The position numbers and the translations under genes are program-made. Below are positions 1 to 63,532 of a stretch of DNA of 63,532 bases, one piece after another; positions within the stretch are counted from its first letter, which is position 1, and every line of letters starts with the position of its first letter. The stretch covers positions 1 to 63,532 of the forward strand of contig JAHRYP010000012.1 of assembly GCA_020622105.1 (NCBI GenBank). Direction: 5' to 3'. The notes under the pieces were generated by a model that was not told the origin of the DNA, ran no database searches, and saw only the letters and a program-made list of their open reading frames with translations. Source of the DNA: Methylotenera sp. Its GTDB lineage: Bacteria > Pseudomonadota > Gammaproteobacteria > Burkholderiales > Methylophilaceae.

Positions 1-1
1 G

Positions 2-1450
2 GCTCCGCTGGATAAAACTGCTGAACAGCAGCTTAACCTGCTTGTAGATAAAAAACAGGACGAGAATTTAGATAACATTCGCGTGAGTCTTGGCAATAAA
101 ATTGCTGCCAAGGTCATACATTCAGCAGAAAACGGTAAACTTAAGTTTCAGCGCGCAGATATCAGATTTAACCCTGATACATCTGCCGCTAATGCAGATA
201 CTGAAACAGCCCAGGACAGCAGGCTTAAAGGTATATCATTAAACGGAAAACTGGATTATCTTGATGCTGATGCCTGGCGTTATGTCATAAAAAATATTAC
301 TGCTGGCAATAAGCAAGAAACGCCATTTGCCTTTCAACAAACAGCTCTCAGTATTAATGCGCTGGATATTTTTGACCGTCGTATCAACAACCTGAAAATC
401 AACAATATATCCAATAAAGAAGGTCTGCACGTCAACGTTGAGAGCCGCGAAATTACGGGCAACCTGCAGTGGATCAACCAGAACAATGGCAAACTGATTG
501 CGCGCCTAAGCAATTTGACTATACCTGGCAGCGCCCCTGACAAATTGTCAGCAATCAAAGATTCTGCAAGCTCTGTCCCGCAGCAGTTCATAAAGCTTGA
601 GCAGGATTACCCTGCACTGGATATTGTTGCGGATAATTTTCAGTTTAATAAGAAAAATTTTGGTGCATTAGAGCTAGTTGCTTACCCACAGAATGACAAC
701 TGGGACATCCAAAAAATAAAACTCAGTAGTCAAGACAGCGTCATAAGTGCAGAAGGACAATGGAATAACTGGATCAGAAGCCCGAATACTTTCTTGAATG
801 TAAGCTGGGACATCAAAGATTTAGGCAATACACTAAAAAGATTCGGCTATCCCGATACAATAAAAGATGGTGCTGGCGAGCTAAAAGGAAGATTGCACTG
901 GCCAGGTAGCCCTTTGCAGTTTGACACTACGCGCCTTAACGGAGACCTGGAGTTCGAAGTACGCCAAGGTCAGATCTTACAAGCGCAGCCAGGCGTTGGC
1001 CGACTGTTAGGTCTACTGAGCCTGCAAAGCCTGCCGCGAAGGCTGACTTTAGACTTCAGGGATTTGTTCAGCAATGGCTTTGCTTTTGACAAAATCAACG
1101 CAACGGTTAAAATTAGTCAAGGCGTGATGCGCAGCGATAATTTCGTAATGTCAGGCCCGGCTGCAGATGTGGAAATTAAAGGCGAAACTAATTTGCAAAA
1201 AGAGACACAACATCTTTTTGTTAAAGTAATGCCACGTATTAGCGATAGCCTGTCTTTAGCTGCACTTGCAGGCGGCCCTTTAGCCGGCGCTGTGGCGTTT
1301 TTAGCACAAAAAATTCTAAAAGACCCACTTAATAAAATCATCTCTACCGAATACGAAATTACGGGCACCTGGGATAACCCACAAGAAGTTAAACCAGCGG
1401 ATGACAGTAATAAAAAACAAAGCAGCAATCTTATTTCACCAACAAAATAA
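2..1450 (+). CDS. yhdP: YhdP-family AsmA-like envelope protein (C-terminal part)
   Basis: This is the C-terminal end of a large AsmA-like protein. The frame is open from base 2, so the true start lies upstream and the visible part is about 482 residues. The C-terminus carries the family pattern: a run reading LGLLSLQSLPRRLTLDF, then a GFAFDKI segment, a hydrophobic AALAGGPLAGAVAFL stretch, and a final TGTWDNP motif. YhdP homologues are anchored in the inner membrane, span the periplasm, and are implicated in phospholipid transport to the outer membrane. The next gene begins 21 bases after the stop on the same strand, and yhdP-nitrilase-tldD is a common order in beta- and gammaproteobacteria, which supports the call. 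The GTG at 83 is an internal codon, not a start. Confidence 0.88.
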   Translation, partial: APLDKTAEQQLNLLVDKKQDENLDNIRVSLGNKIAAKVIHSAENGKLKFQRADIRFNPDTSAANADTETAQDSRLKGISLNGKLDYLDADAWRYVIKNITAGNKQETPFAFQQTALSINALDIFDRRINNLKINNISNKEGLHVNVESREITGNLQWINQNNGKLIARLSNLTIPGSAPDKLSAIKDSASSVPQQFIKLEQDYPALDIVADNFQFNKKNFGALELVAYPQNDNWDIQKIKLSSQDSVISAEGQWNNWIRSPNTFLNVSWDIKDLGNTLKRFGYPDTIKDGAGELKGRLHWPGSPLQFDTTRLNGDLEFEVRQGQILQAQPGVGRLLGLLSLQSLPRRLTLDFRDLFSNGFAFDKINATVKISQGVMRSDNFVMSGPAADVEIKGETNLQKETQHLFVKVMPRISDSLSLAALAGGPLAGAVAFLAQKILKDPLNKIISTEYEITGTWDNPQEVKPADDSNKKQSSNLISPTK

Positions 1451-1471
1451 TAGTAAAAATTCGGACTAAAT

Positions 1472-2350
1472 ATGGCGATTACATCCCGAGTAAAAACAAC
1501 CAAAGCTAAACTTAGCAAAGAAAATGCTAACGACATTATAAAAATCGCAGCCATACAGATGGCATCAGGCCCTCATGTCAGTGCAAACCTGAGTGAGGCA
1601 GAGAGATTAATTGAAATTGCAGTTAATCAGGGCGCCAAACTGGTAGTTTTACCTGAGTACTTTGCGATCATGGGTTTGAAAGATACTGACAAAGTTAAAG
1701 TGCGTGAACAGGAAGGTCAAGGCCAGATCCAGGAGTTTTTGAGCAAAACTGCTAAAAAACATAAAATCTGGTTAGTCGGCGGCTCAGTTCCACTGATGGG
1801 CAGTTCACCAAACAAGGTGCGTAATAGCTGCCTGGTCTATGACGATAAAGGCAAACAGGTAGCCCGCTACGACAAGATTCATCTGTTTGGGCTGGATCTC
1901 GGCAATGAGCACTACCATGAAGAAACGACAATTGAGCCCGGTAATGCCATCAAAGTGGTAAATACGCCATTTGGCAAAATTGGCCTGTCTATCTGCTATG
2001 ACCTGCGCTTTCCGGAGTTATATCGTGCAATGGGTGAAGTTAACATCATTGTGGTGCCATCGGCTTTTACTGACACTACGGGTAAAGCCCATTGGGAGAC
2101 GCTGGTGCGTGCACGCGCGATTGAAAACCTGTGCTACGTAGTTGCCTCGGCACAAGGCGGCTATCATATTTCAGGCCGCGAAACACACGGTAACAGTATG
2201 ATAGTTGACCCGTGGGGTGTAGTATTGGATAGATTGCCGCGCGGTTCTGGCGTCGTGATGGCAACCATGAATCCGAAATATCAGGAAAGCCTCAGAAAAA
2301 GTTTACCGGCATTGCAACATCGCACAATTAACGTGGTCAACCCTAGTTGA
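1472..2350 (+). CDS. Carbon-nitrogen hydrolase, Nit1-type (probable deaminated glutathione amidase)
   Basis: Nitrilase-superfamily amidase of 292 residues. The Glu-Lys-Cys triad is visible: Glu62 in VLPEYFAIMG, Lys135 in YDKIHLF, and Cys175 in GLSICYDLRFPE. The last motif matches the Nit1/NitFhit branch, whose members remove the amide from deaminated glutathione (metabolite repair). About 20 basic residues precede the usual family start, so the N-terminus is slightly extended. It lies between yhdP and tldD with short gaps, suggesting one transcript. The family assignment is firm; the substrate is inferred from the subfamily motif. Confidence 0.88.
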   Translation: MAITSRVKTTKAKLSKENANDIIKIAAIQMASGPHVSANLSEAERLIEIAVNQGAKLVVLPEYFAIMGLKDTDKVKVREQEGQGQIQEFLSKTAKKHKIWLVGGSVPLMGSSPNKVRNSCLVYDDKGKQVARYDKIHLFGLDLGNEHYHEETTIEPGNAIKVVNTPFGKIGLSICYDLRFPELYRAMGEVNIIVVPSAFTDTTGKAHWETLVRARAIENLCYVVASAQGGYHISGRETHGNSMIVDPWGVVLDRLPRGSGVVMATMNPKYQESLRKSLPALQHRTINVVNPS

Positions 2351-2380
2351 TCATTAATTTATATAGCTAAAACACACACA

Positions 2381-3859
2381 ATGAAAAATCAGGAAATACC
2401 AGGCAGCTCCAGTCCGATCATCGGCTCTCACTTTGACGAAGCCACGCGTGCGCTGCTTGCACCTGCAAGTCTGGATATTGCAAAACTGCAAAACGTACTT
2501 GGCGATATGATGTCGCACAAAATTGACTATGCAGACCTGTATTTTCAGTACAGCCGCAGTGAAAGCTGGGGACTGGAAGAAGGCCAGGTAAAGTCAGGCA
2601 ATTTCTCGATTGACCAGGGTGTTGGTGTACGTGCTGTAAGCGGCGAAAAAACCGCATTTGCCTATTCCGATGACATTAGCCTTGAAGCCTTGCAAAAAGC
2701 AGCGGTTGCTACTAAATCCATCGCAGCATCAGGTAATGAGCAAACTGCAAAATCAATGATTACTTCACGCAATCCACAACTGTACCTGCCGCATGACCCG
2801 ATTGCCTCATTATCGGCAGAAGCTAAAGTAAAGCTGCTGGAACATCTGGAGTCTATCGCCAGAAAACTTGACCCGCGTATCACACAGGTGACAGCTTCTA
2901 TCGCCGGTGAATATGAAGTCGTGATGGTTGCACGCCATGACGGCGTAATGGCGGCCGACATACGCCCATTGGTGCGCGTAGGCATCAATGTTATTGCAGA
3001 AAGCAATGGTCGACGTGAGCAAGGTTCAGCAGGTGGCGGTGGCCGTTTTGACTACAGCTACTTTACAGATGAAGTGCTGCATGATTATGCGCAAAAGGCT
3101 GTACATCAGGCTATTATCAACCTCGATGCGCGCCCCGCTCCAGCTGGCAGCATGACGGTAGTTCTGGGTGCAGGCTGGCCTGGTATTTTATTGCATGAAG
3201 CGATTGGGCACGGCCTGGAAGGCGACTTCAACCGCAAGGGTAGCTCGGCTTTCAGTAACATGATCGGTCAGCAAGTAGCGGCAAAAGGTATTACCATCGT
3301 CGATGACGGTACCATTGCCGACCGCCGTGGCTCCCTCAGCGTAGATGATGAAGGTAACCCAACCAGCAGAACGGTATTAATTGAAGACGGTATTCTGCGC
3401 GGCTACATTCAGGATACGCTCAATGCAAGACTAATGAAAATGCCAATTACCGGCAATGCGCGCCGCGAAAGCTATGCCCATGTACCGATGCCACGCATGA
3501 CCAACACTTATATGCTGAATGGCACTATCCCGCCCGAAGAAATCATCAAATCTGTGAAAAAAGGCTTATATGCTGCTAACTTCGGCGGTGGTCAGGTCGA
3601 TATTACCAGCGGTAAATTCGTATTTAGCGCGGCCGAAGCTTATATGATTGAAGATGGCAAGATCACTTATCCGGTCAAGGGTGCAACACTGATAGGCAAC
3701 GGCCCGGATGTGCTAAAACGTGTTTCGATGATAGGTAATGATATGTCACTGGATAGTGGCGTAGGCACTTGTGGCAAAGAAGGACAAAGTGTACCGGTTG
3801 GGGTCGGTCAGCCAACACTCAAAATTGATGCGCTGACTGTAGGTGGCACCGGTACATAA
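2381..3859 (+). CDS. tldD: Metalloprotease TldD
   Basis: Large subunit of the TldD/TldE (PmbA) zinc protease, 492 residues, the usual length. The zinc motif HEAIGH (HExxxH) lies at residues 272-277 in the context LLHEAIGHGLEGD. The C-terminal region has the family pattern from TNTYMLNGT through GGGQVDITSGKFVF to GVGTCGKEGQ. TldD/E trims modified peptides such as microcin B17 and acts on unfolded helical peptides in the cytoplasm. Its partner tldE/pmbA is not in the window. It starts 30 bases after the amidase gene on the same strand. Confidence 0.96.
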   Translation: MKNQEIPGSSSPIIGSHFDEATRALLAPASLDIAKLQNVLGDMMSHKIDYADLYFQYSRSESWGLEEGQVKSGNFSIDQGVGVRAVSGEKTAFAYSDDISLEALQKAAVATKSIAASGNEQTAKSMITSRNPQLYLPHDPIASLSAEAKVKLLEHLESIARKLDPRITQVTASIAGEYEVVMVARHDGVMAADIRPLVRVGINVIAESNGRREQGSAGGGGRFDYSYFTDEVLHDYAQKAVHQAIINLDARPAPAGSMTVVLGAGWPGILLHEAIGHGLEGDFNRKGSSAFSNMIGQQVAAKGITIVDDGTIADRRGSLSVDDEGNPTSRTVLIEDGILRGYIQDTLNARLMKMPITGNARRESYAHVPMPRMTNTYMLNGTIPPEEIIKSVKKGLYAANFGGGQVDITSGKFVFSAAEAYMIEDGKITYPVKGATLIGNGPDVLKRVSMIGNDMSLDSGVGTCGKEGQSVPVGVGQPTLKIDALTVGGTGT

Positions 3860-3925
3860 TTAACGTTTATGCATTTTTTGTTTTACTCTCAACAGCATTA
3901 CAACTAAATTTTGAAAGGGATCAAA

Positions 3926-4225
3926 ATGGCCGAGAATACTGAAAAGAAAGAAGTAAAAACTAAAAAAGCACCCGCAGCCAAAGCTGCAGCAAAACCTAAA
4001 GCAACTGCCGCTAAAAAAGAAACTCCGGCGACTAAAAAAGCCAATGCTGCCAAACCAACTGCAGCAAAAAAACCTGCTGCTAAAAAAACCAAAGCAGCAA
4101 CCTCTGATCTGGAACAACGCTACAAATTGATTGAGGTTGCCGCCTATTACATTGCCGAAAAAGATGGATTTGCTGCCAGCCCTGTTGATTATTGGATTGC
4201 AGCAGAACTGCAATTCAGCAAATAA
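3926..4225 (+). CDS. Lys/Ala-rich histone H1-like protein with C-terminal DUF2934
   Basis: Small basic protein of 99 residues. Residues 1-60 are a low-complexity Lys/Ala/Pro/Thr tract with repeated AAKK and PAAKK units, like bacterial H1-type nucleoid proteins. The last ~35 residues (IEVAAYYIAEKDGF...DYWIAAE) match the short DUF2934 domain. I chose the ATG at 3926 because AAGGGA lies just upstream; the in-frame TTG at 3911 is less likely. A nucleic-acid-binding role follows from the charge. The function of DUF2934 is unknown to me. Confidence 0.75.
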   Translation: MAENTEKKEVKTKKAPAAKAAAKPKATAAKKETPATKKANAAKPTAAKKPAAKKTKAATSDLEQRYKLIEVAAYYIAEKDGFAASPVDYWIAAELQFSK

Positions 4226-4297
4226 CATTACGGTGTTTGTATAAGTGCTGGCTTTTATGTAATCCAATATTTAGCAAAGTCAGCCTAACTATTTGAA

Positions 4298-4335
4298 CTG
4301 TGTATGTTTAATCACATACACGGTCAGATATTTTT
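4298..4335 (+). terminator. Candidate terminator after the DUF2934 gene
   Basis: The arms GTGTATGT (4300-4307) and ACATACAC (4314-4321) pair around a 6-base loop. A run of seven T residues lies about 10 bases further on. The T-run is more distant than usual, so this is only a candidate. It lies between the DUF2934 gene and mfd. Confidence 0.4.
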
Positions 4336-4399
4336 TTAAGTTCCTAGTACTCACAAGCGTTATAATCTCGCCCTTAAGAATCGCATCAAGCTCTCATTT

Positions 4400-7300
4400 A
4401 TGACGCAGACTACCCTGCCAATTCCCAAAACCGGTCAAGTATCACGCTTTGCAATCAACACAACAGGTGAGGATAGCCTGGCGCTTGCAAACCTTGCAGC
4501 CGAATTAAAAGATAAAAAGCATCATCAGCCACTGGTAGTCATTACTTCCAATGCCTTTGATGCACAACGCCTGCTGGAAGAAATCCCCTACTTTGCACCA
4601 AGCCTGAGCGTACACTTGCTCCCGGACTGGGAAACCCTGCCCTATGACCAGTTTTCACCGCATCCGGATCTGATTTCAGACCGGTTAACGACGCTCTATC
4701 ACATCGCGCAAAATGCGTGTGATGTGATTATTGTGCCGCTTTCAACTGCACTGATTCGCTTGAGTCCCAAAGCTTATTTAAGTGCTAACACCTTCATGCT
4801 CAAAAAAGGGCAAAAGCTGAATCTGGAAGCTTTACGCACACAATGTGCCGAAGCCGGTTATCACCATGTAAGTCAGGTAATTAGTCATGGTGAGTTCAGT
4901 GTGCGCGGCGGCCTGATTGATTTGTTTCCTATGGGCTCGGCATTGCCGTATCGACTTGATCTGTTTGACGATGAAATTGAAACCATCCGTACCTTTGACG
5001 TGGATACACAGCGTAGCCTGTACCCGGTACCGGAAATCCGACTGCTGCCTGCGCGTGAGTTTCCGCTGGATGAAGCTGGTATCGCGACCTTTCGTAGCCA
5101 TTTTCGTGAAGCCTTTGAGGGCGACCCGCAACGTGCAAAAATCTACAAGGATGTCAGTAAAGGCGTAGCTTCGGGTGGTATTGAGTGGTATCTGCCGCTA
5201 TTCTTTGAGCAAACGGCTACCCTGCTAGATTACCTGTCAACTGACAGCGTACTGTGCCTGCATGGCGATTTAGACCAAAGTGCCCAGCAATTCTGGCGCG
5301 AAGCACAGTCACGCTACCGCACATTGGCACATGATGCAGAGCGCCCGCTACTGACGCCTGAAACCCTGCTCATTAAAACAGAAGACTTTTTTGCATCCAC
5401 GCATGCATTTGCAAGGCTAGCACTTTCTATTGATAAAACTGGCAACGGCTTGCCTGCGCTTGATATTGAACGCCGTGCGGATGAGCCGCTACATAAACTC
5501 AAAGAGTTTATCAGCCAGTTTAAAGGCCATGTTTTTATTGTCGCCGAGAGTCTGGGCCGCCGTGAAACCATGGCGCAGCTATTTGCCGAACACAGCCTGG
5601 AACTCAACATCTGTGAATCATGGAGTGATTTTGTCACCAGCAAAGCAAAAGTGATGCTGGGAGTCAGCACATTGCATAGCGGCTTTGTTACGACATCGGG
5701 CAAAAACTTTACCTTTGCCGTGATTACCGAAGCCGAACTCTACGCAGCCACAGTACGCCAGCAGCGCCGCCGCGAGAAAGAAAAAGCACGCAGCACCGAG
5801 GGCATGCTCAAGGATTTATCAGAGCTGCGCATCAACGACCCCGTTGTGCATGAGCAGCACGGCGTAGGCCGCTACAAAGGGCTGGTAAATCTGGATCTAG
5901 GCGAAGGCGAAACCGAGTTTCTGTTGCTGGAATACTACGGTGACGACAAACTGTACGTACCGGTTTCACAATTATTCTTGATCTCACGTTACTCAGGCGG
6001 CCCTCCGGAATCAGCACCGCTGCATCGACTGGGTAGCGGCAATTGGGAAAAAGCCAAGAAAAAAGCCCTGAAACAGATCCGCGATACTGCGGCAGAATTG
6101 CTTAACCTGTACGCACAGCGCGCATCACGCCGCGGCCATGCATTTACGCTGAGTCTGCAGGACTATGAAGCCTTCTGCGAAGGCTTTCCGTTTGAAGAAA
6201 CGCCAGACCAGCTGGAAGCGATTGAAAATGTCATCAAAGACATGCAGTCTGGTCGCCCAATGGACAGGCTGGTGTGCGGCGACGTAGGCTTCGGTAAAAC
6301 CGAGGTCGCGCTGCGTGCCGCCTTTGTCGCAGTGATGGGCGGCAGGCAGGTTGCAGTGCTGGTGCCAACCACATTGCTGGCCGAGCAGCATTTTAATAAT
6401 TTCAGTGACCGCTTTGCCGAATGGCCGATCAAGGTTGCCGAGATTTCGCGTTTCAGAACCGCCAAAGAGCAGGCGGCAGCATTAAAAGGCTTGGAATCCG
6501 GCGAAATAGACATCATCATCGGCACGCATCGATTAATCCAGAAAGATGTGAAGTTCAAGAATCTCGGTCTGGTAATTCTGGATGAAGAACACCGCTTCGG
6601 TGTGCGCCAGAAAGAACAGCTCAAAGCCCTGCGCGCCGAAGTCGATGTATTGACGCTGACGGCTACGCCGATACCACGTACATTGAGCATGGCAATGGAA
6701 GGTCTACGCGAATTCAGTGTGATTACCACGCCGCCGCAAAAACGCCTGAGCATCAAAACCTTTCATACCGAATATTCCGAAGGCATTATTCGCGAGGCAG
6801 CCATGCGTGAATTCAAGCGCGGTGGCCAAGTGTATTTCCTGCATAACGAAGTGGATACCATACACTCCATGCGCGAAAAACTCGAACGTATTCTGCCAGA
6901 TGCACGTATTGCGGTTGCGCACGGCCAACTGCGCGAGCGCGAACTCGAAAATGTGATGCGTGATTTTTACCATCAGCGTTACAACCTGCTGCTGTGTACC
7001 ACCATTATTGAAACCGGTATTGATGTGCCTACAGCCAACACCATCATCATGAACAAGGCCGATATGTTCGGTCTGGCGCAGATGCATCAGTTGCGCGGTC
7101 GCGTCGGTCGTTCGCATCATCAGGCCTATGCTTATCTGTTAACCGACCCTGACCGTAAAATTACACCGCAGGCGCAGAAGCGTCTGGATGCGATTCAACT
7201 CATGGAAGACCTGGGTGCAGGCTTCCATCTTGCCATGCATGATCTGGAAATTCGTGGTGCAGGTGAATTACTGGGTGATAGCCAGAGCGGTGAAATGCAG

Positions 7301-7825
7301 GAAATCGGCTTCCATCTATATTCAGATATGCTGAACCACGCCGTGAAACAACTCAAGGCCGGTAAAGAACCTGATTTGAATGCGCCACTGGGTGTCACTA
7401 CAGAAATCAACCTGCATACACCTGCCCTGCTCACCAACGCTTACTGCCCCGATGTGCATGAACGCCTGGTGATTTATAAACGCCTGGCCAACTGCAACGA
7501 TGATGATGATCTGGATAACCTGCAGGAAGAGCTGATAGACCGTTTTGGCCTGCTACCGGAACAAGGTGAAGCCCTGATTGCCTGTCACAGGCTGCGCATT
7601 GCTGCCAAAGCTATCGGTATTATTAAAATTGATGCCAGCGCTGATGCAATTCAGCTGCAGTTCAACCCTAAAGCAGACATTGACCCGCTCAAACTGATTA
7701 ATCTATTGCAACGTGATAGACGATGCCGCATGAATGGGCCTGATAAGCTGAGAGTTTCGGTAGGTTTGGCAGCCATTAACCTGCGTACGGATTTTGTGAA
7801 ATCTTTATTGAAAGAATTTATTTGA
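4400..7825 (+). CDS. mfd: Transcription-repair coupling factor Mfd
   Basis: Superfamily 2 translocase of 1141 residues, full length for Mfd. It removes RNA polymerase stalled at DNA lesions and recruits UvrA. In order: UvrB-homology region (N-terminal ~350 residues), RNA-polymerase-interacting domain (start near DPVVHEQHGVGRYKG), helicase domain with Walker A GDVGFGKTE and DEEH box (ILDEEHRFG), motif III TLTATPIPRTL, second RecA lobe with TTIIETGIDVPTANT and QLRGRVGRS, then the C-terminal TRCF domain. It appears monocistronic, with a 174-base gap upstream and repeats downstream. Confidence 0.98.
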   Translation: MTQTTLPIPKTGQVSRFAINTTGEDSLALANLAAELKDKKHHQPLVVITSNAFDAQRLLEEIPYFAPSLSVHLLPDWETLPYDQFSPHPDLISDRLTTLYHIAQNACDVIIVPLSTALIRLSPKAYLSANTFMLKKGQKLNLEALRTQCAEAGYHHVSQVISHGEFSVRGGLIDLFPMGSALPYRLDLFDDEIETIRTFDVDTQRSLYPVPEIRLLPAREFPLDEAGIATFRSHFREAFEGDPQRAKIYKDVSKGVASGGIEWYLPLFFEQTATLLDYLSTDSVLCLHGDLDQSAQQFWREAQSRYRTLAHDAERPLLTPETLLIKTEDFFASTHAFARLALSIDKTGNGLPALDIERRADEPLHKLKEFISQFKGHVFIVAESLGRRETMAQLFAEHSLELNICESWSDFVTSKAKVMLGVSTLHSGFVTTSGKNFTFAVITEAELYAATVRQQRRREKEKARSTEGMLKDLSELRINDPVVHEQHGVGRYKGLVNLDLGEGETEFLLLEYYGDDKLYVPVSQLFLISRYSGGPPESAPLHRLGSGNWEKAKKKALKQIRDTAAELLNLYAQRASRRGHAFTLSLQDYEAFCEGFPFEETPDQLEAIENVIKDMQSGRPMDRLVCGDVGFGKTEVALRAAFVAVMGGRQVAVLVPTTLLAEQHFNNFSDRFAEWPIKVAEISRFRTAKEQAAALKGLESGEIDIIIGTHRLIQKDVKFKNLGLVILDEEHRFGVRQKEQLKALRAEVDVLTLTATPIPRTLSMAMEGLREFSVITTPPQKRLSIKTFHTEYSEGIIREAAMREFKRGGQVYFLHNEVDTIHSMREKLERILPDARIAVAHGQLRERELENVMRDFYHQRYNLLLCTTIIETGIDVPTANTIIMNKADMFGLAQMHQLRGRVGRSHHQAYAYLLTDPDRKITPQAQKRLDAIQLMEDLGAGFHLAMHDLEIRGAGELLGDSQSGEMQEIGFHLYSDMLNHAVKQLKAGKEPDLNAPLGVTTEINLHTPALLTNAYCPDVHERLVIYKRLANCNDDDDLDNLQEELIDRFGLLPEQGEALIACHRLRIAAKAIGIIKIDASADAIQLQFNPKADIDPLKLINLLQRDRRCRMNGPDKLRVSVGLAAINLRTDFVKSLLKEFI

Positions 7826-8153
7826 TTTGAGGCAATACTCTCTTTAACTTAAGCAAGATTTTCCAAGATTCATACTTTTTAATGAAATCAATTGAATCAA
7901 TATAATGATGTTAAAGGATTTAATCTGAGCTTTTAATTATTAAAAATAAAAGCCGATTCATTGCCAAGACTGTCATTGCGAGCGAAGCGCGGCAATCCAG
8001 AATTTCCTTTTAAAATAAAGCGCTGGATTGCCGCGCTTCGCTCGCAATGACGATCTAAACAGCATTTTCCTAAACTCCCACACAAGCAGGAATGACAAGA
8101 TTTAATGAAAAATCCAGGTAAATACTTTGACAAATTAATACCTGTCATCGCTA
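7826..8153. other. Intergenic stretch between mfd and selD
   Basis: This 328-base stretch between two convergent genes holds no credible gene. It is AT-rich outside the palindromic repeat at 7972-8051. After the repeat, at about 8067-8098, comes a second short sequence ending GCAGGAATGACA that resembles a common dispersed bacterial repeat. A 75-codon frame here on the minus strand is made mainly of repeat sequence. Confidence 0.7.
7972..8051. repeat. Perfect 29-bp inverted repeat (palindromic dispersed element)
   Basis: The left arm (7972-8000, beginning GTCATTGCGAGCGAAGC) and right arm (8023-8051) are perfect reverse complements of 29 bases with a 22-base spacer. Degenerate relatives of the same family lie at 39084-39194 and 46593-46624. 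The transcript would form a very stable hairpin and could terminate both mfd and selD, though no long T-run follows. This type of ATTGCGAGCGAAGC palindrome is dispersed in many bacterial genomes. Confidence 0.85.
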
Positions 8154-9194
8154 TTAACACACCCTAACCTGTGCACTCCCAGCTTGCATCGTACCGATGA
8201 CAGCCGCATGATTAAAACCATCTGCATTGAACGCCGCCAATACGGCATCTACAGTTTCAGGCGTACAACTGATTAACAAACCGCCACTGGTTTGCGGGTC
8301 ACATAACAACTTACGCTGCCATTCTGCAATATGGTTTCCCAAAGTCACTGACTCTCCATAGCTGGCCCAATTACGAGCTGCCGCGCCAGTTGCATAGCCA
8401 TCCTGCGCCAACTGCAATGCAATATCAATAAAGGGAATGCTATCAAACGCAACCTCTGCCTGCAATTGTGAACCACGGCAGATTTCGAGCAAATGACCCA
8501 ACAATGCAAAACCAGTGACATCAGTCATGGCATGCACACCATCCATAGCGGAGAGTGCAGTACCGGTGCGGTTGAGCTGCGTGGTGATTTCAATCATCTG
8601 CCGGTAACCGTCAGCGCTTAGTTCGCCTTTCTTCAGCGCCGCACTAAGCACGCCAACACCTATGGGTTTTCCCAATACCAGCACATCACCCGCCTGTGCG
8701 CGGTCGTTGCGCTTCACTTTATCTGGATGCACGATACCCAATGCTACCAGACCATAAATTGGCTCCGGCGAATCTATGGAGTGACCACCGGCGATAGGAA
8801 TGCCTGCTGATTGGCAAACTGCCGCTCCGCCAGCCATAATTTGTTGGATAGTCGCGATCGGCAGCTTATCAATCGGCATACCGACCACTGCCAGTGCCAG
8901 AATCGGCTGCCCACCCATGGCATAAATGTCTGACAATGCATTGGTCGCGGCAATGCGGCCAAAATCAAAAGCATCATCGACAATCGGCATAAAAAAATCT
9001 GTTGTCGCGATAATCGCCTGCGTATCATTCAGGCGATACACTGCGGCATCATCACTCGACTCCAGCCCAACCATTAAATCAGGGAACAACCCCGCCTGTG
9101 GCAAGCCAGATAGAATCTCAGAGAGTACAGAAGGCGCGATTTTACAGCCACAGCCGCCACCGTGAGAATATTGTGTTAGGCGAATTTCAGTCAT
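8154..9194 (-). CDS. selD: Selenide, water dikinase (selenophosphate synthase) SelD
   Basis: Makes selenophosphate from selenide and ATP, the selenium donor for SelU (and SelA where present). The N-terminus has the family signature RLTQYSHGGGCGCKIAP; the first Cys sits where E. coli has Cys17 and the following Lys matches Lys20. This is the Cys form, not the selenocysteine form. The ATP-binding region includes SSDDAAVYRL, ATTDFFMPIVDD and AGGHSID. I chose the ATG at 9194 (MTEIRLTQ) because it matches the family N-terminus; an in-frame ATG at 9209 would add five residues. It overlaps the end of selU by 8 bases, indicating translational coupling. Confidence 0.96.
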   Translation of the reverse strand: MTEIRLTQYSHGGGCGCKIAPSVLSEILSGLPQAGLFPDLMVGLESSDDAAVYRLNDTQAIIATTDFFMPIVDDAFDFGRIAATNALSDIYAMGGQPILALAVVGMPIDKLPIATIQQIMAGGAAVCQSAGIPIAGGHSIDSPEPIYGLVALGIVHPDKVKRNDRAQAGDVLVLGKPIGVGVLSAALKKGELSADGYRQMIEITTQLNRTGTALSAMDGVHAMTDVTGFALLGHLLEICRGSQLQAEVAFDSIPFIDIALQLAQDGYATGAAARNWASYGESVTLGNHIAEWQRKLLCDPQTSGGLLISCTPETVDAVLAAFNADGFNHAAVIGTMQAGSAQVRVC

Positions 9195-10254
9195 TATTTT
9201 TTCTTTCATTACGAATCAAATCTTCAGCTAGTTTACTGAGGCTATTACTATCCAACGAGGCTAAGTGCAGCACTTTAGCTTTATCCAATTGCTGCAGACC
9301 AACACCGGATGAGCGCTTATAAGCGGGGTCATAATGCAGAGTGAGCAATTCGCTTACCAACGGCACCCATTCACCCTGCTTTGCCATTTCGCACCAGCGG
9401 TTGATGACCTCGCGACCGTGCATTTCAACCAGTAAAGACAAGCGTTCAGTCAATAATGCAGCGTTGTCCAGAAAATGTGCATAATCTTCCATCAGAAAAT
9501 TCACACGCGCTTCCAGCGGCACTTCAATTTTCACACAGACAGACGCACGCATACGCTCGATGAGCTCGGTTGGCACACTTAACACACCTACTTTTCGGCT
9601 TTCAGCCTCGACATAAACCGGACGGTCAGCTGTAAAAGTACGCAACACCTCCCAAAGCCGGGTTTCAAAGGTTTTCTGTGAAGGCTGCGGCTGATCTGGC
9701 AATCTACCGAGAAGCGAACCGCGGTGTTGTGCCAGCTTTTCCAAGTCCAGCACTTGCGCACCTTGCTCAGCGAGCGCCTGTAATAGATGACTTTTACCTG
9801 AACCGGTACCGCCGGCGATTACACAAAAATCAAATTGACCAGGTAATACTTCCAGTTCCGTGAGCACATGACGTCGATAATTTTTGTAACCGCCCTCCAA
9901 CTGCGCTGTATTCCAGCCGACCTGTGCCAGAATATGCGCCATTGCACCGCTACGCATGCCACCACGCCAGCAGTACACTAAAGGTCGCCAGGATTTTGGC
10001 TTGTCACTGAATTTTTCTTCCAGATGTTGTGCAATGTTTCGTGCGATCAGTGCTGCACCCAGTTTTTTCGCTGCGAACGGCGACACTTGCTTATATAAGG
10101 CACCGATGCGTACACGCTCTTCATCGTTAAGCACCGGCACGTTAATCGCGCAGGGGAGATGATCATCAGCATATTCGGCCGGTGATCGAACATCCAGAAT
10201 GTCGTCGAACCCTTGAAAGGCCTGTGAAATATCGATGAGTTTATAACTAGCCAT
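9187..10254 (-). CDS. selU: tRNA 2-selenouridine synthase SelU (MnmH)
   Basis: Converts 2-thiouridine at the tRNA wobble position to 2-selenouridine through a geranylated intermediate, using selenophosphate. The N-terminal rhodanese domain carries Cys99 in VYCWRGGMRSGA (numbering from the upstream TTG at 10266; Cys95 from the ATG). The C-terminal half has a P-loop GGTGSGKS. The ATG at 10254 (MASYKLIDIS) is preferred over that TTG. It precedes and overlaps selD, so the donor and the user of selenophosphate are co-expressed. No selA, selB or tRNA-Sec is visible in the window. Confidence 0.95.
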   Translation of the reverse strand: MASYKLIDISQAFQGFDDILDVRSPAEYADDHLPCAINVPVLNDEERVRIGALYKQVSPFAAKKLGAALIARNIAQHLEEKFSDKPKSWRPLVYCWRGGMRSGAMAHILAQVGWNTAQLEGGYKNYRRHVLTELEVLPGQFDFCVIAGGTGSGKSHLLQALAEQGAQVLDLEKLAQHRGSLLGRLPDQPQPSQKTFETRLWEVLRTFTADRPVYVEAESRKVGVLSVPTELIERMRASVCVKIEVPLEARVNFLMEDYAHFLDNAALLTERLSLLVEMHGREVINRWCEMAKQGEWVPLVSELLTLHYDPAYKRSSGVGLQQLDKAKVLHLASLDSNSLSKLAEDLIRNERKNND

Positions 10255-10511
10255 AATTGCGGGCAAACCTAGGTAAAGAAACAGCCAGACAAGCTGACTG
10301 CGATTAAAATAAAAGACCTTGTGAATTCAGCAAAGGATTAGCTCTTTAAGCTTTACAAGCTACACCTGTGCTTGCACAGGCAAGCTCAACTCTTGTGTCC
10401 TTCACACCATCTCCAAGACTGATTAAGCGTTTTTTCTAAAGAACATGTTTTTCAATTAATGATAGTTATACAGTCGATATAATTTGATTTACGCATTGCT
10501 GACAATACGTT

Positions 10512-11078
10512 TTAGTTTAACTCATCATCTTTCCAGTATTTAGTACCTTTAACCGAGGCGTGTAATAGCAATCCGCTTTTCGTAATCTGGTAGATAATAA
10601 TATGGTCGATCAAGGCTTCACCACCAACTGCCGAGCCCCTGTCTGACGTCTTGGCGACTGCATCTGTATGTCCACCAAACTCCCAGCCGCTGCTAATAAA
10701 CCTGTCAAGGGTCGATTTGTTTTTAAAAATGAAGACCGCACGAAAATCTTTTGCACCAAGGCCCAGCCCGAGTCCGGCCTCGCGCATTTTCATGTAGGTC
10801 TGCTTACCGCTTTTTTCCTGCACCACACCATATCCGCCACTGAAGCTGGCAAATATGATATTCACATGTGCATTACTGAACACCGCATAACCGGGCGCTG
10901 ATGCAATTTGCTTTTCTGCCTGAGGATGAAGTTTGTACAACTCGGTTAAAACATCATTTTTCATAACAAGAACTTGATGACGACGTTCCTCTACCGAGCT
11001 AGGGCTAGTAGTGGCACACCCGGCTAAAAACAGGGCAATCACAATACCGTAAACACCTGCATAAAAAAATCTCATCAT
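10512..11078 (-). CDS. SYLF-domain (YSC84-like) lipoprotein
   Basis: A 188-residue predicted lipoprotein. The signal peptide ends in the lipobox LAGC (residues 18-21). The rest is a SYLF/DUF500 domain: PGYAVFSNAHVNIIFASFSGGYGVVQ, then a GLGLGLGAKDFRAVFIFKN segment and an SGWEFGG motif. SYLF domains bind phospholipids in eukaryotes; the bacterial lipoproteins are envelope-associated and poorly characterised. It stands alone, with gaps on both sides. Confidence 0.85.
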   Translation of the reverse strand: MMRFFYAGVYGIVIALFLAGCATTSPSSVEERRHQVLVMKNDVLTELYKLHPQAEKQIASAPGYAVFSNAHVNIIFASFSGGYGVVQEKSGKQTYMKMREAGLGLGLGAKDFRAVFIFKNKSTLDRFISSGWEFGGHTDAVAKTSDRGSAVGGEALIDHIIIYQITKSGLLLHASVKGTKYWKDDELN

Positions 11079-11176
11079 TACACCCCCCGAAACATTACAG
11101 ATACAAACCAGCTATTACTGAGAATTCAAGCTTAACTGCAATTAGATACATTAGATATCATTATCAATAACAACAA

Positions 11177-12229
11177 TCACCTACCATTAACACTTAGCTT
11201 TATAACAGTTATGGCTGGCTTTTCGATCCTGCGATAGAAAATATCAGCCAGAATCAGACTGGCTAGCCATGAAAATATCATAAAAACAAAACCCGTCAGT
11301 GAATCGCTGAGTTTAAACCAGCCAAAAACAGCATTTGCAAGCATGACAACCGAGAAATGCACAAGAAATAAAGCATATGAAATCGTACCCAGATAATGTG
11401 TAATTTTTTGCAGTTTAAACCCTTCTTTAATCTGCATCTTTCTTGTAAAAAACAGTATAAGCGCAACGCTTACTGCAATTAGTATACGCAACCTGAAATC
11501 CAGAAAAAGCGCTGTCAGCGCAATTGCAACGTTTAACCACAGCCATGCCGCCTGTTGCTCGCGCTGCCCTGCCCAGTAAGCCATTGCCCCCATGCCATAA
11601 GCTCCGAAGAAATACAAAGCCCAGTCATCATAGCTGGCATGTCTGTTAAACCAGAACAGAGATACGGCTGCCAGCAATGTCACCATTACAAGAACTATCT
11701 TTCTGGAATCTATTGCTCTACCACCCAGCCACGCGATGCCAAGCATCACTGCAAAAAGCTGAAAATCGACAGCAATAAACCATGCGCCAGCTGACAACGA
11801 ATCGAAATCAAGGACACCATGCAGCAAAAATACGTGCGACAGAATCTGCAGCAATTCAGGCACTGCAGGAATGAAATTATCAGCTAGCAATTGGCGTGAA
11901 ACAAACGCACAAATTATGGCGAGAATCAGAGCGAAGAAAAACGGCACTACCAGTCTTAGGTATCGGTTGATCAGATTGGTTGTCAGCCGCGGCATACTGG
12001 CAGTACTTGAAAACATGGAGCGAGCAGCAAGATAGCCACCAATCACAAAAAACACCTGCACCGCCATACGCGCATAGTCATACAGCCAGTCAATCAGCGC
12101 AGGGGATGTTTGCTGCACAGCAGTAGAAACAGGGCCATAGGCTGCGAGATGATGCAGAACGATCAACTGCGAGGCTATCGCTTTAAAGGCGTCGATGACA
12201 GGAAAACGGGCAGTGGAACTATCTTTCAT
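11177..12229 (-). CDS. Acyltransferase-3 family membrane protein
   Basis: Integral membrane protein of 350 residues with about ten hydrophobic segments. The N-terminus has the acyltransferase-3 pattern: FPVIDAFKAIASQLIVLHH with the catalytic-type His, then AVQVFFVIGGYLAARS. The family (OafB, NodX, WecH type) transfers acetyl or other acyl groups to surface sugars or small molecules. The substrate cannot be inferred: the neighbours are an unrelated SYLF lipoprotein and a c-di-GMP phosphodiesterase, and no polysaccharide cluster is present. Confidence 0.85.
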   Translation of the reverse strand: MKDSSTARFPVIDAFKAIASQLIVLHHLAAYGPVSTAVQQTSPALIDWLYDYARMAVQVFFVIGGYLAARSMFSSTASMPRLTTNLINRYLRLVVPFFFALILAIICAFVSRQLLADNFIPAVPELLQILSHVFLLHGVLDFDSLSAGAWFIAVDFQLFAVMLGIAWLGGRAIDSRKIVLVMVTLLAAVSLFWFNRHASYDDWALYFFGAYGMGAMAYWAGQREQQAAWLWLNVAIALTALFLDFRLRILIAVSVALILFFTRKMQIKEGFKLQKITHYLGTISYALFLVHFSVVMLANAVFGWFKLSDSLTGFVFMIFSWLASLILADIFYRRIEKPAITVIKLSVNGR

Positions 12230-12345
12230 AGTTCGCTGATTATAGCGTTTCCAGTTGCAATAACTGATGTATTCGTCTTTAAGTTTGATCGAAAAAGAAT
12301 TGTGAGCTACAGAATTTGAAACATAGCTGCAATTAAATACAGTGT

Positions 12346-14361
12346 TTATTCTGTGACATCAACGTATTGCTGGGCAATTTTGAAAAAGTCCTTATTCCTG
12401 GCAACAAATGCAGCCACAATTTCAGGATCAAAATGCTTCCCTGATTCTGCTCTAATATAATCACAGACTTCAGCATGCACCATTCCTTCTTTATAGACCC
12501 GCTTACTGACCAGCGCATCGTACACATCGGCAAGCGCCATCAGCCGCCCTGCTAACGGGATATCATCACCACTTAATCGTTGCGGGTAACCCTGACCATC
12601 CCATCTCTCATGATGGGATATGATCATGTCACGTGCATAGTGCAGAAAATTCCGTGCCTCAGGGTGCTTGGAACTGGTCACAATTTTTGTCAACGCATCA
12701 GCACCGATCAAAGGGTGGCTTTGCATAATCTTATATTCGTCCTCGGTAAGTTTGCCGGGTTTTTGCAAAATACTGTCCGGAATGCCTACCTTACCTATGT
12801 CATGTAACGGCGCAGATTTAGCAAGCAACTCAATATCCGAAGCGGATAAATATGCATATTTAGCAGTAGTGGCTAATTGCTTTGCCAGTATTTCTACATA
12901 ACGCTGGGTGCGCAGAATGTGACCACCAGTTTCATTATCACGCGCCTCTGACAACACTGACATACTGATAATTATTTCATCTTGCGCCTCAACAAGTTCC
13001 TGCGTACGGATAAGCAATTTACGCGCTTCAATCGCGTATTTCAAAAAGCCCATGACACTTGTGATTAACACCAGCGTCAATATCGGCATCAAGGGTGAAA
13101 GATGCAGACCCTGCCTGACTAGCAACTGACTTGCCCCTACGTAACAGACAAAGGCTGCAGAAACGAGAATTAGCAACGACATTGCAAAACCAGAACGGCT
13201 CAATACCAGCGTGCAGGCCACTCCCAATAATAATACAATAAATAGCTCAACACCCTTGGCCCAGTCCGGGCGCGAAATATAGCTGTCGCTGAGCACATTA
13301 TCAATGATCGTTGCATGCACCTCTAGCCCGTTGATCCATTTACCGGACGGAGTCAGATGTAAGTCCTGTAGTCCCTTAGCCCATGCTCCGACCAGCACAA
13401 TCTTGCCTTGCAAGCTACCTGCCGCCAGCTCATTATTCATGACAGCCCGCGCTGAATAATAAACAGGCTGTGCATTACGATAGTCCAACATCATGTTGCC
13501 GCGTCTATCTAAAGGAATTGAGTGCTGACCCCAGTTAATAAACACTTCACCCCCGCCAGTTGTCAGCTGCAATTGACGCTGTGACGAATAAAGCAGCAAC
13601 GTAGACATTGCGAGTGATGGCCGTATTTGTTCCTGCGGTGCAAGCAGTAATGGCACTCGGCGCAAGGTTCCATCTATATCAACCAGTGCATTGGTAAAAC
13701 CTTCAGCACTTGCTGCATCTGTGAGCACAGGCAAACTGCGGATCAACCCTAGCGACTTAGGCCACAAATCAGTGCTGTGCTCCGGACTTATTACGGCCAT
13801 GCCGTCTGGGGCTATGGGTAAACCCTGTTGCAGCGCAGGCTGCGTAGTCTGAGAAAAATTAAGGTAATAGCCCAGCACGGATGCACCTTGCCTCAAAACG
13901 TCGGCCAGAAGCTGCGAATTACTATCTGTCATCGCCAGCGGCTGTTGCGCTTTACCATCCCCAAGATCACGCTGTCGTTCAGCCTGAACAACTTCCGGCG
14001 AACTGCGATCTGGTTCCGGCATCAGAATATCAATGGCAATAACCTGCGCACCTAACTGTTGCAGACGCTCGACCAATGCTGCAAGCCTGTAACGGGGCCA
14101 TGGCCATTGACCAAAAGCAGCAAGGCTGGTTTCATCAACGCCCACGATGACTGGTACTGCAGATTTTGGCGGTGCTGCGCGACCCGCTACCATCAGATCG
14201 TAGATTAACAAATCGGACTCTTGCAGAAACTTAGGCTGAAAAACCGTAAGCACTGCTACGAGCATTGTTAAGCCTATACCGCAGGTAATTAAAATCAAAC
14301 GCTCATACCAGAGTTTGCTAAGAAACTGCAGATGCCAATTGTTAGTGTTTATTTTAGTCAT
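12346..14361 (-). CDS. CHASE2 sensor with HD-GYP c-di-GMP phosphodiesterase domain
   Basis: Membrane sensor of 671 residues. The order is an N-terminal transmembrane helix (about 20-45), a periplasmic CHASE2 domain (to ~340, with VPVIVGVDETSLAAFGQWPWPR and GKIVLVGAWAKGLQDLHLTP), three closely spaced membrane helices (about 355-440), and an HD-GYP domain. The HD motif is APLHDIGKVGIPD and the GYP motif is HHERWDGQGYP, so the domain looks catalytically intact. It would lower c-di-GMP in response to a periplasmic cue. It is the last gene after the FecR and OmpA-like genes, a combination seen with CHASE2 sensors. Confidence 0.93.
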   Translation of the reverse strand: MTKINTNNWHLQFLSKLWYERLILITCGIGLTMLVAVLTVFQPKFLQESDLLIYDLMVAGRAAPPKSAVPVIVGVDETSLAAFGQWPWPRYRLAALVERLQQLGAQVIAIDILMPEPDRSSPEVVQAERQRDLGDGKAQQPLAMTDSNSQLLADVLRQGASVLGYYLNFSQTTQPALQQGLPIAPDGMAVISPEHSTDLWPKSLGLIRSLPVLTDAASAEGFTNALVDIDGTLRRVPLLLAPQEQIRPSLAMSTLLLYSSQRQLQLTTGGGEVFINWGQHSIPLDRRGNMMLDYRNAQPVYYSARAVMNNELAAGSLQGKIVLVGAWAKGLQDLHLTPSGKWINGLEVHATIIDNVLSDSYISRPDWAKGVELFIVLLLGVACTLVLSRSGFAMSLLILVSAAFVCYVGASQLLVRQGLHLSPLMPILTLVLITSVMGFLKYAIEARKLLIRTQELVEAQDEIIISMSVLSEARDNETGGHILRTQRYVEILAKQLATTAKYAYLSASDIELLAKSAPLHDIGKVGIPDSILQKPGKLTEDEYKIMQSHPLIGADALTKIVTSSKHPEARNFLHYARDMIISHHERWDGQGYPQRLSGDDIPLAGRLMALADVYDALVSKRVYKEGMVHAEVCDYIRAESGKHFDPEIVAAFVARNKDFFKIAQQYVDVTE

Positions 14362-14393
14362 CGCAAGACACTGGTTGCCTTACCAAGTAACAG

Positions 14394-15035
14394 TTAGTGA
14401 ATAATAACCACAACGCGCCTGTTACGCGGCTCAGGAACCCCATCTGGGGTTGGGATCAGTGGATTGCCCTTACCATGCGAACTTACCGTAATCAGACCCG
14501 GCTCAACCCCCTGCTGCACCAGCAATAACTCGACCCGCCTTGCACGTTCAAGCGAGAGTGCATCATTGAGCTGATCTGAGCCTGTAGCATCGGTATGCCC
14601 GCTGATATTCACGCTGATGGCTGAGCGCTCTTTTATCGCTGCAACAATATTTGAAATTTGCTGCAGGGAATCAGCCGCCAATTCAGCGTCGCCGGTTGTA
14701 AACATCAGGGTAAAGCTTTGCGCTGGAGGTGGTTCCACTGCAAGCGCCTCTTTAAAGGTAGCGTCAATGAAGGCAGCATCTGCTTTAGTAATAGTAGCTG
14801 GCGGGTTATCACTGCCACGTGTACGCGTCATATCGTTGGCAGTTTCAAGCGTTTGCTTACCTGCTGCCGTAGTTACTTCAGCTTTGCCGACATGTCCGCT
14901 CTGATCAGGCACCAGAACAATAGACTGACGATTGCAGCCTGCAAAAGCAATCAGCATGAAGCTCGCCACCGCAAACATGGCTGCATAATTTTTAAATGCA
15001 AAACCTCTAAACACTGCTAACCGGCCGCTCATCAT
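14394..15035 (-). CDS. OmpA-family peptidoglycan-binding lipoprotein
   Basis: A 213-residue protein whose N-terminal hydrophobic segment ends in a lipobox (FAGC, residues 30-33). After a linker of about 60 residues comes an OmpA C-terminal domain with VNISGHTDATGSDQLNDALS and RARRVELLLVQQGV, which binds diaminopimelate in peptidoglycan. Its start overlaps the stop of the upstream fecR-domain gene (TAATG), and it lies 32 bases ahead of the CHASE2-HD-GYP gene. An envelope-anchoring or sensing role beside the c-di-GMP sensor is inferred from context. Confidence 0.88.
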   Translation of the reverse strand: MMSGRLAVFRGFAFKNYAAMFAVASFMLIAFAGCNRQSIVLVPDQSGHVGKAEVTTAAGKQTLETANDMTRTRGSDNPPATITKADAAFIDATFKEALAVEPPPAQSFTLMFTTGDAELAADSLQQISNIVAAIKERSAISVNISGHTDATGSDQLNDALSLERARRVELLLVQQGVEPGLITVSSHGKGNPLIPTPDGVPEPRNRRVVVIIH

Positions 15036-15481
15036 TACTCCTTAATCTCGATCAGTAATTTAGTGCCACGCACAGCAATCGTTGCATCTGGGGTGTGTAT
15101 TTGCGCACTGCCTGGCGCCAGTTTAATAATCTGTCCGGAGATGAAAGAGAATGTGCCCTTGATCATACGAATCCCTAAGGCAAACTTGCTTTCCTTGGGT
15201 TCAAAAGTGTAGTCATTTAAGGATAACTCACTGCCGGAGCCGAGCGAAATGCTCGTATCATCTGTCAATACAATGCCAACAGCGCCTGGTTTACCGGTGC
15301 GAACCAGGTCACCGCGATAAAGTACACTACCGGCAGCGCCTGCTAGTGTTATACCCTCGCGCAAAATGGAAGCTGTACCCTGTAAATTCTGGATATGGCC
15401 AATCTTGTCGGCTGACTGGCTGGCGAGTGAAGGCTCAGCAAAGAGTATTGCGATTAAAAAAGCACTGGTTATAGTTTTCAT
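15035..15481 (-). CDS. Secreted FecR-domain protein
   Basis: A 148-residue periplasmic protein with a signal peptide (MKTITSAFLIAILFAEPSLA) followed by a single FecR domain: GSVLYRGDLVRTGKPGAVGIV, DDTSISLGSGSELSLNDYTF, and TPDATIAVRGTKL. Unlike true FecR anti-sigma proteins it has no cytoplasmic anti-sigma part and no sigma factor nearby. I chose the ATG at 15481 because it starts a proper signal peptide; the upstream in-frame starts (to 15529) do not. It is the first gene of the FecR / OmpA-like / CHASE2-HD-GYP operon. Confidence 0.85.
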   Translation of the reverse strand: MKTITSAFLIAILFAEPSLASQSADKIGHIQNLQGTASILREGITLAGAAGSVLYRGDLVRTGKPGAVGIVLTDDTSISLGSGSELSLNDYTFEPKESKFALGIRMIKGTFSFISGQIIKLAPGSAQIHTPDATIAVRGTKLLIEIKE

Positions 15482-15662
15482 GGTCAATTGATCCCCAAGC
15501 ATTACTTTAATCATTGAAATGAACAGCAAAAGCTCTGATATTTTTTGCGCATGTTAGAGCACAAAACATTAGCCATGTCTGAATAAATCCTACTCTTTGT
15601 GCCTGGATTAGGCAATAAGTGTTTACCCTCATCGATTGCACATAAAAATGTTGATTACTAAG

Positions 15663-15700
15663 AAACTAAAAAACCAGCCGTGAGGCTGGTTTTTTAGTTT
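15663..15700. terminator. Bidirectional intrinsic terminator between xoxF operon and fecR-domain gene
   Basis: A perfect 17-base inverted repeat (15663-15679 and 15684-15700) with a 4-base GTGA loop. The core CCAGCC/GGCTGG is flanked by A-runs on one side and T-runs on the other. It lies just after the cytochrome c gene on the minus strand and would end the xoxF-cytochrome transcript. Confidence 0.92.
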
Positions 15701-15716
15701 AAAACAACATCAGATC

Positions 15717-16046
15717 TTAATAACTTCTAGTAAGAATCCACTTTACTATGGTTTTAATATCATCATCTTTTACTTTAGGGCTGTTAGCAGGCATAGGCAT
15801 CTTGCCCCATACACCGCTACCACCTACTTTTACTTTTTCTACGAGCTTTGCTTCTGCAGTTTTATCATCTTTATACTTCTGCGCTACATCTTTATAAGAT
15901 GGACCCAACACTGCATTTTGTATGCCATGACACATCAGGCATCCGCTCTTTTGTGCAAGTGCTTCAGCAGGATCAGCTGCATTGGCCAGACTAAACCCAA
16001 ACATCAAAGCACTGAATAAACATGCCTTTTTAAAAAGTGTATTCAT
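15717..16046 (-). CDS. Periplasmic class I cytochrome c (c551/c552-like), probable XoxF electron acceptor
   Basis: A 109-residue monoheme cytochrome. The signal peptide ends at SLANAA; the heme motif CLMCH lies at residues 36-40, and the probable axial Met is Met85 in KMPMPAN, as in the c551 motif PMPPN. It follows xoxF by 31 bases on the same strand with a good ribosome site (AAGGGA), so the two are cotranscribed. XoxF enzymes pass electrons to a dedicated c-type cytochrome; position makes this the natural candidate. It is smaller than the XoxG of Methylobacterium, so I do not assign that symbol. Confidence 0.9.
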   Translation of the reverse strand: MNTLFKKACLFSALMFGFSLANAADPAEALAQKSGCLMCHGIQNAVLGPSYKDVAQKYKDDKTAEAKLVEKVKVGGSGVWGKMPMPANSPKVKDDDIKTIVKWILTRSY

Positions 16047-16077
16047 GCATTATTTCCCTTTTAAATTAATGTACAGA

Positions 16078-17958
16078 TTAAAGACTAAACACATTCATTG
16101 CGCCGCCGCCAGGTGCTGCATTGTATTTAACCAGCTCTTTATAGCCGCCAGCTGCGCCTAAACCATCGGTATCGTTAGTTAAACCAAGGTTCATTGCAAC
16201 ACCCGCCCAGCCGCCAATACCGGAAAGCACGCCAACATACTGCTTACCTTTATGACCATAAGTAATGGCATTACCAACAACGCCTGAACCTACCTGGAAT
16301 TTCCACAGTTCTTTACCTGTATTGGCATCCACTGCTTTCATCCAGCGATCCAATGTACCGTAGAACACCAGATTAGAACCAGTTACCAATGCACCACCCC
16401 AGGCAGAGAATCTCTCTTTGTTGTACCAGGCTTGTTTGCCTTTTAAACCATCCCAAGCCATAAAGCCACCCATCACGCCGTCAGGACCTGCAAACATCGT
16501 GAGTGTCGCACCTACCCATGGCTGACCTGCGACGTATTTAGACTCAACAGGCTCGTAAGTCATACAAACGTGGTTCATCGGCACATAGAAAAGTTTTGTC
16601 TTCGGTGAGAATGCAGCAGGCTGCTCATCTTTCACACCCAGTGCCGAAGGACAGATACCTTTTGCGTTGTAATCCTGATGCGTTGAATAAGCCGCATCTT
16701 TAATTGGCGTACCGGTTTTCAGGTCAATGCTCTTTGCCCAGTTAACGAACGGCTGCATTTTTTCTGCTACTAATAATGAACCATTAGTGCGGTCAAAAGT
16801 ATAGGCAAAACCGTTACGGTCAAAGTGGGTTGCCAGGCTTTTACCTTTAGCGTCCCACAGAATGGTTTCATTCATGCCGTCATAATCCCACTCGTCATGC
16901 GGCGTCATCTGATAGCCCCATTTAGCCATGCCACTATCAACATCACGTGCAAAAATAGTCATTGACCATTTGTTATCGCCAGGACGTACATCAGGATTCC
17001 AGACGCCAGGGTTGCCTGTACCGTAATACATCAGGTTCAGTTTTGTATCGTATGAATACCAGCCCCAAGTCGCGCCGCCGCCATTCTGGTAGCCATCTTT
17101 TCTAGCCTGTGGTTTTAGCCAGGTTCTGATGCCCAGATCTTTCTCCGGGAACTTCAGTTTATCTTTAGTTAAAGCATTGAATGAACCGCCAACCTTGTTA
17201 CCGCCATTTACATCTTCGTACAATGACAGTGCACTGAAGTGCGGGTTATCCTTGTTAAAGTCATCGCCGATCAACACATCTTTGTCTGAACCGGTGCTGT
17301 AAGCACGCCATACCAAAGCACCGTCTTTGATATTGTAAGCAGTAATGTGGCAGCGTACGCCATACTCGCCGCCTGAACAGCCGGTAATCACTTTGTCTTT
17401 AATCACATGTGGCGCATTGGTGTTTGACTCGCCTACTTTGGTGTCAGTTACCTGAACATCCCAGATTGTTTTACCGGTTTTTGCATCCAGTGCCACCAGC
17501 TTGCCATCGTTCTGCTGCAGGAAAATCTTGCCGTCGCCGTAACCCAAACCACGATTTACGTTATCACAACATAGCAAAGCCTGAATAGCCGGGTCTTGCT
17601 TAGGAAAATATGACCATAAAATTTTCTGGTTATCATTCAAATCCAGTGCATAGATATTATTCGGGAAAGCGGTATGCACATACATCACCCCATTTACTAC
17701 CAGTGGAGCACCTTCGTGGCCGCGATTTACACCCGTAGCAAAAGACCAGGCAAGTTTCAGATTCTTGACGTTGCCTTTGTTGACCTGAGCAAGTTTACTG
17801 TAACCGGTATTGCTATAATCCTTGCGTGGCGCAGCCCATTGGTTATCATCCTGCATCAGTTTTGATAACTCATCTGCGGCAAAAGCAGTTGTAGTTAATG
17901 CGGTAAGCAAACCCGCGCCTAATGCGAGGCTAAATTTACGTTTAAATTGATGACTCAT
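16078..17958 (-). CDS. xoxF: Lanthanide-dependent methanol dehydrogenase XoxF (PQQ)
   Basis: Periplasmic PQQ quinoprotein of 626 residues that oxidises methanol. The signal peptide is cleaved near AFA-ADE (residues 25-30). The vicinal disulphide is Cys130-Cys131 (ALLCCDNVNRG). Metal ligands by family alignment are Glu198 (GGEYG), Asn316 (GTGNPG), the catalytic Asp358 and Asp360 in HDEWDYDGMNE. The second Asp, two residues after the catalytic one, marks XoxF; calcium MxaF has Ala there. No mxaI or xoxJ is in the window. A ribosome site GGGGA lies 7 bases before the ATG. It is driven by a sigma-54 promoter and is divergent from an AcoR-like activator. Confidence 0.97.
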   Translation of the reverse strand: MSHQFKRKFSLALGAGLLTALTTTAFAADELSKLMQDDNQWAAPRKDYSNTGYSKLAQVNKGNVKNLKLAWSFATGVNRGHEGAPLVVNGVMYVHTAFPNNIYALDLNDNQKILWSYFPKQDPAIQALLCCDNVNRGLGYGDGKIFLQQNDGKLVALDAKTGKTIWDVQVTDTKVGESNTNAPHVIKDKVITGCSGGEYGVRCHITAYNIKDGALVWRAYSTGSDKDVLIGDDFNKDNPHFSALSLYEDVNGGNKVGGSFNALTKDKLKFPEKDLGIRTWLKPQARKDGYQNGGGATWGWYSYDTKLNLMYYGTGNPGVWNPDVRPGDNKWSMTIFARDVDSGMAKWGYQMTPHDEWDYDGMNETILWDAKGKSLATHFDRNGFAYTFDRTNGSLLVAEKMQPFVNWAKSIDLKTGTPIKDAAYSTHQDYNAKGICPSALGVKDEQPAAFSPKTKLFYVPMNHVCMTYEPVESKYVAGQPWVGATLTMFAGPDGVMGGFMAWDGLKGKQAWYNKERFSAWGGALVTGSNLVFYGTLDRWMKAVDANTGKELWKFQVGSGVVGNAITYGHKGKQYVGVLSGIGGWAGVAMNLGLTNDTDGLGAAGGYKELVKYNAAPGGGAMNVFSL

Positions 17959-18049
17959 TTACATCCCCAAAATATAAAATCTGTTAAATTGTTGTATGAC
18001 TAATCTCAACCTCATCCGTTGGAATGACATTGGTAGCAATGCTTGTATT

Positions 18050-18064
18050 GCAAGCGATGTGCCA
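18050..18064 (-). promoter_or_regulatory. Sigma-54 (-24/-12) promoter of xoxF
   Basis: On the minus strand the sequence reads TGGCAC-ATCGC-TTGC, an exact match to the sigma-54 consensus TGGCAC-N5-TTGC with correct spacing. Transcription would start near 18039, about 80 bases before the xoxF ATG. The sigma-54 activator gene is divergent immediately upstream. Confidence 0.88.
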
Positions 18065-18198
18065 GCACTATATTTTCACTGTATTTTTTTGTTACCAAGA
18101 TTCGAATAGACTGATAAAATCTTTTAAAATCAATCAACTATTTTTTCAAAGAAGTTTTTCCCGATTACTGATATCGTTTTAATATCAATCGGATTCAA

Positions 18199-18245
18199 TT
18201 CTGGCACTGTGTCAGAATTGAACAGTTGTTACGTGACAGTTGTTC
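18199..18245. promoter_or_regulatory. Candidate upstream activator sites for the AcoR-like regulator
   Basis: Two imperfect palindromes of similar form lie close together: TGGCACTGTGTCA (18202-18214) and TGTTACGTGACA (18227-18238). Around the first, TCAATTCTG and CAGAATTGA form a perfect 9-base inverted repeat. The word ACAGTTGTT occurs twice (18222-18230 and 18236-18244). The distance to the sigma-54 promoter is typical of enhancers. The sites also sit 50-90 bases before the regulator gene, so they could mediate autoregulation. Confidence 0.55.
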
Positions 18246-18287
18246 ACTTAACGCATGCACAATTAACCTAAGCTATAAGGTCAAGTA

Positions 18288-20219
18288 ATGAGTTCTTCTT
18301 CATCAGGCAGCACACCTAGCATACTCCAAGCCAGAAACGAGTTTCTGGCCAATGGACATGTGCGGGAAGGTGCGATCACAGAGGCGATTGAGCGCTCATG
18401 GCGGCGCTGCCTTGCCAGTGGCATAGATACGCAGTCGCCATCGAATATCGAAGTTGTCACTGCGCAGGAGCTGGCGCGTAAACGTGAACAGAATCACCAG
18501 CTATTGGCACTGGCGCGGCCTGAAATGGAAACACTGAGCGAACAGATTGCACATACGCGTAATGTCGTCATTTTGACCGATGATGAAGGCCTGATTCTGC
18601 ACAGCATGGGCAGTCAGCAACTGTTTGGCGAGGAACAGCGCCTTGCCTTATCCGCTGGCACATCATGGAACGAAAGCCAGCGCGGGACTAACGCTATTGG
18701 TACTGCCATCTTTGAACAGTCTGCATTGACAGTTCAGGGTGCCGAACACTTCATGTCTTATCACCATTCGCTCAATTGCTCTGCGGTACCGATCTTTGGT
18801 GCGGAAAATCAATTGATCGCGACACTGGATGTTTCCAACGACTACAACGTATCACAGCAGCACACACTGGCATTAGTGAAAATGTCTGCACAGATGATTG
18901 AAAACCGGCTGTTCCTCGCTAGTTATCAAAGTGATGTGGTGCTGCACTTTCATGCCCGACCTGAGTTCATCGGCACATTGTGGGAAGGTGTCGCCATGTT
19001 CACTGATCACGGCGAACTCGTCGCTACCAACCGCAGCGGCCAGTTTCAACTTGGCCTCAATACGCAGCATTCACATGTGAATACTGCACAGCTGAACTTT
19101 AACCAGCTGTTCGATATGTCGATTGAAAACCTGTTAAGACAGATAGGTAGTACAGACAAGCTGGTGATTCCTTTACGGCTGAACAACGGCGCACGGATTT
19201 ATGTACAGGTGGAATTGCTGCATAAGAAACCGCAGCTTTCTAAACCAACACCGGTTAGCAAAAGAACCAGCGCTGCCAATCTGGATTTACTGAATAGCGG
19301 CGATGCAAAAATTGAGCGCGCAATTGCACAAGTCAAGCAAGTGCTGTCGCGTGATATCCCTATTTTGATTCAGGGGGAAACCGGTGTAGGCAAAGAGCTG
19401 TTTGCACGTGCGATTCATGAAGCCAGTGCCCAACATAAAGGTCCGTGGATTGCGGTTAATTGCGCAGCATTGCCGGAAGGCCTGATTGAAGCCGAGCTTT
19501 TCGGCTACGAAGAAGGCGCGTTTACCGGCGCAAAACGCAAAGGCAGCCCGGGGAAAATCGAGCAAGCCAACGGCGGCACGCTATTTCTGGATGAAATCGG
19601 TGATATGCCGCTATCGCTACAGGCACGATTGCTGCGCGTATTGCAGGAGCGTACAGTAACGCCTTTAGGCAGCACAAAATCGATTCCCGTTAGCTTTGCA
19701 CTCGTCAGTGCTACCAACCTAAAACTTAAGGAAAAAGTTGAAAGCGGTGAGTTCCGCAGCGATCTTTACTACCGGCTGAATGGCCTCAGCGTGTCGCTGC
19801 CTCCGCTACGACAGCGTTCGGACTTGAACGCGCTGATTAATATCATCTTGCAGATTGAACATGCGGATGATGTAAAAATCAGGCCTGAAGTGATGGATAT
19901 ATTTATTCAGCACCCATGGCCAGGTAATATCCGTCAACTGCATAATGTTTTAAGGACGGCGCTGGCGCTGGCAGATGGAACACCAATCAGCGAGCTGCAT
20001 CTGACTCAGGACTTTATTGATGAGATTGAATCTGCAGGCCAAACTGAAACGAGGCCTGAAGCACTGCCGTTAAATAACCAGAATCTGGATGATGTGACCA
20101 CAAACGCAATTGTTAAAGCCATGAAACAGCATTCAGGCAATGTTTCTGCAGTAGCGCGCCAATTAAATATTAGCCGCAATACGCTATACAGAAAACTCAA
20201 GACGCTTGGGCTGCATTAA
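18288..20219 (+). CDS. AcoR-like sigma-54-dependent activator (GAF, AAA+, Fis HTH)
   Basis: Enhancer-binding protein of 643 residues. The N-terminal ~320 residues are AcoR-like (ERSWRRCLASGI, then a GAF-type sensory domain with GTSWNESQRGTNAIGTA). The AAA+ domain has Walker A GETGVGKE (363-370), the sigma-54 contact loop GAFTGA (410-415) and Walker B LFLDEIGD (432-439). The C-terminal Fis-type helix-turn-helix is NVSAVARQLNISRNTLYRKL. AcoR-type proteins respond to small metabolites such as acetoin or alcohols/aldehydes. Here it is divergent from xoxF, whose promoter is a sigma-54 consensus, so xoxF is the likely target. The ribosome site AAGG precedes the ATG. Confidence 0.94.
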   Translation: MSSSSSGSTPSILQARNEFLANGHVREGAITEAIERSWRRCLASGIDTQSPSNIEVVTAQELARKREQNHQLLALARPEMETLSEQIAHTRNVVILTDDEGLILHSMGSQQLFGEEQRLALSAGTSWNESQRGTNAIGTAIFEQSALTVQGAEHFMSYHHSLNCSAVPIFGAENQLIATLDVSNDYNVSQQHTLALVKMSAQMIENRLFLASYQSDVVLHFHARPEFIGTLWEGVAMFTDHGELVATNRSGQFQLGLNTQHSHVNTAQLNFNQLFDMSIENLLRQIGSTDKLVIPLRLNNGARIYVQVELLHKKPQLSKPTPVSKRTSAANLDLLNSGDAKIERAIAQVKQVLSRDIPILIQGETGVGKELFARAIHEASAQHKGPWIAVNCAALPEGLIEAELFGYEEGAFTGAKRKGSPGKIEQANGGTLFLDEIGDMPLSLQARLLRVLQERTVTPLGSTKSIPVSFALVSATNLKLKEKVESGEFRSDLYYRLNGLSVSLPPLRQRSDLNALINIILQIEHADDVKIRPEVMDIFIQHPWPGNIRQLHNVLRTALALADGTPISELHLTQDFIDEIESAGQTETRPEALPLNNQNLDDVTTNAIVKAMKQHSGNVSAVARQLNISRNTLYRKLKTLGLH

Positions 20220-20230
20220 AAATGCAACAT

Positions 20231-20256
20231 CAGGCAGTGGATTCGTCCATTGCCTG
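20231..20256. terminator. Weak hairpin after the AcoR-like gene
   Basis: CAGGCAGTGGA (20231-20241) and TCCATTGCCTG (20246-20256) pair with one mismatch around a TTCG tetraloop. No T-run follows, so termination is uncertain. It lies between two convergent genes. Confidence 0.4.
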
Positions 20257-20282
20257 TGCTGTCACCCAAGCGCTCACTAATT

Positions 20283-20567
20283 TTAGCGCCAATAGAATGG
20301 ACGATGGTAGTACGGGCTCCAGTATGGATAATCCCAGTTACGCTGCTGCCGTGTAATTGTCTGCTCGTACTCGCGCTGAATGCACTCACGCCATGGATCC
20401 GTATCTTTTGCAAAACCAAGTTTTTCACATGCCGGCCCATACACCTGGATTTTATATTCCATCTGTTTAGTTGCTCGCTGCTGTTCTGCCAGCGGGTTTG
20501 TTGCACAACCGGCAAATAACAGCACAAAACCAAAAATAGTGATTGCACGCATTTTTATATTATCCAT
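20283..20567 (-). CDS. Small aromatic-rich lipoprotein of unknown function
   Basis: A 94-residue protein (89 from the internal ATG at 20552). A hydrophobic signal segment ends in the lipobox FAGC. The mature part contains one Cys pair candidate (PACEKLG and WRECIQ), which may form a disulphide, and ends in an unusual Trp/Tyr/Pro-rich tail (NWDYPYWSPYYHRPFYW). I do not recognise a named family. It lies convergent to the AcoR-like gene and apart from the helicase gene upstream. Confidence 0.7.
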   Translation of the reverse strand: MDNIKMRAITIFGFVLLFAGCATNPLAEQQRATKQMEYKIQVYGPACEKLGFAKDTDPWRECIQREYEQTITRQQRNWDYPYWSPYYHRPFYWR

Positions 20568-20656
20568 TCTAATGAACTCATGTTGTGTATGATTTTGAGT
20601 GAGCGCTTAAAGTTCATACATGGCGAAACTAAAACGCTAAATCAATGCTTTAATTA

Positions 20657-23600
20657 TCAAGGCAGTAACACAAGCTTGCCAATGTACATAAAAAATACCG
20701 CACACTTCACAGGCAAGCCTTCATTTTCAAATAATACAGCATAGCTTTCCATCTGCTTGCGGTGGCTTTCCGCAACTAATCTTAAATCATCAATTGAAAT
20801 AGCTGCACTCAACTCTGTCGTTTTATAGTCGATAATCCAGCGCGTACCATTGTCAATAAATGTACGGTCTACAATATGTTTTTTAGCACCCTCACCCGTT
20901 AGCTTCATCAGTGCCAGCTCAACCGCAGCGCCTTCACGCGCCTGCAACACCCACTGCCCTTCTGCACTGTTTAATGTAGTTGTCAGCAATTGTTCAACTT
21001 TTGCAGCGGCTTCATGTGCCAGATTCTCTGCATGCCCCTGCTGCCGCAGCCAGTGACGCATTGCCGGCAACAACGCGCTGATTCGAGCTAAAGCCCACTT
21101 TTCCAAACCTTGCTGCGCAATCATTTCCATATAACGGTGCGCCAGCGTACCAATATCCGCATCTATATTTGCAGTAACAGTGGCTGGTTTGTTATTTGGC
21201 TTATCAGTGCTGACGACTGGTTCGACAGTTTGCAGAATTGCCGGTATATGCGGTTGTTTAACGCGCACCAGACGAGGCACAAAATCTGCGATATCTGCGT
21301 GTTGCTCGGTAATTAATTCACTATATGCGGTGGCTTCAAACGCTTGCCCTATCGTGTCCCAGAGTAAATCAAGATATGTATTCCTGGTCGGACTGATTTC
21401 GCCTTTCGCGTTCTGGCTGGCAACGCCTACCAGATGCAGTTTACGTTCTACCCGTGTTGCCGCAACATACAGTACACGGGCTGACTCATTCGCATCGCGC
21501 TCTTTTTCGCGCGCTTCCAGATAATCATACGGACTGACTTTATCCTTATCACGTGCGCCCTTGGGAATATACGGGGCAGCTAGTAACTCCTGCTGATGGT
21601 TGACACTCACTTCCTCCCACAGCACCAGCGGCTTATCGCCATTATTGCCGCCGGTACTAGCGCCTAACCCCGGCAGAATTACCGTATCGAATTCCAGACC
21701 TTTGGATTTATGTATTGTCATCATCTGCAGGTTTTCGCCGTGACTATCCGGCGCGGCAAATAGCTTGGTGATCTCAAACGCCATACGATCGGGCGAGAAC
21801 TGATTACTGCGATCCAGTGCATCCAGACAGCTAAAAAATGCCTGCACATCAACCACATCACCCTGCTCCCACAGGCAGGAGCTGCCATTGAGCATAAGCC
21901 ATACACCACGTATCCAGCGGCTTGCATTCATACGGCCTTGGTTAGCAAAAGCTTCACCCAGTATCTCGCGCACATGTAGCAAGCGCGCTTGTCCATCCGC
22001 CGAAAGTCGACCAACTACTTCTGGCATATTCATCAGTGCCCAGATCGTACTGCAATGGTCATGCCCTGCCAGCGCATGCATATCATGCAAATTCAAACCA
22101 CACCAGGGAGCGCGCAATATTGCCAGCCAATGCACACGATCTGCACGATGATGCAGCGCATGCGTAAGCGCGAGCAGATCCTGCACGACCTGCCTGCCTG
22201 CCAACGCCTCAATTTCAACTGCCTGAAATACAATATCTTGATGTTCACGTCGCAGCTTACTTACCAGCGGTGCCAGATGCTTTTTAGAGCGTACCAGCAC
22301 CGCAATTTTCACATTCGGGTTGGCAAGCCGCTCGGCATGAATCACGCGTATGATGGCTTCGGCTTCACGCTGCTGTGCCAGCTCTGCACTTTCATCAGCC
22401 TGTCTGATAACAGGGTGCACTTCTACGCCTGCCTGTGGCAGATTTTCCTTGGTAGCGATAAATGGACGGTAATGGATAGCACCCTGAATCACTTCATCAT
22501 GCTCAGGAAAGATTGGTGCAAAAGTCCGGTTAATCCATTCCACAATCGCCGGCGATGAGCGGTTGTTACGATACAACTGCAAACGCTCCAGATAAATGTC
22601 ACCTATCCCATGCTCTGCTGCATCAATAAACAAACTGACATTCGCTTTTCGGAAACGGTAAATTGACTGCATGGGGTCGCCCACCGCAAATAAGGTGCGC
22701 CCATCATCCATCTGCCAGCCAAGCGTGAGCTGTTCCAGCAGTTTGATCTGACTCGGGCTGGTATCCTGAAACTCATCGACCAGCAGGTGTTTAATCTGGT
22801 AATCCAGCTTAAGTGCCAGATCAGTCGGTTCGCCGAACTCATCGCCCAAAGCGCGTGTTGCACGGTGAGCGATTTCCACAAAGTCAACTTCACCCGCACG
22901 CTGAAATACCAGCCACAATTGCGCGACAGCGAGATTGAGTAACTGAGACAGTGTTGCAATGATCTGCCAGCCCTCTTGATCTGCAGAAATTACCGGCAAA
23001 CTTCTAATGCGAGCCAGTGCCTCTTGCATACCAGCGTCGCTGGCCATAGATTCCAGCAAGGCACTGAAGCTTGCTTTTTCATCCTTTTTATCTGCAGGGA
23101 ATCCAATATTTTTATCAATCTTGGCCCGAATGCTATTGTCTTTAGTCAGCACCAATTCACACACGGCCAGCCAAGCTTGCAATTGATCAGCAGCTATTGG
23201 CAATGGCGCATCCCAATCTGCCAACACACTTATCGGGTGCTCGGCGGGTAACTGACTGGCAGCAAACCTGGCGAGTGGCATCAGTTCAGCCTGAAAGCGC
23301 GTATTGAACACTGTGGCAACAGTCTGCATTTCCTGCTCGACCATATAGCTTAAAGTCTGCTGCAATGCGGCTGCATCAACCTCAAACTGGGCGTGATGCA
23401 GCCATTGGTCACGCTTTTCCAGCATTTTCATGAGCAGGTTTTTAAGCTGGCCGGCATTGTTATCCACATAACGTAATGCCGCTTTTAGCACCTCGCTATG
23501 TTCATTATTTTCCAGCAATGCCAGCGTCTGTTCGGCGGCTTGTGCATACAAGGCAGTTGCATCTAAAGCCACGCGTGGCTGCGAGCCAAAGCGGCTCATG

Positions 23601-24019
23601 AGTGGCATTTGCCTTGCCAAATGCGCACATAGGCTATCAATCGTAAAGATGCGAAGCCGTGACGGGTTTTCTATCAGCTGCCAGCTCTGCAAGGCTGAAC
23701 ACTCAAGTGCCTTCAAGCTTAAATCATAGGTAATCTGCTTGTGCGGCTGCGCAGGTTTATCCTGCTTTGCCGCCTTCATGAGGCTATCCAGAATACGCAG
23801 TCGCATCTCGGCTGCCGCTTTATTGGTAAAGGTAATTGCGATAATTTCTTCAGGTTCATTTACCGTTTGCAGCAGCTTCAAATAGCGCTGTGTCAGCAGT
23901 TCTGTTTTACCTGCACCCGCAGGCGCTTCAACAATAAACGAGGTTAGATTTAGCGCACGCAGGCGATTCTGTTCATCTGCTTGCAGATTATAGTCATGTT
24001 CCATATTCATTAGGCTCAC
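20657..24019 (-). CDS. UvrD-type helicase/exonuclease, AddA-like
   Basis: A 1120-residue double-strand-break repair helicase-nuclease subunit. The N-terminal UvrD/Rep helicase has Walker A APAGAGKTELLTQRY, motif II VDEFQDTSPSQI, and motif III VGDPMQSIYRFRKANVS. The last ~120 residues form a PD-(D/E)XK nuclease domain (RWIIDYKTTEL). The start is GTG at 24019, preceded by a perfect AGGAGG seven bases upstream, and overlapping the stop of the upstream gene by 4 bases (GTGA). With that gene it forms the AddAB-like pair common in betaproteobacteria, used in place of RecBCD. Confidence 0.92.
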   Translation of the reverse strand: MSLMNMEHDYNLQADEQNRLRALNLTSFIVEAPAGAGKTELLTQRYLKLLQTVNEPEEIIAITFTNKAAAEMRLRILDSLMKAAKQDKPAQPHKQITYDLSLKALECSALQSWQLIENPSRLRIFTIDSLCAHLARQMPLMSRFGSQPRVALDATALYAQAAEQTLALLENNEHSEVLKAALRYVDNNAGQLKNLLMKMLEKRDQWLHHAQFEVDAAALQQTLSYMVEQEMQTVATVFNTRFQAELMPLARFAASQLPAEHPISVLADWDAPLPIAADQLQAWLAVCELVLTKDNSIRAKIDKNIGFPADKKDEKASFSALLESMASDAGMQEALARIRSLPVISADQEGWQIIATLSQLLNLAVAQLWLVFQRAGEVDFVEIAHRATRALGDEFGEPTDLALKLDYQIKHLLVDEFQDTSPSQIKLLEQLTLGWQMDDGRTLFAVGDPMQSIYRFRKANVSLFIDAAEHGIGDIYLERLQLYRNNRSSPAIVEWINRTFAPIFPEHDEVIQGAIHYRPFIATKENLPQAGVEVHPVIRQADESAELAQQREAEAIIRVIHAERLANPNVKIAVLVRSKKHLAPLVSKLRREHQDIVFQAVEIEALAGRQVVQDLLALTHALHHRADRVHWLAILRAPWCGLNLHDMHALAGHDHCSTIWALMNMPEVVGRLSADGQARLLHVREILGEAFANQGRMNASRWIRGVWLMLNGSSCLWEQGDVVDVQAFFSCLDALDRSNQFSPDRMAFEITKLFAAPDSHGENLQMMTIHKSKGLEFDTVILPGLGASTGGNNGDKPLVLWEEVSVNHQQELLAAPYIPKGARDKDKVSPYDYLEAREKERDANESARVLYVAATRVERKLHLVGVASQNAKGEISPTRNTYLDLLWDTIGQAFEATAYSELITEQHADIADFVPRLVRVKQPHIPAILQTVEPVVSTDKPNNKPATVTANIDADIGTLAHRYMEMIAQQGLEKWALARISALLPAMRHWLRQQGHAENLAHEAAAKVEQLLTTTLNSAEGQWVLQAREGAAVELALMKLTGEGAKKHIVDRTFIDNGTRWIIDYKTTELSAAISIDDLRLVAESHRKQMESYAVLFENEGLPVKCAVFFMYIGKLVLLP

Positions 24020-26697
24020 TCTGCAGCCTCCTGAAATCTTTCAAACTGCAATTTGCGCTCCGGCAGGCGCAGCAGCGGCGTGACCTCACAATACATCAGC
24101 TCATTTTCATCGCTAAAACGTACTGCAGCCTCGCCTTGACGCACTTCTGTTGCAATCGCTTCAATCGCAGTTTTCCAATGATTCAGCAGATGCTGCCAGT
24201 CGGTGAAATTCTGCGTAAATGGCGGTTTGCGCTTATTCAGCTCTGCTTCAAAACTATCCACCGATACACCCGTAAACGCGTGTTCAGCAGTTTTCACCAT
24301 ACCAAAATGTATGCCAGCCACCTGCTCGGCAGGGTCAGCATAAAACGTGGCATAAATAGGCAGTTGCGGCTCGGTAATGCGGTCTTCACCCCAGCTCTTT
24401 ATTTTTGGCATCTGCCCGGTTTTATAATCTATAAATTCCAGCCCGCCAGTTTCAAGCTGATGCACCCGATCGATTTTCAAGGTCACTTCAATACCGCAGA
24501 TCTGTACCTTTTTACCGACTTCACAATCTACGATACGGAACGATATTCCGCGTGCTTTTTCGTATGCCAGCCAATCACCAACCAGCCGTAATAAACGCTC
24601 GGATTCCAGCTCCAGCACTGCCGCAGAAGCAACGCTACTCTCGGCAGAAAAAGCCTGAATAGTGTTATGCACTGCCCGGCTCAGGGCGTCCATAAAATCA
24701 CCAGCACTCATATCGCGCAGATCGGCAAAGTGGCGCTTACGCCAGAACTGCTCCAGCACGCCATGCACCAGTGAACCGCGATCCATGTTATCCAGCCCGG
24801 CAGTTGGTGTTTTAAGTGCTTTTGCACCAAGCCGATACTGATAAAACGCCCAGGCCGGGCAAACCGCCTGCGCTTTCAACAAACCGGTACCACCCGAAAC
24901 ATGCTCACCCTCTTGAACCGTGGGTGCAATATGGTCATCAATATGCTCCAGCGCATCATGGGCGTGACAACTTAACTGTTCTGCCAGTGAGGCTGCCAGA
25001 GTGACTTCGCTACTTAAAACAGCAGTATCCTGCATTAACGGCGAAGGTCGCAATTGACTCTCGCCATCCATACTGCTACTTGAAAAAACTATATGGCTAG
25101 CGGAGTGCAACAGTCGTTGCTGTATCGTTGCCGCAAATATCGCCTGCACATGATTATCTGCATTCGGCAGCGCTGCTGCACGCTGTATAAATGCGGGCAG
25201 TAAGGGATTGGGACGTGCTGGCGGCGGCCAGATATGGTCATTCATGTGCATGCACCACATGGCATCTACGGGAGCGCTCAAGCCTTCCATAATTCCCAGT
25301 ATCTGTATCGCAGGTTCAAGCTCGGTTTCTGCCTGAAATACCTGCGCGGTACATATCTGCTGCAGGTAGTACACCGCCTCACTGGCAGCGAGTTTTTTAT
25401 CCAGCACATCCATTCTGGCCAGCTGCTGCAAAGCTTTCTGCCATGCATTCAGCGCCTGGTATTCAAAACTATTAATAGTGCGCTCGCCGGGCCAGCCGAG
25501 TGCGTTCAGGATTGCATCCAGCGTCTGTGCCCACTGCACAGCGGGTAATTTTCTGGTATTTGAAAGCGCTGCTGCCGCCTGAATATTGGCCAATAGAGAA
25601 TCAAGAAGCAAGCCTTCTGCCTGCTGCGCCTTTATGAACTCGAGCAGATGTGAAAGCGTAAACTGCATCGGCAGTTTTTCACGCATGCCCGCATCGAGCA
25701 GTGCGCGTGCATCGGCCTCCCGATGACTTGCAGACCAGAATGGCGATAACAGCAGCATGCTTACATCAGACTGCTGCAACTGATGTACGGTCATCAGTCG
25801 CAGCAGATTCAAACCTGTCTGAATCAGCGGCTGCTGAGCCAAGGGTGTACCTAATGAAAAGTTATAATGACGCGGCATATCAGCCAAGCCGGGACGTATG
25901 CTCAATGGATAAAACACGTCATCCAGCAGATCTGCGAGCTGATTTCTTACATCACTGAGCCGCGGCGTCACAATCGCCAGTCTGGCAGCAGGATTTTCTG
26001 TCAATTGCGCTTGCGCCCAAGCGACGGCAGCACGGCACTCTGCCTCCTGATTTTCCAGCTGGACGTGCTGCGTATGTGCCGGTGTATTCGCAGTTGTTGC
26101 ATATTCCGCCACCTCTACGCCACGGCTAGCTAAAATGTCACGCAATCGCTGTTCCTGCGGCGCAGTCTGGTCAAAACCGCCGAATTCGATACGTGCTGGT
26201 AACTCACCTGCACCTTGCGCCAAATGCGCTAACTGCCAGTCCACATAACGCACACTTTCCAATGCGCCAAGCTCACGGCAGCGCTGCTGAAAAGCCCGCT
26301 GCCAGTTCAGAAACTGACGCGTCTCTTCAGCCTGATGCTCACGCGGCACATGCAGGTTCCATGCGACGACATAACGGTTTGCCTCCATTGCCGCGCTAGC
26401 CAAACCGGAAATATCAAACAAGTCACCGAAGGCATTCTTTTTAAGTGATTGCGCAATCACCTCTTCCCACAGTAATTGCTCATTAAAAGCACTTAGTGCA
26501 TAAGGCGGTGATGCTTCATCTATCGCGCCAGTCAGCAAGCCTTGTTCAATGATACTTTCCAGCCATTGCGACAGCGTCTGTACATTTGGGCTATGCCATT
26601 GTGTTTTCCCTGCCTGCGTTTGCTGCTGTGTAATATCGTTCTGGATACTGCGCGCTAAACGCGCGGATGGACTTAAAATGATTGAATTATCTGACAT
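24016..26697 (-). CDS. AddB-like PD-(D/E)XK nuclease subunit
   Basis: An 893-residue partner of the AddA-like helicase. The N-terminus has a degenerate helicase start (SPSARLARSIQNDI). The C-terminal third (from ~630) is a PD-(D/E)XK nuclease: GSLVHGVLEQFW, then LEFIDYKTGQMPKI with the catalytic Asp and Lys, then EPQLPIYATFY. This matches the betaproteobacterial family often annotated only as probable DNA repair protein. It overlaps the helicase gene by 4 bases. Together they should resect DNA ends for RecA loading. Confidence 0.88.
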   Translation of the reverse strand: MSDNSIILSPSARLARSIQNDITQQQTQAGKTQWHSPNVQTLSQWLESIIEQGLLTGAIDEASPPYALSAFNEQLLWEEVIAQSLKKNAFGDLFDISGLASAAMEANRYVVAWNLHVPREHQAEETRQFLNWQRAFQQRCRELGALESVRYVDWQLAHLAQGAGELPARIEFGGFDQTAPQEQRLRDILASRGVEVAEYATTANTPAHTQHVQLENQEAECRAAVAWAQAQLTENPAARLAIVTPRLSDVRNQLADLLDDVFYPLSIRPGLADMPRHYNFSLGTPLAQQPLIQTGLNLLRLMTVHQLQQSDVSMLLLSPFWSASHREADARALLDAGMREKLPMQFTLSHLLEFIKAQQAEGLLLDSLLANIQAAAALSNTRKLPAVQWAQTLDAILNALGWPGERTINSFEYQALNAWQKALQQLARMDVLDKKLAASEAVYYLQQICTAQVFQAETELEPAIQILGIMEGLSAPVDAMWCMHMNDHIWPPPARPNPLLPAFIQRAAALPNADNHVQAIFAATIQQRLLHSASHIVFSSSSMDGESQLRPSPLMQDTAVLSSEVTLAASLAEQLSCHAHDALEHIDDHIAPTVQEGEHVSGGTGLLKAQAVCPAWAFYQYRLGAKALKTPTAGLDNMDRGSLVHGVLEQFWRKRHFADLRDMSAGDFMDALSRAVHNTIQAFSAESSVASAAVLELESERLLRLVGDWLAYEKARGISFRIVDCEVGKKVQICGIEVTLKIDRVHQLETGGLEFIDYKTGQMPKIKSWGEDRITEPQLPIYATFYADPAEQVAGIHFGMVKTAEHAFTGVSVDSFEAELNKRKPPFTQNFTDWQHLLNHWKTAIEAIATEVRQGEAAVRFSDENELMYCEVTPLLRLPERKLQFERFQEAAE

Positions 26698-26773
26698 TGC
26701 ACAATTCTATTGGATAATAGACATTAGGCAAATAAAATACATGTATTCAGACAAACAAGGTTAGAGGCATCAC

Positions 26774-27157
26774 ATGCTCGCTCAATTTAAAAAATTCATT
26801 AAATATTTCATCTTGGTTTTACTCATTCCAATCGGGCTATTTGCTCTGTATATCTGGGCGGCACTATCCTGGACATACTCATCAGGAGAGCGTGCCGGTT
26901 ATGTACAAAAGCTCTCAGAAAAAGGCTGGGTATGCAAAACTTACGAAGGTGAACTAATACTGGTTTCTATGCCCGGCACACAGGCAGAAAAGTTCTTTTT
27001 TACCGTCAGAAATAAAGTGGTAGCTAAAAAAATCAACGAAACTGTAGGCCAGCGTGTGCGCCTGATTTACGAAGAACATAAAGGCCTGCCTACGACCTGC
27101 TTCGGTGACACAGCTTACTTTGTTACCGATGTACAGCCGCTAGATAAAGAACAATGA
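26774..27157 (+). CDS. Small membrane-anchored protein of unknown function
   Basis: A 127-residue protein with one N-terminal transmembrane helix (about residues 10-32, FILVLLIPIGLFALYIWAAL) and a soluble C-terminal domain of ~90 residues with two Cys (KGWVCKTYEGEL and PTTCFGD) that could form a disulphide. The topology suggests a periplasmic domain. I do not recognise a characterised family. It lies 16 bases before greB on the same strand and is divergent from the AddAB-like pair. Confidence 0.7.
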   Translation: MLAQFKKFIKYFILVLLIPIGLFALYIWAALSWTYSSGERAGYVQKLSEKGWVCKTYEGELILVSMPGTQAEKFFFTVRNKVVAKKINETVGQRVRLIYEEHKGLPTTCFGDTAYFVTDVQPLDKEQ

Positions 27158-27173
27158 TGGACAAAGAACAATA

Positions 27174-27680
27174 ATGGCCGTAACGGACGAAAAAAACTAC
27201 ATCACGCCAGAGGGCTTTGCTGCACTCAAGGAAGAATTTCACCAGCTCTATAAAATTGAGCGGCCTGAAGTAGTGCGTACCGTATCCTGGGCAGCCAGCA
27301 ACGGTGACCGCAGTGAAAACGGCGATTACATCTACGGCAAAAGACGGTTGCGCCAGATTGATAGCCGCTGCCGTCACCTGATGCGACGCATGGATCTGGC
27401 TGAGATCGTGGATTCAAGCCAGCAACAGCATTTAGAAAAAGTCTTTTTCGGTGCCTGGGTCACTTTGTACAATCTGGATGACGAAACTGAACATGTGTAC
27501 CGCATAGTCGGCAAGGATGAACTGGCGCCGTCGAAAGGCTATATCAGCTGGATATCACCGCTAGGCAAAGCCATGCTCGGCAGAACCATAGGCGACACCG
27601 TGCGCTTAACGAGCCCAAAGGGTGATGAATCTTTTGAAGTGATTGATATCAGCTATAAGGATCCAGACCTCAAACCATGA
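27174..27680 (+). CDS. greB: Transcription elongation factor GreB
   Basis: A 168-residue Gre factor. The coiled-coil tip carries GDRSENGDYIYGKRRLRQID, whose basic YGKRRLR stretch identifies GreB rather than GreA. The C-terminal FKBP-like domain follows (ISWISPLGKAMLGRTIGDTV). It rescues backtracked RNA polymerase by stimulating transcript cleavage in the secondary channel. Its stop overlaps the earP start by 4 bases (ATGA). Confidence 0.95.
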   Translation: MAVTDEKNYITPEGFAALKEEFHQLYKIERPEVVRTVSWAASNGDRSENGDYIYGKRRLRQIDSRCRHLMRRMDLAEIVDSSQQQHLEKVFFGAWVTLYNLDDETEHVYRIVGKDELAPSKGYISWISPLGKAMLGRTIGDTVRLTSPKGDESFEVIDISYKDPDLKP

Positions 27681-28813
27681 GACGCTGGGATATTTTCTGC
27701 AAAATCGTCGACAATTTCGGCGACATCGGCGTGTGCTGGCGTTTGGCCAAGCAGCTTGAACATGAACATGCTATTAATGTCCGACTGTGGATTGATGACC
27801 TGAATATCGCCAGGCAACTGATAGCAGCATTAGATACTGCGCAAAGAGTACAGCGGGTTGATAACATCACAATAGCAGTCTGGGATGCAGACACTTCGTT
27901 TGATCAGGCCGCAGAAGTAGTGATCGAAGCCTTTGGCTGCGACCTCCCAGAAAGCTATCTGACGCTGCTGCAGCCAGACAATATCTGGATTAATCTGGAA
28001 TACTTGTCAGCTGAACCATGGGTAGAAGGTTTTCATGCAAGAAATTCAAAGCGCGGCGATCTGACGCGTCACTTCTTTTTTCCCGGCTTTACTCGAGCAA
28101 CCGGCGGCCTGCTGCGTGAACATGACATTGTCAAAAACAATCAAAAAATTGCGTCTAGCAAACAGCTGCAATCTGACTTTTTTCGGCAGCTGAATTTGCC
28201 ACTGAATGACGACAGCGCTACGCTCAACATCTCGCTATTCAGCTACCCGCATGCACCTATCAGCGACCTGCTATCCGCGATGGCAGATTCATCTACAAAA
28301 ATCAGCTGTTATGTCCCCACCACCAGCATCTTACCCAAAGTTGCTGCGTTTTTCGGTAAAGAATTCATCACCGCTGGCGACCATCTGCGCCATAACAATC
28401 TAAACCTGCATGTGCTGCCATTCTTGAGCCAGGCTGATTACGACAAACTGCTGGCAAACTGCGATGTCAATTTTGTACGCGGTGAAGACAGCTGGATACG
28501 CGCGATCTGGGCTGGCAAGCCTTTTATCTGGCAACCCTACCTGCAGACTGAAGATACACACCTGCTCAAACTGAAAGCCTTTCTCGATGTGTTTTATTCA
28601 GGCTGTGAAGGCGCGGCGCAACAAGCCACAATTGCCATGCACAACGCCTGGGCATCACAACAAATCACTGCGTCAACATGGCAAGATTACTTAAGCAATA
28701 TCAACACACTTAAAACATTTACGGTACAGCAAACCAGCGCATTGGCCTCACAGCCGGACCTTGCAACTAACTTGGTGATTTATATTGAAAAATTACATCA
28801 CAATAAGATATAA
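27677..28813 (+). CDS. earP: EF-P arginine rhamnosyltransferase EarP
   Basis: A 378-residue GT-B glycosyltransferase (formerly DUF2331) that transfers rhamnose from dTDP-rhamnose to Arg32 of elongation factor P. The N-terminal signature WDIFCKIVDNFGDIGVCWRL contains the catalytic-type Asp residues, and the nucleotide-binding motif FVRGEDSWIRAIWAGKPFIW is near the C-terminus. It sits directly upstream of efp (43 bases), as in other EarP organisms, and overlaps greB. Confidence 0.97.
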   Translation: MRRWDIFCKIVDNFGDIGVCWRLAKQLEHEHAINVRLWIDDLNIARQLIAALDTAQRVQRVDNITIAVWDADTSFDQAAEVVIEAFGCDLPESYLTLLQPDNIWINLEYLSAEPWVEGFHARNSKRGDLTRHFFFPGFTRATGGLLREHDIVKNNQKIASSKQLQSDFFRQLNLPLNDDSATLNISLFSYPHAPISDLLSAMADSSTKISCYVPTTSILPKVAAFFGKEFITAGDHLRHNNLNLHVLPFLSQADYDKLLANCDVNFVRGEDSWIRAIWAGKPFIWQPYLQTEDTHLLKLKAFLDVFYSGCEGAAQQATIAMHNAWASQQITASTWQDYLSNINTLKTFTVQQTSALASQPDLATNLVIYIEKLHHNKI

Positions 28814-28856
28814 TGCCCGGTTTTACGCATGTCCCCTTTAATTTGTAAGGCAACCT

Positions 28857-29417
28857 ATGAAAACAGCACAAGAACTCCGCGTTGGTAACGTGATTATGGT
28901 AGGCAACGATCCACTCGTTGTTGTTAAAACAGAGTACAACAAATCTGGCCGTAACTCTGCCGTAGTTAAAATGAAATTCAAAAACCTGCTTACTGACACT
29001 CCTAGCGAAAACGTATACAACGCTGGCGATAAGTTTGAAGTTGTTATTCTGGATAAAAAAGAAGTGACTTACTCATACTTCGCTGATCCTGCTTATGTAT
29101 TCATGGATGCCGACTACAACCAATACGACGTTGACGGTGAGTATATGACTGACGTTTTACCATTCCTGGAAGACGGCTTGGCTGCTGACTTGCGTTTTTA
29201 CAACGACAAAGCAATCTCAGTTGAAATTGCAAACTCTGTAGTGCGTGAAATCACTTACACAGAGCCAGCGGTTAAAGGCGACACATCAGGTAAAGTTTTG
29301 AAACCAGCTAAAATCGCTACCGGTTTTGAAGTAGCTGTGCCCTTATTTGTTAGCCAAGGCGACAGAATCGAGATCGATACACGCACCGGCGAATACAAAA
29401 ACCGCGTCATGAAATAA
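28857..29417 (+). CDS. efp: Elongation factor P (Arg32 type)
   Basis: A 186-residue EF-P that relieves ribosome stalling at polyproline. The acceptor loop reads NKSGRNS with arginine at position 32, not the lysine used by EpmA organisms. This matches the EarP gene directly upstream and shows the rhamnosylation branch. The three-domain layout is complete, ending [17 protein letters not shown]. An AAGG ribosome site precedes the ATG, and a strong terminator follows. Confidence 0.98.
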
Positions 29418-29459
29418 GTTTGAATTAAGTTTTACCTTATTAAAATAGGTAAAAAATTC

Positions 29460-29489
29460 AAAAAAGGGAGCAACTAGCTCCCTTTTTTT
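29460..29489 (+). terminator. Intrinsic terminator after efp
   Basis: GGGAGC and GCTCCC pair around AACTA, preceded by an A-run and followed by seven T residues. This is a classic terminator for the greB-earP-efp transcript, 43 bases after the efp stop. Confidence 0.93.
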
Positions 29490-29578
29490 ATGCCTAATAT
29501 ATGTAAAATCGCGTTAAGATAGCGCAATAACACCTTCGTGGCAGTATATCAAAAACAAAAATCACCAGGGGCAGAGAA

Positions 29579-30256
29579 ATGAACGACAAACAACTGGTAG
29601 CACTGCAAGCAGCAAAATACGTAAAAAATGGCATGCTGGTTGGTCTGGGCACCGGCTCAACTGCCAATTACTTCATTGATGAACTTGCACGTTTATCTCG
29701 TGAAGAAGGCCTAAAAGTCACGACGGTGGCAAGCTCTACCATCAGCGCACAAAAGGCACAGTCTCTCAAATTACCTATCGTTGCACTCGAACATATAAGC
29801 CAGATTGATTTATATGTAGATGGTGCGGATGAAATTACCGCGGATAAAACACTGCTTAAAGGCCGTGGCAGCGATCTGGTAAAAGAAAAGCTGCTGGCAA
29901 AAGCCGCCACAGAATTTATTACCGTAGCTGACTCCAGTAAGCTGGTGAGCTATATCGGCCAGAACTTCGTAATTCCGATTGAAGTGATTCCATTTGCCTG
30001 GCAGTTAGCCAAGAAAAATCTGGAAGATATCGGTGCGCAAGGTGACCTGCGCCCGAATGCAGCTAAAGATGGTTTCTGGGTAACATCACATGGCAGTTAT
30101 GTGCTGGATATGAAGTTTGATAAAAGTCTGGATGCCGCTACTTTAAATGCGCTCATTAATAACACGCCAGGCGTTGTTGAACATGGCATATTCTATAAAC
30201 TTGCCGATACGATTCTGATTGCCGATAACGGCATTGTGAGTGAGTATCAGAATTGA
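29579..30256 (+). CDS. rpiA: Ribose-5-phosphate isomerase A
   Basis: A 225-residue isomerase interconverting ribose-5-P and ribulose-5-P. Family motifs are GLGTGSTANYFID near the N-terminus, DLYVDGADEIT with the catalytic acids, LKGRGSDLVKEKLLA with the catalytic Lys, and the C-terminal NNTPGVVEHGIFY. In a methylotroph of this family it serves the ribulose monophosphate cycle as well as the pentose phosphate pathway (inference). The mltF start follows 26 bases after its stop. Confidence 0.97.
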   Translation: MNDKQLVALQAAKYVKNGMLVGLGTGSTANYFIDELARLSREEGLKVTTVASSTISAQKAQSLKLPIVALEHISQIDLYVDGADEITADKTLLKGRGSDLVKEKLLAKAATEFITVADSSKLVSYIGQNFVIPIEVIPFAWQLAKKNLEDIGAQGDLRPNAAKDGFWVTSHGSYVLDMKFDKSLDAATLNALINNTPGVVEHGIFYKLADTILIADNGIVSEYQN

Positions 30257-30282
30257 TTTTCTCAATTCCAGATAAACACTTT

Positions 30283-31688
30283 ATGCGTTTATTTTTTATT
30301 CAGCCGCTTTTGATTTTCATGCTGATACTACTATCTGCCTGTAAACCTGCTGATCCAATTACCAAGCTGCCCTCAATTAGTCCGGCTAAAAAAGAAATTG
30401 TTTTTGTCACCCACAATGGTCCTACTACCTACTATTTAAATAACGATAGTCAGCCAGCTGGTATCGAATACGATTTAGCGCAATTATTTGTAAAAGAATA
30501 TTATCCCGGCTATGAAATCCGATTTACATTAGTCAACAGCATCAGCGATGTGATCCCCAGCCTGCTGAAGAATAAAGCACATATCGCTGCAGCAAATCTG
30601 ACCGTCACGCATCTGCGTGAACATCTCGTGCTATTTTCAACCCCTTACCAGGAAACGCAGCAACAGTTAATTTTCAATAATGAAGTGAATAAAAAACCAA
30701 AAAAACTGACTGATATCAAAGATAAAAAAATTGCAGTGCCAGAGGGCACCAGTTATGCGGAAAGGTTGGCAGAGCTACAGAAAAAACAACCCTCACTGCA
30801 CTGGCACGCGGAAAAGCATACTAATACCGAATCACTGCTAGAAGAGGTTGCCGACGGCGTATTGGATTTCACTGTTGCAGATAACTATATTGCTGCCCTG
30901 ATGCAAAACTACCATCCGAATTTAGATGTCGCGCTACCTATTGGACCTGCTGATAAAATCGCTTGGGCCATGTCTAAAAATGCAGACCCTGTATTAGTCA
31001 AGAACGTAAATACCTTCTTCAGAAAAATCAAGAAAAACGGCTCATTGCGTAACTTGCTGGATCGCTATTATGGGCACAATGAGCGTTTGAATACGATGGA
31101 TATCACCACATTCCTCAAACGCAGCAACACCTGTTGCCTAATATATTCCTGTTCAAACAGGCGCAGGATGTGACGGGTCTGGATTGGCGCCTACTTGCTG
31201 CAGTCAGTTACAGGGAATCGCATTGGGATACGTTCAACACCTCACCTACCAATGTACGCGGCTTAATGATGCTGACAGAAAGTACTGCAGACTTGATGGG
31301 AGTAACGGATAGATTAGACCCAAAACAGAGTATTCCGGCTGGAGCAAAGTACATTATGAAGCTCAAAGATACGATACCGGAACGTATTCCGGAACCTGAT
31401 AGAACTTATATGGCACTCGCTGCCTATAACATAGGCTATGCGCATTTAGAAGATGCACGTGTGCTGGCAAAACGACTGGGCCTTAACCCGGACAGTTGGG
31501 CAGACATCAAGAAGACGCTGGTACTGCTTAAAAACCCGGACTATTACACAACGCTCAAATATGGCTACGCCAGCGGCGGCGCTCCAGTGGTTTTTGTAGA
31601 ATCCGTGCGCAGCTATCAACGCATTCTTGAGAAATACCAGCCTGAACATAACTCTGAAATGTATAAACTCAGAATTGCGCGCAATTAA
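30283..31688 (+). pseudogene. mltF: Frameshifted membrane-bound lytic transglycosylase F (mltF)
   Basis: Two overlapping frames together make one MltF. The first (30283-31173) has a lipobox (LSAC) and a solute-binding-like domain ending NERLNTMDITTFLK. The second (visible to 31688) has the SLT lytic transglycosylase domain with catalytic Glu in AAVSYRESHWD. Adding one A to the AAA run at 31117-31119 restores FLK-TQQHLLPNIFLFKQ, which aligns without gaps to E. coli MltF (FLR-HIDARLPRYQALFEK). So one base is missing here, by decay or sequencing error. As read, the catalytic domain is cut off. The ATG at 30283 is preferred over the TTG at 30253. Confidence 0.85.
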
Positions 31689-31732
31689 CTTTTCTATTTA
31701 AGGCACCTCTACTCATTCGGGGATGTTTTGGT

Positions 31733-32143
31733 ATGTACCCACTAAGCCTATCTCACGCTCTAACCGTTACACTCAGCCTCATCATCAGCATAAGCTTGTT
31801 GCATGGCGAAGCTTATGCTGATGATTACCCGCATATGCAAATACTGCTGGAAACCGAGCAGACCATTGCCGGTGAGCCACTCACATACCCGCAATCAGGG
31901 CAGGCGAAAGTGACCTCTGCTATCATTACCATTCCTTCAGGGCAATCCACCGGATGGCATAAGCACAAAGTACCGCTGGTAGCCTACCTGTTAGCCGGGG
32001 AACTGGAAATGGAATACGCTAACGGCAAACGGGTTCAGTTCAAGAAAGGTGAAGCGCTCATGGAGGCTATCGCTGTGCCGCATATAGGCTCAAATCTTGG
32101 AGCAACACCAGCCTTAGATATTTGTTGCATTTCTAGGCACTGA
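31733..32143 (+). CDS. Secreted cupin-domain protein (N-terminal part of an apparent broken fusion)
   Basis: A 136-residue frame with a signal peptide (to YADD) and a cupin barrel: IPSGQSTGWHKHKVPLVAYLLAGELEME with metal-type His residues, and KKGEALMEAIAVPHIG. It ends just short of the last cupin strand. In the +1 frame the missing strand follows immediately (IFVAFLGTD) and the frame stays open into the VanX-like dipeptidase. An indel near 32116-32119 is therefore the simplest explanation. Alone it would be a truncated periplasmic cupin. Confidence 0.7.
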   Translation: MYPLSLSHALTVTLSLIISISLLHGEAYADDYPHMQILLETEQTIAGEPLTYPQSGQAKVTSAIITIPSGQSTGWHKHKVPLVAYLLAGELEMEYANGKRVQFKKGEALMEAIAVPHIGSNLGATPALDICCISRH

Positions 32144-32753
32144 CAAAACTGATTTTACTGAAATTACTAACGCCCCAACCAGACCGCCAGTCATACCGAA
32201 CGCAACAGCAAAAGTTGATCTGGTTGATTTGTCTAAATTTGATACACGTCTGCAATTTGACATCCGCTACGCCACAGCTAATAACTTTATGGCAAAGCCT
32301 TTATATAGCAGTGCACGCGCAATGTTGCAGCGCCCTGCCGCCGAAGCTTTAACCAGAGCGCATGACAGATTACGCTCTTATGGATACGGTCTACTCGTGT
32401 TTGATGCTTACCGGCCGTGGCAGATTACACGTGATATGTGGGATAAGCATCCTCTGAGCCGGGCCTATTTGTCAGACCCGCTCAAAGGATCCCGGCATAA
32501 TCGCGGCTGCGCGCTGGATATCACGCTATATGATTTAAAAACCGGCAAGGAAGTCATCATGCCCAGCGCTTATGATGAATTTACAGAACGTGCACACCCG
32601 GATTACGAGGGCGGCTCGCCGGAACAAACAAAAGCCAGAGACTTGTTGCGGAATGCAATGGAAGCCGAAGGATTCACTGTGTACCAAAATGAATGGTGGC
32701 ACTTTGACTACAATGGCTGGGAGGCTTATCCAGTATTAAATAACCCGTTATAA
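32118..32753 (+). CDS. VanX-like D-Ala-D-Ala dipeptidase (C-terminal part of an apparent broken fusion)
   Basis: M15D-family zinc dipeptidase. Motifs: FDIRYATANNF, LVFDAYRPW with the catalytic Arg, the zinc motif SRHNRGCALDIT, and the catalytic EWWHFDY. The frame is open from 32118, just after a TAG; the first in-frame start codons are a CTG at 32220, a TTG at 32229 and an ATG at 32289, the last cutting into the domain. It has no signal peptide of its own. Family members act in the cell wall or cytoplasm on D-Ala-D-Ala. It most likely formed one ~340-residue secreted protein with the cupin upstream. Confidence 0.78.
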   Translation: MFVAFLGTDKTDFTEITNAPTRPPVIPNATAKVDLVDLSKFDTRLQFDIRYATANNFMAKPLYSSARAMLQRPAAEALTRAHDRLRSYGYGLLVFDAYRPWQITRDMWDKHPLSRAYLSDPLKGSRHNRGCALDITLYDLKTGKEVIMPSAYDEFTERAHPDYEGGSPEQTKARDLLRNAMEAEGFTVYQNEWWHFDYNGWEAYPVLNNPL

Positions 32754-32799
32754 CTACACTGGATAAACCAGAAACCTATTTAAAACCCCAATTTAACAG

Positions 32800-33399
32800 C
32801 TAGTTTAATTCATCAACGCTATCAACGATTGCTGCATACAAGTCACGTGTAGAGGCTATCGCTCCATCCTGTACTTCCTGTGCTGACAACACTTTACCGT
32901 TGGCTGCCTGTAACGGACGCGTTGCAGTAGCACTCGCAACCACCGTGACAAAATAACCAAGATTAAAAGCACCATGTGCTGTGGAGTTAATACACATATG
33001 TGTCATAAATCCAGCCAGCACAATGTTCTTGATGCCCAGTGCTTTCAGCTGTTGATCAAGATCCGTAGCAACGAACGAATTCGGGTAGTTTTTCGTAATC
33101 ACAGGTTCTCCGGCAATAGGTGCCACTTCATCACAAATGGCGCCAATTTCTGCTGAGACGTCATAAGGCGAGCCAACACCAGCATCATGCTGGATATGAA
33201 TTACAGGAATTTTAAGCTCTCTGGCTTTAGCCAGTAGCCTCCTGGCCTCCAGAATAGCAACCTCTACTCCCGTTAACTGCATCAGGCCTTTTCTGTAGGT
33301 ATTCTGGCAGTCAATCATGACCAACGCAGACTCTTTTAACGGTGCAGCTGCTAAACCAAGACCAACAATTTCACGCAAAGTTTTTGATGCTTTAATCAT
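32800..33399 (-). CDS. Isochorismatase-family cysteine hydrolase
   Basis: A 199-residue cytoplasmic hydrolase. The triad is Asp30 (VMIDCQN), Lys103 (ITKNYPNSF) and Cys136 (GFMTHMCINST), with the family cis-peptide region before the Cys. Members include nicotinamidases, biuret hydrolases and many uncharacterised amidases; the substrate here is unknown. It is convergent to the dipeptidase gene and stands alone. Confidence 0.9.
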   Translation of the reverse strand: MIKASKTLREIVGLGLAAAPLKESALVMIDCQNTYRKGLMQLTGVEVAILEARRLLAKARELKIPVIHIQHDAGVGSPYDVSAEIGAICDEVAPIAGEPVITKNYPNSFVATDLDQQLKALGIKNIVLAGFMTHMCINSTAHGAFNLGYFVTVVASATATRPLQAANGKVLSAQEVQDGAIASTRDLYAAIVDSVDELN

Positions 33400-33487
33400 A
33401 GTGAGTTCCTGAAATTAAATGAGTAATCTGTATCATAACCATATTACCAATAAAAATTGGCTTGGTGAGAAAGATCAGCTACCCACA

Positions 33488-34105
33488 TCAAAACTTGCTT
33501 ATATATTCAATAATATAAGCGTCACTCTCATGCTTACCGCTATTAGCCTCCCAGCTACGCACCCATCTAAACTCTATTTCATTATGTTTATTGATTTCAA
33601 AGCTGGGACCCAATCTTACTTTGTTTGAATCATGGCCGTCGGAGCCATCAATTGCCCTGACTGTACGGACCCCCACAGTAAAATCAAAATAGCGGAATTT
33701 ATATTTAAAGGCAGGCTCAAAATACGCATAGGTATAATCATCGCTTTCATTTAAAGCACGGCCTAACAAAACTCTGGTCGTTGCTCTGAGATTATCCGTA
33801 AACTGAAAGTCCTTGCGGAAGCGTATGGCAACTTTCCTTCCGGACTCTTTATGCAATACGCCATCCTCTTTCTCTTTTTCACGCTCTGCCTGAACAAGCA
33901 GCTCGACCTGATTAATCAATCCGTTATTCCATCGGATACCTGGTATCAGTGTCACCGAATTAGCGATCTCAGAATGATCAGGGGCTTCTTCATGCTCGAA
34001 CTCAATAGCGATACGAGGCTGACCTCCATAAAGCGTAGTATCCGCATAAACACTACAGCTAGCAATCAGCATCAATAAGAATATTGGCATGCATAGTGTT
34101 TGCAT
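33488..34105 (-). CDS. Predicted outer-membrane beta-barrel protein
   Basis: A 205-residue protein with a signal peptide (MQTLCMPIFLLMLIASCSVYA). The mature part alternates polar and hydrophobic residues in ~10 short strands rich in Tyr/Phe/Arg and ends in Phe (IIEYISKF), as barrel proteins do. The ATG at 34105 begins the signal peptide; a GTG at 34144 would add 13 residues. No named family is recognised. It has no operon partner. Confidence 0.72.
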   Translation of the reverse strand: MQTLCMPIFLLMLIASCSVYADTTLYGGQPRIAIEFEHEEAPDHSEIANSVTLIPGIRWNNGLINQVELLVQAEREKEKEDGVLHKESGRKVAIRFRKDFQFTDNLRATTRVLLGRALNESDDYTYAYFEPAFKYKFRYFDFTVGVRTVRAIDGSDGHDSNKVRLGPSFEINKHNEIEFRWVRSWEANSGKHESDAYIIEYISKF

Positions 34106-34294
34106 TATTAAATAGTCCGTTATTATTCTTTCTGTAGCATTCACAATAAAGGACTAAACTTAATTCAAACTGAATTATTAAAACGTAATGATCATTCATG
34201 CAATTTTTAGACGTCATTAACCTGCAACGTAGAACTGTTCCACGTTTCAAAGGTCAAGACAATGAATGTATTTAAACGAGAAAGGCTCTGCTGA

Positions 34295-34561
34295 ATGAAA
34301 TGCCCGGTATGTGACAATGTAAATTTAATGATGAGTGAAAGACAAGGTGTAGAAATTGACTATTGCCCTGGCTGCAGGGGTATCTGGTTAGATCGTGGCG
34401 AGCTGGATAAAATAATAGATAAAAGTAGCCAGCCAGCTGCTCAACCAACACACAATGATGATCATGGTTATAAACAACGCAGTTATGAAGCTCCCCGTGA
34501 CGATCAGTATTACAAAAAGAAAAAGAAAGAAAGCTTCTTAAGCGAACTGTTCGATTTTTAA
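34295..34561 (+). CDS. TFIIB-type zinc-ribbon protein
   Basis: An 88-residue protein with the zf-TFIIB pattern: CPVC near the N-terminus, then YCPGCRGIWLDRGELDKII, giving four Cys ligands. The C-terminal half is polar and Lys-rich, ending SELFDF. Such small zinc ribbons are widespread and uncharacterised. A strong terminator follows. Confidence 0.88.
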   Translation: MKCPVCDNVNLMMSERQGVEIDYCPGCRGIWLDRGELDKIIDKSSQPAAQPTHNDDHGYKQRSYEAPRDDQYYKKKKKESFLSELFDF

Positions 34562-34580
34562 ATCCAAACATACCCACACA

Positions 34581-34606
34581 AAAACGGCGCTAATCAGCGC
34601 CGTTTT
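34581..34606. terminator. Intrinsic terminator after the zinc-ribbon gene
   Basis: AAAACGGCGCT (34581-34591) and AGCGCCGTTTT (34596-34606) are perfect complements with a 4-base loop. The flanking A- and T-runs let it work on both strands, for the zinc-ribbon and the convergent PepSY gene. Confidence 0.9.
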
Positions 34607-34665
34607 CATAGTTTCTAATTTAAGCCTATAAATAACAATCGCATCTTTTATCGATTGATTATCCG

Positions 34666-34986
34666 CTAAAACCAGTCACGCCTGACTTTTCCTACGGCAC
34701 CGGTTTTTGCGTCTATATCTACTTCCCACTCTCGGCCATCGGCATCAACAATCTCAAATTCATAATCCCAACCCTTGCCAAAATCACGATCATCCAGATC
34801 GGCATCTGTAACAACACCCGGCTTGGCTGCTAAAGCTTTTGCCTTGGCCTGATCCAGGGTAATCAATCCAAACTCATTGGTAATTGCAGCGATCTCCTGC
34901 GCATCATCATCTGCATATACTGATGGTACGTTCAGTATTAATGCTATGCCGGACACAACAAAAGCTGTTTTAAAAGTATTTTTCAT
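34666..34986 (-). CDS. Secreted acidic PepSY-domain protein
   Basis: A 106-residue periplasmic protein: signal peptide (cleaved near VYA-DDD), then one PepSY domain (ITLDQAKAKALAAKPGVV, then YEFEIVDADGREWEVDIDAKTGAV). The mature part is strikingly acidic, with many Asp/Glu clustered in TDADLDDRDFGKGWDYEFE. It is divergent from a TonB-dependent receptor across a ~280-base region. Small PepSY proteins occur beside metal-uptake genes, and one in Methylobacillus (LanPepSY) binds lanthanides. A metal-binding role here is inference. A good ribosome site (GGAGAC) precedes the ATG. Confidence 0.85.
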   Translation of the reverse strand: MKNTFKTAFVVSGIALILNVPSVYADDDAQEIAAITNEFGLITLDQAKAKALAAKPGVVTDADLDDRDFGKGWDYEFEIVDADGREWEVDIDAKTGAVGKVRRDWF

Positions 34987-35270
34987 TAAAGTCTCCTTAG
35001 TAATTAGTAAGCAGCTTCATTCTAGAAAACCAACCTTAATCAAAACTTAATAAATATCGATTCAAATTAAAACCTTACTTTTTTTATGTTTTTTATTAAC
35101 CACCAATCGGTTTTTAACAGCCAATTATCAAAAAATTCTGAACCATAAAAACCAGTAATTTTTATAAAAAATTAATACAAATCAATAAGTTAATTTAACT
35201 GGCACAGTTATAGCTATCTGTTATGAGGCTATAAATAGCTTTTTGAAATTTTATGGGAAGTAAAAAGTAT

Positions 35271-37628
35271 ATGAATAAACCTATGAGAAAACTCACTGCC
35301 ACGGCAGTCATGCTGGCATTTGCAGGTACATCGGCACATGCATTTTCAGAAGATAGCGCAGCAGATGCTGAAAAAATAAAACTCGAGGCAGTGACTGTAA
35401 AAGGCATTCTTCCTGAAAAACTAGAATCAGTACCAGGTTCATTCGATGTCGTTACAGAAAAATCCATTGAAGAACGCAGGCCTTTCTCCATGCAGGAAGC
35501 ACTTAACAATGTGCCGGGCATTAATGTAGTCGGTGAAAATGCTTTTGGATTGGGTATCAATATCGGCGTTCGCGGATTAGATCCGCGCAGAACATCCAGA
35601 ACATTTTTGATGGAAGATGGCATGCCTTTGTTTCTTGCACCATATGGCGACCCAGCTGCGCATTACACCACGCCTATTGAGCTGATTGACCGTATTGAAG
35701 TGGTTAAAGGTTCCGGCCAGGTATTGTACGGGCCGCAGACTATAGGCGGCATGATCAACTTTGTCACCAGGACTATTCCAAGCAATGGTTTTGCCGGTAG
35801 CGTCACGGCCAAAGCTGGTAGCGATGACTTTGTGGGCGGGCACATGAATCTTGGTTATGGCAACGAGCGTGGCGGCTTCATGATAGATGCCTTACAGAAC
35901 AAAGGTGATGGTATCCGCAACAATCATGAATTCGAACAACAGGATTTCAGAATCAAAGGCCAGATTAATCTGACCGACCGGCAGACACTGATTGGTAAAA
36001 TCGGTTATTACAAAGAAGATTCAAACATCTCTGAAACCGGTTTAAGCAGACAGGAATATCAGGAAGATAAATATCAGGCACCAACTGGTAAAAATGATAA
36101 GTTCGAAATGGATCGCAAGGTTGCTCAACTACAGCATATCTTTCAGGTGGATGACCGCATGAAATTAAGCACACAGGCTTATTATGCAAACACCGAGCGC
36201 GCATCTATGCGTCAAGTTGCCAGCCCAGGCAACTGGGATGACGAAGCGTATTGGGGACAAGGCGATGCTTACAGCACACTTGCTCATTGTCCAACAGGTG
36301 AGGAAGAAGAAGCAGTAACTTCAGCAAATGCAGCAAATTGCGGCGGTCAATGGCGCCCAAGGAAATTTACCTACTGGGGCATTGAGCCTAGGCTAGATCT
36401 GAACCACAAATTATTTGGAATCGAAAATGACTTGGTAGCTGGCTTCAGATATCACAAGGAAGATATCGACCGCAAAGGGTTTCGCGGTTACACACCGGCT
36501 TTCAAAAATAGTCTGAGTTATGCAAAATCTTTCACTGGCATTGATCAGGCAACTTATGATAATGATGACGATGGAATTCCAGACGGTGGATTTGATGGCT
36601 ATTTCAGAGAACACATCAAAACTGAAGTCACTGCGATGTCTTATTATCTGCAAAACACCTTTCATGCAGGCAACTGGTCTATCACGCCAGGTTTACGCTT
36701 TGAAGATGTAAAAGTACGCACCAATGTCATTTGGGCAGAAGGTGAGGCACAAGGCATTAAAGATACTAATCGCTACTCGGAATTATTACCTGGTTTAGGC
36801 TTGGCTTGGAATGGTATTGAAAATACCACCTTCTTCGCTGGCGTACATAAAGGTTTTGCGCCACCTAGGCCCGACCGTGATCTCTCTGAAGGACAAAATG
36901 GCGTTTTAATTGATAACACCAAGCCTGAAGAAAGTACCAACTGGGAAGCCGGGGTAAGGACCAAGCATTTTAAAGGTATTCATGCACAAGCAACATTATT
37001 CCATACCGACTTTGATGAGATTGTCATTAAAAATGGGGGGCGTTTCGAAAATGGTGGAAAATCACTGATGCAAGGCCTTGAACTAGCTGGCCGTGTAGAT
37101 TTTGGAACAATTTTTGATACCCCGCATAACTTCTATGTAACAGGTTCATATACCAATCTCTTTACTGCCAAATTCAAAAAAGATGCGTTTCAATCCAATG
37201 AAGATATTGAAGAGGCTGTCGATAATGCTGAGCTTAATAGCAACGCAGCCAAATTCTGTTCCGGCGACACTTGTCAGTACATCAATAACGGCAGCCGTTT
37301 ACCCTATGCACCTAAGCACATCGCATCGCTTAATTTCGGCTATTCACACCCGGTTGGCATTAATGCCCGCATTGGTGCCGATTACGTAAGCGAGCAAGAA
37401 CCTGATGCAATTGGCAGACTGTCAGATCCTGTGACTGGTACCGCCGGCAAGATTCCATCTTACACATTAGTGAATGCATCAGTCTCATTCAAACCGCAAG
37501 GATCCAAAGCTACTTTATTCCTGAGCGGCCACAATCTGGCCGATAAAGAATATCTGGCTAGCCGCGTAGACGGCATGGTGGCAGGTCGCGGACGTACCGT
37601 ATTTGGCGGCATCCGATACGACTTCTAA
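35271..37628 (+). CDS. TonB-dependent receptor, FecA-like
   Basis: Outer-membrane active transporter of about 785 residues. After the signal peptide comes a plug domain (SVPGSFDVVTEKSI, MQEALNNVPGINVVG, RTFLMEDGMPLF, IEVVKGSGQVLYGPQTIGGMINFVTR), then a barrel ending ADKEYLASRVDG...FGGIRYDF. There is no FecA-type signalling extension. The closest named type is the ferric-citrate receptor, but the ligand is unknown. Residues read from 36558-36584 (DNDDDGIPD) fit a calcium-binding DxDxDGxxD loop. I chose the ATG at 35271, preceded by GGGAAG, over the ATG at 35253. Confidence 0.92.
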   Translation: MNKPMRKLTATAVMLAFAGTSAHAFSEDSAADAEKIKLEAVTVKGILPEKLESVPGSFDVVTEKSIEERRPFSMQEALNNVPGINVVGENAFGLGINIGVRGLDPRRTSRTFLMEDGMPLFLAPYGDPAAHYTTPIELIDRIEVVKGSGQVLYGPQTIGGMINFVTRTIPSNGFAGSVTAKAGSDDFVGGHMNLGYGNERGGFMIDALQNKGDGIRNNHEFEQQDFRIKGQINLTDRQTLIGKIGYYKEDSNISETGLSRQEYQEDKYQAPTGKNDKFEMDRKVAQLQHIFQVDDRMKLSTQAYYANTERASMRQVASPGNWDDEAYWGQGDAYSTLAHCPTGEEEEAVTSANAANCGGQWRPRKFTYWGIEPRLDLNHKLFGIENDLVAGFRYHKEDIDRKGFRGYTPAFKNSLSYAKSFTGIDQATYDNDDDGIPDGGFDGYFREHIKTEVTAMSYYLQNTFHAGNWSITPGLRFEDVKVRTNVIWAEGEAQGIKDTNRYSELLPGLGLAWNGIENTTFFAGVHKGFAPPRPDRDLSEGQNGVLIDNTKPEESTNWEAGVRTKHFKGIHAQATLFHTDFDEIVIKNGGRFENGGKSLMQGLELAGRVDFGTIFDTPHNFYVTGSYTNLFTAKFKKDAFQSNEDIEEAVDNAELNSNAAKFCSGDTCQYINNGSRLPYAPKHIASLNFGYSHPVGINARIGADYVSEQEPDAIGRLSDPVTGTAGKIPSYTLVNASVSFKPQGSKATLFLSGHNLADKEYLASRVDGMVAGRGRTVFGGIRYDF

Positions 37629-37631
37629 TAA

Positions 37632-37678
37632 CAAAAAAGCCTTAATTAATACTAGTTTCCTCGTGTATTAATTAAGGC
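37632..37678 (-). terminator. Terminator for serS (minus strand)
   Basis: A perfect 14-base stem (37639-37652 with 37665-37678) and a 12-base loop. On the minus strand it is followed by six T residues, so it should end the serS transcript, although it lies beyond the terminator of the opposing receptor gene. Confidence 0.85.
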
Positions 37679-37705
37679 AAATGCAGAATGTATGTTCTGA
37701 CTTGG

Positions 37706-37732
37706 GCGGTGATGATTCACCGCTATTTTTTA
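37706..37732 (+). terminator. Terminator for the TonB receptor (plus strand)
   Basis: GCGGTGA (37706-37712) and TCACCGC (37717-37723) pair around TGAT and are followed by TATTTTTT. It lies about 80 bases after the receptor stop. Confidence 0.88.
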
Positions 37733-37748
37733 TCTTAGCTTACTCAAA

Positions 37749-39023
<1,275 letters not shown>

Positions 39024-39083
39024 TTAATTTCCCTGAAAATCTTAATTTTTAGCGGCAGATAAACGCTGATTAACCTCTACGAT

Positions 39084-39194
39084 GTCATCGCGAGGGCGAA
39101 GCCCGTGGCGATCCAGAAGTGTTTAATGTTTGCTGCAGTTACGCTGCCTGTTATTTTGGCTAGACTGCCACGTCGTTTCACTCCTCGCAGTGAC
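39084..39194. repeat. Degenerate copy of the palindromic dispersed repeat
   Basis: The left arm starts GTCATCGCGAGGGCGAAGC (39084-39116). The right arm (about 39162-39194, ending CTCGCAGTGACG) is its imperfect complement, with ~45 bases between them. It resembles the perfect repeat at 7972-8051 and lies between serS and rarA. Confidence 0.7.
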
Positions 39195-39228
39195 GGTGCG
39201 GGGGTGTCTGCGTCAATCTACAGCTAAC

Positions 39229-40536
39229 TTATTTTTTCGCTTTTTTATCTAAATCTTTTAAATGTGCCAATTTTTCCGCTATTTTACCCTCAAGGCCGCG
39301 TGGCGTGGGCACATAAAACTGCTGGGGCGCTAATTCATCCGGAAAATAATTTTCGCCTGCAGCATACGCTTCTGGTTCGTTATGCGCATAACGGTATTCT
39401 TTACCGTAATCGAGTGCTTTCATGAGTTTGGTTGGTGCGTTACGCAGATGTAACGGTACCGGGCGTGATTTATCCTGCGCCACAAACGCTTTGGCCTGAT
39501 TGTAAGCCATATAAGCTGCATTGCTTTTAGGTGCTACAGCCAGATAAATAACAGCATTCGACAACGCAAGTTCACCTTCCGGCGACCCTAGCCGCTCATA
39601 GATCTGGCACGCTTCAAGTGCCATGGTCTGCGCACGCGGGTCAGCAATGCCGATATCTTCAATCGCCATGCGCACGATACGCCGTCCTAAATACAGCGGA
39701 TCAGCACCGCCATCTATCATGCGCAAAAACCAGTACAAGGCAGCATCAGGGTTAGAGCCGCGCACTGATTTATGCATTGCGGATATCTGGTCATAGAATG
39801 CCTCACCACCTTTATCAAAACGACGCAGCTTGCTTGCCATCGTTGTCTGCAGAAAAGCTTCATCTACCTCGGTAATGCCGGCACCTTGCGCAGCGTTGAA
39901 TAAACCTTCAACAAAATTGAGCAAACGTCTAGCATCACCATCCGCATACGCCAGCACCTGCTCACGTACTTCATCGGTCAGTGTAATATCAGCGGCCACC
40001 AGTTGCTGTGCACGGTCAAGCAATAAGGAAAGCTCTGGTTCAGAAAGTGCATTCAGTACAAATACCTGCGCCCGGGAAAGCAGCGCGCTGTTCACCTCAA
40101 ACGATGGATTCTCGGTTGTCGCCCCGATAAATGTAATCAAGCCGCTTTCAACAAACGGCAGAAAGGCATCCTGCTGGCCTTTATTGAAGCGATGAACTTC
40201 ATCCACAAACAAAATGGTTTTACGGTCATGCTGCTGCAGGGTAATCTCAGCGCGCTCAACTGCTTCACGGATATCTTTAATGCCGGACAGCACTGCGGAA
40301 ATTGGAATAAATTCGGCATCCGCCGTGCTGGCGATGAGCCTTGCCAGTGTGGTTTTTCCTACGCCCGGCGGTCCCCATAAAATCATGGATGGCAGCTTGC
40401 CGGATTGGAATGCCAGTCGTAGCGGTTTGCTCGGCCCCAGCAGATGCGATTGTCCGACGACTTCATCAAGTGTTGTGGGTCGCAGGCGCTCGGCAAGCGG
40501 CGCTTGCGGCGTATTGGTGGCAAACAGACTATTCAA
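39229..40536 (-). CDS. rarA: Replication-associated recombination protein RarA
   Basis: AAA+ clamp-loader-like ATPase of 435 residues (MgsA/WRNIP1 family) acting at stalled forks. Motifs: [22 protein letters not shown], Walker [15 protein letters not shown], Walker [21 protein letters not shown], sensor 1 [19 protein letters not shown]. The C-terminal domain has [21 protein letters not shown]. The start appears to be TTG (40536); no ATG gives the same family N-terminus. It lies between lolA and serS as in many proteobacteria. Confidence 0.96.
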
Positions 40537-40582
40537 AATATGCAGTAAATCTTATCAAGATCCATTATTAAAACAAAAAAGC

Positions 40583-41209
40583 TTACTCGCCTACTACATC
40601 GACACCTTTAGGCGCTTTAAACAGAAAGTTTTTATCCTCAAGTGCAGGATTCACTTCAACCTGCGTAAATACGATTTTTGTAGTGTGGCCAAAGCTATCT
40701 ACCAGTGACAGTTCTTGAATTTTACTACCGTTAAAACCCATCAGTATCTTCTCAAAGCCAGATTCTTTGTCTTTAGGAATCGCATCAACCCATTCCAATC
40801 CATCTTTACCGGGTGCATTTATTAGCTTAAAGGTTTTATCAATGGCCGTGCCACCAGCTAGCAGGGCTGCAGGACTAGAACCTATCGATTGACTCAATGC
40901 GCGTACCGTCACTTGTGCCAGCTCTACGTCATACAGCCACACCTGTTTGCCGTCACTGATAATCTGCTGTTCATACGGTTTTTGATAATCCCACCTGAAT
41001 TTATTGGGACGTTGCAGCTGCATTTGGCCGTCTACTTCCTGCACTTTACGTCCTTGCCTATCCGTGACTACCTGATGAAAATCAGCACGTACAGATTTAG
41101 TTTGCTCATAAAACGATTTAACACTAGCCATGCCATCTGCACTGGCTGTTTGTGCTGCCAGTAATACCGGCAGCAGCAAATAAGGCAATATTTTTTTAAT
41201 ATGTTTCAT
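40583..41209 (-). CDS. lolA: Outer-membrane lipoprotein carrier protein LolA
   Basis: Periplasmic chaperone carrying lipoproteins from LolCDE to LolB, about 208 residues. It has a signal peptide (to AQTASA) and the LolA pattern: KSVRADFHQVVTDRQGRKVQEVDGQMQLQRPNKFRWDYQKP, then ISDGKQVWLYD. The ATG at 41209 has AGGAAC just upstream and begins the signal peptide; an upstream ATG at 41242 is less likely. It follows ftsK by about 47 bases. Confidence 0.95.
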   Translation of the reverse strand: MKHIKKILPYLLLPVLLAAQTASADGMASVKSFYEQTKSVRADFHQVVTDRQGRKVQEVDGQMQLQRPNKFRWDYQKPYEQQIISDGKQVWLYDVELAQVTVRALSQSIGSSPAALLAGGTAIDKTFKLINAPGKDGLEWVDAIPKDKESGFEKILMGFNGSKIQELSLVDSFGHTTKIVFTQVEVNPALEDKNFLFKAPKGVDVVGE

Positions 41210-41256
41210 TGAGTTCCTATAAATTGATTTGAGGCTTAGCATTTATCTCTATTTCT

Positions 41257-43569
41257 CTAAGCTTCATGATGCGGAGCCAGCACCTCACGGTTACCGTTAC
41301 TTTGCATCGCTGATACCAGACCAGCACGTTCCATATCTTCAATCAAGCGTGCTGCGCGGTTATAACCGATACGTAACTGGCGCTGTACTGATGAAATACT
41401 GGCCCTGCGCGTTTTAAGCACAATACCCACAGCCTCGTCATACAATGGGTCTACTTCAGCACCAGCTGCAGCGCTACCATTGCTGGTAAATTCAGCGCCG
41501 CCCTCTTCTGCTTCATTAGTAAGAATGCCTTCAATGTAGTTTGGTTCACCTTGCGCCTTAAGATAGTTCACTACCTTATGCACTTCCTGGTCTGATACAA
41601 ACGCACCGTGAATACGTGTCGGGTAGCCTGTTCCCGGTGGCAAGTACAGCATGTCACCCTGTCCTAACAACGCTTCAGCACCCATTTGATCCAAAATCGT
41701 GCGCGAGTCGATCTTGCTTGAAACCTGAAAAGCAATACGTGTAGGAATATTGGCCTTGATCAAACCGGTTATTACATCGACTGACGGACGCTGCGTTGCC
41801 AAAATTAAATGGATACCTGAGGCACGGGCTTTCTGTGCCAGACGCGCAATCAATTCCTCTACTTTTTTACCCACCACCATCATCAAGTCGGCAAACTCAT
41901 CAATCACCACCACGATAAATGGCATTTCATCCAATGGCTCAGGGTCATCCGGGGTTAAACTGAATGGATGCGGAATTGAAGTACCTTCTTTCTTCGCTTC
42001 CTTGATTTTCTGGTTGTAGCCGGCAAGGTTACGCACACCCATCATCGACATCAGTTTATAGCGGCGTTCCATTTCTGCTACACACCAGTTCAAAGCATTG
42101 CCAGCCTGACGCATATCTGTGACCACTGGTGCCAGCAAATGCGGAATACCTTCATAGACAGAAAGCTCCAGCATTTTCGGGTCAATCAAAATCATGCGCA
42201 CCTGACTCGCATCTGATTTGTACAGCATACTTAAAATCAGCGCATTCACAGCTACAGATTTACCCGAGCCGGTCGTACCTGCAACCAGCACATGCGGCAT
42301 CTTGGCAAGATCAGCCACTGCCGGTTTGCCGGAGATGTCCTTACCCAGCGATATCGCAAGTGGTGAATGCACATCTGCATAAGCCTGGCTACCCATGATT
42401 TCAGACAAATGTACGATCTGACGTTTTGGATTCGGAATCTCCAAACCCATGCAGGTTTTGCCGGGAATGGTTTCAACCACGCGCACACTCACTACAGATA
42501 GAGCGCGTGCCAAATCTTTTACCAGATTAGTAACCTGGCTACCCTTGACGCCAGCAGCCGGCTCCAGCTCATAACGCGTAATCACTGGGCCTGGTAAAGC
42601 GATCAGCACTTTGACCTCGATGCCGAAATCCATGAGTTTGCGTTCAATCAGGCGTGAGGTGAAGTCCAGTGTTTCGACAGAAGGTAATTCAACACTATTA
42701 GTTGCTTCATCAAGTAGATGAATCGGCGGCAACGGAGAATCAGGATGCGTTTCGAATAATGGCACTTGTTTTTCTTTTTGCACACGTGCGCTTTTGGCAA
42801 TTTCCAATACAGGCGTTTCAATCTGCACCGGCTCGCGGTCTACAGTGCGCGCACGCTCGCTCTGTACAAACTCAGTACGCTCTTGCTTAACTGCCGCACC
42901 GGCTTTTCTATCTTGCCAGTCATGCCATTTCAGCTTGATAAACTCATAGCTGGTAATCAAGCCTGCACCGAACTTCTCGATAATCATGATCCATGACCAT
43001 CCCGTGAACAGGCTAAATCCTACAACGAACATAAGCAGCAAGACCATGCTGGAGCCAATATAACCGAACAAGCTACGCAGACCTGAATCCACAGCAGCAC
43101 CGAGCATACCGCCGGGCGCAAGCGGCAAACTTGCGGGCAGTGCAACAAGGTGGCCAGCTTCAATCGCACTTGAGGCGATTAACAATAAAGCAAACCCAAT
43201 GAAATTGAACAGTAAAAATGGCTTCTCGCTCTGGTCTACTGCCTCAAGTTTAAGATATACAAACCACATTGCATAAAATGCCAGTACTGCCCACCACCAG
43301 GCTGAAAAACCAAACACATACAAAAGCAGATCTGATACCCAAGCGCCTACGCTACCGCCACTGTTATGGATTGCTGCATTATCATCGGCCATATGCGACC
43401 AAGATGAATCATCCGGATGGTAAGTAAAAAGAATAACGGTAATATAAAGGCCAACCAAGACCAAGCCTAACCACCACGCCTCTTTTAAGAGTGTTGTGGC
43501 TAATGCGTTTGATTTAGTGACCTCAGCCTCACGCCTTGCGTTGGCTGGTTTGGATTTTTTGAAAAACAA
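41257..43569 (-). CDS. ftsK: DNA translocase FtsK
   Basis: Division-linked DNA pump of 770 residues. The N-terminus has four membrane helices (to ~200), a shortened linker (~200-280), the alpha/beta motor (Walker [14 protein letters not shown], Walker [16 protein letters not shown]) and the C-terminal gamma winged helix that reads KOPS ([23 protein letters not shown]). The start is TTG at 43569: a stop lies five codons upstream, AAGG is ~10 bases before, and no nearby ATG keeps the first membrane helix. First gene of the ftsK-lolA-rarA-serS series. Confidence 0.96.
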
Positions 43570-43661
43570 GATAGCAAAACCTTAGCTTATTTACTGTTGG
43601 ATTTAATTATAGCAGTATCAAAGTAAGTGCGTAGGGATTAGAATATCAATCTTATCAGGAC

Positions 43662-43794
43662 TTCCATAAATACATTTTTTGTGTGCATGATTTTGTTATG
43701 CGGCGCTCCTAGCCTCGCTGTGTACAGCATATTACCCGGCTACTGCGCACCGCACATTCATGACCGCAACGCGAACTATGTATTTATAGAAACC
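43662..43794. other. Nested inverted-repeat element upstream of dps
   Basis: Outer arms ATAAATACAT (43666-43675) and ATGTATTTAT (43778-43787) pair perfectly, with partial pairing beyond. Inside lie TAGCC/GGCTA and GCTGT-GT-ACAGC pairs and imperfect GCGGCGC/GCGCACCGC arms, in the order expected for one long imperfect hairpin. It holds no ORF and ends about 35 bases before dps. It could be a structured 5' leader, a small RNA or a miniature palindromic element. Confidence 0.45.
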
Positions 43795-43830
43795 TTCCAG
43801 GTTCAACTTTAAATATCACGGAGCATTGCT

Positions 43831-44295
43831 ATGGATATCGGTATAAAAGAACAAGATAGAAAAAACATCGCTCAAGGTCTGTCTCACCTGCTGGCAGACA
43901 CTTATACGCTTTATCTGAAAACGCATTATTTTCATTGGAATGTCACCGGCCCAATGTTTAATACCTTGCATTTAATGTTTGAAACCCAATATAACGAATT
44001 AGCGCTTGCCGTTGATTTAATCGCAGAACGTATCCGTGCACTGGATGTCTATGCACCAGGCACTTATCGTGATTTTGCAAAACTCACTTCGATTAAAGAG
44101 ACAGAATCCGTGCCTAAAGCACAGGATATGATTATCGAATTGGTCGCAGGCCATGAAGCTGTATGTCGCACTGCACGTAGTGTGTTTCCGTGTGCAGATG
44201 CCGCTTCAGATGAAGCAACCGCAGACCTGTTAACGCAACGCTTGCAGCTGCATGAAAAGACTGCATGGATGTTACGTAGCATGCTCGAGAAATAA
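43831..44295 (+). CDS. dps: Dps-family ferritin-like DNA-protection protein
   Basis: A 154-residue Dps. The ferroxidase residues sit at subunit interfaces: [18 protein letters not shown] supplies the His residues, and [19 protein letters not shown] supplies the acidic ones. It stores iron and shields DNA against peroxide in starvation. A GGAG ribosome site precedes the ATG. It lies 50 bases before trxB, so oxidative-stress co-expression is plausible. Upstream is the nested inverted-repeat element. Confidence 0.95.
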
Positions 44296-44342
44296 GCATT
44301 AACCCCGATTTTAAGTATTAACATTCATTTAGAAAGCAATAG

Positions 44343-45296
<954 letters not shown>

Positions 45297-45305
45297 ATCG
45301 AGCAT

Positions 45306-45337
45306 CGTCTGTGTGAACTGGATATTTCACACAGACG
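45306..45337. terminator. Strong stem-loop between trxB and smr
   Basis: A perfect 12-base stem, CGTCTGTGTGAA with TTCACACAGACG, around an 8-base loop. No T-run follows on the plus strand, so it may be an RNA-stability hairpin or a weak terminator. Confidence 0.55.
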
Positions 45338-45357
45338 AATCTATAAAGACTTAAGTG

Positions 45358-45978
45358 ATGAAAACGCTGCGCGAACAAATCAAGCAAGTCAAATCTCAGA
45401 TCAAGGTAGAACCTGCTGAGCCAGTAGTCAAAAATATAGCGCCTGCTGAGCCAGTTGATATCTTCCAGCATGCGGTAAAAGATGCGCGCCCGTTGCCTGA
45501 TGAGATCAAGCATGCGCGTTTGCACCACGCACCTAAAAAACCAAAACCTATCCCCAAACAATTCATTCTGGATGAACAGCAGGCATTGGCTGATTCACTA
45601 TCTGACCACTATATTCCCGCACATGAACTCGAAACAGGCGAAGAGTTACTGTATCTGCGTGACGGACACTCTCCCGATATCCTGAGCAAATTACGTCGCG
45701 GTCACTGGGTAATACAGGCCGCAATTGACCTGCATGGTTTGATCTCCGATGAAGCCCGCCTTTACGTAGCCACATTTTTGAGTGACTGCAAAAAACGTGG
45801 CCTACGCTGTGTGCGCATCGTGCATGGCAAAGGCTTGGGGTCGCGCAACAAAGAACCGGTACTTAAACACAAGCTGCGCGGCTGGCTGGTACAGCGCGAT
45901 GAAGTGATTGCTTATGCGCAGGCACGTAAAACCGATGGCGGCAGCGGCGCGGTGATTGTGTTGCTTAAATCCCAATAA
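45358..45978 (+). CDS. Smr/MutS2-domain protein
   Basis: A 206-residue protein of the SmrA type. The N-terminal half is a polar, helical region of unknown role. The C-terminal Smr domain (from ~120) has AAIDLHGLISDEARLYVATFL, the HGKGLGS motif, and a final SGAVIVLLK. Smr domains nick DNA or cleave RNA; recent work links bacterial SmrB-type proteins to cleavage of mRNA at collided ribosomes. The ATG at 45358 follows a GTG at 45355. Confidence 0.88.
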   Translation: MKTLREQIKQVKSQIKVEPAEPVVKNIAPAEPVDIFQHAVKDARPLPDEIKHARLHHAPKKPKPIPKQFILDEQQALADSLSDHYIPAHELETGEELLYLRDGHSPDILSKLRRGHWVIQAAIDLHGLISDEARLYVATFLSDCKKRGLRCVRIVHGKGLGSRNKEPVLKHKLRGWLVQRDEVIAYAQARKTDGGSGAVIVLLKSQ

Positions 45979-46001
45979 GCGCGCTGTGTTTTAATTGCGC
46001 T

Positions 46002-46481
46002 TTAAAGTCCTAACTCACTCAAACTCGGATGCTCATCCGGCCTGCGCCCTAATGGCCAGAAAAACTTGCGTTCAGATTCCTTGATCGGCATATCATTGAT
46101 GCTGGCATAGCGCAGCTCCATGAGCCCATCGGCATTAAACTGCCAGTTTTCATTGCCATAGGAGCGAAACCAGTTGCCTGAATCATCATGCCATTCATAG
46201 GCAAAGCGCACGGCAATACGGTTAAGGTCAAATGCCCACAGTTCTTTAATCAGCCGGTAATCGAGCTCTTTTGACCATTTTCGGGTCAGGAATTCAACAA
46301 TCTGCTCACGGCCTACCGGAAACTCGGCACGATTGCGCCACTGGCTATCCTGCGTATAAACCAGCGATACGCGCTGCGGGTCACGGCTATTCCAGCCATC
46401 TTCTGCCAGGCGAACTTTAAGCGTGGCCGTTTCGCGCGTAAAAGGCGGTAATGGCGGACGGGTTTCAGGACTAGCGTTCAT
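46002..46481 (-). CDS. DUF1348 (NTF2-like) protein
   Basis: A 159-residue protein of the DUF1348 family with the NTF2-like fold. Motifs include [46 protein letters not shown], and a long aromatic [22 protein letters not shown]. Many members are annotated only by fold. A GGAG ribosome site precedes the ATG. It is convergent with smr and has no operon partner. Function unknown. Confidence 0.85.
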
Positions 46482-46592
46482 CGTTTACTCCTTCTTCAAA
46501 TTAACTTAGGTAAATACTGGTTTATTTTATTGTTGCGACAACCCGAGCACAGTGCTTTAAGAAGAAAGCTCAAGGAGTTTTTCAGTCTGATG

Positions 46593-46624
46593 GTTTGCCA
46601 CGGGCTTTGCCCTCGCAATGACAG
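46593..46624. repeat. Solo arm of the palindromic dispersed repeat
   Basis: One arm only (TGCCACGGGCTTTGCCCTCG then CAATGACAG), matching in form the repeats at 7972-8051 and 39084-39194. It lies in the gap between the DUF1348 and ABC exporter genes. Confidence 0.65.
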
Positions 46625-46654
46625 AATAAATTAAAACTGATCAAATATTTAATA

Positions 46655-48481
46655 TTATTCCTCCCCCAGAAAACCACCGCTCTGACGCTTCCATAATTGC
46701 GAATAGAGTCCGCCCTTAGCTAACAAGGTCTTATGGTCACCCTCTTCAATAATTGCACCCTGATCCAGCACCACTAGCCTGTCCATCGCGGCTATCGTAG
46801 ATAAACGGTGTGCAATTGCGATAACGGTCTTGCCTTGCATTAACGCATAGAGACTGCTCTGGATAACGGATTCAACTTCCGAATCCAGCGCGCTGGTGGC
46901 TTCATCCAGCACTAGTATTGGTGCGTCTTTCAGCATCACACGTGCAATGGCAATACGCTGGCGCTGGCCGCCGGAGAGCTTAACACCACGCTCACCTACA
47001 TGGGCATCGTAACCGGTGCGGCCTTTTGCATCACGCAGGTTGAGAATGAAGTCATGTGCCTCCGCACGTTTGGCGGCAGCGATCATTTCTTCCTCTGTCG
47101 CATCTGGGCGACCATAGAGAATATTGTCACGCACACTGCGGTGCAGCAAGGAGGTATCCTGTGTCACCATGCCGATATGTGCACGCAGGCTATTCTGTGT
47201 AACGGCTTTATTATCCTGACCATCAATCATGATACGGCCAGATTCAATCTCGTAAAAACGCAATAACAGATTCACAATAGTAGACTTACCGGCACCGGAA
47301 CGCCCAACCAGCCCGATTTTTTCGCCGGGTTTAATATTGAGTTCAAACTTATTCAGCAACAGATTCTGGTTGCTGTAAGCGAAATCAACCTGGTTGAAAT
47401 GTATCTGACCAGTTGTGACCTGCAAGGACATTGCATCAGGCATATCCACTACATGATGCGGTAATGAGAGCGTGTTGATGCCATCCTGCACGGTGCCCAC
47501 CTGCTCATACAGTGAAGTCATCTCCCACATCACCCAATGTGAAATACCATTAAGCCTCAAGGCCATGGCCGTAACCGCGGCAACACCACCAACACCAACC
47601 TGCCCCTTGCTCCATAACCAAAGTGCCACACCGCAGCAGCTTAAAATCAGCAGCATGTTCAACAGGTGGTTTATGGTCTCAATGCTACTGACCATGCGCA
47701 TCTGTTTATGCACGGTTCCTAAAAACTCATGCATGGCAGATTGTGCATATCCAGCCTCACGTCCTGCATGCGAAAATAGCTTCACAGTACTGATATTGGT
47801 ATAGGCATCGGTAATACGACCGGTCATCAGCGAACGCGCATCCGCCTGCTGTTGCGAAACTTTGCTTAACTTGGGTATAAAGTAAGTCAGCGCACTGGCA
47901 TACAGTGCCAGCCAGCCAAGAAATGGCCAGATAATCAGCGCGTTAAAACTACCGACTATTGCCACCATGGTCGCGAAATAAATAATCACGAATACCAGAA
48001 TATCAGCAACAATAAACCAAACATCACGCACTGCCAGTGCTGTCTGCATCACTTTGGCAGATACGCGCCCGGCAAACTCATCCTGATAGAAACCCATGCT
48101 CTGGTTAAGCATGAGTCGATGAAAGTTCCAGCGCAGACGCATAGGAAAATTACCCGCGAGCGTCTGGTGTTTCAGTAAGGTCTGCAAGCCGATAAATACG
48201 GTGCTGAATATCAAAGCGCCAGCCAACAGCAATAAATGATTTTTTTCCTGTACCCACAATTGGTCAGGCTGAACTTTGCTCAGCCAATCCACTATTTTGC
48301 CCATCATTGCAAATAATAGCGCTTCAAATGCACCGATCACAGCGGTCAGCAAGGTCATTGCCAAAATATATGGACGCATCCCTGCGGTGCAGCCCCAGGC
48401 AAATGCCCAGAAACTTTTGGAAGTTACCTGAATAGGCTGGCTAGGAAATGGATTGACTAGATTTTCAAACCAGCGAAACAT
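46655..48481 (-). CDS. ABC exporter (fused permease-ATPase)
   Basis: A half-transporter of about 608 residues. Six membrane helices (to ~350) precede a nucleotide-binding domain with Walker A GLVGRSGAGKSTIVN, signature LSGGQRQRIAIARVML and Walker B PILVLDEATSALDSE, ending in the H-loop IAIAHRLSTIA. It resembles MsbA and multidrug exporters; the substrate is unknown. I chose the ATG at 48481; an in-frame TTG at 48490 abuts the ispF stop. It is the third gene after ispD-ispF, close enough for one transcript. Confidence 0.92.
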   Translation of the reverse strand: MFRWFENLVNPFPSQPIQVTSKSFWAFAWGCTAGMRPYILAMTLLTAVIGAFEALLFAMMGKIVDWLSKVQPDQLWVQEKNHLLLLAGALIFSTVFIGLQTLLKHQTLAGNFPMRLRWNFHRLMLNQSMGFYQDEFAGRVSAKVMQTALAVRDVWFIVADILVFVIIYFATMVAIVGSFNALIIWPFLGWLALYASALTYFIPKLSKVSQQQADARSLMTGRITDAYTNISTVKLFSHAGREAGYAQSAMHEFLGTVHKQMRMVSSIETINHLLNMLLILSCCGVALWLWSKGQVGVGGVAAVTAMALRLNGISHWVMWEMTSLYEQVGTVQDGINTLSLPHHVVDMPDAMSLQVTTGQIHFNQVDFAYSNQNLLLNKFELNIKPGEKIGLVGRSGAGKSTIVNLLLRFYEIESGRIMIDGQDNKAVTQNSLRAHIGMVTQDTSLLHRSVRDNILYGRPDATEEEMIAAAKRAEAHDFILNLRDAKGRTGYDAHVGERGVKLSGGQRQRIAIARVMLKDAPILVLDEATSALDSEVESVIQSSLYALMQGKTVIAIAHRLSTIAAMDRLVVLDQGAIIEEGDHKTLLAKGGLYSQLWKRQSGGFLGEE

Positions 48482-48490
48482 AATATCCAA

Positions 48491-48964
48491 TCAAAATGGC
48501 TTAATAATACAAACAGCCTCAGCCGCAATACCTTCACCGCGCCCGGTGAAACCGAGTTTTTCTGTAGTAGTTGCTTTTACATTAATCTGCGATAACTCAA
48601 CTTCGCAGTCACTAGCTATGTTTGCACACATCCGGGCTGTATACGGGCTTAATTTAGGCGCCTCACAAATCACGGTAGCGTCTAGATTACCCACAGCAAA
48701 ACCCTTATCCTTGAGCAAACCAACCACATGCCGTAATAACTGTCGTGAATCAATGCCTTTGTAGCGCATGTCGCTAGGCGGAAAGTGCTTGCCGATATCG
48801 CCCAATGCCGCCGCACCCAGCAGTGCATCACAAATGGCATGTAGCAATACATCTGCATCCGAATGCCCATCAAGACCTTTATCATGTGGAATATCTACAC
48901 CACCGATAATACATTTACGCCCGGCAACCAGCGCGTGTACATCAAAACCATGACCTATTCTCAT
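48491..48964 (-). CDS. ispF: 2-C-methyl-D-erythritol 2,4-cyclodiphosphate synthase
   Basis: A 157-residue MEP-pathway cyclase. The zinc ligands are in [11 protein letters not shown] (Asp-x-His) and [22 protein letters not shown]. The C-terminal motif [20 protein letters not shown] is intact. The ATG overlaps the ispD stop (TAATG, 1 base), indicating translational coupling. Confidence 0.98.
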
Positions 48965-49653
48965 TATGAGAGTTCCTTTTGCATCAAAACTTCCATCAAC
49001 GCGATATCCTGCGGATAAGTAACTTTCATATTTCGCAATGAACCCGTGACCAGCTTAGGCTGCAGTCCCAAAGCCTCCACCGCCTGCGCTTCATCCGTAG
49101 GTGCTCCATCAAAACTCGCCAATGCTTTTTGCAGCAAATTAAAACGGAACATCTGCGGCGTCTGCGCCTGCCATAAGGCTTCTCTAGGAATTGTTTTTTC
49201 CACCCGCTGGTCAGCATTTGACAGCTTGAGGGTATCCGCCAGCGGTAATGCCAGCAAACCGCCGACATCATCATGCTCAAGTGTGTCCAATAACTGATTC
49301 AATAATGATGTTGTCAGCCCGGGACGCGCTGCATCATGTACCAAAATCCAGTCATCTTCCGCTACATTCGGCTGCATGGCTTTCAACGTATTAAGTACGG
49401 TCTGCGCGCGCGTATCGCCGCCGGTGTAATGCAGATTCAGCCGGCTATTGCTATCCAATGTCAGGCTACGCCAGAAAAAATCTTCTGCACTCAATGCGAG
49501 ATTGATAGTTGCAATACGCGGGCAGCTAAAAAACGTTTGAATACAGTGTGAAACAATTGGTTTGCCACATAAAGGCAGGTATTGTTTTGGTATGGCGGTA
49601 GCCATGCGATTACCAGCGCCAGCGGCTGGGATAATAATGTGAAAACGCGCCAT
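48964..49653 (-). CDS. ispD: 2-C-methyl-D-erythritol 4-phosphate cytidylyltransferase
   Basis: A 229-residue MEP-pathway nucleotidyltransferase that makes CDP-methylerythritol. The CTP-binding loop is [22 protein letters not shown], and the second motif is [12 protein letters not shown], followed by [11 protein letters not shown]. It is the first gene of ispD-ispF-ABC exporter, divergent from the GGDEF-EAL gene. Confidence 0.97.
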
Positions 49654-49890
49654 ATTTAAAATCTAAGCATGATGGAATAATAGTTTAATTCTAACATGTC
49701 ACCCCATACTCATCCCCACTATTAGTATTCACTAAATAGCAGCGTGATCAATTAATTCGCACCGGATAATTTAATAAAAAATAATTACATCCAACTACAT
49801 AAGCAATGCAATTACTCCTATCAATAGCAGTTATCCATTTGATTATTAGTTATGTTTTCAAACTAGCTACTGGATTTTATTAGTTAGTGT

Positions 49891-52854
49891 ATGATTTATC
49901 ATGTGAATACCAATATGTTATTTAAAACATCTCAGGACACCCGCTACACACAACGCCTCCTGCCATGGCTGATTTTAGGAATCGGCCTTGTTATCACCTA
50001 TCTGCTGCAAAATATTGCATACCAGACAAACCTCAAGAATGTTCATGAGCGCTTCGAGTTTCGCGCCAATGAAATTGTCAGTAACATAGAATCCCGCATC
50101 GAAAGCTATAAAATAGTTTTGCTTGGTGCAAAAGGACTTTTCTTATCATCCCAAAACGTTGAACGTAACGAATTTCGCGAATACGTTCGGCAGCTTAATC
50201 TGGCACAAAGTTATCCTGGCATTCAGGGCGTAGGCTTTTCCCTGTTAATAGAGCCGGAAGACCTGGCAGCACACACGCAAAAAATACGAAATGAAGGCTT
50301 CCCAGACTATACGATACGGCCTGGTGGCAATCGCGATGTGTATACATCCATCGTCTACCTTGAGCCTTTTGACTGGCGCAATCAACGCGCATTCGGTTAC
50401 GACATGTTCTCAGAGCCAATGCGACGTAAGGCTATGCAACAGGCGCGTGATACAAATAACATTATCACTTCAGGCAAGGTAACACTGGTACAGGAAACTG
50501 AAAGAAATACACAGCCCGGATTTTTAATGTATCTGCCGGTGTATCATCACGACAAACTCAATACTACCTTAGATGAACGTCGAGAAAATATTCTTGGCTG
50601 GGTATATGCACCATTCCGTATGCACGACCTGATGCGTGGCATTATGGGTCCTCACTTCGGCGAAATTGGTAACAGCATTGCCTTTGACATTTATGATGGA
50701 AACACACCGGCACCTGAAAACCTCATGTACGATTTTGAGTCGCAAACCGGAACTCCGGGTCGCGATCAAGAACCGGTATTTAGTACACTCAAACGTGTTG
50801 ATATCGGTGGCCACAGCTGGACCATTACGGTTCGTTCCCTACCTGCTTTAGAGTCCAAACTTGAATATAAAAATGCTGAATATATCGCCATATCTGGGGT
50901 AATCGTCAGCCTGCTCACAGCGTTAATCGTGTGGCTATTATTAAACGGCCGCGAGCGCGCCTTCGCTACAGCCAAAATCATGACTCAGGAGTTAAGGTCC
51001 AGCGAAGCACATACCAGCAGGCTTAATCGGGCCCTCAAACTACTCAGTGATTGCAACATGGCGATGCTCAGAGCTGAAAATGAACAGCTTTTACTGAAAG
51101 AAATATGTCAGATGATTGTCGACAAAGGTGGCTATTTAATGGCATGGGTAGGTTATGCACAACATGATGAGTATAAAACAGTACAGCCTATGGCAGAAGC
51201 CGGGGATGTAGATGACTACCTGGATAGCATCAACGTCAGCTGGGGTGACAATGAGTATGGGCAGGGTCCTACCGGAGTTGCCATCAGAACCGGCCTTACC
51301 GACATAAATCAGGACTATCTAAATGGTCCGCGTATGACTCCTTGGCGAGAAAGTGCGCTTAGGCGCGGTTATCAGTCAAGTATTTCCATACCCTTGTTAA
51401 ACAGTAAAGGTGCTTTAGGTGCACTCACGATTTATGCTGCCCAGCCGTTTGCTTTCTCCAAAGATGAAGTTGAGCTTTTAGAGGAACTGGCCGCCGATCT
51501 GACTTATGGCATCACAACACTACGCACGCGTGCAGAACACAAGCTTAGCGAAGATAAAATTACATTTTTGGCATACCATGACACGCTAACAAAACTGCCG
51601 AATCAACTTCTTTTCTGCAAATATTTCAATGAGTTAAGTGAGAGTGCGCAACAACAGCAGATTAAGATCGGTGTTGTATTGCTAGATCTGGATAATTTCA
51701 AACATGTGAATGACGCGCTTGGGCATAGCGCTGGGGATCAGCTACTGATATTGGTCAAAGAAAGGTTGATAAATAACCTGCATGAAACTGATAAATTGAG
51801 TCGTATCGACAGCGACAAATTCGTACTACTATTAAATGACATTCCAGATAATGGTCGCTTCGCTTCAACAATACAAAATATCATCAATATATTTACTCAG
51901 CCTTTTGAAGTCGAGACCAATATTATCGACACAACTGCCAGCATCGGCATCAGTATTTTCCCGAATGATGGTTCTGACTGGAACATCCTACTCAAAAAAG
52001 CCAATATTGCGCTGACTCATGCGAAGGATAATGGCCGAAACATCTATCAATTCTTTACTGAACAAATGAATCTGGATATACAAGAACAGATGGAGTTACA
52101 AAGCCAGTTGCATAACGCGCTGAAAAATCAGGAGTTACAACTCTACTACCAAGCGCAGGTAAGTATGACAGATCATAGTGTTACAGGTTTTGAAGCACTG
52201 CTGCGCTGGCAGCATCCGCAAAAAGGCATGATACCTCCGACCAAATTTATTCCTTTGGCAGAACGTAGCGGTCTAATTGTTCCTATTGGTGAATGGGTGC
52301 TCAATGAAGCATGCAGACAAGCAAAAGTCTGGCTCGATCACGGGTATCCGCTGGTGATGGCGGTTAATCTATCCAGCATACAGTTCAAGCGTGGCAACCT
52401 GCTGGAAACTATTGCCGCTGCGCTCAAAAACACAGGGCTACCAGCGCATATGCTAGAACTTGAACTTACAGAATCCATATTATTGGAAAATGTTGATAGT
52501 GTAATGAATAATATACAGAATCTTAAAAATATGGGCGTCAAACTCTCTATTGATGATTTTGGAACCGGCTACTCCAGTTTATCGTACCTGAAACGACTGG
52601 CTATCGACAAACTAAAAATCGATCAGTCTTTCATTGCCGATCTCGCTACAAATTCTGATGATAAAGCAATTGTCGACACGATTATTCAACTGGGCCATTC
52701 ACTGCAGTTAACCGTCATTGCCGAGGGGGTTGAAAACACTGCGCAACTGGCATTACTCAAAGAATATGGCTGCAACGAAGCTCAAGGCTATTATTTCAGC
52801 AGACCTGTTCCTGCTATTGAGGCTGAGACGCTTCTCAGCAAAAAACTGTCGTAA
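49891..52854 (+). CDS. CHASE-GAF-GGDEF-EAL c-di-GMP phosphodiesterase (degenerate GGDEF)
   Basis: Membrane sensor of 987 residues. Order: membrane helix (~25-45), periplasmic CHASE domain (to ~300; FEFRANEIVSNIESRIESYK), second helix (~330-350), GAF domain (~390-540; WRESALRRGYQSSISIPLL), GGDEF domain (~555-715), EAL domain (from ~730). The GGDEF site reads DSDKF at residues 640-644, so synthase activity should be lost. The EAL domain is complete: EALLRWQHP (from 768), ELTESILLEN, DDFGTGYSSLSYLKRL, VIAEGVEN. It should therefore hydrolyse c-di-GMP. It is monocistronic. Confidence 0.94.
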   Translation: MIYHVNTNMLFKTSQDTRYTQRLLPWLILGIGLVITYLLQNIAYQTNLKNVHERFEFRANEIVSNIESRIESYKIVLLGAKGLFLSSQNVERNEFREYVRQLNLAQSYPGIQGVGFSLLIEPEDLAAHTQKIRNEGFPDYTIRPGGNRDVYTSIVYLEPFDWRNQRAFGYDMFSEPMRRKAMQQARDTNNIITSGKVTLVQETERNTQPGFLMYLPVYHHDKLNTTLDERRENILGWVYAPFRMHDLMRGIMGPHFGEIGNSIAFDIYDGNTPAPENLMYDFESQTGTPGRDQEPVFSTLKRVDIGGHSWTITVRSLPALESKLEYKNAEYIAISGVIVSLLTALIVWLLLNGRERAFATAKIMTQELRSSEAHTSRLNRALKLLSDCNMAMLRAENEQLLLKEICQMIVDKGGYLMAWVGYAQHDEYKTVQPMAEAGDVDDYLDSINVSWGDNEYGQGPTGVAIRTGLTDINQDYLNGPRMTPWRESALRRGYQSSISIPLLNSKGALGALTIYAAQPFAFSKDEVELLEELAADLTYGITTLRTRAEHKLSEDKITFLAYHDTLTKLPNQLLFCKYFNELSESAQQQQIKIGVVLLDLDNFKHVNDALGHSAGDQLLILVKERLINNLHETDKLSRIDSDKFVLLLNDIPDNGRFASTIQNIINIFTQPFEVETNIIDTTASIGISIFPNDGSDWNILLKKANIALTHAKDNGRNIYQFFTEQMNLDIQEQMELQSQLHNALKNQELQLYYQAQVSMTDHSVTGFEALLRWQHPQKGMIPPTKFIPLAERSGLIVPIGEWVLNEACRQAKVWLDHGYPLVMAVNLSSIQFKRGNLLETIAAALKNTGLPAHMLELELTESILLENVDSVMNNIQNLKNMGVKLSIDDFGTGYSSLSYLKRLAIDKLKIDQSFIADLATNSDDKAIVDTIIQLGHSLQLTVIAEGVENTAQLALLKEYGCNEAQGYYFSRPVPAIEAETLLSKKLS

Positions 52855-52903
52855 GCGCAGTTACAAGAAGAACTTGTGTTCGTGAATAACAAAATGAGAA
52901 CAC

Positions 52904-53809
52904 TCACTCCTGATCCCAGTAAGGATCATCACCAAAACGCTCAACCAGGAAATCAACAAACGCTCGAATTTTGATTGGCAAATTTCGTTTGGGCAAATAT
53001 AGCGCATACACTTGCTGTTTGGTCGGAATATACTCTGACAGCACTGACTTTAAACGTTTAGCCTGCAAATCTTTACCGATAATAAATGTGGGTAACAACG
53101 CAATACCAAATCCGCTCAATACGACTTGTGATAATGCTTCATCATCATTGATCCGCAATTTACCGGAAACAGAAATTGCAACCTCTCTGTCAGGCCCGGT
53201 AAAACGCCATAAACCGCGGTCACCCGAGTGTATATAGTCCAAGCAGTTATGTTTAACCAAATCTTCGGGAGATTGCGGTATGCCGAACTCCTGAAAGTAA
53301 GCCGGAGTTGCACATAAACGGCGGCGAATAGGCGCCAGCTTTCTGGCTACAAGTGCCTGCGGTAAATCACTCATCACAGAAATTGCGACGTCATAGCCCT
53401 CCTCCGCCAGATCAACAATCTTGTCTGTAATTGTCATATCAATATCCAGCTCAGGGTAACGGCGCAGAAAATCGCCAACTGCCGGGGCAATATGCAGCGT
53501 TCCAAACGCGACACTAGCAGCAATCTTGAGCACCCCACGTGGCTGCGCATTCAGGTTATCAATCATCTGGTGCGCTTCATCTGCCTCATAACCAATACGC
53601 GTGCAGTATTCAAAAAAAGAGGCACCCACCTCTGTCAGGCTTAAATGCCGCGTGTTTCTATTAAGTAAACTGGCACCCAATGCCTGCTCCAATTTAGCAA
53701 CAGATTTACTGACAGATGATCTGGAGACATTAAGCTTTCTAGCCGCAGCCGAAAAGCTTTGTTCATTCACTACCTGTGCAAAAATAATCATTAAATTTAA
53801 ATCATACAT
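52904..53809 (-). CDS. LysR-family transcriptional regulator
   Basis: A 301-residue regulator. The N-terminal winged HTH reads SFSAAARKLNVSRSSVSKSVAKLEQALGA and TRHLSLTEVGASFFEYC. The C-terminal ligand-binding domain follows. The sequence resembles the subgroup with DvhR/AaeR-type regulators (VARKLAPIRRRLCATPAYF). The 121-base gap separates it from the divergent rnk-like gene, which could be its target, but this is weak inference. Confidence 0.92.
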   Translation of the reverse strand: MYDLNLMIIFAQVVNEQSFSAAARKLNVSRSSVSKSVAKLEQALGASLLNRNTRHLSLTEVGASFFEYCTRIGYEADEAHQMIDNLNAQPRGVLKIAASVAFGTLHIAPAVGDFLRRYPELDIDMTITDKIVDLAEEGYDVAISVMSDLPQALVARKLAPIRRRLCATPAYFQEFGIPQSPEDLVKHNCLDYIHSGDRGLWRFTGPDREVAISVSGKLRINDDEALSQVVLSGFGIALLPTFIIGKDLQAKRLKSVLSEYIPTKQQVYALYLPKRNLPIKIRAFVDFLVERFGDDPYWDQE

Positions 53810-53894
53810 AGCATTATTGTAGCGCTATAGGAAACAGTCATGTGCATTTGCAAGTACTTATTTATTTTGCTCAAGCACATTATCATTCATGCCT

Positions 53895-53924
53895 GCTCAG
53901 TCGAGATGCTGAGCAATTTTTTTT
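53895..53924 (+). promoter_or_regulatory. Terminator-like hairpin in the rnk-like leader
   Basis: GCTCAG (53895-53900) and CTGAGC (53909-53914) pair around an 8-base loop, followed by AA and a run of eight T residues. It ends six bases before the ATG at 53931. The gene to its left is divergent, so it does not terminate that gene; it lies in the 5' leader of the next one. Confidence 0.6.
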
Positions 53925-53942
53925 GAAGTTATGGATATCAAT

Positions 53943-54302
53943 ATGGAATTAGAAAAGTTAATCATTTCAGAACAGGACTACGCACGACTGTCAAAACTAA
54001 GAGATAGCGAAATCCTGGAAGATGAACTAAGCCGAGCCGTTTTAGTGCCTTCTGATCAAGTGCCGGCAAATGTTGTAAAAATGTACTCACGCGTCACCTA
54101 TGTAGATGAAAGTAACGGCGCAACCAGAGATGTAGATCTAGTCTACCCGGAAGAAGCGGATTCAAGCGCAGGGAAAATTTCTGTACTTTCACCAGTGGGC
54201 TCAGCCCTCCTGGGATTGGAAGTAGGACAAACCATTGAATGGCTGTTTCCGAACCATCAGTCAAGATTACTAAGAGTCATTAACGTCATGCATACGACCT
54301 GA
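53943..54302 (+). CDS. Rnk-like GreA/GreB C-terminal domain protein
   Basis: A 119-residue protein (123 from the ATG at 53931) matching Rnk, the regulator of nucleoside diphosphate kinase. The N-terminal helical part (IISEQDYARLSKLRD) is short; the FKBP-like Gre C-terminal domain reads SRVTYVDESNGATRDVDLVYPEEAD and ISVLSPVGSALLGLEVGQTIEW. Rnk binds RNA polymerase but cannot cleave like Gre. The ATG at 53943 has GGA seven bases upstream. A terminator-like hairpin lies in its leader. Confidence 0.82.
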   Translation: MELEKLIISEQDYARLSKLRDSEILEDELSRAVLVPSDQVPANVVKMYSRVTYVDESNGATRDVDLVYPEEADSSAGKISVLSPVGSALLGLEVGQTIEWLFPNHQSRLLRVINVMHTT

Positions 54303-54329
54303 CAGTAATTTAGCTGCAAATTTTCCCAA

Positions 54330-54773
54330 TTGAAACACAGGACACTGATTATCTCTGAAAACCAGCACTTGACTGATAGCATCGAAATGCTATTTTTAGA
54401 CAAGGGCTGGCTAGCTAAAAGCATGCCTACCCGTTTACTCTTTGGGCAAGGCAGCGCATCCATGATGGATTCTCACTGCGCTATATTTGTGATAGACCAT
54501 CATTTCCGTAAAGACTTTAGCGGGCTGGTTGCTGAAATGAGTGCAATGATTAAAAACGCTTCAGCTCACACCGCTATTTATTTGTTATTCGAGCATGACG
54601 AAGACGCATTATTTTCAACGTGGCTCACTCACGTTAAAAGGACGTTTAAATCTGCCATTGACCAGACAAGCCTGCATAATGCAATACAGAATATCGTCTA
54701 CACTGAATCCCGCGAGACCCATGAGTCAATGCTTACAATGATGAGTGCGCATTCTGAACTTTTAAATAGGTAA
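54330..54773 (+). CDS. Putative stand-alone receiver-like protein
   Basis: A 147-residue protein of no family I can name with certainty. Its pattern resembles a response-regulator receiver: strand 1 TLIISENQ (Ser-Glu in place of the acidic pair), strand 3 AIFVIDHH with an Asp in the phosphoacceptor place, strand 4 AIYLLFEHDED, and KSAIDQTSLHNAIQNIV in the place of the Lys-Pro motif. The start is unclear: TTG at 54330 is the only one that keeps strand 1. It is 27 bases after the rnk-like gene and its end overlaps the convergent LysR gene by 12 bases. Confidence 0.55.
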   Translation: MKHRTLIISENQHLTDSIEMLFLDKGWLAKSMPTRLLFGQGSASMMDSHCAIFVIDHHFRKDFSGLVAEMSAMIKNASAHTAIYLLFEHDEDALFSTWLTHVKRTFKSAIDQTSLHNAIQNIVYTESRETHESMLTMMSAHSELLNR

Positions 54774-55694
54774 GAACGATTTTATTACGCCACGCCAGAG
54801 CCGATCAGTCAAACCGGGAGCCTTCATTTTATCAATCCACCATTTCAAGCCAGCACCCTCTTCGCCACTCCGCCACGCCAGATAATGCAGCTCCGGCTGC
54901 CTTGGCTCTTCTACCTGTTTTTCAATGAGCAATCCTTTTTTAATCGCATCACGCGCCAATGGCTCAGGTAAAAAACCAAAACCAAGACCTGCCAGCTGAA
55001 ACTCATATTTGGTGCGCATATCCGGTAGTGTCAAAGTGTCCTGCCCAAACAGTAAACCCACGGTACGTGGCTGCATTTTGCGTACACTATCGCTGACTGC
55101 AATTGCTTTGTACTGGTAAAGCTCTGCCTTGCCAAGTGGCTTATCAATTGCTGCAAGCGGATGCTGCGGAGCAACCGCAAATACAAACTGAGTCGCGCCA
55201 ATGATCTCGGCATTATATCCGCCACCAGCTGGCCCTGCCCCTGCTGCGCCAACCAGCAGATCGACTCTTCGATCCAGTAAAGCCTCCCAACTACCTGACA
55301 AGGTTTCCTCGGCGAACCTTAATCGCGTCAGGTTGGCTACTTTATAAAACTCTGTGACTTCTTCTATCAAGGCTGTTGGTGAAAAAACAGAATCCATGCA
55401 AATAGTCAGCTCAGTTTCCCAACCCGAAGCCACGCGCCGCACCCTGTGCTCAAGATCCTCTGCAGCTTTCAGCAGGTAGCGCCCTTCTTTTAGCAGCTCC
55501 TTACCCGCAATGGTAAGTGTCACTTTAGGCCCTTGACGTACAAATACCTGTACGCCCAGATCCTGTTCCAGCTTACTGACAGTGTATGAAATGGTTGAAG
55601 GCACTTTATGCAATTCGGTACCGGCACCGGCAAACGTACCGCAGCGGTCAATTGCATCAAGAATCAATAATGAATCAAGGCTTATTCTAAACAT
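54762..55694 (-). CDS. LysR-family regulator, divergent from pirin
   Basis: A 310-residue LysR regulator. The HTH reads TFAGAGTELHKVPSTISYTVSKLEQDLGV with RQGPKVTLTIAGKELLKEG. The effector domain is complete. It is divergent from the pirin gene over 177 bases, and LysR-pirin pairs of this type are common, so it probably controls that gene. A palindrome TTCATATGAA (55733-55742) lies in the shared region. Confidence 0.93.
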   Translation of the reverse strand: MFRISLDSLLILDAIDRCGTFAGAGTELHKVPSTISYTVSKLEQDLGVQVFVRQGPKVTLTIAGKELLKEGRYLLKAAEDLEHRVRRVASGWETELTICMDSVFSPTALIEEVTEFYKVANLTRLRFAEETLSGSWEALLDRRVDLLVGAAGAGPAGGGYNAEIIGATQFVFAVAPQHPLAAIDKPLGKAELYQYKAIAVSDSVRKMQPRTVGLLFGQDTLTLPDMRTKYEFQLAGLGFGFLPEPLARDAIKKGLLIEKQVEEPRQPELHYLAWRSGEEGAGLKWWIDKMKAPGLTDRLWRGVIKSFLPI

Positions 55695-55871
55695 TCGAAT
55701 TTTTCGATGATAGGTTGATAATTTTTCCGTTTTTCATATGAAATATATCAGTTCATAATGCATATCACATCAGCGTAACGTCATTAATTAAACAATAGTT
55801 ATGTTTTAAATTATCGCACATAGCGCAATAACGACCCAAATTATAAGATTCAGAAACAGGAGTAATTCATC

Positions 55872-56573
55872 ATGTTACAGGTGCTTAAAAGTAGTCAGCG
55901 CGGTTCAGCAGATCATGGATGGCTGCAATCAAATCATTCATTCTCATTCGGCCATTACTACAACCCGAATGAAATGGGTTTTGGGCCGCTGCTAGTGATC
56001 AACGAAGACAGAGTGCAGCCGTCACGAGGTTTCGGTACGCATAGTCACGACAACATGGAAATTATCAGCTACGTGCTGAGTGGCGCACTAGAACACAAAG
56101 ACAGCATGGGTAACGGCTCCGTGATTCGTTACGGCGATGTACAGAGAATGAGTGCCGGCACTGGGGTGCAGCATAGTGAATTTAACCATTCCAGTACCGA
56201 GCGCGTGCACTTTTTGCAAATATGGATTACACCTGACGTGACCGGCATTGAACCTGGCTATGAAGAAAAACATTTTGATACCGCATCAAAAACAGGCGGC
56301 CTGCGCCTGATTGCCTCAGCTGATGGTAGAGACGGCTCAGTGCTGATTCATCAGGATGCAAAAATATTCGCATCGATATTGAATGCTGATGACCATGTGA
56401 AATATGAGTTGGCGCCAACACGCGCAGCATACGTGCACCTGATACGTGGCCAAGCTGAAGTCAATGGGATTCAATTAAGCACTGGTGATGCACTCAGAAT
56501 TAGCGAAGAGTCACTGATTGCATTTAAAAACGCGGCTGATGCAGAACTGCTGTTATTCGACCTGTCTTATTAA
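55872..56573 (+). CDS. Pirin-family protein (YhhW-like bicupin)
   Basis: A 233-residue bicupin. The N-terminal cupin has the pirin signature HSFSFGHYYNPNEMGFGPL and the metal ligands in GFGTHSHDNMEIISYVLSG and SAGTGVQHSEFNHS (two His, His and Glu). YhhW-type pirins show quercetinase activity in vitro; the natural substrate is unknown. An AGGAG ribosome site is upstream. It is probably controlled by the divergent LysR gene. Confidence 0.94.
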   Translation: MLQVLKSSQRGSADHGWLQSNHSFSFGHYYNPNEMGFGPLLVINEDRVQPSRGFGTHSHDNMEIISYVLSGALEHKDSMGNGSVIRYGDVQRMSAGTGVQHSEFNHSSTERVHFLQIWITPDVTGIEPGYEEKHFDTASKTGGLRLIASADGRDGSVLIHQDAKIFASILNADDHVKYELAPTRAAYVHLIRGQAEVNGIQLSTGDALRISEESLIAFKNAADAELLLFDLSY

Positions 56574-56705
56574 CATTTTCATATATATTTAATTAATTAT
56601 CTTTAAACTTATAAGCAATTAAAAGCGGCGACGTTTTAAACGACAGCTCCCAAGGAACTATTCCTGGGATTTGTTATTCATTAATAAATAACTGGGGTGA
56701 AATGC

Positions 56706-57266
56706 ATGCAATATTTGCAACAACTTGAATTTGGCAATCGATACACCAAAACAGCCATCAGTCTGCATTGGCTAATGGCAATACTATTAGTTTGCCTGTT
56801 TGCTGTTGGTATCTATATGCATGAGCTGCCATTATCACCGTGGAAACTACAGGTATACTCCTGGCATAAATGGGCTGGTGTTACTGCATTTATATTGGTC
56901 TTGGTAAGGTTGGCATGGAGATTCACGCATCGCCCGCCGCCACTACCAATCAATATGTCCAGATCTGCCGAAATCGCAGCGCATGCAGGGCACGCACTGC
57001 TTTATACGCTGATGATTGCAATTCCATTAACAGGCTGGTTAATGAGCTCGGCGAAAGGAATACAGACCGTTTATTTCGGCATTCTTCCCATTCCAGATTT
57101 ACTAGCCAAGAACAAGGAATTAGGTAGTCTACTGAGAGATGTACATGAAATTTTAAATTTCATACTTGCTGCGCTTGTAATAGGGCATATAGCTGCGGCA
57201 CTCAAGCATCACCTCATGGATAAAGATGACATACTGACGCGCATGCTGCCGCAACGTAAGCGTTAA
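56706..57266 (+). CDS. Cytochrome b561 (CybB-like)
   Basis: A 186-residue integral membrane diheme cytochrome with four helices. His ligands fall in TAISLHWLMAILLV, SWHKWAGVTAFILVLVRLAWR, HAGHALLYTLMIAIPLTGWLMS and DVHEILNFILAALVIGHIAAALKHH. E. coli CybB moves electrons from superoxide to ubiquinone. The ATG at 56706 has GGGG eight bases upstream; a GTG at 56697 is the alternative. It heads an operon with two yceI genes. Confidence 0.93.
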   Translation: MQYLQQLEFGNRYTKTAISLHWLMAILLVCLFAVGIYMHELPLSPWKLQVYSWHKWAGVTAFILVLVRLAWRFTHRPPPLPINMSRSAEIAAHAGHALLYTLMIAIPLTGWLMSSAKGIQTVYFGILPIPDLLAKNKELGSLLRDVHEILNFILAALVIGHIAAALKHHLMDKDDILTRMLPQRKR

Positions 57267-57303
57267 CCTTTAACGTGACAAATAGAGAACATAGAGAATA
57301 TTG

Positions 57304-57867
57304 ATGATGAGAAAGATAATTGCAACACTCATGACCGCGCTGGCTTTTTCACCATTGGCACAGGCTGTTGAATTCAACCGCATTCAGGCAGATAAAAGCA
57401 CGCTCGTTTTTGTATACAAACAAATGGGGGTGCCTGTTGACGGCAGTTTTAATAAATTCGCCGCGCAGCTAAGTTTTGATCCTGCCAAGCTAAGCACAGC
57501 TAGAGCAGTACTAGATTTGGATGTTACCAGTATCGACACAGGCTCTGAAGAAGGCAACGATGAAGTGGCTACAAAAGCCTGGTTCAACTCCAAAGCCTTC
57601 CCACGTGCAAAATTTGAATCAGCAAGCTTTAAGGCATTAGGCGGAAACCGATATGAAGTCACCGGAAAAATGAGCATTAAAGGCCGCACCCAGACTGTGA
57701 CTGCTCCATTTACTTTGAATCAGCAAGGCAGCAATGCGATTGTGGATGGCGCCTTTGTTTTAAAACGTGCAGATTTCGCGATTGGCGAGGGTTCGTGGTC
57801 GGACTTTGGCACAGTCGCCAATGAGATTCAAATCAAATTCCACTTTATAGCGGCTGCAGCAAAATAA
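57304..57867 (+). CDS. YceI-family periplasmic protein (first copy)
   Basis: A 187-residue lipocalin-like protein with a signal peptide (to AQA). The YceI domain reads FVYKQMGVPVDGSFNKFAAQLSFDPAKL, then AWFNSKAFPRAKFESASFK, KMSIKGRTQTVTAPFTL, and a C-terminal DFAIGEGSWSD. Family members bind polyisoprenoids such as quinones. It lies 37 bases after the cytochrome b561 gene, so the pair may exchange quinone-linked electrons. ATG codons at 57304 and 57307 are both possible. Confidence 0.92.
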   Translation: MMRKIIATLMTALAFSPLAQAVEFNRIQADKSTLVFVYKQMGVPVDGSFNKFAAQLSFDPAKLSTARAVLDLDVTSIDTGSEEGNDEVATKAWFNSKAFPRAKFESASFKALGGNRYEVTGKMSIKGRTQTVTAPFTLNQQGSNAIVDGAFVLKRADFAIGEGSWSDFGTVANEIQIKFHFIAAAAK

Positions 57868-57906
57868 GCAGCACTATTTATTATTCATATTTAACAGGAG
57901 ACATTA

Positions 57907-58473
57907 ATGAAACGTTTTACCTTATTAGCAATTGCAGCAACATTTTCTACGGCAGCACTAGCTGCACCTGATACCTACGTGATTGACGGCTCCCACACCC
58001 TGCCGCGATTCTCTTATGACCATCATGGCTACTCAACCCAACTGAGCCGCTTTGATAAAACATCCGGCAAGATTACGATCGACCGTGCGGCAAAAACCGG
58101 ATCAGTAAACATCACGATCGACACCACTTCGGTAAGTACGGGCTTTCCATTATTTAATGAGCATATTCAGGGTGAAGACTTTCTGTACACAGCTAAATAC
58201 CCGACAGCCACTTTCACTTCAAACACAGTGAAGTTTGATGGTGAAAAAATTACCAGCATCGACGGTACGCTAACACTTAAAGGTATCAGCAAACCGGTGA
58301 CACTGACGGTCACTTCAACACTGTGCAAACCACACCCGATGCTGAAAAAAGAAGCCTGCGGTGCAAATGCAACGACAGTGGTAAAACGCTCTGATTTTAA
58401 TATGGCGAAATATGTACCTTACGTGAGCGATGAAGTCACAATTACTATTCCGGTAGAATCTATTAAAGAATAA
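57907..58473 (+). CDS. YceI-family periplasmic protein (second copy)
   Basis: A 188-residue paralogue with a signal peptide (MKRFTLLAIAATFSTAALA). Motifs: YVIDGSHTLPRFSYDHHGYSTQLSRFDKTSG, then LYTAKYPTATFTSNTVKFDG, LTLKGISKPVTLTVT, and KRSDFNMAKYVPYVSDEV. It has a Cys pair (CKPHPMLKKEACG) absent from the first copy. It differs enough from the first to suggest old divergence rather than recent duplication. The ribosome site AGGAGA is strong. It ends the operon. Confidence 0.94.
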   Translation: MKRFTLLAIAATFSTAALAAPDTYVIDGSHTLPRFSYDHHGYSTQLSRFDKTSGKITIDRAAKTGSVNITIDTTSVSTGFPLFNEHIQGEDFLYTAKYPTATFTSNTVKFDGEKITSIDGTLTLKGISKPVTLTVTSTLCKPHPMLKKEACGANATTVVKRSDFNMAKYVPYVSDEVTITIPVESIKE

Positions 58474-58493
58474 TCAGCAGTATTTTAATTTAA

Positions 58494-58533
58494 AAAGCAC
58501 CCGCGGCTATATCAGCCACGGGCGCTTTTTTTA
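58494..58533. terminator. Bidirectional terminator between yceI and cytochrome b genes
   Basis: An imperfect GC-rich stem (AGCACCCGCGGCT with AGCCACGGGCGCT) around ATATC, with A-runs before and seven T residues after. It lies between the convergent yceI and cytochrome b genes. Confidence 0.88.
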
Positions 58534-59049
58534 TCATCCCTTAATAATGGCTTTGATCAGGTTTCTGTTTTGCAGCCTGGACATCAGCAATACCGCAAGC
58601 AAATGCAGTACAACCATCACCTGCAGCAGGTCAGATAATATTTCATGCATTTGCACTGGTAAATCTTCACCCCAAAACATATCTGTACGACTAAGCCAGC
58701 CGGTAAACCCGAGCAGCATAATCGACAGCCACATCACATAAACTGCCAATTGCCCAAGGGGATTATGACCGGCATGATGATTAACCTTGCCTGTTCTGAG
58801 CTCAAGCAGATGTAACTTGATATCGTTAAATCCAGGCACAAAGAATTTTGAAGCGGGCGCGCGGCTTAACCACAAGCCATCCATCAGGCGCAGCACTACA
58901 AACAGAATGCAGGCGTAACCCACCATGCGATGCCAGTAACCTGTGTCATTAAAGAAATTAACAATCACGCCTGTAGCCACTGCCCAATGCGTTAAGCGTA
59001 CAGTTAAACTCCAAGTAGTGTTGTTGGGTTTAGAGAAAATAGCCTTCAT
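58534..59049 (-). CDS. Cytochrome b561-like protein (cytochrome b/b6 domain)
   Basis: A 171-residue membrane protein with four helices. Likely heme His residues are in LTVRLTHWAVATGVIV, YWHRMVGYACILFVVLRLMDGLW, HHAGHNPLGQLAVYVMWLSIM and MHEILSDLLQVMVVLHLLAVLLMS. This is the Ni/Fe-hydrogenase cytochrome b/CybB type often paired with a c-type cytochrome or PepSY protein. It starts 19 bases after the PepSY gene. The ATG at 59049 is preferred over a TTG at 59058. Confidence 0.9.
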   Translation of the reverse strand: MKAIFSKPNNTTWSLTVRLTHWAVATGVIVNFFNDTGYWHRMVGYACILFVVLRLMDGLWLSRAPASKFFVPGFNDIKLHLLELRTGKVNHHAGHNPLGQLAVYVMWLSIMLLGFTGWLSRTDMFWGEDLPVQMHEILSDLLQVMVVLHLLAVLLMSRLQNRNLIKAIIKG

Positions 59050-59067
59050 TAATTGCAAACTGACTGC

Positions 59068-59328
59068 CTATTTTTCTACTTCTGCTTTAATGATTGCCAG
59101 TGTCTTGGTATCAAAATAGATTTCTACTTTTTTACCTTGTTTGTTGCGGCCATAGATTTCATAACAATTGCCGTCAACTTTGAATTTTTTAATGCTATAA
59201 CCCTCTTCAGTCAAAGCCTGCTTTAGTGTATCTTCAGAAGCCCATTCTGATTTCGGGTATACCGGGCAATCAGCGCCAGCAAAAGCCTGCAATGGTAGCA
59301 GCACGAATATCGTTAATAATAATTTCAT
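59068..59328 (-). CDS. Small secreted PepSY-domain protein
   Basis: An 86-residue protein with a signal peptide (to AFAGA) and one PepSY domain (LKQALTEEGYSIKKFKVDGNCYEIYGRNKQGKKVEIYFD). It has a Cys pair (DCPVY and GNCYE) that may form a disulphide. An AAGG ribosome site precedes the ATG. It is cotranscribed with the cytochrome b gene, a recurring pair in proteobacteria. It is less acidic than the PepSY protein at 34666-34986. Confidence 0.87.
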   Translation of the reverse strand: MKLLLTIFVLLPLQAFAGADCPVYPKSEWASEDTLKQALTEEGYSIKKFKVDGNCYEIYGRNKQGKKVEIYFDTKTLAIIKAEVEK

Positions 59329-59374
59329 CTTATGACCTTTCTAAAAAATTAATAAACACTAAATTGAGTAAATG

Positions 59375-60454
59375 CTAAATAGAGTAAATATAAGTACCGC
59401 TTTTGAGCACCTGCAGGTTCTTGGCGCCAGACAGTGCCATCGTCATCTCCAGCTCGTCTCGCATCAGGCGAATTACATGGGCAACACCGAGTGCTCCGCA
59501 TGTAGAAAGCCCCCAGATGTATGGTCGCCCAACCATCACGGCATCAGCGCCTAGCGCAAGTGCTTTAAAAACATCCTGACCATTGCGAATACCACTATCA
59601 AACAAAACTTTTGCCTTGCCGGATATTGCGCGTGTAATTTCCGGCAGCATTTGCAGGCTGCCAGGCACACCATCCAGCACCCGTCCACCATGATTGGAGA
59701 CTACAATTCCATCGCAGCCAATACTCACTGCACGCTCCGCATCTTCAGGATGCATAACACCCTTGATAATAAGTGGAACAGTAATCTGGTCTCTTAACCA
59801 CATCAGGTCATCCCAGCCAGGTGCCTGCTGCATCCAGCCATCAAACACGATACTTTCGCCAGTGACCTCCTGCGCTAAAGCAATCGGTGACTCAAGATTT
59901 ACGGCGCTGATATCTTTAGGCAAAGCAATTGCGGCTTGTTTAACAGGCGCATCCACCGTAAACATAATCGCGCTGTAGCCAGCATTGATTGCGCGCTTAA
60001 CCAGTCGCAATGTAGTTTCACGGTCTGCCTGCCAATACAGCTGAAACCAAAGCGCCTGCTCTGCTGCTTCAATAATCGTTTCCAGAGTCTGGCTAGCCAG
60101 AGAACTGACTGCCATCTGTCCACCCTGTGCCGCACTGGCCATTGCACTTGCGATTTCACCATCAGGGTGAAATAAACGCTGATAAGCCAGCGGTGCCAGA
60201 ATGATCGGATGCTTAAAAGATTGACCGAACAGTTCGATGTGCGTGTTACCACCTTTTACATCAGAGAGAGGTCTTGGCATTAAACTGATGTCTTCAAAAA
60301 CCTTGCGATTTCGGCTTGAACTCAAGCCTTGTCCAGTGCCTGACTGCAGATACTGCCAGACTTCTTTGCTCAAACGCTCTTCAGCATAGGGCAAATAATC
60401 TACCGCCGTCTGGATATCGGCAGCAGGTGATTTTAAATAAGCATGATGTGTCAT
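59375..60454 (-). CDS. FMN-dependent alpha-hydroxy-acid oxidase
   Basis: A 359-residue TIM-barrel flavoenzyme of the lactate/glycolate oxidase family. Motifs: the FMN site FKHPIILAPLAYQRLFHPDGE, LIIKGVMHPEDAERAV, the catalytic His/Arg in IVVSNHGGRVLDGVP, and VLFDSGIRNGQDVFKALALGADAVMVGRP. Its ATG overlaps the stop of the PiuC gene by 4 bases. It would oxidise a 2-hydroxy acid; substrate and acceptor are unknown. Confidence 0.92.
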   Translation of the reverse strand: MTHHAYLKSPAADIQTAVDYLPYAEERLSKEVWQYLQSGTGQGLSSSRNRKVFEDISLMPRPLSDVKGGNTHIELFGQSFKHPIILAPLAYQRLFHPDGEIASAMASAAQGGQMAVSSLASQTLETIIEAAEQALWFQLYWQADRETTLRLVKRAINAGYSAIMFTVDAPVKQAAIALPKDISAVNLESPIALAQEVTGESIVFDGWMQQAPGWDDLMWLRDQITVPLIIKGVMHPEDAERAVSIGCDGIVVSNHGGRVLDGVPGSLQMLPEITRAISGKAKVLFDSGIRNGQDVFKALALGADAVMVGRPYIWGLSTCGALGVAHVIRLMRDELEMTMALSGAKNLQVLKSGTYIYSI

Positions 60455-61131
60455 TCAGTCCAGCGCCTCAGTAAGTTATGATAGGTACCTGTGAGCTGAA
60501 CAACCGGTGCAATTTCACCCACATTCGCCCGCAGGTCTACCAGAGACATATCCATGTCATACAGCAAACGGCGTTTAACCGCGTCACGCACCATGCTCTG
60601 AATAAACATAAAGCAGGCTACACGCTGACCGCGTGTTACAGGTGTTACCTGATGCACAGAGGAAGATGGATAAACCACCATACTTCCTGCCGGTAACTTA
60701 AGGCCGTGAGTGCCGAACGTATCATCGATGACAAGCTCGCCACCGTCATATTCATCCGGCTCTGACAGAAACAAAGTCGCAGAAACGTCAGCTCGCACAT
60801 ATCCGCTACCGTCAGGCATCATGCGCATTGCATTATCTACATGAAAGCCATAAGTATTCGTATCACCAGCATAACGGTTAAAAAATGGGGGCAATATTTT
60901 TAACGGTAGTGCCGCAGAGAAAAATAATGGATTACGATTTAATGCAGTCAATACGATTTTACGCAGCATAGCCATTTGCGCTGACTGCTCCGGCAGTTGC
61001 TGATTATTTTTGACTGTAGCAGCCTGAAGCCCGGCAGTAACCCGACCATCTACCCAATCGGCATCTCCCAGCAAGCTTTTTACCTGTGCCAGCTCTTCTG
61101 CATTCAATACCTGCGGTATCTGTAATAGCAT
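60451..61131 (-). CDS. piuC: PKHD-type Fe(II)/2-oxoglutarate hydroxylase PiuC (YbiX)
   Basis: A 226-residue dioxygenase. The iron motif HxD...H appears as YGFHVDNAMR and VVYPSSSVHQVTPVTRGQR, the latter also holding the 2-oxoglutarate Arg. The N-terminus is LLQIPQVLNAEELAQVKSLL. Genes of this family sit next to catecholate siderophore receptors (Fiu, PiuA), as here. The ATG at 61131 follows AGAGGA; a GTG at 61134 is the alternative. It overlaps the hydroxy-acid oxidase gene by 4 bases. Confidence 0.95.
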   Translation of the reverse strand: MLLQIPQVLNAEELAQVKSLLGDADWVDGRVTAGLQAATVKNNQQLPEQSAQMAMLRKIVLTALNRNPLFFSAALPLKILPPFFNRYAGDTNTYGFHVDNAMRMMPDGSGYVRADVSATLFLSEPDEYDGGELVIDDTFGTHGLKLPAGSMVVYPSSSVHQVTPVTRGQRVACFMFIQSMVRDAVKRRLLYDMDMSLVDLRANVGEIAPVVQLTGTYHNLLRRWTE

Positions 61132-61197
61132 CACATTTCCTCTTTATTTATCCAAACGTCAGCCAGACAATGAATTTGCAATCCTGTTTTCGAAAAT

Positions 61198-61229
61198 AAT
61201 AAAGCCATGCAAATATGCATAGCTTTATT
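61198..61229. other. AT-rich hairpin between the siderophore receptor and piuC
   Basis: AATAAAGCCATGCA and TGCATAGCTTTATT pair with one mismatch around AATA. On the minus strand ATTTTCG follows, which is a poor T-run. It could be a weak terminator, or it could adjust the ratio of receptor to enzyme mRNA. Confidence 0.5.
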
Positions 61230-61249
61230 ACTTTCAGCCAAGCTTTAAA

Positions 61250-63438
61250 TTAGAACTTGAGCTCTGTCGTTAAAATAGCAGTGCGGCTGTTACCTGGGAC
61301 ACTAAAGCTACCGTTGTCATAAATAGCATCGTAATAAGTCTTGTCCAGCACGTTTTTAACATTGAGCTTAACTGCCCACTTTTTTTCCTCATAACTCAAC
61401 ATGGCATCTACACGCGCATAGCCTGGCAGTGTATTAGGATCAAACTTTCCATCAGTAAAGTTACTGCCTGCTCCGCCCGAAGGGTTATAGCCCAAACGTT
61501 CACCTTTTGCCTCTAGACCCATGCCAAATTTCCATTTTTCGGCAAACTTGTAAGTGCTCCAGATATTAAAAGTAGCTGACGGCGTATTTCTTGGGCGCTT
61601 ACCCTCATAACCGCTATAAGCACTTGTAATAGCTCCGGTAGTAGCATTCACATTCTCTGCAACTTCCAATATCTCGGCATCCATGAAAGCCAGGCCACTG
61701 AATACTTCCCAGTTTTCTGTAATACGACCAGCCAATTCAAACTCCAGGCCATTAGTGCGGCGTTTTTTCGTCAGGATTGCTGCGGTTGATTCCAGATCGG
61801 TATTGCGTTCCCAATCTTTTTCGGTGCTGTATAGCGCGGTTCTAAACGCCAGGTCACCATCCAGAAACAGCCATTTGGTACCCAGCTCAACGGTTTTACT
61901 TCGTTCAGCCGGTTGCGGCTTCACGGTTAACTGATACAAATCAGCCGTTGGGCTAAAGGAATCACTATAGCTGACGTAGTAATGCGCATCTGGTGTGTGA
62001 TGGTACGATAAAGCCGTACGATAGCTATTTTCGCCATAACTCAACTTGGGTGATGTCGCACTGGAGTAATCGGCGCGCAGTTCATCGCGGCGCATACCGA
62101 ATAACACATCCCACTTAGGTGCAATGGTCACCGTATCCTGGAAATAAACTGCATAGTTATCTGCATCAAACTTTACCGGGTTGGCGGTAGTTTCTACTCC
62201 GGATTCATAAAATTTCGCAGAACCAGATGCAAGGTCAATCAAACTATTACGATAGTTCTTCTCTTTAAGGTACTCAACGCCTGTTAGGAACTGGTGTTTT
62301 AACCCTGCTAATTCAAATTTAGTGCTGAAATCAGACTGCAAAGTCTGGGTTTGATAATGCATTTTTCGTGTGACTGCACCAGTGCTGCTAAAGTCTGCTG
62401 TCGGCAACGCAGAGGCACTTGGTTTCTGCGCCCAATAGGCACGCTCATAATCAGCATCTCTTAACTGCGTACGTAATTGCGTATCCTCATTAAATTTATG
62501 CGTAAAAATAGCAGTGGTAATTGAGGTGTTGCTGCTATCAAAATTCTTACTGCCGCCGTAATACACAGAATCATCAATTTTCCCGCCTGTGCTATTTACA
62601 TTAACAGGGCGCTTATTGAAAAATGAAATACCAAAATCCGGGTCATCATCGGTTTTTGTCGTGACATGATTCAGGAAAAATTCATTATCTGTGCCGATAC
62701 CAGTACCAAAGCTCAATGCAATACCTTGGCGGTCAAGTCTTGGTCTATCGCCATTGGTTGGATTTTTACGGTAATTCTCTTCTGCCCTATCCATCACATT
62801 GACACGAATTGCCGTGGTATCACCCAGCTTTTTATTAAAATCGCCGGTGAGTTGATGGTAGTTGTAGCTACCTAATGAAGCGCTTACTGTATTTTCATCG
62901 GTAAGCTTGGCCATTTTAGATACCTGATTAATCACACCACCCGCGCGCGCCCGAACAGCATAGCTGCTGATCCGCGCAGTACATCTACCTGCTCCAGGTT
63001 AAAAAGTTCACGGTTATATTGTGCAGTATCACGCACACCATCAAGATAAATATCACCAAATGTGTAAAAACCGCGCAGCATCATATTGTCGCCAGCTCTA
63101 CCGCCTTCTGCGGCATTAAACGTTAAACCGGCAACGTTAGAGAGTGCTTCTTTCAAAGATGAAAGTTGTTGGTCTTTAATTAAACTGGCGGTAACGGTAG
63201 TCACTGCCTGTGGAATATCATGCGGATCTTGCAGCACTTTGCCCACACGTGTTTTGGTCGCCTGGTAACCAGCAGCAGCCTGAACTGCGCTAGCTTTAAC
63301 ATTAACCTCCTCAAGCTCCTGCTGTTCAGCAGCTTTTTCTACTTTCTCCTCAGCAATAGTCGCCATAGATTGTGTTGCTAATATTACGGCGAGATATAAC
63401 GCTTTCTGTGTAGCGTTTTTTTGTTGATACAACTTCAT
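61250..63438 (-). pseudogene. Frameshifted TonB-dependent siderophore receptor (Fiu/PiuA-like)
   Basis: Two frames make one catecholate-type receptor. The first part (to 62932) has a signal peptide and most of the plug (DIPQAVTTVTASLIKDQQ, DIYLDGVRDTAQYNRELFN, VDVLRGSAAMLFGR). The second part (from about 62940 down) resumes at GGVINQVSKM and runs through the barrel to AILTTELKF. One missing G in the GCGCGCGC stretch at 62941-62952 explains the break: restoring it reads GR-GAGGVINQ, the family sequence. As read the barrel is lost. The next genes, PiuC and the hydroxy-acid oxidase, are intact. The ATG at 63438 has AGGAAA upstream. Confidence 0.87.
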
Positions 63439-63532
63439 AGTTATTTTCCTAATGCTTAATGGACACTGGTTAAAGTGGCCTAATGTCATTGGCTGGCTAA
63501 CTAAGTAGTTTTATCAACATTACTCACTGGCT

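Follow-up and report, generated by a model that had tools for sequence, protein, structure and literature searches.

A candidate sigma-54 promoter and enhancer between a Methylophilaceae xoxF gene and a divergent GAF-type activator gene

The window analysed here is a whole stretch of 63,532 bases from Methylotenera sp. It carries a gene for a PQQ methanol dehydrogenase of the XoxF type (xoxF, 16078-17958, minus strand, 626 amino acids), a divergently transcribed gene for a sigma-54 activator (18288-20219, plus strand) and, 3' of xoxF, a small cytochrome c gene (15717-16046, minus strand, PF00034). The xoxF product scores 648.8 bits against TIGR03075, for which the cut-off is 480.05, and its sequence reads Asp-Tyr-Asp within HDEWDYDGMN. 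Membership of the PQQ methanol/ethanol dehydrogenase family and a second Asp two residues on together place it in the XoxF type; Asp pairs two residues apart are tabulated for XoxF structures in PMC11845868.

The small cytochrome is the probable electron acceptor of the xoxF product. Of 29 loci from relatives (L042-L070), 15 have a homologue adjoining xoxF and 14 do not, the latter including those of genomes G141, G142, G143 and G158. In the literature, the xoxF gene mmol_1770 has the small cytochrome gene mmol_1769 as its neighbour and m301_1208 is without that cytochrome (PMC3728764, section 11); mmol_1770 is classed as XoxF4-2, methanol-specific, and mmol_2048 as XoxF4-1 (PMC6028718). Because its small cytochrome neighbour matches the description of mmol_1769/mmol_1770 and its tree position is on the regulator-linked side, the window's xoxF fits XoxF4-2, an assignment read from neighbourhood and tree and not from a comparison by name with the published reference sequence. 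The transcriptomes reported in section 11 of PMC3728764 have mmol_1770 raised 4- to 6-fold in situ, msip34_0016 100-fold and mmol_2048 no more than slightly. Mutants in xoxF are available for Methylotenera mobilis JLW8 (PMC6028718).

Upstream of xoxF lies a putative sigma-54 promoter, TGGCACATCGCTTGC, at 18050-18064 on the minus strand, with a predicted transcription start near 18039. An earlier reading of the window, made from the sequence only, had described TGGCAC-N5-TTGC here, about 90 bases before the xoxF start. We located the exact match, within TGGCACATCGCTTGCA at 18064-18049, and measured 91 bp between the promoter and the xoxF ATG at 17958; the observation of a -24/-12 site and a divergent activator is confirmed. 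The base after TTGC is A, in agreement with TTGCW. This is the sole exact match in the window, against an expectation of 0.33, and it is weak evidence by itself, because at least one such match occurs in 28 of 100 dinucleotide shuffles of the window; with up to two mismatches allowed, the window contains 63 matches and 58.5 are expected. It is by comparing relatives, as described below, that the site can be told from a chance match.

The divergent gene encodes an intact protein of 643 amino acids with a GAF domain (residues 72-208), a Sigma54_activat domain (339-502) and an HTH_8 domain (605-638). An AAA+ domain with Walker A (GETGVGKE), Walker B (GGTLFLDEI) and GAFTGA motifs, joined to a Fis-type HTH, identifies it as an enhancer-binding protein, just as the sequence-only reading had claimed for the gene at 18288. 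The N-terminal part is predicted to form a GAF plus PAS-like sensor. Its structural model (mean pLDDT 86, pTM 0.84) has DhaR N-terminal parts as closest solved folds at ranks 1-3, a moderate similarity (TM 0.51-0.52 by query length), followed by IclR-type ligand domains, some of them solved with small metabolites. The modelled fold would fit metabolite or protein sensing and names no signal. DhaR membership is rejected at 324.3 bits against the 551 of NCBIfam DhaR NF008485, and AcoR membership is rejected by neighbourhood, the adjoining gene being xoxF and not acetoin catabolic genes. In the earlier label 'AcoR-like' the GAF/AAA+/Fis HTH type holds good, but the AcoR name is loose, given that the closest sensor fold is that of DhaR. 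The sigma factor is also at hand: rpoN is present in the same genome (TIGR02395, 456.9 bits, cut-off 277.35) and in 177 of 187 family genomes.

The activator was searched for in these 187 genomes, and 64 regulator places were examined, with many matches to the AAA+ part only being set aside. TGGCA(C/T)-N5-TTGC is present upstream of all 48 xoxF genes that adjoin a divergent activator ortholog (45 Methylophilaceae genomes); adding one unlinked xoxF, that of G177, brings the count to 49 of 49 genes in 46 genomes. Nine box positions are invariant in the 49 genes, whereas the sixth can be either C or T and the spacer is variable. The site lies 39-122 bp before xoxF starts that are approximate, being taken from tblastn alignments. 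An intergenic alignment of 29 rows has 19 invariant columns out of 329, nine of them in the promoter boxes and six at 18208-18228. The control set consists of 61 family XoxF paralogues without a linked regulator, hand-picked among the matches listed; it includes L002, a second full-length xoxF of the same genome, 75% identical to the window's, which has no TGGCA(C/T)-N5-TTGC upstream. The site occurs in none of these 61 controls among the matches listed (450 bp upstream for 60, 292 bp for one), and the best control box match among them is 9 of 10 positions, TTGCACATGAATTGCG, 409 bp from the gene at L154. Loss of the site in relatives was among the refuting outcomes named by the sequence-only reading, and it did not occur: the site is kept in 48 of 48 linked genes and missing from 61 of 61 unlinked ones among the matches listed. 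Among the genes examined, the -24/-12 promoter is confined to the regulator-linked xoxF group.

The 48 include a broken regulator (L100), two regulators truncated by contig ends (L065, L103), a xoxF truncated in the same way (L021) and a locus, L028, whose regulator contains a stop and whose xoxF match is split. Outside them are the other 16 of the 64 places: L025, at a contig end, which when refetched as L104 has a visible TGGCAC-N5-TTGC site; L076 and L077, which face a phosphoesterase gene; L087, with another neighbour; L101 and L102, beside soluble-monooxygenase-like genes; and ten that face aldehyde dehydrogenases. In a FastTree of 109 XoxF rows plus outgroup, linked and unlinked labels differ by one change, across a separating branch of low support (41). 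The 48 linked-labelled rows of this tree represent 43 different genes, five having been entered twice; one row, L051, is the G177 gene without adjacent regulator, labelled as linked, and six linked genes lie outside the tree (those of L021, L028, L036, L039, L040 and L041).

The activator tree (58 rows) places the xoxF-linked regulators in one group, interrupted only by a phosphoesterase-facing copy from G055. An exact GAFTGA was required for this tree and 20 rows were left out, 13 of them xoxF-linked regulators in which GAYTGA replaces GAFTGA; all 13 are of genus g15 (L040, L041, L071-L075, L078-L083). A regulator of G177 is sister to the xoxF-linked group; it faces a gene for an aldehyde dehydrogenase, which has TGGCACACCGCTTGCG of its own. 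Most members of the next group are linked to aldehyde dehydrogenases. Among the next-nearest Methylophilaceae regulators examined, ten have an enzyme neighbour that could be read; each of the ten faces an aldehyde dehydrogenase, nine with a DUF779 gene. As a hint at the signal this link is soft, since the strict site is missing at nine of the ten.

Three genomes depart from the simple pairing of gene and regulator. The unlinked xoxF of G177 (L109, G177:C9:52000-54200) has an ABC-transporter gene as its upstream neighbour and retains both the site and two dyads of the kind described below, which is what one would predict were it controlled by a regulator encoded at another place in that genome; the candidate regulators are on other contigs, beside aldehyde dehydrogenases. 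G056 has a broken adjacent regulator, retains the site and xoxF, and has a second, open regulator gene. In G055, two equal-scoring copies of the xoxF-type activator (L076 and L077, G055:C1, near 943 kb and 1086 kb) lie 143 kb apart, each facing a phosphoesterase gene without the site, which counts against our reading; at L076 the dyad is present and the sigma-54 site is missing. It looks as if the G055 regulator has lost its xoxF.

Within the intergenic region, a putative enhancer (UAS) dyad, TGTTCAATTCTGACACA, lies at 18208-18224 on the minus strand. Counting up to 260 bp above the -24 box, its pattern, TGT-N11-ACA, is found in 48 of the 49 upstream regions, the main dyad starting 118-160 bp above; the strict form is missing only at L028. 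In 200 shuffles that preserve base composition only, the mean is 3.5 and the largest count 8 of 49. The pattern is found in seven of the 61 control genes among the matches listed, six times at other distances; the L002 dyad is an AT-rich match at a distance comparable to that of the linked genes' dyads. Enhancer sites of sigma-54 promoters lie roughly 80-200 bp upstream, and by this sequence criterion the dyad is placed as expected in all but one of the 49 regions. The dyad is a probable enhancer site for the activator, and a second conserved element, TGTCACGTAACA, at 18227-18238 on the minus strand, an aligned block that was not counted on its own, is a probable second one.

Between enhancer and promoter there is an IHF-like site, AATCAATCAACTA (18128-18140, plus strand), with 8 of 9 consensus positions. 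Perfect IHF-like sites occur in 14 of the 49 regions, against 0.7 expected from base-composition shuffles, and at recurring set distances; the window's copy is imperfect, and a fit of 8 of 9 positions is expected by chance in as many as 11.4 of the 49. In the window sequence, a near-perfect inverted repeat of 29 bp (18194-18222, 14-nucleotide arms, 93% complementary) overlaps the enhancer dyad.

The same genome contains 34 matches to TGGCAY-N5-TTGC and 6 to the reversed pattern. Dyads were looked for at 33 of the 34, C15:23603 being left out, and the conserved kind was found only at xoxF. At two other sites there is a loose TGT-N11-ACA, 218 bp above one and 92 bp above the other, but these are not of the TGTTCA...GACACA kind. 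With xoxF alone carrying the conserved kind of dyad, the activator looks dedicated to xoxF, within the reach of this pattern.

On this evidence, we consider it very probable that xoxF, of XoxF4-2 type, is under sigma-54 control by the divergent GAF-type activator. Control by the adjoining activator had been proposed by the sequence-only reading, and it gains support from the conservation of the site, the probable enhancer dyad and the presence of rpoN. Besides the G055 copies, what weighs against it is the missing strict dyad at L028, the seven control dyads, that of L002 among them, the GAYTGA variant in 13 xoxF-linked regulators and the broken adjacent regulator of G056. In the mechanism we propose, xoxF would be transcribed from the promoter at 18064-18050, with a start near 18039, and sigma-54 RNA polymerase by itself would stay closed there. 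The activator would bind the dyads at 18208-18238, some 145-175 bp above the -24 box. With the DNA bent, perhaps through IHF near 18128-18140, it would reach the promoter; there its GAFTGA loop would contact sigma-54 and drive opening at the expense of ATP. Opening would be gated by the GAF-PAS sensor. The signal is a guess, to which we give slightly better than even chances: a short alcohol or aldehyde (methanol, formaldehyde or acetaldehyde). The switch, we infer, would have no lanthanide input.

The nature of the signal is where another reading has most to say. The same machinery could serve a sensor that reads a protein partner, the redox or oxygen state or the lanthanide/PQQ state in place of an alcohol or aldehyde, and we hold this to be a serious, if lesser, possibility. 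DhaR, whose N-terminal parts, complexed with DhaK or DhaL, provide the moderate best matches to the sensor model, itself reads DhaK or DhaL and offers a precedent for a protein partner. Against this, the nearest Methylophilaceae regulators unlinked to xoxF mostly face aldehyde dehydrogenases, and the next structural matches are IclR-type domains, some solved with small metabolites.

Two further explanations were weighed. One is that a sigma-70 promoter is the main driver of xoxF and the sigma-54 site a minor or condition-specific start. There is a sigma-70-like pair matching 9 of 12 positions at 18095-18067 on the minus strand, but such pairs are no commoner than expected (4 in 2.8 kb against 5.2), and the 18095-18067 stretch before the -24 box has no invariant column in the 29-row alignment; we therefore reject a main sigma-70 promoter and rate the idea as improbable. 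The other is that a chance consensus match happens to lie beside an unrelated regulator. The window shuffles given above make a single match of this kind unremarkable, but chance is contradicted by conservation, with the site in 49 of 49 genes against 0 of 61 controls among the matches listed and a spacer that varies between fixed boxes; we reject it as having next to no probability.

Outside the family, the matches listed include a Nevskia MAG whose xoxF (58% identical) is preceded, at 185 bp, by TGGCACGGCTGTTGCT. A sigma-54 activator (40%) lies in the same gene cluster about 2.7 kb beyond, and after it come zinc alcohol dehydrogenase, esterase and cytochrome genes. No TGT-N11-ACA dyad was found upstream of the Nevskia site. 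A broader reading joins two claims: that XoxF4-2 of Methylophilaceae would have as its dedicated control a sigma-54 switch that is gated by substrate, acts in an all-or-none manner and stands apart from the lanthanide two-component systems, and that a like arrangement would have arisen separately in the Nevskia MAG. Because the Nevskia site is without the dyad, we have lowered our already limited belief in this joint reading a little further and now think it rather doubtful.

Several other loci came to light in these searches. In contigs of Paraburkholderia and Pseudomonas (L171, L172, L202), distant activators lie close to genes for other PQQ dehydrogenases, and TGGCAT-N5-TTGC sites are present there too. 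A contig scan with the activator returned, among the matches listed (at least 80 loci), one from Methylophilaceae, L235, matching the AAA+ part only. In the window's own genus, L101 (G156:C74) and L102 (G157:C67) have a sigma-54 activator, 36-37% identical, beside the soluble-monooxygenase-like genes. Those of L101 match mmoZ, mmoD and mmoC of soluble methane monooxygenase just below the NCBIfam cut-offs and gave no match in a plasmid search; L102 looks alike by neighbourhood. These loci may point to a member of Methylophilaceae that oxidises methane or alkanes, or else to contamination of the assembly by a foreign contig.

The neighbourhood of xoxF and activator seems to be already in print, since the map of xox clusters in a 2024 review has a sigma-54 regulator, described as GAF-modulated, among its labels (Figure 1 legend, PMC11845868). 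In the accessible portions of the open-licence literature, we found no sigma-54 promoter, enhancer, subtype restriction or functional claim for xoxF, and we found no mention of mmol_1771 in that literature. The same review states that the regulation of XoxF expression still needs more study, and the XoxF4 paralogues of Methylophilaceae, XoxF4-2 and XoxF4-1, differ in expression in transcriptomes (PMC3728764). If our reading is true, a sigma-54 switch would explain the differing expression of XoxF4-2 and its sister enzyme, and substrate control would be separable from the lanthanide switch. A promoter, an enhancer and one candidate activator, tied to one XoxF subtype and not the other, make the proposal testable.

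Several known systems resemble the proposed switch in part. BmoR of Thauera butanivorans is an alcohol-responsive sigma-54 activator that drives alkane/alcohol oxidation genes from Pbmo; its target is an alkane monooxygenase and its inducers are C4-C6 linear and C3-C5 branched alcohols, and we liken the two by description, not by sequence (PMC6366067). The mmo operon of methanotrophs has a sigma-54 promoter, YTGGCACGrNNNTTGCW, and MmoR of Methylocella and Methyloferula is a GAF-type activator for a C1 oxidation step, although its target, soluble methane monooxygenase, acts one step before methanol (PMC5874634). The exaA gene of Azospirillum brasilense Sp7, as told in PMC6115532, is a sigma-54-dependent PQQ alcohol dehydrogenase gene; unlike the case proposed here, its regulator is of the LuxR type, it is induced by glycerol and it is not a xoxF. 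Escherichia coli DhaR appears, from the model, to share the GAF and PAS-like sensor across the whole N-terminal part, but the window's activator falls below the 551-bit DhaR cut-off and has a different target. Finally, the lanthanide switches MxaY/MxaB, MxbDM, MxcQE and PedS2/PedR2 control lanthanide-dependent alcohol dehydrogenase genes, but they are two-component systems, and the accessible portions of the papers that describe them present no sigma-54 promoter for xoxF (PMC5018670, PMC11845868, PMC6115532).
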